Of a stretch of DNA of 64,000 nt, positions 1 through 64,000 are shown in pieces. The stretch covers positions 14,458,282-14,522,281 of the forward strand of contig OZ036007.1 of assembly GCA_964035015.1 (NCBI GenBank), given 5' to 3'. The position numbers and the translations under genes were made by a program. The notes beneath the pieces are model-generated. The model worked only from the letters and a program-made list of their open reading frames with translations, did not search any database and was not told the origin of the DNA. Positions within the stretch are counted from its first letter, which is position 1, and each line of letters opens with the position of its first letter. Source of the DNA: Corallium rubrum. Its lineage: Eukaryota; Cnidaria; Anthozoa; Scleralcyonacea; Coralliidae.

Positions 1-288
1 CATCTGGGCAATTAAATTCATCTGAGTCAGATGGATAATGTGACAATAATGCGTGTTCGAGTTACACAACGGATTATCATCATGTCGAATTAAATGTTTC
101 TCTTCTGTTTGTGACTATTTGGTGCCATGTTTTCAAGAAGTCGTTTTCAGGATCCACAGTCCAAGTAAAAACAATGAAATTTGACTGAAATTTGACATTG
201 CATTTACGTTGCATTACCGACGAAGTTAATTCAAATTGAATTCATCTGAATTAAATTTGTCTATTGTGTGACGTTTAGCACAGGCCTT
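1..288. mobile_element. Partial MITE, right end (same family as 19274-19723)
   Basis: The stretch ends in 'gacgtttagcacaggcct', almost identical to the right end of the complete copy at 19274-19723. It holds the same internal motifs ('accgacgaagttaatt', 'ctgaattaaatt'). The left half lies outside the window. The class is unknown. Confidence 0.7.
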
Positions 289-1069
289 AGTCATTACCAG
301 AAATTTCGGACAAGATGGTGGCACGCGTGCATATTAAGGACCATAATAATAGAGATTCTCAACAGTAAATAATAAGGAAGGCACATAATAATTCAAATTT
401 TGCTTAAATGGTGACATATTTCTTCTTTGCCCAACTCGATTTGACTTCAGCATGGACTAAGGAAGACTTATAACTAAAAAACATTTGCTTACTTCGACAA
501 CAAAATACTTCTCTAGCTCATCTTATTTTTGCACTGAAAGTGCCACTATCCATAGTGTTAGCCATAGTAATCTTTGCAAACAGGTTCTAGAAGTTGGCCA
601 AATTGACCAACAACGTTACAGGCAATGCAAAGTGCCCGACTCGCATTGCATTTGGCATGAGTCAGTCTACTTCAAAAGCACATAAAGTTTTAAAGTCCCT
701 TTTTGCCCCCCCCAAGGCCCCCCTAGTCCCCCCCTAGCCCCCACGAATTGATTTCCCCCCCCCCCCCAGTAAAAGTCCCTTTTTGCCCCAGGATAAAATG
801 TGTATGGATAAGCAAGTCAGTTGAATAGTTTCAGTTGTTACAAAGGTATATGTAGATAAATCTTTTATCTTCTTAGTTAAATAGTTTTCATTTTGATAAG
901 ATGTGCAGGTATGTGGTGACGAAAAATTGTTTTATAGTTCCTCACAACATTTTCCATATTATATTTGAAAGTGAACATGCTGATGAGTTCTGACACAAAG
1001 CTAAACAGTCAGACATGTGTTGTATTTTAACTAGTTTTTATGACATTTTATGACCTTCAGTGTTCTTAA
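289..1069. other. No gene seen; C-rich tracts
   Basis: Probably intronic or upstream DNA of MAEA. It contains long C runs at about 705-780. No exon, hairpin or terminal repeat was recognised. The short ORF at 485-685 has no recognisable features. Confidence 0.5.
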
Positions 1070-1262
1070 AAATCACCCCTTGGAATGCAGGAAATGGCAT
1101 TTCCGAGGCTCTAAATTTCAAAAATTTCCAGGGGGCATACCCCTGGACTGCCCTAGAAGAGTCCCTTTTTGTGAACGCCCCTCCCCCCGAAAACAAAAAT
1201 CCTTAAAAGAGGTCCTGACCCCCTCCTCATGCCCCCCCCCCCCCTCCCTAGTGTCCCAGAAC
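1070..1262. repeat. Fragment of the 'gtagccagg' hAT-like MITE family
   Basis: The segment around 'ggaaatggcatttc' and 'ccagggggcatacccc' followed by C-rich sequence matches the interior of the complete hAT-like MITE at 50816-51176, and another fragment at about 59232-59340. The diagnostic ends are missing here. Confidence 0.5.
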
Positions 1263-1497
1263 CTAGTAATGGGCTCGAACTGTATTATCATGCCAGGGCA
1301 CTAAAATAAATAAAAAAAAATATTAAGAAAATGAAATCCGACCTACCTAGACCCAAGTTTTAGTGAAAAGAAACAGGAAACCAGTTTTTTGCCCTCATTG
1401 AGATGCATTGGCACCAGTTGTCGGAACAACCTGGTTTGTTTGTTTTTTCGCATGGAGTTTGGGATATTGGACTTTGCAAGCAAGCCTTTTTTTGTTC

Positions 1498-1680
1498 ATT
1501 ACTCGGGCTACCTGGGGTAGGTCGAGTCGCACAGACAATCTGCCTGTGGTTCGGCTATTTTTTAATTTTTTAATTTTTTTTATTATTTTTTTTGGGGCGG
1601 GGGCACAAAATTGCATTATTGCATCATCCCGTCAGGTCTTGCGAAACTGTAAGGCATGTTGCGTGCTCGATTTTTTCGAG
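1498..1680. repeat. Dispersed repeat 'attactcgggct' (copy 1 of 3)
   Basis: It starts 'attactcgggctacctggg', passes a T-rich middle and ends near 'gcgaaactgtaaggcatgt'. Related copies are at about 21070-21260 and 52573-52730. The unit is roughly 160-190 bp with no visible terminal inverted repeat. The class is unknown. Confidence 0.5.
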
Positions 1681-2359
1681 TCCTTTTGCCTTTGATCAAG
1701 TTGGGTCGCTGTGTTTTCCGACGGTATTGGTGAATTCACGAGTAGTTTATCAGTAATGTTGCTGACAAGGTTTGTCCATGAAGACAGAATAGACGAATTT
1801 ATTACGGACGCGAAAAAATGCGCGCCGTGTTGACATCAGTTTTGAGTTGAGGACTAGAGACACAAGAAAGGGGCACAGTATATCAAAGAACATATACGTA
1901 CTGTTTACCCAGTAACGGCTTTCTCCTTGTTTGAATAGCTTTACCTTTTGCAAGTGACCGAGTTATAGTATTAGTTGTTCAGTAATAATGCGGCTGGCAA
2001 TTGTCTTCATCATAAACATGCTTTAATACAAAGGCTTACAACTGCACAACGCCGGCGATCGCGAAAGATCTAGTACGTAAAAGATGACGAGCTATTTCAA
2101 AACAGGTTGGCCCTGGCCTTGCTGCTTTATAGTCCAACAACTACAAAATGCAAGTATAATATTAGTATAGGTAATAGCATGGTTTCGAGTGCAATTTGGA
2201 AAACACATGCATGAGTGAGTTTTTCAAGGACTATCAAAATTGCACGAGGCTACGCTAATTAAGCTTTCAGAAATCAGTAGCCCGGCTTTGCTTGTAGGAA
2301 AGGTTTGGGAAGAGTTTTATGTTTGCTGTCATTCAAAAGTTTAAAGTGCACATAACATA

Positions 2360-3526
2360 CCATATTTCCTCTATTAAGCCTCCCAGGGGGCTTATTAATT
2401 TTGGACCATCAAGAGAGGGGGCTTATTAGAGGGAGGGGGCTTATCTAATTTTCCAAATTTCTAAAACCATCTGTAACCGATTTTCTGTTAATGGAGCTAT
2501 TTATTTAATATACATTTAATAACATCTTGGTTTAGTCAAGCAATTTTATTATCACAATACAAACTTTACAAGTATTATATCTCTATCAAAACTAGCAAAT
2601 ATAAAATTAAAATACTTAAAATTCTCAAGAACGAACTTGACAAAAAAAAGAGAAAAACTTAAACATATGAACATGTGTGTCTCAGACATTGTAACAAAAA
2701 ACAAGATGTACCATAGGTTGCAAAGAAATTTTGAATAAACCATCTATCTATCTATCTCTATCTGTAATAAATAAAAGTAAAATATTTGACAATTATTTTT
2801 CTTGTCACGTTGTGGGAAGGCTTAATAGAGGGGGGGGGCTTAATAGAGGGAGGGAAATTTTTGGGGGGGGGGAGAAATTTACTGGAGCTTAATAGAGGGG
2901 GGCTGGGGGGGGGGGGGCTTATTTTTTATTTTTAAATGAATGAGGGGGGAGGGCTTATTAGAAGGAGGCGCTTAATAGAGGGAGGGGCTTAATAGAGGGG
3001 GGCTTAATAGAGGGGGGCTTAATAGAGGGGGGCTTAATAGAGGGGGGCTTAATAGAGGGGGGCTTAATAGAGGGGGGCTTAATAGAGGGAAGGGGCTTAA
3101 TAGAGGGAAGGGCTTAATAGAGGGAGGGGTCTTAATAGAGGAACGGGGCTTAATAGAGGGAGGGGGCTTAATAGAGGGAAGGGGCTTAATACAGGGAGAG
3201 GCTTAATAGAGGGGGGGCTTAATAGAGGGAAGGGGCTTAATAGAGGGAGGGGCTTAATAGAGGGGGAGGAGGCTTAATAGAGGGAAGGGCTTAATAGAGG
3301 GAGGGGGCTTAATAGAGGGAAGGGGCTTAATAGAGGGAAGGGGCTTAATAGAGGGATGGGGCTTAATAGAGGGAGGGCTTAATAGAGGGAGGGGACTTAA
3401 TAGAGGGGGTGGGCTTAATAGAGGGGGGCTTAATTTTTATTTTTCACTGAATGATGGGGGGGGGGGGGGAGGCTTATTAGAAGGTGAGGCTTAATAGAGG
3501 GAGGAGACTTAATAGAGGAAATATGA
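2360..3526. mobile_element. pogo/mariner-like MITE with internal array of its own TIR motif
   Basis: Left end CCATATTTCCTCTATTAAGC mirrors the right end (..TTAATAGAGGAAATATG), with a TA on each outer side. The interior from about 2810 to 3515 is a long imperfect array of a roughly 19 bp unit, 'ggcttaatagaggg' plus a variable G-rich spacer, which is the reverse complement of the TIR core. No transposase is visible, so it is non-autonomous. The TA duplication and architecture suggest a Tc1/mariner/pogo relative (inference). Confidence 0.65.
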
Positions 3527-3724
3527 TAACATAACATAACACAATTTTATTTATACAGGGTGACCCCTTCAGTGAAATACACTGGTATCACCAGTCTATT
3601 TTACATATCCGGGTATTCATAATCTTGCCAGGCTTGTTCCAAAATTTCATCTTCATGAACTTTAGCTGTCAAAGTTGAAAAGAGTAATTCCAAATTATTT
3701 ACAATATTTCCTTGTTTTTTCCAG

Positions 3725-38643
<34,919 letters not shown>

Positions 38644-38811
38644 TGATAAGTCAGAAATACTTTTTACCTTTATGAAAGAAACAATATAGACCACTAGACC
38701 GCTTGATATCCATTATTATACTCTCGCAAATAATTGTCCAATCAAATGTCTACATTAGCGTCACGTGCGTATTGGACAGTGATATTTAGACCGGTCGCAC
38801 AAGGTATATTA

Positions 38812-39215
38812 GAGACCTTAAGATACCCCGGGTTCGGTTTACGGGTACGGGTACCGCCATTTTGTTTATTAATATTTGCTGATGTCAGCATGTTTACTCG
38901 TAATATCTACCCGTTTTCCTGTGGTAGATCATGGTCTACCCATAAGATGACAAACGGGTAAGCAGAGGAGTCAGGATAAGAAACCGAGAAACATGTAAAT
39001 ATTTATAGCACCTTTTAAGAGCATTTTCGTACAAGCTATTGATTTTTAAACATGTTTTGTCGTTTTGACGACAATCAAAATTCTTCTTTAGCTTCTCGGT
39101 TTTCTACCCGGAACTAGCCGGGAACCTTAAGTAAAATTTATACCCGTACATACGACTACGGGTACGGGTACATTACCCGTACCCGTAAACCGAACCCGGG
39201 GTATCTTAAGGTCTC
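38812..39215. mobile_element. MITE with 'gagaccttaagataccccgg' ends
   Basis: Inverted ends of about 45 bp ('gagaccttaagatacc', 'gggttcggtttacgggtacg'), TATTA on both sides (38807-38811, 39216-39220). No ORF. Confidence 0.8.
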
Positions 39216-39338
39216 TATTAACTTCTCACTCGTACGATTATTTGTTCGGTATAAAACATATGTTTTATTGGTGATATGCTTTATTTGTTTTATAAGATAA
39301 CAAGACGCCTGAGTCAGTGGTAAAGTGTTAAAGAGATA

Positions 39339-39580
39339 CAATCAGTGACAAATTTGGTGGGACATTTATGCTGAAAGTTATGGCACGTCACCCCCCTCCC
39401 CATCTCAATGTTGAATCGCAAAAATAGAAAATTTGAGATTAGTGATTGTCGAATTGTGAACTTGTTGTTGTAATATAACAACATTGAGAGGGGGGAGGGG
39501 GTTTAAATAACGATTATTCATCGTTACGTATAACATATGCGATTTTTAACAGCTGTCCCACCTTATTTTGTCACTGATTG
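39339..39580. mobile_element. mariner-like MITE
   Basis: Ends CAATCAGTGACAAA(T) and inverse, with 'ggtgggaca' / 'tgtcccacc' inside, TA on both sides. 242 bp. Confidence 0.75.
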
Positions 39581-39848
39581 TAGGTTTTAACACTGAATAA
39601 AATCGTCTGGCGTTAGCCAGAATAAAATACTAAAAACTCGTCTTCAGGCTTCAAAGTGTTAAGTATAAATGTGAAAATAACTGAAATATTTACTAAGCAT
39701 TTTACAACAAGAAATGCATATGCGAAAACGTTCGACAGCGCAACTGCACGAGTGTTCCTAGATGAGAATAAGAAAGCAAATTGTGTAAAATTATTTAAAG
39801 TTGACCAGCATTCTATATAATAAAGTCAAATTGGTTAAATTGGTTTAT

Positions 39849-40030
39849 CGAAATATAGTAAGGTTAGATATACTGCCGAAACAGAGAACGTAGGAGTCTA
39901 ACGCTTCGAGCGAAGGCCCTTTGTCAGAGAGAAACATAGCGAAAAGGACCGTCGCTCGAAACGTTAGACTCCTAGTATATTTCGATTGTTATTTCTGCAC
40001 TGCCTACGCAGCACGATACTTTTATTTCAC
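39849..40030. mobile_element. Hammerhead mini-element, 13 bp TSD
   Basis: Flanked by TAAATTGGTTTAT (39836-39848, 40031-40043). - strand core at about 39898-39935. The + strand arm is partly deleted ('gaccgtcgctcgaaacgtta'). Confidence 0.8.
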
Positions 40031-40043
40031 TAAATTGGTTTAT

Positions 40044-42204
40044 GTTTACTGTTTTGTGTTATCCTCGTGAAATAAAGTTTATTTATCTATTCAATTTAAT
40101 TCAATTTAAGACATGCAAGTTTTAAAATTGTTAGAAGCAACATCGAAGATAACAATTTGTTTCAGTGAGTTGGAAAGTTTGTTGGGAAGTCGCGCGATGT
40201 TCGTCCAGAAATTGGCAAGTACGTTGTAACCATGGTTTTTAATTATCTAATAAATATGCAAACTTGATTGCAAACCAAGTTTCAAATGAAATTCGCCATG
40301 CAGTTCCTAACAAACTTCGTAACACACCACAATAAAGTAATATGAAATCAACTGTAAATAGACACTTGCGTTGGGCATCAGTACCCATCCAGTCTTTACT
40401 TTCTTGTGTGTGTGTTTTTTTGCCCAATGTACGTCGTGCTGTTTGTTGCGTTCAAGGTGAATTATTTAAACATAGATGCGTTTAATAAATTTAACATGCA
40501 TTATTTACTCGTTGTATCGTCTCAAAGTGTCACGTCCAACATTTTAAGAAAAAACATCAGAAAGAAATGTGCCGAAAAAATCGTACGAAAATGTTTCCTC
40601 CAAAGTCCGAATTGATATTTTTGCAGTTAATGTATTTCTCTTCTAAGGTGGTTGTTGCCAAACCAAAGACAATTCTAATATGAGTGCGTAAGTCGTACAT
40701 TAGTGTTCCATATGTCATTGAATAGAGCAATTATTTTTTACAGGTACTTTTTACACTCACGTGCATAACATTAATTAACGATTAAACCTACATGTGCACG
40801 CAAAAAAGAAAGCTCTAGAATTTCCTTCTAAAACAACAAAAATCTAATACACTTACACTTCTAATCTAAATATAAGCAGTGAGTTAGCCTATTAATAAGA
40901 AAAGATACCTTCAACTTAAAAATAGTGATGTCATTGCAAACATTTTGTTTCATTTGGTGTGCATAAAAGATAAACCAACAAGCTGTATATCGTTTTAAAG
41001 TTTGTACCGTGCTCTATCAAAATATTTCAATTTTGTATTTCAATACATAAATGAACAAACAGCGTTGATATCCAAAAAGCATGTTTTCGGTTGCTCTTTC
41101 AATGTCATTAACCCTTTGTCACCCAGTGGCCACTCCATTGACGAGTAAAATCGTCTGGCGTTAGCCAGAGTAAAATACTAAAGACGTCGTTGGGCGATAA
41201 AGGGTTAAGTCAAAAACTAGATGTAATTAGTTTATGGAAGGTGCAAGTATAATCGTGTGGTGTTAGAGTAAAATTAATAAGTAGGCAGTGGCAACACTTT
41301 TCGCTAAAAAGCTGTTCAGGTTTGTTGTTTACCAAAGCAAAAAGAATACTTACACTTCTAATGAAGTATACGAAGTAAATTAGCGTTTCATACGTAAGTG
41401 GATAGATAATTCATGCTGGCACAACATCGCAAGTAGAGAGTCACATAGCTCATTAAGAGACCTGTATGCATGCACTCAAAACCTAAGCACTAAAACGTTC
41501 TTCGAAAACAACTAAGATTTGTAAATTTTTTACAATTTTATTTATCTAATTATTCACAAAGAAAAAATTATGTTCGTGCGCTAGTGTGTAAAATGTCCGC
41601 GCATGCAATGCATCGTACATGCTAATGTAAAAACTACTTTCAAGCGATTATTGACAAACTCAATTAACAAAGAAAATGCACATGAAAAATTTATCAACGT
41701 TCTGCTGCGGTATAATTATACTTGCTTGCTAGAACCGTTTCGTAGTACTAAATGACTGGAGAAAAAAGCTTTGAGGTATTGTAATGGCATATATTTCGTT
41801 GCAAAGTTAAAAGTGTTTGATTTTAGTCGTTAATAAATTTCTGAAATGATTAGAGAGGTTCAAGTAATCCCAAAACTATTGAGTATGTAGTCATGGTAAC
41901 CTCACGCCACATGTACCACATGTTGATTGTCGTTGTTGACTCTTTAGTCCCTGAAGTCATAAAGCACTCGTGTTAATTCTTAAGCTGCATAACAACACAC
42001 GTTCGTGAAATCCAGTAAGTCCGAGCATTCTAGCACGAACAAGCATTCAGTTTGTACAATGTACAGAAACGTCCTAAGGTAAGTTCGTCAGTTACATCGT
42101 AAAATGTCACAATCATATTCTATTTAAGCAGCTAAATAGTTCATTGAAGCTAAATAGTGTAATTCACGGAGTTGGGTATTTTAAGATATATTGTTAAACA
42201 AGTT
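40044..42204. other. No gene recognised
   Basis: AT-rich intergenic DNA. One inverted relative of the 4873 repeat at about 41107-41212 ('aaatcgtctggcgttagcca'). No splice-framed ORF. Confidence 0.45.
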
Positions 42205-42325
42205 TCCAGTCGACGTTCGTCGAGCTCTAGAAAATATTCTGATCCCCAGACAGCGATCGGACCTGCAACCTTCTAATAATATAACCGGTTCTAGAGCTCA
42301 GAAATATGTTCTGAGTATTTGAACG
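42205..42325 (-). repeat. Degenerate tRNA-derived SINE
   Basis: 'ttctgatccccagacagcga' and 'acctgcaaccttctaat' match the 24905 SINE; the A box is lost. Confidence 0.5.
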
Positions 42326-42489
42326 TGATAAACGTCTACTGAACATCCGTTACATTCGACCAAGTTTGCTAACGTACCAATGTATACGTACCACCGGAAA
42401 TATCACTTTACCTATATCTCTTAATACAAACGGTACCACTTAGGAACATGCACACATAACGATAAATTTGCGACATTGGTTCTCTTGAA

Positions 42490-42610
42490 CCGAGCCTCGG
42501 TAGCTTAATAGTTGGAGCGTAGAACCAGTCATTTGATGTTTGCAAGTTCAAGCTGCCTCCGGGACTATGAAATATTTTTGAATATTTTGAGCTTCACGAA
42601 CGTCCACTGA
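42490..42610 (+). repeat. Degenerate tRNA-derived SINE
   Basis: 'gcctcggtagcttaatagtt' and 'gtttgcaagttcaagc' resemble A and B boxes; it is followed by 'aatattttgagcttcacg'. Confidence 0.5.
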
Positions 42611-42968
42611 ACGTCTGTATATATGCACTACATATACTATACCACTACTAATATCATATCGTTAAATGTAACAAATTAGTTTTACACCAGCACAGGACCA
42701 AATGTTTTAGAGAAGTTTTATTTGCCCGTGTGTACGACAGAAATTGACAAGTTTATCTTTGGAATATTTCTTCGCTCATGTGGACGACACAATTTGACAA
42801 GTTTTATTTGCTCATATGTGCGACAATTTGGCTGTTCTATTTGATTGTGTGAGGTCTACATTTGCTCATGTGTAAAACAAGAATTGAGAAGTTTTTCTTT
42901 GACAGTTATATTTTCTCACGTATAGCACACAAATTGACAAGTCTTATTTGATAACTATTTTTGGATCC

Positions 42969-43193
42969 AAATAGTGTAATAAAAGTAGCGTGCTGCGTAG
43001 GCAGTGTAGAAACAACAATCGAAATATGGTAAGGTTAGATATACTGCCGAAACAGAGAACGTAGGAGTCTAACGTTTCGAGCGAAGGCCCTTCGTCAGAG
43101 AGAAAACGTTTTCTCTCCGACGAAGGGCCTTCGCTCGAAACGTTAGACTCCCACGTTCTCTGTTTCGGCAGTATATCTAACCTTACTATATTT
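42969..43193. mobile_element. Hammerhead mini-element, 14 bp TSD
   Basis: Flanked by CTATTTTTGGATCC (42955-42968, 43194-43207). Inverted arms with cores at about 43065-43105 (-) and 43110-43155 (+). The + core is CCGACGA, one base off consensus; the - core is CTGACGA. Confidence 0.85.
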
Positions 43194-43571
43194 CTATTTT
43201 TGGATCCTATGTACGGCACGAATTTCCAATATTTTCCTTGTTACAGTTATTGTGGTAACTACACATATGTATTTACGTATATGCCCTTCTTTTGGAGACA
43301 TGGCATATTAATACTATAGTGCCAATGCTAAATAAAATCACAATAACGACGATCTATTACTAGAAGGCTACTCGTATCTTAATATAGATGGGAATAGATA
43401 TATGATCTGTCTTCACAACAATAACGGCCCTTAAGGGTGTTCAGACATATTTATTTTGATCCGTTGCTAGGGAAAACTTGATTTGACCACAGAGCTTCTA
43501 GAGTTTTACAACTTTTATTATTATTATTAAATCTTTATTTAAACTGTTAAAAAATCCATTCAGCAAAAGCT

Positions 43572-43799
43572 TCTAGGACAGCGTCGGCCACGGTTGAAAT
43601 CCAAATATTACCAGGGTTAAGTCACGTTGGCCTGAAAAACAGAGAAAAATCTTCTCGACGTTTCGAGCGAAGGCCCTTCGTCAGGAGAAATATATTCATA
43701 ATTAATAATTTCCAATTTCTCCTGACGAAGGGCCTTCGCTCGAAACGTCGAGAAGATTTTTCTCTGTTTTTCAGGCCAACGTGACTTAACCCTGGTAAC
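43572..43799. mobile_element. Hammerhead mini-element, 14 bp TSD (best preserved)
   Basis: Flanked by ATTCAGCAAAAGCT (43558-43571, 43800-43813). Near-perfect palindrome with two hammerheads. + strand: stem I TTCTC (43717-43721), CTGACGA (43722-43728), one A, GGGC/CTTC/GCTC, GAAA (43742-43745), CGTC, cleavage expected after 43749, then GAGAA pairing with TTCTC. The - strand copy is symmetrical at about 43649-43698. Variant sequence ('cagggttaagtcacg') distinguishes it from the 5014 family. Confidence 0.85.
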
Positions 43800-43887
43800 A
43801 TTCAGCAAAAGCTGGTCTTAACTGGATGAACAGTATGTACAACTAATACAATGAACAATATATGATACAAAAATACAAAAATACAAA

Positions 43888-44436
43888 CTACAAGCTACAT
43901 ATATGTCTTTCAATACCATCTGTGATTAAAAATTTAAAAAGTTCTTTTTTAGGACTGTTATAACAAGAAAGCTCCCTAATGTATTTAGGGAGGGAGTTCC
44001 GGTCTTTGGCAGCGGCAAACTGAAAGGATGTTTGACCCAAGCTACTGCAGAGTTTAGGACTTTCTAATAAAGTTCTGTCACGAAGAGGTCGCAGTCGCAC
44101 TGAACTGCGAAATTTTAACATACTTTTTAATTGATCAGGACAATCTAATTTATACAAAATTTTAAAAACTAACAAAAATCTGAAAAATCTTCTACGATTA
44201 AATAGAGATAACAAATTTAATTCAGTTCGCATAACGTGAGAGCAAGTCTGTCTGTTTTTGTGCAGAATACTTCTCATAGCGCGATTTTGGAGTTTCTTAA
44301 CTTTCTTAGTAAGTGTAGACTCACAGTCATGCCAAACAACACAACAACAATCAAGAATTTTGATCCCCATGCTAGAAATGCTAGATATTCTGCACGTAGT
44401 ATATATGAATGAAGTTCTTTCGTTTGATGACCTCAT
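43888..44436 (-). pseudogene. LINE reverse transcriptase C-terminal fragment
   Basis: Reads YTTCRISSISSMGIKILDCC, KVKKLQNRAMRSILHKNRQT and FKILYKLDCPDQLKSML, ending DGIERHICSL. This is the thumb/C-terminal part of a CR1/L2-like RT (LQNRA.R.I pattern). The catalytic domain is missing. Confidence 0.75.
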
Positions 44437-44440
44437 ACAG

Positions 44441-45489
44441 TTACATCATTGTGACGTCTTTGAGATAAGAAAAAACCTATAATATCCGCCAACTTAAAAG
44501 TTTTGCTAACTAAAGAAGTTTCACTAGAACCAGAATTGTTATGTGCAAAAAAGTACGCATGCGTTTCTCAATTGAGCAAATCTTAATGACTTTATGGTCG
44601 GTTTAATGAAATTTTAAGGAATATTTTTAACAAAAAATAGAGTATCTTTGTCATTTTGGTTTATTCATAAAATCCATGCGTACTTTTTAGGAGACATGTT
44701 TTCGCTATGTGTAAACGAAAGAAAAGTAACGATTCGATAAATACTAGTGGAAATTATATAGGAATCTTGTGAGCTCATGTTTTTGCGACTCAATGCCACT
44801 CAACCTAGCCTGAAAGAATCAAGCGCGAGCCCTCCTCCTGCCTCCTGCCTGATCGGAGCTTGCCAGCTAAATTGCGAGTTCAGCCGTGGTTCCAAGCCAA
44901 GAATGCTCGAAAAGTTGTCTTTTTCTACATCCAAAGTTAAAAGTTGATGTCCACTGTCTTCGGAATGCTTGATTTATGGTTCATCAGCTCTGCCGATTCT
45001 AAATTCCGACATTCAATCCAAATATCTCAACCTGACGACGTCCTCCGTTTATTTTTATCGCCGTCTGTGTACCGACGTTCTTCAACTCTTAAGTGTTTTT
45101 GCCAGCGACATTATACATTCTTTTGTTTTGGTACTTTTTCTCACAAACTTGCTCGGCTCTTTTCGGGGTTTTTTTTGTTATCATTTTATACCTTTCTGCA
45201 GTGTTTAAGTACAAACATCTGTTTCTGTGAAAAGATTTCTCCGACCGGAAGTAATGTCCTTAGCAACTGGTTGCCTAGCGACAAAATACATACTTTATTG
45301 TGTTCCTTAATAAGGCTTTTCAACACTAATTTACATTGAATAAAATGAAGATTAAAATGTCTTGTGATACAAGTCTATAGATAACAATAGTTACAATAAA
45401 TATTTAAAACTTTCGGTAAACTATTCTATGACTAGGAATAAAAATTGTCTAACATGTCTTTCTTTCATTTTTTCTTAAAACTTGTCAAG
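44441..45489. other. No gene recognised
   Basis: The ORF at 44944-45339 has no recognisable domain or splice context. No repeat structure seen. Confidence 0.4.
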
Positions 45490-47140
45490 GTTGAAACCAG
45501 TTTTATTTCGTTGTCCAAATTGTTCCACAATTTGACTTCTCTATAATGAAACGTTCTCTGACCAGACGTGGTATTAAAAAGTGGGATTTGAAAAAAAGAC
45601 GATTACCCGTGTAACATTCGTGGATATTTGAACGTTTTTTAAATTTATTACATGAATAAGGCGGAGCTAGATTATAAACACATTTATACATCATAACTAT
45701 TTCTCTGCATACTAGTTGTTGCTTCACCGGAAGGCAATTTAATTCTCGTAGTTTTGGTGAGATGTGTTCAAACTTTCTAGTGTTTGTCGCTATCCTGCAC
45801 GTAAAATTTTGCACCGATTGCAACTTATTGATGTTTTTAGAGGAAGTGTTTGACCAAGCAGTAGAACAATAAAGAAGCTTGTTCATTACCAATGCTGAGA
45901 CCAAGAGGGATAGGGAGGGTTTCCTTATCAAAGCATTTTTTTTACCCAGTTGATCTGCGTCAATTTAGCCATGTATGAGGAGACCAAATCGGTGATATGG
46001 CAATCGTACCTTAAATGAGTATCTATCGTTACTCCCAAATCTTTGGTTGTGGGCTAATAGTCTCCCCTAAGAAACTTAGGTTCATATCTGAAGGAAGACT
46101 TTGTCAGGAAGGAAGACTTTTCTCACCAAAACAAAAAGTTAAGCCCGGTTAGATGGGGTTAGTACTTGGATGGGTGACCGCTTGGGAATGTCCCGTTGTC
46201 GGGCTTGGAACTCATGTGGGTAGAGTTGTAGTTGATCTCTCTGTGCTTCGAGGGTTTTTCGCCGGTTCTCCGGTTTTCCTCCCTCCATAAAATCAACACC
46301 TAACATCTTAGCTGTGATCCGTGGTCTGAACTGTGTCGTATGGTGGCTGCCTTTAGCGCCTTTGATATGCCTCGACACGGCCACGTTGATCTGCGTCCTT
46401 TGCAATTCAGCCGCTGGCTGCAAGTAAGGATGATTAGCCCCCAGCCCTTCAATTGCCGCGTTCCGATCAGTAGGTATTTGGTCTTCGGGTTAATAAGTAA
46501 CTGGTGTTCAGAACAGCACTGCCACTTGGTAGAGATCTTCTTCAAGATGTTGTTTGGCATGGTCCGCGTCTTTAACAAGGAAAGACAGGAACATTTAGGA
46601 GTCATCAACATAGGATTCAAGACGGCTGTGACGTGGGGCCAATGGCAGGATATAGATAGTGGTACCCCATGAGTGATGTTGAGAGGTGACGAAACAGTTG
46701 AACCAATTCGAACAACTTGTGACCTTCCAGTTAGGTAGCTTTCAAACCACTGCATTACACTAGGAGATGCACCGATGCAACTTACTTTTTTAAGCAGGAT
46801 TGGATGGCTTATGCTATCAAATGCCTTTCTTTGATAAGTCCAGCAAGATAGTGCTGTTGCTGATTTCTGATCCATAGCCTCCAATATAGTATTACCTACC
46901 AATATGTTCAGAGTCTCTGAGGAATGATATTTCCTATTTCCATTTTGGTGGGATGTCAGACAATTGTTCATGGATAAAAATGTTGAATTGAACTAAGGCG
47001 ACTTTCTCGCAGACCTTCGACACAACGATAAGCAGAGAAAGAGGACGGTTATTAGATGGTTGTTCATGATCTCCTTCCTTTATTAAGGGAATAACTTCCG
47101 CCTCCTTCCAGGTTTGTGGGAACGTAGAGGGGACATCAAT
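45490..47140 (-). pseudogene. Decayed LINE reverse transcriptase, split by a 5S-like SINE
   Basis: Fragment 46330-47140: SKAFDSISHPILL-like core (here RKAFDSISHPILLKKVSCIG), VMQWFESYLTGRSQVVRIGS and LLINPKTKYLLIGTRQL, with several frame breaks. Fragment 45490-46133: SFLGETISP-like, DLVSSYMAKLTQINWVKKM, PSLSLLVSALVMNKLLYCST, KLQSVQNFTCRIATNTRKFE. Together they are one non-LTR element, probably L2/CR1-like, with the SINE at 46139-46325 between them. Inactive. Confidence 0.8.
46139..46325 (+). repeat. 5S rRNA-derived SINE (copy 2)
   Basis: 'gttaagcccggttagatggg', 'gttagtacttggatgggtga', 'ccgcttgggaatgtccc', then the same body as copy 1 ('cttcgagggtttttcgccgg'). The tRNA-like head is absent. Confidence 0.85.
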
Positions 47141-47283
47141 GAAGCGTTAATGATATATGTGTAGTTAACTTCGCATTTTACATCAACAAACAACACAAAC
47201 ATTTATTCATACATTCACCAAAAAATACATAACAGAACACACTGAAATAAACAACCGGAAAATGTGCAGTCTCGAGGAGCTTG

Positions 47284-49440
47284 TCACGTGCCGAATTGGC
47301 CAATCAAAATACATGTCAACAGGTAGCCCGAGAAGCTACAAAACAACTCAACGTTCCTACACTCCCCTCGTTGACACCAATGGTGATCAACTAAAGTGTA
47401 TTGCATGCATGTGTTCAGTTTCCTTTTCTTGAGGTCACTTCTGAGGGGATCAATAGTTGAATGGGTCTTCGTAACGTTGTAGGTTTCTTTGTCTCCTTGG
47501 TTTATAACTCTAATCCTTGCTGATCTAACTTTGCCGTCCCTGACAGACAATAACTCTTCTATTCTCGCCATTCTCCAAAGACATCTTGCAGTCCCTTGTT
47601 CCTTCATGAACACAATGTCTCCCACAGCTAGCGTCTCTTCTTTGGTTCTGTCCTTGATGGCTTTGGCTTTCCCTAAAAGGCTGGTGAGGTACTCTTCGAC
47701 CAACGGGTGGTGAACTGAGTTAATAATCTTCGGTGGTGCTGCATTCGCCTCGTAAGACTATCATTGGTACTTTTGATGTCACTGTACTCTTCATTTGGCG
47801 TGGAAGCAATTATCCTTCCGTAAATAAGATGTGATGGAGACAAGGGATAGGAATCGCTTCAACATCGTCATAGATGTATGTCAACGGACGAGCGTTCAAC
47901 ACTCGTTCAATCAAAGGTCAACAAGGCTTTGAGACAATTTTTGGTAAGACAAATAATTCTCTCCCAGAACCCTCCCCACCAGGAAGCCTTCTCGACAATG
48001 AAATTCCAGCTCACTCCACGCTTGGCCAGATCGGCTGTTACTTGGGGCGGACGACGAATGTTCTCAATTTCCTTGCGACACGATTTGAAGTTCTTTGCGT
48101 TGTCGCACATCAGCACGTTGAGGAGTCCCCTTCTGCTCGTAAAGCAGCGAAACGCTCTTAGGAACTGTTCTGCGGTACATCCGCCAACCAATTCCAAATG
48201 AACCGCCCTTGTTGCTGCACATATCAAAAGGCAAACATATACCTTTTCAGTCGCATTGACGTTGGACGGATCCTTCTTTCGCACGTACAAAGGCCCGGCG
48301 TAGTCTACACCTGTGTTACTCCATGGAGGTCCTTCATCTACTCTTTCTCGTGGCAATTGAGGAGGTGGCATAACAGCAAATGGTTTTCTTGAATGTCTTG
48401 CGCATACGACACATTGTTTGATGAAACGTTTCACAGACTCTCTTTCTTTGGGTATCCGGTAATTCTCTCGCAACCAAGTAAGGGTGCTCTGAACGCCGCT
48501 GTGCATCCTCTTGTGATGTGCATCTTTGATCATCAGTGACGAAAGGTGATGCTTGGCAAGCAAAAGCACGGGATTCTTCGCTGCATAAGCCAGAGAGGAA
48601 TTTTCTAGTCTTCCCTTGCAACGTAAAACTCGGTTATCATCTAAAAAGAGCCCAAACTGTTTAACATAAGCAGGAGGGTTTGGATTGTTGTGAACAACAG
48701 CGTTGAGTCCTTTATCGTAGAACTCTTCTTGAACTGACAAAATCCATTGCGTTCTTGCATAGTTTATCTCGCCAGCGGTTAACTGCTCGTCCACAGCGGT
48801 TTCACGTGGATTTCGTTCTGTGCTTTCCAGGCGGAGCTTCAGCTTGTTCACAAATCTAACCACTGTGGCGGTTTTGCGGAGTAGCTTTGTTAAACTGCTG
48901 AATGTGTCGATCTTGACTACTCGGCTTACACGTAGTCTTGGGCTGGTGTTTTGTGCGGCAGCGAAGACATGGGTTACGATAGGCGGTTGCTTGACAACTT
49001 CACTTAAAGCAGACTGTTCGGACTCCTTTTCACTGGTCATAGGAGGTCACTGGGCTCGTCGTGCTTGAGAAATTCGGGACCACTCCACCATAATTCACTT
49101 TCAATGAGTTGTTGGATAGTCGTTCCCCTGGAGGGCAGATCTGCAGGGTTTTCACTACCCGGGCAATGCCTCCAAACCTTTGTTGGCGTTAGTTTGCGGA
49201 TTTCATCAACTCTGTGTGCAACATACTGCTTCCAGCTCTTCTCGTTTCGGATCCAGTGCAGGATTGCGGTTGAATCGGTCCAACAATAAATGGCATCGGT
49301 TGTCGTGACCTTGCGTAGGGCTTTCAGCACCGTGTTCATCAAACGAGCTAGAATACGAGCACCTATATATAAGAGTTCCAAACGGGGTATTGTGACAATA
49401 CCTTATGATACACGCAGGTGGATCATTGATACTAAAATAC
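47284..49440 (-). pseudogene. BEL/Pao retrotransposon pol, RNase H and integrase part
   Basis: The 3' half of a BEL/Pao polyprotein. RNase H (about 49040-49400): VTIPRLELLYIGARILARLM, CWTDSTAILHWI, WRHCPGSENPADLPSRG. Integrase (47907-49040): zinc-binding HHKRMHSG with CVVCARHSRKP; catalytic region WSNTGVDYAGPLYV, MCDNAKNFKS (the usual GTNF motif is altered) and FIVEKASWWGGFWERII. C-terminal DUF5641-like domain (47284-47703): VGDIVFMKEQGTARCLWRMA, RSARIRVINQG. A frame break lies between 47700 and 47910, and a stop precedes VTIPRLEL. gag, protease and RT are missing, and no LTR was recognised, so it is a relic. Confidence 0.9.
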
Positions 49441-49447
49441 TTACACC

Positions 49448-50450
49448 TTAGGGGGTATTTACATGGATGAATGTTGTCCCAGTCACCGAAGAGGGACACA
49501 ATGGCCCCAGAGCTACAGTTCACAGAGTGTTTATATGAGAAAAAGTTGTCCCTGATAGCAAGGGCAAACCAACTTTTAAGGTCTTCGTTAAGGCTTGCAG
49601 TTTCATTTCTGTAAAGGCGATTTTCCACTAGGCGAAAAATGTCGCGCGAAGCGATATTTTCTTTTGTCTCGCAAGCTCTCGAGTGGAACTAATTAGCCAA
49701 GACAAAAGAAAAATGTCGAGTCGGTCGAGAAATGTCGCCTAGTGGAAAACCGCCATCAAGCGCTCTCAATTCGTCAGAATTTATGCCCCAAAAATAAAAT
49801 AGATATCGTTAGAAAACTATTAATTTGTAGAAGACACTGGTGTCTTTGGTTTCGCAATAACCACAAACCGTTAATAGTTGTGAGTTTTTTAATTAAAACC
49901 AGGGCGACCTCGGGGCGACCTCGGGGCGACTCGAATAAAAAGGCGTTTTATTTTGTTCAAAGTCTTTTTTTGTAGCTTGATTCCGAGATAAATTCCCAGC
50001 AAAACAGTGTCACCGTTTTTTGATATGTCAAGTTTTGCCGATTTTATTGACGACCAAAGTTAAAAACGCTGTTTTTCGACCAACACTCGGACAAAATAAG
50101 TCATAAATTCGAAACCAGGCAATAAATAGAAAAACGCTGACACCTGTTTTGCTGGACATTTATCTCGGAATCGAACTGCGAAAAAATTATCCTACTACCC
50201 AAAACAAGTGTCAAATTCCCATGTAAACACCCACTGTCGCGACTAAAGGCGGTTTTCCACTAGGCGAAAAATGTCGCGCGAAGCGACATTTTCTTTTGTC
50301 TCGCAAGCTCTCGAGTAGAACTAATTAGCCAAGACAAAAGAAGTCGAGTCGGTCGACAAATGTCGCCTAGTGGAAAACCGCCTTACATAAAATGAATTAT
50401 GCAAAGTTGGCTTTCCCAGGACAACTCTCGTCCATGTAAACGGGACCTTA
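49448..50450. mobile_element. TIR element with two nested copies of a palindromic MITE
   Basis: Ends 'ttagggggtatttacatgga' against inverse 'taaggtcccgtttacatgga'. Inside, 49612-49756 and 50244-50385 are two copies of a small palindrome, 'ggcggttttccactaggcga' to its inverse. No ORF. It lies at the 5' break of the BEL/Pao relic. Confidence 0.7.
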
Positions 50451-50629
50451 TCTACACACCATTATTCATAAAGATGGCCGCCAATTTCTATTTCAGTTGA
50501 TATGCATTAAAATTAGCCTTCCCAACCTTGTTCACGCGTAAATTTTCTCTTCATTTATAAACAAAAAATCAAGGTTGGAAAGAATATAAATTTGAGCCAT
50601 GTAATAGTTGTCATTGACGTATGTTCTAA

Positions 50630-50807
50630 GGCATTGTTAACAAAAGTGAAAACGTTCTCTAGAAATAAAATAACCACGACAATTTTTGAGAGTTCATAGC
50701 TCTAGGACTATATAGGTCGGATTGTCATAAAAGTTTTGGGTAAATGCTTCTTGCCATGTTCTTCTTTTCACTAAAACAAAAAAGGGCAACAAGATTTTTA
50801 TTTCAAG
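50630..50807. repeat. Dispersed repeat ('ttgagagttcatagctc')
   Basis: Copy related to 5640-5865. Confidence 0.45.
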
Positions 50808-50815
50808 GACATTTT

Positions 50816-51176
50816 CAGTGGCGTAGCCAGGGGGGAGCTGTGGGAGCCGCCCCCCCCCCTTTAGATAGAAAACAACAGACATGTAACTGCAAAACTGATG
50901 CAATATGAATTGTGTCAGGAAATAAACTGTAAACAGTGTATTTCAATCTACTGAGTGTATGCATTTTGAGTATCTATGTGAAGTTTGCGTATTTTGAGTA
51001 TTTTATATGACGTTTTTTAACTTTTAGGGTCTGTAAAATCGTCCTCCAAAAGCCAGGAAATGGCATTTCAGCGACTCTCGATTTCAAAATTTCCCGGGGG
51101 AGCATGGCCCCGGACCCCCCTAAAGATGTATTCTGATTACGGCTCCCCCCCTTTCAAAATTCTGGCTACGCCCCTG
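50816..51176. mobile_element. hAT-like MITE, 8 bp TSD
   Basis: Ends CAGTGGCGTAGCCAGG / CTGGCTACGCCCCTG, flanks GACATTTT on both sides (50808-50815, 51177-51184). G- and C-rich stretches inside. Fragments of the family are at 1070, 22027 and 59232. Confidence 0.85.
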
Positions 51177-51283
51177 GACATTTTAAGAATTCGAAGCCGT
51201 TTTATACACTTGCAAACTGTTAGAGGATGGAAGTTACACTAAACATGATACAGTCTGAAATTTCTAATTTCAATTTTTACTAG

Positions 51284-51584
51284 ATTAACCTCATTTCTCA
51301 TTCTATTATTCAACATCAACCTAATTTCTGTCCTGGTTGAAGGGCTGTTTAACGTCAAAGGTAAAAGAGACAAAGCACTTTACGGCTACAGTTTCTTGAA
51401 TATAACAGATACAAGTATGGAAAGATGTATGGCAAAGTGCCTGGAGAATTGTCGTTGTTTGTCATTTCAAATGTGTGATCACGAAGAATGTCAGTTGTGT
51501 TCATCCGACAAGGATCAAAGTCCTTCAGCATTCCGTGAAAGAAAAGGATGCACTTATTACGATTTTCAAAGAGATTTGTCTGGG
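51284..51584 (+). CDS. Exon of the PAN/EGF protein (signal-like segment and PAN)
   Basis: Acceptor 'caatttttactag', donor 'gtaaga' after ..TCTGGG. Covers the hydrophobic segment and the whole PAN/apple-like domain. Confidence 0.85.
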
Positions 51585-54500
51585 GTAAGATGCAATGTTT
51601 TATGGTTTAACATGCGCTGAGTACTTTTATCTACTGGGTAAAAACTAGGATTTTGCAAACTCTAATGTTTTAATCAAAAGCAAACAATCACAATAAAATA
51701 TGTAATGTTTAAAACATGAGCAACATGCAGTGTTCTATTAAATTTGAACACCAGGTGATAGCCGAGATTTTAGATCTGATAAAACACCTACTGTACATGT
51801 TTTCAAATCCTTCAGAAATGACTTATTTGGTAAGTTAATTAGTGTAAGAATTATGAAAAACAAAAAAAAACTAAAGTTCATGTAATCAGAAACATTTTTT
51901 ATCACAAACATTTTTTATCAAACATAAAACCACGGACGTAATACCAATTTCCTTCGTCTTTTTCGTTTGCTAACAAGCCGTTAACACCCTGCTCCTCACC
52001 GTAGTAGTTAATTAAGCCCAGTGAAATGGGGCTAGTATACAGTATTCGGACGGCTTCATGTAAGTAGAGTTGTAGGTTCTCTCCTGTGTTTCGAAGGTTT
52101 TTTACCAGGTTCTCCAATTTTCCTCCTTCTGCTCTCCAATCATTCCAGATTTACGTCTAGAAACGTACTATATTAATTCTTTGAAAGTTTTCATGGCTAC
52201 AATGTGATATAGATAAGCTTTGTGGAAACACCACGTAAAATATTTATTTGCTCAGCTTTCGGCCTATTGATTCAATATGATGATGTAATATATCAACAAC
52301 GAGTTTGAGTGTTTCATCAGGGGATCCAAACACGAGAAAACATGATGTATTGTCTTCGAGTGTTTGGATTCCCCTGATGAAACACGATAAACGAGTTGTT
52401 GATAATGCATCTCAATCGAGCGATTTCAATTGGGAAATACAATTATAAAATAACATGTATACTACGCTAGCCCTGATTGGTTCATTGCCGTGTTTGGATC
52501 AGAGTATCCAAACACGGAAAATTCCCGCCAAAACGATTTTTTGAAAATGTCGGACAGTATATCTTATTCAATTGTGATTATTACTCGGGCGATCTGTGGT
52601 AGCCGAGTCTAGGTTTCGCGATTCTCCATATTATTATTTTTATTTTTTTGCGACGCGTTATTAGTCCTCTGGCGGCCACTGGCGATATTGACCAATAAGC
52701 TTTGCGAAACTGAGGCATGTGACTATATCTAAAGTGTTCTGATCTATCAATGCGAGGGCGGAGCTTTAGTATGGCTATGTCTATGACATCTTTGTCTGAC
52801 TACATGTTCTCCGAAAGAAACAAGGAAGCAATTTCTCGGCGATACTACACATTGTAATGATTGTAAGACTTGTGGCCTTTTACCAAAACTCGCCAGGATC
52901 TGTTGAAGTAAAGGTAAGCTGTTTCGTTATTTCCATTGGTATATACAGTACGTAAGCTTATTTAGATAGCCGTCGTCTAAATTTAGTTTGTAGAACAAAG
53001 TTTTTATACCATGTTTAAACGATTTTGTTTGAGCAGTTTGAAATTGGTTATCCGTGTATGAATTAAACATTTTGAAAAGTTGTTGAACACAATTAACTTA
53101 AGCTCATTTGAATAACCATAATCACATAGACATGGATACATGTAAACAAATCTCTTAAAAATTGACATTGTGATTACTATACTGGTATAGCTTCATGGAT
53201 TTGTTCATGTAATGACTCATGTAATGACTCAAGATTTTGAGCCTTGGACCCTTAGGGTTGTCCACATTATGTCAACATGATTTTGAGCATAATAGTGAGG
53301 CAAAAGTATAGTTCCACTCTTTGTGTTCTTGAAAAAACTTTTGGCAAAACTATATTAAAGATGGATTCCCACACAAGACACCAGTCTAGGGACCAAGGAC
53401 CCAAGGCACAGCACTTTCTCGATAAACATGCACAATGCAAACCGTAACCCATAACCATTTTGGTTGTGCATGTACTGTATCGAGAAAGAGCCCAAGGCAC
53501 CTCATTTTAAGGCCATTCCTGGTTACATTGACTTCCAGACATACATTGCTTCCAGTATATCCAGTTCTAGATGACTACTGGTACAAGTTTTAATGCTTCA
53601 GTGTCAGCTGCCTCCTGTGTTTACTGTCATCTACTAATTCATTTGACCTGTCTTTATGCTAATCATAATGGAGCATAATAGATAGTGATGCTACAGTATT
53701 TGAGCAAGGTTTAAAACACATGTTCTCTCTAGTTCATCCACCTGATATTGATTGAAATTCCACTTTTATACCCCAGGCTAAATTACTGTAACTGTCACAA
53801 ACCCATACCCATACCCAGGGTCTTTATTACTTGCCTTTTATGTACTGTACCTAACATTTAGAATTAGTGCTGGGCAATCCCTTTTATCTGCCACCATCAT
53901 CAACTTTGGCTGATACTCATGAAAATCTTGGACCATGGCTCTATTTTCTCTTATACAGTACTTTTTGGCTAATTTTTGTTTTATAATCTGTAGGTCCAGG
54001 CCCGGAGCCAGGTTTGGACAATCACTACCTGTCATGATCAGTGCTGGTAAAATCTGATGTTTCTGATATATTTCTGGAAGATAAATCTAAAAACCTGGAA
54101 GTTAAATTTACTGTTGGCATGTACACAGAATGTTGGTGGAGTCACATTGTTATCATACATGTACTGTATATCAATACTATAGAACAATCATGCTGTCCTT
54201 TCATTGAACATTGTCTACACTGATGGCCTGCAAACTATGGTTACAACCCAAAAGCAGGGTACAAAACATTTTCACAGGATTTTGTCAAACGACTTAGTTT
54301 TTCAGCATTTGCCGACAAACATTGGTCAAGTTAACCCAGTTGTCTGTTACCCAATGTTAATAGACATGAAATCCCTAAATGCAAAAGTATTTTTTGTTCA
54401 CTACTTTCACAAGTTCATGTAATTATAGTAAATGGTTACATATGTACAACAAATAATGTACTAAATTTATCATGAAATCAATCATGGCACAATGCTTGAA

Positions 54501-57500
54501 ATTGTGCAGTGGCTCATCAGCCTAAAAGTTTGTGGACTGTTGGTCTACACATACAAATAGCTCAGCAAAAACAATTTCAACAACTTTCTAATCACTAATT
54601 AATGCTGTAATTATTAGTCAATGCTTACGATGTCAATAACTTTTTTTTGGAAATCAATGTTTAAAATGGTCTTCATCCCGACCTGTAACATACTCTCTTC
54701 TAAACCTTACTGCTACTGACCTTAATTGCTTAATCTGTTGTATTTGTTTACATGATATCCTGAATTGTGAAGTGGTCTAGAATTCCAGATAATCCTGAAT
54801 ATTAAAGAAAATGAAACCCAACCCTGACCCCCACCTCACAGTAACCCTAAATGTAACCACAACCCCCCAGGGAGAAAGTTCCACCACTCAGACCCTGACC
54901 ACAACACCCCTACTGTTTTTTTGTTATATGCTTTTAGTTTAACATCCCACATGTGGGACAGAGAGGTCCCCTAGGCATCAGGATCATCCTGAATTCTGGA
55001 CACTTTAAATTGACAATTCATGATAGTCCTGCGCCACATTCAGCGTTCGATCTGATCTTCCTCAGCCCACTCCCACCTCTTTGCTCATGCGTTATAGCGA
55101 TCTCTACACTTTCCAGTAGCCCGAGTGCACACCTGACCCAGGTGTCTTGTTTTATAAAAGAAATACCAAATGGTGTTTTCCATGTTTGGAGACTCTTATC
55201 CAAACACTTGGGAAATTGCTCGACTTTCGAAAGCTAAAAACACTCGCCTACGGCTCGTGTTTTGTTACGCTTTTCTCCACTCTCGCAATTTCCCGCGTGT
55301 TTGGATCAGGGTATCCAAACACGGAAAACCATTTGGTATTTCTTTATTAAAATAAACCCTCATAAGATTTTATTCATGAGTGTGTAAAAGTTATTCATGC
55401 AGCAACTTGTTCATTTTGCATAAATAGTTAAGATCTTAAGAATTAGATGAACACCGGTTTTCATCTAATATCTTGGGCTTTACTGCAGTATCCAACTTCA
55501 AACAGGCGATTGAATGAACTATTGTAATTGGCTGATTATCTCATGAATTATTAATGAGTTTGAGATTATAGTAATAATTATTATAGTTATTATTATAATT
55601 ATTATTATATTGCTCTGATGAAAGCCTGAGTCAACAGGCCGAAAGCTTAGCAAATAAATATTTTACGTGGTGTTTCCACAAAACTTGTCTATATAAACTT
55701 CCTATAGTTTTATCATGGAAGGCCATTGACCTATCAGAATCTAAATACCGTCGTTATACGTTACCTTCTATGAATAAAGTCGCTTTACTTAATCTTTTTT
55801 ACGAATTATTAATGATTTTTAAGAGTAGTGTTATAGGGGCCGATCGAGCCTCTTTTTTAAGTCGGGTCTAATAAATATTCACACGGCATTCATTACTATT
55901 CAGGCGGCGTTCATTAATATTCACGCGGCGTTTCATTAGTATTCCGTGTGACGCACGGTGTGACGCACGCCTAACCTTAATCCCATTATTATTATTATTA
56001 TCATATTATTTCTCAGGCTCCTTTGGGACCCTCTAACCCTAACTTTTATCCAACCCCCTAACCCTAGCTCTTATCCACCACCACCACCCCGGTTTTCACT
56101 ACGCCATGGAGACTTTGAATATTTTATTCGTTAGAACGTAAATGATCAAACAGTGTTTTACACGTTTGGTGGGCAATAAATGTTAACAATTTTGGAGAGT
56201 TATCGTTTACTTAGGCCTAGTTTGTAGAATCAGTGTGGGGAATAATGAGAAAAAACGTATCATACAAGCGTTGAAAAGTTTGTATATTGTGACACAGAAA
56301 ACGCTTGGCAACGAACACTTAGAACTTAAATATTCAGACTGATATCTGCATACGTCATGTTAGAAATGTCATTAGGAGATCTTTAGAGAGTCATTAGCGA
56401 ATGAAACAATAGGACATGTTTAGGCAGGGCAATTAAGGGGATTAGAGACCAAAAGAGCACGTGTATTTTGCAGAAGACAGAATTCACAGCAATCAGTTTA
56501 AAATATTTATTTAGGCGTTGGTTTAACTCTTTCCTGTCCGGATTGGTCTTTATTATTTTATTCTGGCTACCGCCAGACGATTTTATTCACCTTGGGGAGG
56601 CCCTCGGACCGGAATGGGTTAAACTTATACATGTCAATAGAATAAATTACGGTTACATACAAATAGTTACACTGATCAGTTTAAAACGTTTTTAATAAGG
56701 TCGGCTTCTGTTATTGTATCTAGTAGGCATTCGCACTTTCTAAAGCACTTTATAAAGATTCTGAGGGTCGTTCCTGGGGCGCAGTGTGATGTATAAGGAG
56801 TCTTCATTTTGACTTATATTCATATGAGCTTTCTTCTCTATGCGAGTCTTCGTTGTATGAGTCGTTTTCACCAGGCTTTGGGTATTCAACAGTTGGAGGT
56901 AGAAAATATGGTTTAGGTACGCTAAGTTTAGACGGAGAATCTAACGGAAGGTGTTCAGGTTGCTGGGGTTCCGTTTTTTGAGGCTTCTGTGGAATCTCTA
57001 TCAAGCATCAGATATCCATGGGGGCGACTCGTTGCTTCTTCGTAACTCTTCATAAATTCCTGAACATGTCCAGGATTCACTTGTCATGCCATAATAGAAA
57101 TTTGTTGTTTATCTCTCGGAGACTTGAAGAGTATGATATAGTGTGCGTTGAGGCTGTTGTTTCTGGTTTCCTTTCGCTTGGTGAAAAGAGTTTTTACCCA
57201 TACGGTTTTACCACTCTGAGTACACCCTGCAACAATGCACGTAAACGGATGCTGCAAAACTGTGGATCCATTGACGAGAGGACCTGCCTGTCTTATTTGT
57301 TTTGTCGACGATCTATGAACTATCTTCATGTGACGGAAGATATTACTTGAATTAGCGAAAGATTTTCCACTAACTTCACAAACGTAGGAGATGTTTCAGT
57401 TAAGACTGTCAGATCAAAAATGAAGATTTTTCTATTGTCCATCCTTGTCTATAGTGATTCAACACAATAGTCCAAAGACTGTGGTCATAGTCCTAAGACT

Positions 57501-60500
57501 ATAGTCCTTATAGTCCCAGTCCTATAGTCTTTATAGTCATAGTCCTAATCATAGTCCTAAGACTATACTAAAAGATTATTCCCCAAAACACTCGGATTAC
57601 GTACTCATTTCTTTATTCCAGCAAAAAGCTGGCCAACTGTTCGAGTACTGGAGCGAGGAGAAAGGGCAAGAAACCCTCACCATCTTGCAGAATAACTTCA
57701 TTCCTCTCTGCTATGGGATTACTTGAGCTAGCGACAAATGTAATATAATCGTTACACGGTGCCAGATTCTTTGCAGTTTCAGGAGTAACTAGTAAGTTTG
57801 ATTGTTTCACACCATATGTTCAATAGACATTCAGTTATGGCCTCTAGTTTCTTATACGAGCAGACATCTTCAAATGATCGTGCTTTGACTTTACACCCCT
57901 TTCTATATGTGTTAGTCATAGTCCTAAGACTACAGTCCTAAGAATATAGCCCTAAGGCTAAGACTAAGGCTAAGACTATAGTCCTAAGACTACAGTCCTA
58001 AGAATATAGCCCTAAGGCTAAGGCTAAGACTAAGACTATAGTCCTAAGACTAAGACTATAGTCCTAAGACTAAGACTATAGTCCTAAGACTATAGTCCTA
58101 AGACTATAGTCCTAAGACTATAGTCCTGAGACTAAGAATATAGCCCAAAGACTATAATAATAATAATTATAATAATAATAATAATAATAATAGTAATAAT
58201 AATAATAATAATAATAATCAGTTTAATTACCCTTTTTGTAGTTTAACACTAAATTACAAGGGTGTCAGCATGCAGTACTTGACAAATTCAATACAATGGT
58301 CGACACTAAATTATACAGTATAGCTTATATGTACAATAATACAGGAATCACTAATATCGGTATGTTACAAAGTTATTCAATCTCTGGGTTTTTCCCTGGA
58401 TGGTCTTTGTCTGGTGGAACCTGACCGCAGAGTATAGACCACTTGCACTTATTCCCCTTGTGGAGGACAAATGCTTTTAAACTATAGAATTTTCATCATC
58501 ATTTGCTCTGTTGAACGTCGGAACTTTGAAGTTGTCCTCCAGATGCACCGTTTTGACGTCATCTGCAAGAGGTCTATACCCGTGGTTAACTACAGTTTGC
58601 TCTGGCAATAAATTACGCAAGGTGACATAAGTCCTCAACTTTAACATTAATTTCTCACATGCACCTAGTCGGCGGTCAGTTAATTTAGGCAAACCTGAAC
58701 TGTTAAGAGCCATCTGATAGGATATGCCTGGATAAATTATTCTCAAGGCCTTCTTTTGAACAGACCCGATTAAATTGCTCAAGTAATCTGGTAAGTTAGC
58801 CCAGACTGGAGATGCGTATTATATTCAACAACTGGTCTAATCAAACTACAGTATACTTGTACAAGGTCTTTACTTGTTAATCCTGACTTCCTTAATACAC
58901 GCAATGCAAACAAACGTTTAATAGCTTTACTATGTATGTAGTCACAATGGGTCTTCCATAATAAGTTGTGTGAGATGTAGACACCCAGACGTTTATAGCA
59001 GTTCACTCTTTCTATTCCCCTGTCAGAAAGACACAAACGCGGTAAGGTAGTGGGCTTGTACTGCAAGAAATCAACTACCATTTCCTTACATTTTTTTGCA
59101 TTAAGTCTCATGCCACGGTCTGTGGCATATTGCACTACATCATTAGCAATACACGGGAGGTAACTCACCGAGCACCTAGGAATAAATTCTACCACTGAAA
59201 GATCATCAACAAACTTGATTCTTACATGCCCAGTCCCTAAAATTTCCCGGGGGGAGCATGCCCCCGGACCCCCTTAAAAATTTTGCCCCCCCCCCCTCCC
59301 ACACACACACACTTTTAGTGTCTCTTCGACGCCCCTGCTTATTGTCCTCGATGATCTTATGGATCAATTAGGAGGAGATAAGCGCATTGGCAGTTTATTT
59401 ACCAACGTAAGTCATCATAGGAATGTCTCAGTGATCTATATTGTTCAGAATATATTTCACTAAGGAAAGGAAACCAGAAACATCAGCCTCAACGCACACT
59501 ATATCATACTCTTCAAGTCTCCGAGGGATAAACAACAAATTTCTATTATGGCACGACAAGTGAATCCTGAACATGTTCAGGAATTTATGAAGAGTTATGA
59601 AGAAGCAACGAGTCGCCCCCATGGATATCTGATGCTTGATCTAAAGCCGACTATGGATGACAAACATCGTCTCAAGCAAATGTTTTACCTGAAGAAAATA
59701 GCTCCGTCCTGCAGCCGAGCATTGGCAGATATATTCAAAAGAAATCGTATCAGCAACCTCCAATCGTCAACGCTATGTACAATACAGAACAGCTAATGCG
59801 AGGTATTGTACAAACACCACAGTTAACACCCGATGGAAAGAACATCCTATACTCTAACGAACTCGATCGTTTTCTGACATTCCAAAAACAGCTGCAGAAC
59901 CAGCAGCATCAAGTTCAAACGCAGCTACTAAAAGTTATACAAAATTTGACAGAGACCCCACAGAAGCCTCAAAAACCTGAACTCCAGCAATCTGAACGCC
60001 TCCCATTAGATTCTTCGTCTAAACTTAGTGTACCTAAACCATATTTTCTGACTCCTAGTCCTCCTCCTACTGTGGAATACCCAAAGCCGAAACCTTTGCA
60101 AAAATGGTTAACTGTTGATTCTGACACAGATGAAAGTGATGCTGGTGAAAACGACTCGTACAACGAAAACTCGCATGGAGATGAAAGCTCACATGAAACA
60201 GAAGACTATAATAGTGCATTCATTTATTTATTTATACAGCTTTCGTTGTGAAGCAAAAATAATTAATGATATTGATAGTCATAATTATAGTTAACAATAA
60301 TAATGGTAATAATATGAATAATAATGACATTAACAAAGCAGTTCACAACGTGGGTCATCAACGACAGAGCGTTACTCCAAACAGGGTTGATACCCAAATA
60401 ATCTTAAGACAAAAATAAGACAAAAATAATTGAAATAATAAAAAGCAAAACAAAAAACAATAATTGGTCCGTAACGTCCTAATAACAGCATTGTCTAAAT

Positions 60501-62624
60501 TTAATTAAGTTTCTGACCATAGAACATTTAGGGCACACAGCTTTCCAGGTGTAAACATTATCTTGGTCGAAAGTTGTTTTCAGTGCTAGGTGGTATTGAT
60601 TGAATAAAGCTGACTTAAATGAAGATTCGGACGTTAAGGATCTAACAGATTCAGGCAGGGCATTCCATGATTTGACTGTACGATTGAGGAAGCTCTTTTG
60701 AAAAAGAGAAGTTCAAAACGAAGACTCCTTATACATCACACTGCGCCCCAGGAACGACCCTCAAAATCCTTATAAAGTGCCTTAGAAAGTGAGAATGCCT
60801 ACTAGATACAATAACAGAAGCCGACCTTATTAAAAGCGTTTTAAACTGATCAGTGTAACTATTTGTATGTAACCGTAATTTATTTTAATAACATGTATAA
60901 GCTTAAACCAAAGCCTAAATAAATATTTTAAACTGATTGCTGTGAATTCTGTCTTATGCAAAATACACGTGCTCTTTTGGTCTCTAATCCCCTTAATTGC
61001 CCTGCCCCAACATGTCCCATTGTTTCATTCGCTAATGACTCTCTAATGATCTCCTAATGACATTTTTACACATGACTTATGCAGATGTCAGTCTGAATAT
61101 TTAAGTTCTAACTGTTCGTTGCTAAGCGTTTTCTGTGTCATAATATTCACAAACTTTTCAACGCTTGTATCGTACGTTTTTTCTCATGATTCCCTACACT
61201 GATTCTACAAACTAGGCCTAAGTAAACGAAAACTCTCCAAAATTGTTTACATTTATTGCCCACCAAACGTGTAAAACACTGTTTGATCATTTAGGTTCTT
61301 ATAACTAATATAATATTCAAAGTCTCCATATCGTAGTGAAAACCAGGGGGGTGGATAAAAGCTAGGGTTAGGGGGTTGGATAAAAGTTACGGTTAGAGGG
61401 TCCCAAAGGAGCCTGAGAAATAATGACGTAAGCATAAATAATGAGATTAGGGTTAGGCGTGCGTCACACCGTGCATCACACGGAACACTAATGAAAAGCC
61501 GCCGGATATTAATGAGTGCTGCGTGAATATTAATGAGAACGCCGCCTGAATATTAATGAGAACGCCGCCTGAATAGTACTGAGACCGACCCGAATATTAA
61601 TGAGACCTTCCTGAGTATTAATGAGACCCGCCTTCAACCCGCCTTAAAAAAGGGGCTAGATCGGCCTCTCTTTTAAAGCTATGCTTATTATCAGGAACTT
61701 TATAAACAACGTTTATCTACTGTAAGATACGTTTATCAAGGGTGATATATTTGAAGTAAAAGACTATTTATTTAATTTCAGATTAATAGTCAACAATGCC
61801 ATCAGGGTTGTTCCATTGAAACTAGTTGTTGCATATCATCTAAGCCATGCTTAAATGGCGGAACTTGTCAACCTGCTTCTCCAACAGACACCACGACACG
61901 ATTTAAATGCAGGTGTCCCGCTGGTTATACAGGAGACCTTTGCCAAGAACCTATCAAATCGTGCCAAAGTTACATCAATAGTGACCATAGCTCTGGAATA
62001 TACAAGGTGTTTGACGCAGACATGCAGCTTTTTGAAGTTTACTGTGATTTTGATTTAGATCAGATGATCGCGTGGACGCTTATACAATCATATCAACTAC
62101 AAAAAGCAAACGATTTTCGGGTTCCCTTCTTTTCAGACCACCCAGTTGACCCGTTGAGACCGTCCTGGAATTCTTACCGTCTTTCAAAACCAAGAATGAT
62201 GTCTATTCAACAAAATTCAACTAAATGGCGCATGACATGTCAATACGATAGCGATGGTGTGAATTACACAGATTACGTCGAAGCGGCCAATGAGAAAATC
62301 GATATTCTGACCTATAATAGCGTGGAATGCATGGAAGTGGAATACATCGATGTTCGCGGAATCACTTGCTATAATTCGGCTGCTTTCCTTTGGCAAGGTA
62401 ACACTTCTTTCCTTTGGCAAGGTAACACTTCTAGGTCCGCAACTGATCTTTCCTACCCGCTTCACTTTCATAACGATGGCTCATCTGTGTGTTCTTCTCA
62501 ACCAGATCATGTAGTTTGCAGTGATGGCGAAAGCTACTTTGGCGACTACACGTGTTCTAACACCCAGCATCGTTGCTCAGCGACAAATACGGCAACCACT
62601 CAGACATGGTTTGGAAGCTACTAA
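51284..62624 (+). CDS. PAN/apple-EGF-fibrinogen-like secreted protein, 5' end missing
   Basis: Two exons, 51284-51584 and 61782-62624, join in phase 0 (..DLSG | INSQQC..). A hydrophobic start (SFLILLFNINLISVLVEG) looks like a signal peptide whose Met is on an unseen upstream exon. Then come a PAN/apple-like domain with paired cysteines (CMAKCLENCRCLSFQMCDHE, CQLCSSDKD), an EGF-like module (CLNGGTC, RFKCRCPAGYTGDLC), and a fibrinogen-related region beginning SCQSYINSDHSSGIYKVFDA, YCDFD, WTLIQSYQ. The C-terminal half, with YDSDGVNYTDYVE and several Cys, departs from classic fibrinogen domains. The stop is at 62622-62624. It is likely an extracellular adhesion or recognition protein, as cnidarians have many of this layout. 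A 24 bp in-frame duplication repeats FLWQGNTS. Confidence 0.85.
51585..52009. other. Intron start, no repeat recognised
   Basis: AT-rich; the - strand ORF at 51902-52117 overlaps the SINE and is not a gene. Confidence 0.4.
52010..52135 (+). repeat. 5S-derived SINE (copy 3, decayed)
   Basis: 'ttaagcccagtgaaatgggg', 'ctagtatacagtattcgg', 'gtaagtagagttgtaggttc', 'gtttcgaaggttttttacca'. Confidence 0.75.
52195..52290 (-). mobile_element. Third hammerhead family, degenerate copy
   Basis: - strand 'aataggccgaaagctgagca' and 'aatattttacgtggtgtttc' match the copy at 55605-55700, but the CTGATGA core is lost. Confidence 0.55.
52296..52400. repeat. Inverted repeat containing 'cctgatgaaacac'
   Basis: 'caacaacgagtttgagtgtt' is mirrored by 'aacacgataaacgagttgtt'. 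Both arms carry 'cccctgatgaaacac'. Resembles half a hammerhead core, but no GAAA follows in the right place. Confidence 0.55.
52440..52572. repeat. Dispersed repeat ('gtttggatcagagtatccaaacac'), copy 2
   Basis: Shares 'acatgtatactacgc', 'gatcagagtatccaaac' and 'gaaaatgtcggacagtatat' with 8440-8760. Confidence 0.6.
52573..52740. repeat. Dispersed repeat 'attactcgggcg' (copy 3)
   Basis: Starts 'attactcgggcgatctgtgg' and ends near 'gcgaaactgaggcatgtgac'. Confidence 0.5.
52741..55140. other. Intron, no gene recognised
   Basis: A weak exon-like frame (52857-52913, MIVRLVAFYQNSPGSVEVK before 'gtaagc') was seen but has no partner. A short inverted pair 'ctttctcgat' / 'atcgagaaag' lies at 53415-53486. 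No terminal repeats found. Confidence 0.4.
55145..55345. repeat. Dispersed repeat ('gtttggatcagggtatccaaacac'), copy 3
   Basis: Nearly identical to 8555-8750 over 'attgctcgactttcgaaagc', 'cctacggctcgtgttttgtt' and 'cgcaatttcccgcgtgtttg'. Confidence 0.65.
55605..55700 (+). mobile_element. Third hammerhead family, better copy
   Basis: Hammerhead at 55610-55653 followed by 'aatattttacgtggtgtttc' and 'cacaaaacttgtctatataa', as in the inverted copy at 52195-52290. Confidence 0.6.
55610..55653 (+). ncRNA. Hammerhead ribozyme motif
   Basis: TTGCT, CTGATGA (55615-55621), stem II GCCTG/CAGGC with loop AGTCAA, GAAA (55641-55644), GCTT, predicted cleavage after 55648, then AGCAA pairing perfectly with TTGCT. 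Core consensus is intact; stem III is reduced to two pairs without a loop. Confidence 0.65.
56525..56635. repeat. Dispersed repeat ('gctaccgccagacgatttta')
   Basis: Relative of the 4873 family, inserted in the left Polinton arm. The right arm lacks it. Confidence 0.5.
56804..57339 (-). pseudogene. Polinton packaging ATPase and Pro-rich protein, left copy
   Basis: - strand. The ATPase P-loop HPFTCIVAGCTQSGKTVWVK is followed, after an internal deletion that removes Walker B, by NAHYIILFKSPRDKQQISIM, a stop, and HVQEFMKSYEEATSRPHGYL. A second deletion fuses it to the Pro-rich tail (IPQKPQKTEPQQPEHLPLDS, LSVPKPYFLPPTVEYPKP). The family (FtsK/HerA-like) would drive DNA into capsids. This copy is dead. 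Confidence 0.8.
57465..58160. repeat. 'tagtcctaagactatagtcc' minisatellite
   Basis: Two blocks, 57465-57570 and 57910-58150, of a self-complementary unit (agtcctaagactat). They flank a small ORF. Confidence 0.9.
57613..57810 (-). CDS. Small Polinton-like ORF with hydrophobic C-terminus
   Basis: 66 codons, MKQSNLLVTPETAKNLAPCN at the start, GEGFLPFLLAPVLEQLASFL near the end. Its orientation matches the left Polinton arm, in which it would lie just before the ATPase. A short protein ending in a hydrophobic, Gly-Phe-Leu stretch recalls small virion-associated proteins of Polintons, but this is inference from size, tail and place. Confidence 0.4.
   Translation of the reverse strand: MKQSNLLVTPETAKNLAPCNDYITFVASSSNPIAERNEVILQDGEGFLPFLLAPVLEQLASFLLE
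58161..59226 (-). pseudogene. 5'-truncated LINE with FVDD reverse transcriptase
   Basis: The RT fragment starts GHVRIKFVDDLSVVEFI (catalytic FVDD) and continues ATDRGMRLNAKKCKEMVVDF, YKRLGVYISHNLLWKTHCDY and SLIRPVVEYN. After a frame break it goes on with LIGSVQKKALRIIYPGISYQ and LGACEKLMLKL. The 3' end, on the left, runs into (AAT)n at 58155-58220. It is truncated just upstream of the active-site motif, so it is inactive. It sits between the two Polinton arms. Confidence 0.85.
59227..59340. repeat. Fragment of the 'gtagccagg' hAT-like MITE family
   Basis: 'aaatttcccggggggagcat', a C-rich run and 'gacgcccctg' match the end of 50816-51176. Confidence 0.6.
59341..59760 (+). pseudogene. Polinton packaging ATPase, right copy (C-terminal half)
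   Basis: Reads IVLDDLMDQLGGDKRIGSLF (Walker B DD), NVSHHRNVSVIYIVQNIFH, one stop, then HYIILFKSPRDKQQISIMAR, QVNPEHVQEFMKSYEEATSR, PHGYLMLDLKPTMDDKHRLK and a frameshift. The P-loop half is missing here but present in the left copy. The gene is not functional. Confidence 0.85.
59775..60212 (+). pseudogene. Polinton Pro-rich protein, right copy
   Basis: About 145 codons: MRGIVQTPQLTPDGKNILYS, a Gln-rich helix (FQKQLQNQQHQVQTQLLKVI), a Pro-rich stretch (SVPKPYFLTPSPPPTVEYPK) and an acidic tail (VDSDTDESDAGENDSYNENS). It continues the frame after the ATPase with a shift. Similar proteins end Polinton coding regions, but the role is unknown. A LINE fragment interrupts its 3' end. Confidence 0.6.
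60213..60713 (-). pseudogene. LINE 3' end inserted in the right Polinton arm
   Basis: - strand peptide KSFLNRTVKSWNALPESVRS, FKSALFNQYHL, CPKCSMVRNLIKFRQCC, a typical CR1/L2-like RT C-terminus. A, T-rich 3' UTR follows. The left arm lacks it, so it entered after the arms arose. Confidence 0.8.
61670..61781. other. Intron end before the last PAN/EGF exon
   Basis: About 110 bp with the acceptor 'tttatttaatttcag'. Confidence 0.6.
61782..62624 (+). CDS. Last exon of the PAN/EGF protein
   Basis: Encodes INSQQCHQGCSIETSCC, the EGF-like module and the fibrinogen-related region to TQTWFGSY and TAA. Confidence 0.9.
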   Translation: MNSQQCHQGCSIETSCCISSKPCLNGGTCQPASPTDTTTRFKCRCPAGYTGDLCQEPIKSCQSYINSDHSSGIYKVFDADMQLFEVYCDFDLDQMIAWTLIQSYQLQKANDFRVPFFSDHPVDPLRPSWNSYRLSKPRMMSIQQNSTKWRMTCQYDSDGVNYTDYVEAANEKIDILTYNSVECMEVEYIDVRGITCYNSAAFLWQGNTSFLWQGNTSRSATDLSYPLHFHNDGSSVCSSQPDHVVCSDGESYFGDYTCSNTQHRCSATNTATTQTWFGSY

Positions 62625-62656
62625 AAATGCCTACTTCGTCAAGCTTGTAAATCTTG

Positions 62657-63258
<602 letters not shown>

Positions 63259-64000
63259 CCCTCTAATGTAACCACAACACACGGATGTATTTATTCTCTA
63301 CCTTTTAATCTTCGAGGCAGCTAAACTTAAACAGTTTTTGAAAGGAAAAGTATATAAAAATAGCCAAGAATGTTTGTAGTAGACAGGTAATATTGTTGCT
63401 TAATTAAAAAAAATGTTCCACATTTTAACCAAGTCTTCTGAAATTTCTTAAAAGTGTCAGCCAAGTATAGAAGTAACCTTTAGCACTATACGTAGACCTA
63501 ATTTAATGTAACCAAAGTATATCCAAATCGGGTCCTCAGATTAAAACAATCTATAGTTTCAAACCAACTCCTCTGCAAGCAGGCTCTTGTCTGGTACACG
63601 TAGTGGGTGTCTGTCGGAAAAATCCCGGAGCTTAGTCGGATTTCATCGGGACAGGCCGGAGTGAGATTGACAAGCAGGTAACAGGTGGGAAAATTGTCTG
63701 AGCATGCGCGAAAACCGTGATATAAACAAGCTTGCGGGAGACTGGGACGGCAACTTTAATAAGCAATAAGACTACGTACAAACATTTAAGCATAGGTACA
63801 TGTTCTAGAATATATGTAAATTAAATAAATTTGAATTCTTTCAGCATCTTCACTCAACCATGTCGGTCAACCTTTGCTTGAACACACTAATATTTAAATC
63901 TAGTAATTGCAAAATAAGCATGTAAAGTCAAAGATATCCAGTTTCAGCCCACTACATCCAGTGTAACTATGACAAGCTGGTCGTCACTCAACATCCCAAC
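63259..64000. other. No gene recognised
   Basis: Intergenic. It repeats motifs of 62825-63120 ('cctttagcactata', 'acaggtaatattg'-like), which suggests a tandem duplication of the region around the microsatellites. Confidence 0.4.

Follow-up and report, generated by a model that had tools for sequence, protein, structure and literature searches.

Anatomy of the palindrome

The window, that is, the whole 64,000-nucleotide stretch of Corallium rubrum DNA analysed here, contains at positions 43572-43799 a palindrome that is real and beyond chance. Its hairpin energy in RNA folding was found to be -168.5 kcal/mol (z -26 against shuffles). The inverted arms at 43604-43691 and 43715-43802 are 88 nt each, 99% complementary and separated by a spacer of 23 nt, and a 15-bp direct repeat lies outside them at 43557-43571 and 43799-43813. 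The features are as follows, with the arms read in the sense of the Penelope-like element (PLE) whose end they represent.

43557..43571, no strand: left target-site duplication CATTCAGCAAAAGCT, of which the last 7 bases also match the tail end of the element
43565..43691, minus strand: tail-bearing arm (T arm), from the predicted RNA 5' end (43691) to the outer tail end (43565)
43565..43606, minus strand: tail of about 42 nt, missing from the other arm
43657..43684, minus strand: minimal type I hammerhead core; predicted cleavage between 43657 and 43656
43692..43714, no strand: filler of 23 nt at the arm joint
43715..43798, plus strand: arm without tail (N arm), ending at ...ACCCTGGTAA, the inner start site
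43722..43749, plus strand: minimal type I hammerhead core; predicted cleavage between 43749 and 43750
43799..43813, no strand: right target-site duplication CATTCAGCAAAAGCT

The initial annotation had described two minimal hammerheads in inverted order, and the core CTGACGAAGGGCCTTCGCTCGAAACGTC was indeed found once per strand. The target-site duplication that it reported is present, with a length of 15 bp and not 14. Its symmetrical arms hold for the 88 nt of 99% complementarity; the palindrome as a whole is not symmetrical, because the left arm exceeds the right by 32-39 nt. The final 7 bases of the left repeat, AAAAGCT, are the usual element end in other copies, so that the left boundary is ambiguous (43565 or 43572). 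With the element read in sense and its outermost base set to 0, ends at 0 to -15 were classed as T and those at -38 to -52 as N (inner). The arms of the window's copy measure about 90 and 130 nt, and both cover the same element stretch, about -43 to -130.

Other features were noted in the window. A 185-aa open frame at 43888-44445 (minus strand) adjoins the palindrome, and we take it to resemble the end of a non-LTR retrotransposon reverse transcriptase. One strand of a short-unit satellite at 28500-29000 translates into repeated RVVSC, and the tandem repeat at 9339-10205 into a repeated 14-residue unit.

The hammerhead motif

Minimal type I hammerheads of PLEs were reportedly described by Cervera and de la Pena in 2014 and by Luense et al. 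in 2017. The motif found here is like them in its core (CUGANGA...GAAA...GUC), its 4-bp stem II and its two-pair loopless stem III, and nothing essential was seen to differ. Three families with dissimilar flanks all retain the core. Family A is set apart from families B/C by changes on both sides of three stem-I pairs (12 sequences, representing few independent events), and pairing at the two outermost stem-I positions is kept in only 41% of cells. The number of cells changed on both sides was higher than in all 500 shuffles; the number of pairs changed on both sides was not exceptional and was reached by 68 of the 500 shuffles.

With Rfam 15, the model search that the initial annotation had proposed found no hammerhead, whether at the gathering cut-off over the whole window, at E<=10 over 43500-43880 or with a single arm from a relative as input. 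The scores listed were below the cut-off and resemble chance or hairpin effects (miRNA and others). As a hammerhead test Rfam was discarded as useless, since even a single arm gives no match, and the assignment therefore rests on the core sequence, the three stem-I pairs and the PLE context.

When a single arm with its tail was folded, the RNA did no better than shuffles (z +0.83), and the helix II hairpin and pairs around the core appeared. A transcript of the palindrome is predicted to form one long hairpin with both hammerhead cores inside the duplex. Because both cores would lie within this folded duplex, self-cleavage from the 43572-43799 locus is unlikely on the folding model. The proposal that the locus gives RNA able to cleave whichever strand is transcribed is thus not borne out: there is one hammerhead per strand, and the modelled hairpin would bury both. 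According to an excerpt of PMC7761336, cleavage by minimal PLE hammerheads probably takes place in dimers.

In the predicted RNA, the hammerhead would occupy the first ~35 nt, and its cleavage site lies at -96. Copies spanning this site numbered 2,703 compared to 2,879 just downstream, approximately 6% fewer, with the two counts only roughly comparable as they come from different probes. Hammerhead-cleaved RNA as the main template was rejected on this rough figure, which suggests that cleavage leaves little trace in the copies. This agrees with the Anolis PLE, in which hammerhead cleavage was dispensable for insertion in vitro (PMC11167929).

Just downstream of the hammerhead in family A arms (for example, at about 3208-3232 of locus L053), TTTTTCTCTGTTTTTCAG/G resembles a splice acceptor; spliceosomal introns are reported in PLE repeats in an excerpt of PMC11722881.

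Copies in the genome and identity of the element

The 474-Mb assembly was searched with the 228-bp query and with probes of 28 letters allowing up to 2 mismatches, for each of which the backward control gave 0. The query returned 81 match rows, a figure that is not a copy count because palindromes match both strands and only 40 of 53 candidates were scored. The hammerhead-core probe found 9,199 matches genome-wide in all families. The family A arm, upstream TATA-region and tail probes found 2,879, 1,613 and 1,328 places, respectively, the last being 46% of the arm matches, and as counts these are only roughly comparable between probes of different sequence. The 100 places listed per probe search were all exact and all on one contig (C1).

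Among the matches listed, the arm probe gave 24 of 31 neighbours less than 5 kb apart in minus-then-plus order and the hammerhead probe 15 of 20; the latter 15 pairs were retrieved. The spacing of neighbouring arms among these matches ranged from 37 to 4,283. Same-strand neighbours, as direct tandem pLTR-ORF-pLTR copies would be, made up 5 of the 31. The sampled inverted pairs form a continuum from tens of bases to more than 4 kb; the sample covers part of one contig and favours young copies, because it was taken by exact core or arm matches.

Long pairs were found to carry reverse-transcriptase sequence and a GIY-YIG-like C-terminus. A 655-aa ORF at L053 matched RVT_1 with E=1.3e-7 (31.9 bits against a cut-off of 29.6), and four other ORF pieces matched no family at E<=0.001. 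In the C-terminus the motif CISCSKCPMLYIGETGRRLGDRFVEH was seen, and PF01541 (GIY-YIG) scored E=0.018-0.033 (14.9-15.8 bits), below the Pfam cut-off of 22.6 in three of three ORFs. AlphaFold runs without alignment on the question of a GIY-YIG endonuclease gave pLDDT values of 36.9 and 34.8, too poor to use. A phmmer search against PDB gave no match at E<=1, and NCBIfam gave only group II intron reverse-transcriptase similarity far below its cut-off. The same coding piece is present on both strands at L052, L054, L056, L059 and L065, where it is doubled because the arms are long. At L065 the coding part stops about 380 nt before the element end; after it come a TATA-like box, which reads TATAAATA in most of the copies shown, then the hammerhead and finally the two end points. 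This layout is that of a Penelope-like element and the arms are its end, which upholds the link to PLEs drawn in the initial annotation.

The elements are comparable to the Anolis PAc element (PMC11167929) and, as far as an excerpt of PMC3846280 describes them, to the Adineta vaga Pen families. With both they share a single reverse-transcriptase ORF whose end is putatively GIY-YIG-like, copies truncated at the 5' end as well as copies inverted head-to-head, A+T-rich targets, short target duplications and an optional tail of 30-40 nt on one inverted repeat; with PAc they also share a repeat with a minimal hammerhead. The same anatomy, with a 31-bp tail on one inverted repeat, is given for the rotifer A. 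vaga in that excerpt. In contrast to its 8-10 bp duplications there, those found here are mostly 13-15 bp, with a tail of about 42 nt. Unlike in Penelope/Poseidon-type PLEs, the arms here go down to about 90 and 130 nt and the presence of one tail per pair is nearly a strict rule in the family A sample.

Metazoan retrozymes, to judge from an excerpt of PMC7761336, are likewise short and non-coding with a type I hammerhead, but they are tandem repeats of about 150-300 bp, whereas the palindrome is an inverted pair and a truncated piece of a coding element. Identity as a metazoan retrozyme was rejected on the inverted arms and on the minus-then-plus order noted above.

Outer ends, joints and insertion of the inverted pairs

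Among 37 inverted pairs, 24 had a non-simple target duplication (11-15 bp, plus one of 19 that was nearly all AT), 11 lay in AT repeats where its length was unreadable and 2 had no duplication. In a flank test of 25 true pairs, the match was 11-15 bp in 23 and 0 and 5 in the remaining two. When left and right flanks from separate loci were combined 600 times as a control, no match exceeded 11, a length reached twice.

The outer ends of the pairs were found to be fixed at two sites. In 35 of the 37 pairs, one end carries the tail of approximately 42 nt and the other stops about 42 nt short (T/N); the exceptions are L024, which is inner/inner (N/N), and L019, which is inner/-66. Thirteen pairs entered solely through the query, itself T/N, and among the 24 from C1 places, not chosen through the query, 23 were T/N (P 3e-8 to 1.5e-6 under independent ends with 30-50% tails). 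In a test using coordinates only, 17 of 24 pairs had one exact tail, none had two and 7 had none, and 17 was reached in 225 of 20,000 shuffles; among the matches listed, an exact tail was present on 12 of 52 unpaired arms. Left out were the duplicates L043 (= L051), L041 (= L016) and L049 (= L024), L047, which shares a 1,177-bp block with L039, two copies at L042 in which the tail piece measured only about 16 nt, and any copy with a far end beyond the retrieved stretch; arm lengths of L056 and L062 are nominal, owing to extra internal pieces. The one-tail rule is thus almost strict in the family A sample, and we do not claim it as unpublished. Of 20 clusters with wide flanks, 9 held a pair, 8 a single arm and 3 were mixed, gapped or without a family A arm. 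Single arms exist, and two-sided priming is therefore not obligatory.

A pair could also come from successive events, one insertion being followed by another into it or next to it. Their own sequence is a possible target for PLEs (PMC11167929), and a nested copy, family A inside family B, is present at L014. Yet a single duplication encloses the whole pair in 24 of 26 readable pairs, and the one-tail rule would not be expected, which makes this origin extremely unlikely.

The initial annotation had held the inverted pair to be itself the unit that moves. A palindrome copied whole, as a fold-back or MITE-like element or an inverted retrozyme, would account for the symmetrical arms, the target duplication and the many similar copies, but the 37 pairs were found to have 37 different centres. 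One centre did occur at two places, L039 and L047; the two loci share a 1,177-bp block (3300-4476, 99%) in which the same family A pair is flanked on either side by about 335-350 bp, and the centre was therefore copied within something larger. Moreover, arm lengths vary independently from 23 to 2,949 nt, single arms with their own target duplication occur (for example, at L030 and L046), and long versions hold reverse-transcriptase sequence. A palindrome that moves as such is accordingly very unlikely. The other copies instead point to what the initial annotation had considered as the contrary case, a by-product of truncation of a longer element: the feature at 43572-43799 is most likely a short double-ended copy of the family A PLE, made at its landing site, and not a new mobile unit.

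The joints bear on how the second arm was made. In 19 long pairs the T arm was the longer in 10 and the N arm in 9. The arms stop more than 10 nt apart in 17 of them and more than 500 nt apart in 8, and only 2 (L054 and L059) have joints within 10 nt of symmetry. In a set of 17 longer pairs, the joints showed 11 overlaps of 1-16 nt and 6 fillers of 2-9 nt. For the Penelope palindromes of Adineta vaga, fold-back self-priming, in which a cDNA or antisense transcript snaps back and primes the second arm, is favoured by Arkhipova et al. in an excerpt of PMC3846280, where palindromes at some joints are described along with the head-to-head order. The almost symmetric joints of L054 and L059 are in line with such an event. 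However, fold-back priming would have the arms meet at one point, and it leaves the stop of the second arm at the inner start site unexplained in nearly every pair. Unequal arms and the fixed inner end thus speak against self-priming for most of the sampled pairs, and we consider it unlikely here; the data favour independent priming on two strands.

Twin priming of the LINE type also yields inverted 5' parts and target duplications and, in LINE-1, involves priming on both target strands, with the second strand annealing to an internal part of the same RNA and priming there. Twin-primed LINE arms come from neighbouring, non-overlapping RNA stretches. The arms found here, in contrast, copy the same stretch and overlap fully, and both begin at fixed element sites, so that twin priming is a highly improbable source of these pairs.

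Many short arms end at AATTTCTCC, at ACTAATTTCTCC or a few bases upstream. In the C1 sample of 73 arms, 16 end between -120 and -160, whereas each of the five 40-nt bins that follow holds 2-3 ends; 55 extend past -160, and 1 and 1 stop earlier. Because this sample was picked by the core, arms stopping before the hammerhead core were missed. The first A of AATTTCTCC lies about 35 nt downstream of the start of the box TATAAATA, and CTAATTT agrees with the initiator consensus. The pile-up zone is predicted to be the RNA 5' end, by the TATA box and the initiator-like site. The predicted end falls at -131 to -141, at AATTTCTCC or ACTAATTTCTCC, some 32-35 nt past the first base of TATAAATA.

The reading that we prefer, at a probability of roughly 85%, is that a short family A PLE copy was inserted head-to-head, with both cut strands priming a cDNA, one from each start site, and the two cDNAs then being joined. 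The element's endonuclease would make cuts in the two strands of an A+T-rich target, offset by about 13-15 nt, and the duplication implies that these cuts would leave 3' overhangs. Both target 3' ends would then prime reverse transcription inside the element RNA: one cDNA would start with the tail, at the outer site, and its partner about 42 nt upstream, at the inner site. In the window's copy both cDNAs would run to the RNA 5' end, just before the hammerhead, and would be joined with the 23-nt filler; its arms would be about 90 and 130 nt because reverse transcription covered the whole distance between the start sites and the predicted RNA 5' end. In this course of events, the cuts and the order in which they were made, the enzyme involved and the transcription start are our inferences. 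Frangieh et al. (PMC11167929) showed for the Anolis PLE that its protein cuts the two strands of the target and extends both, prefers A+T-rich DNA and starts reverse transcription at two internal sites bounding the tail. The outer ends of the sampled pairs match these two start sites.

With ~2,900 arm matches, and many of the sampled ones clean, two-ended and flanked by duplications, the choice of priming site can be read directly. We put at even odds a further proposal, that the PLE complex is asymmetric and uses the outer start on one strand and the inner start on the other. The tail would then be the footprint of a two-strand, two-start reaction, and the short palindromes would use the starts nearest the capped, hammerhead-occupied 5' end. 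In vitro, no such strand difference in start site was seen for the Anolis PLE (PMC11167929). The one-tail rule is a sharp prediction for such in vitro systems and useful for the study of PLE mechanism; the element itself is ordinary in kind.

The base before the 5' end of short arms was C in eight of eight arms of the AATTTCTCC type, where the element has T (L001, L002, L006, L007, L016, L019, L021 and L027). The same base was C in seven of nine of the ACTAATTTCTCC type (L009, L014, L031, L035, L046, L076 and L080, not L003 or L078). In some copies this C may be the last base of the other arm.

PLE remnants are frequent in the window. A second palindromic PLE insertion, of family B, lies at 42955-43207 and has a 14-bp duplication (CTATTTTTGGATCC), 95-nt arms without spacer and, by eye, one tail and one inner end. 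A third, also of family B, lies at 5001-5246 with the duplication TGTTGGCATTTTT and, by eye, an inner and a tail end. Further fragments with the hammerhead core, some apparently palindromic, are found at 6039-6063, 35205-35236, 36024-36047, 37217-37251 and 39901-39934. Among the sampled loci, a family B palindrome at L046 (7560-7860) is tail/tail by eye, against the one-tail pattern, and at L014 (1491-1900) the family A pair lies in the tail region of the family B pair, which gives their relative ages.
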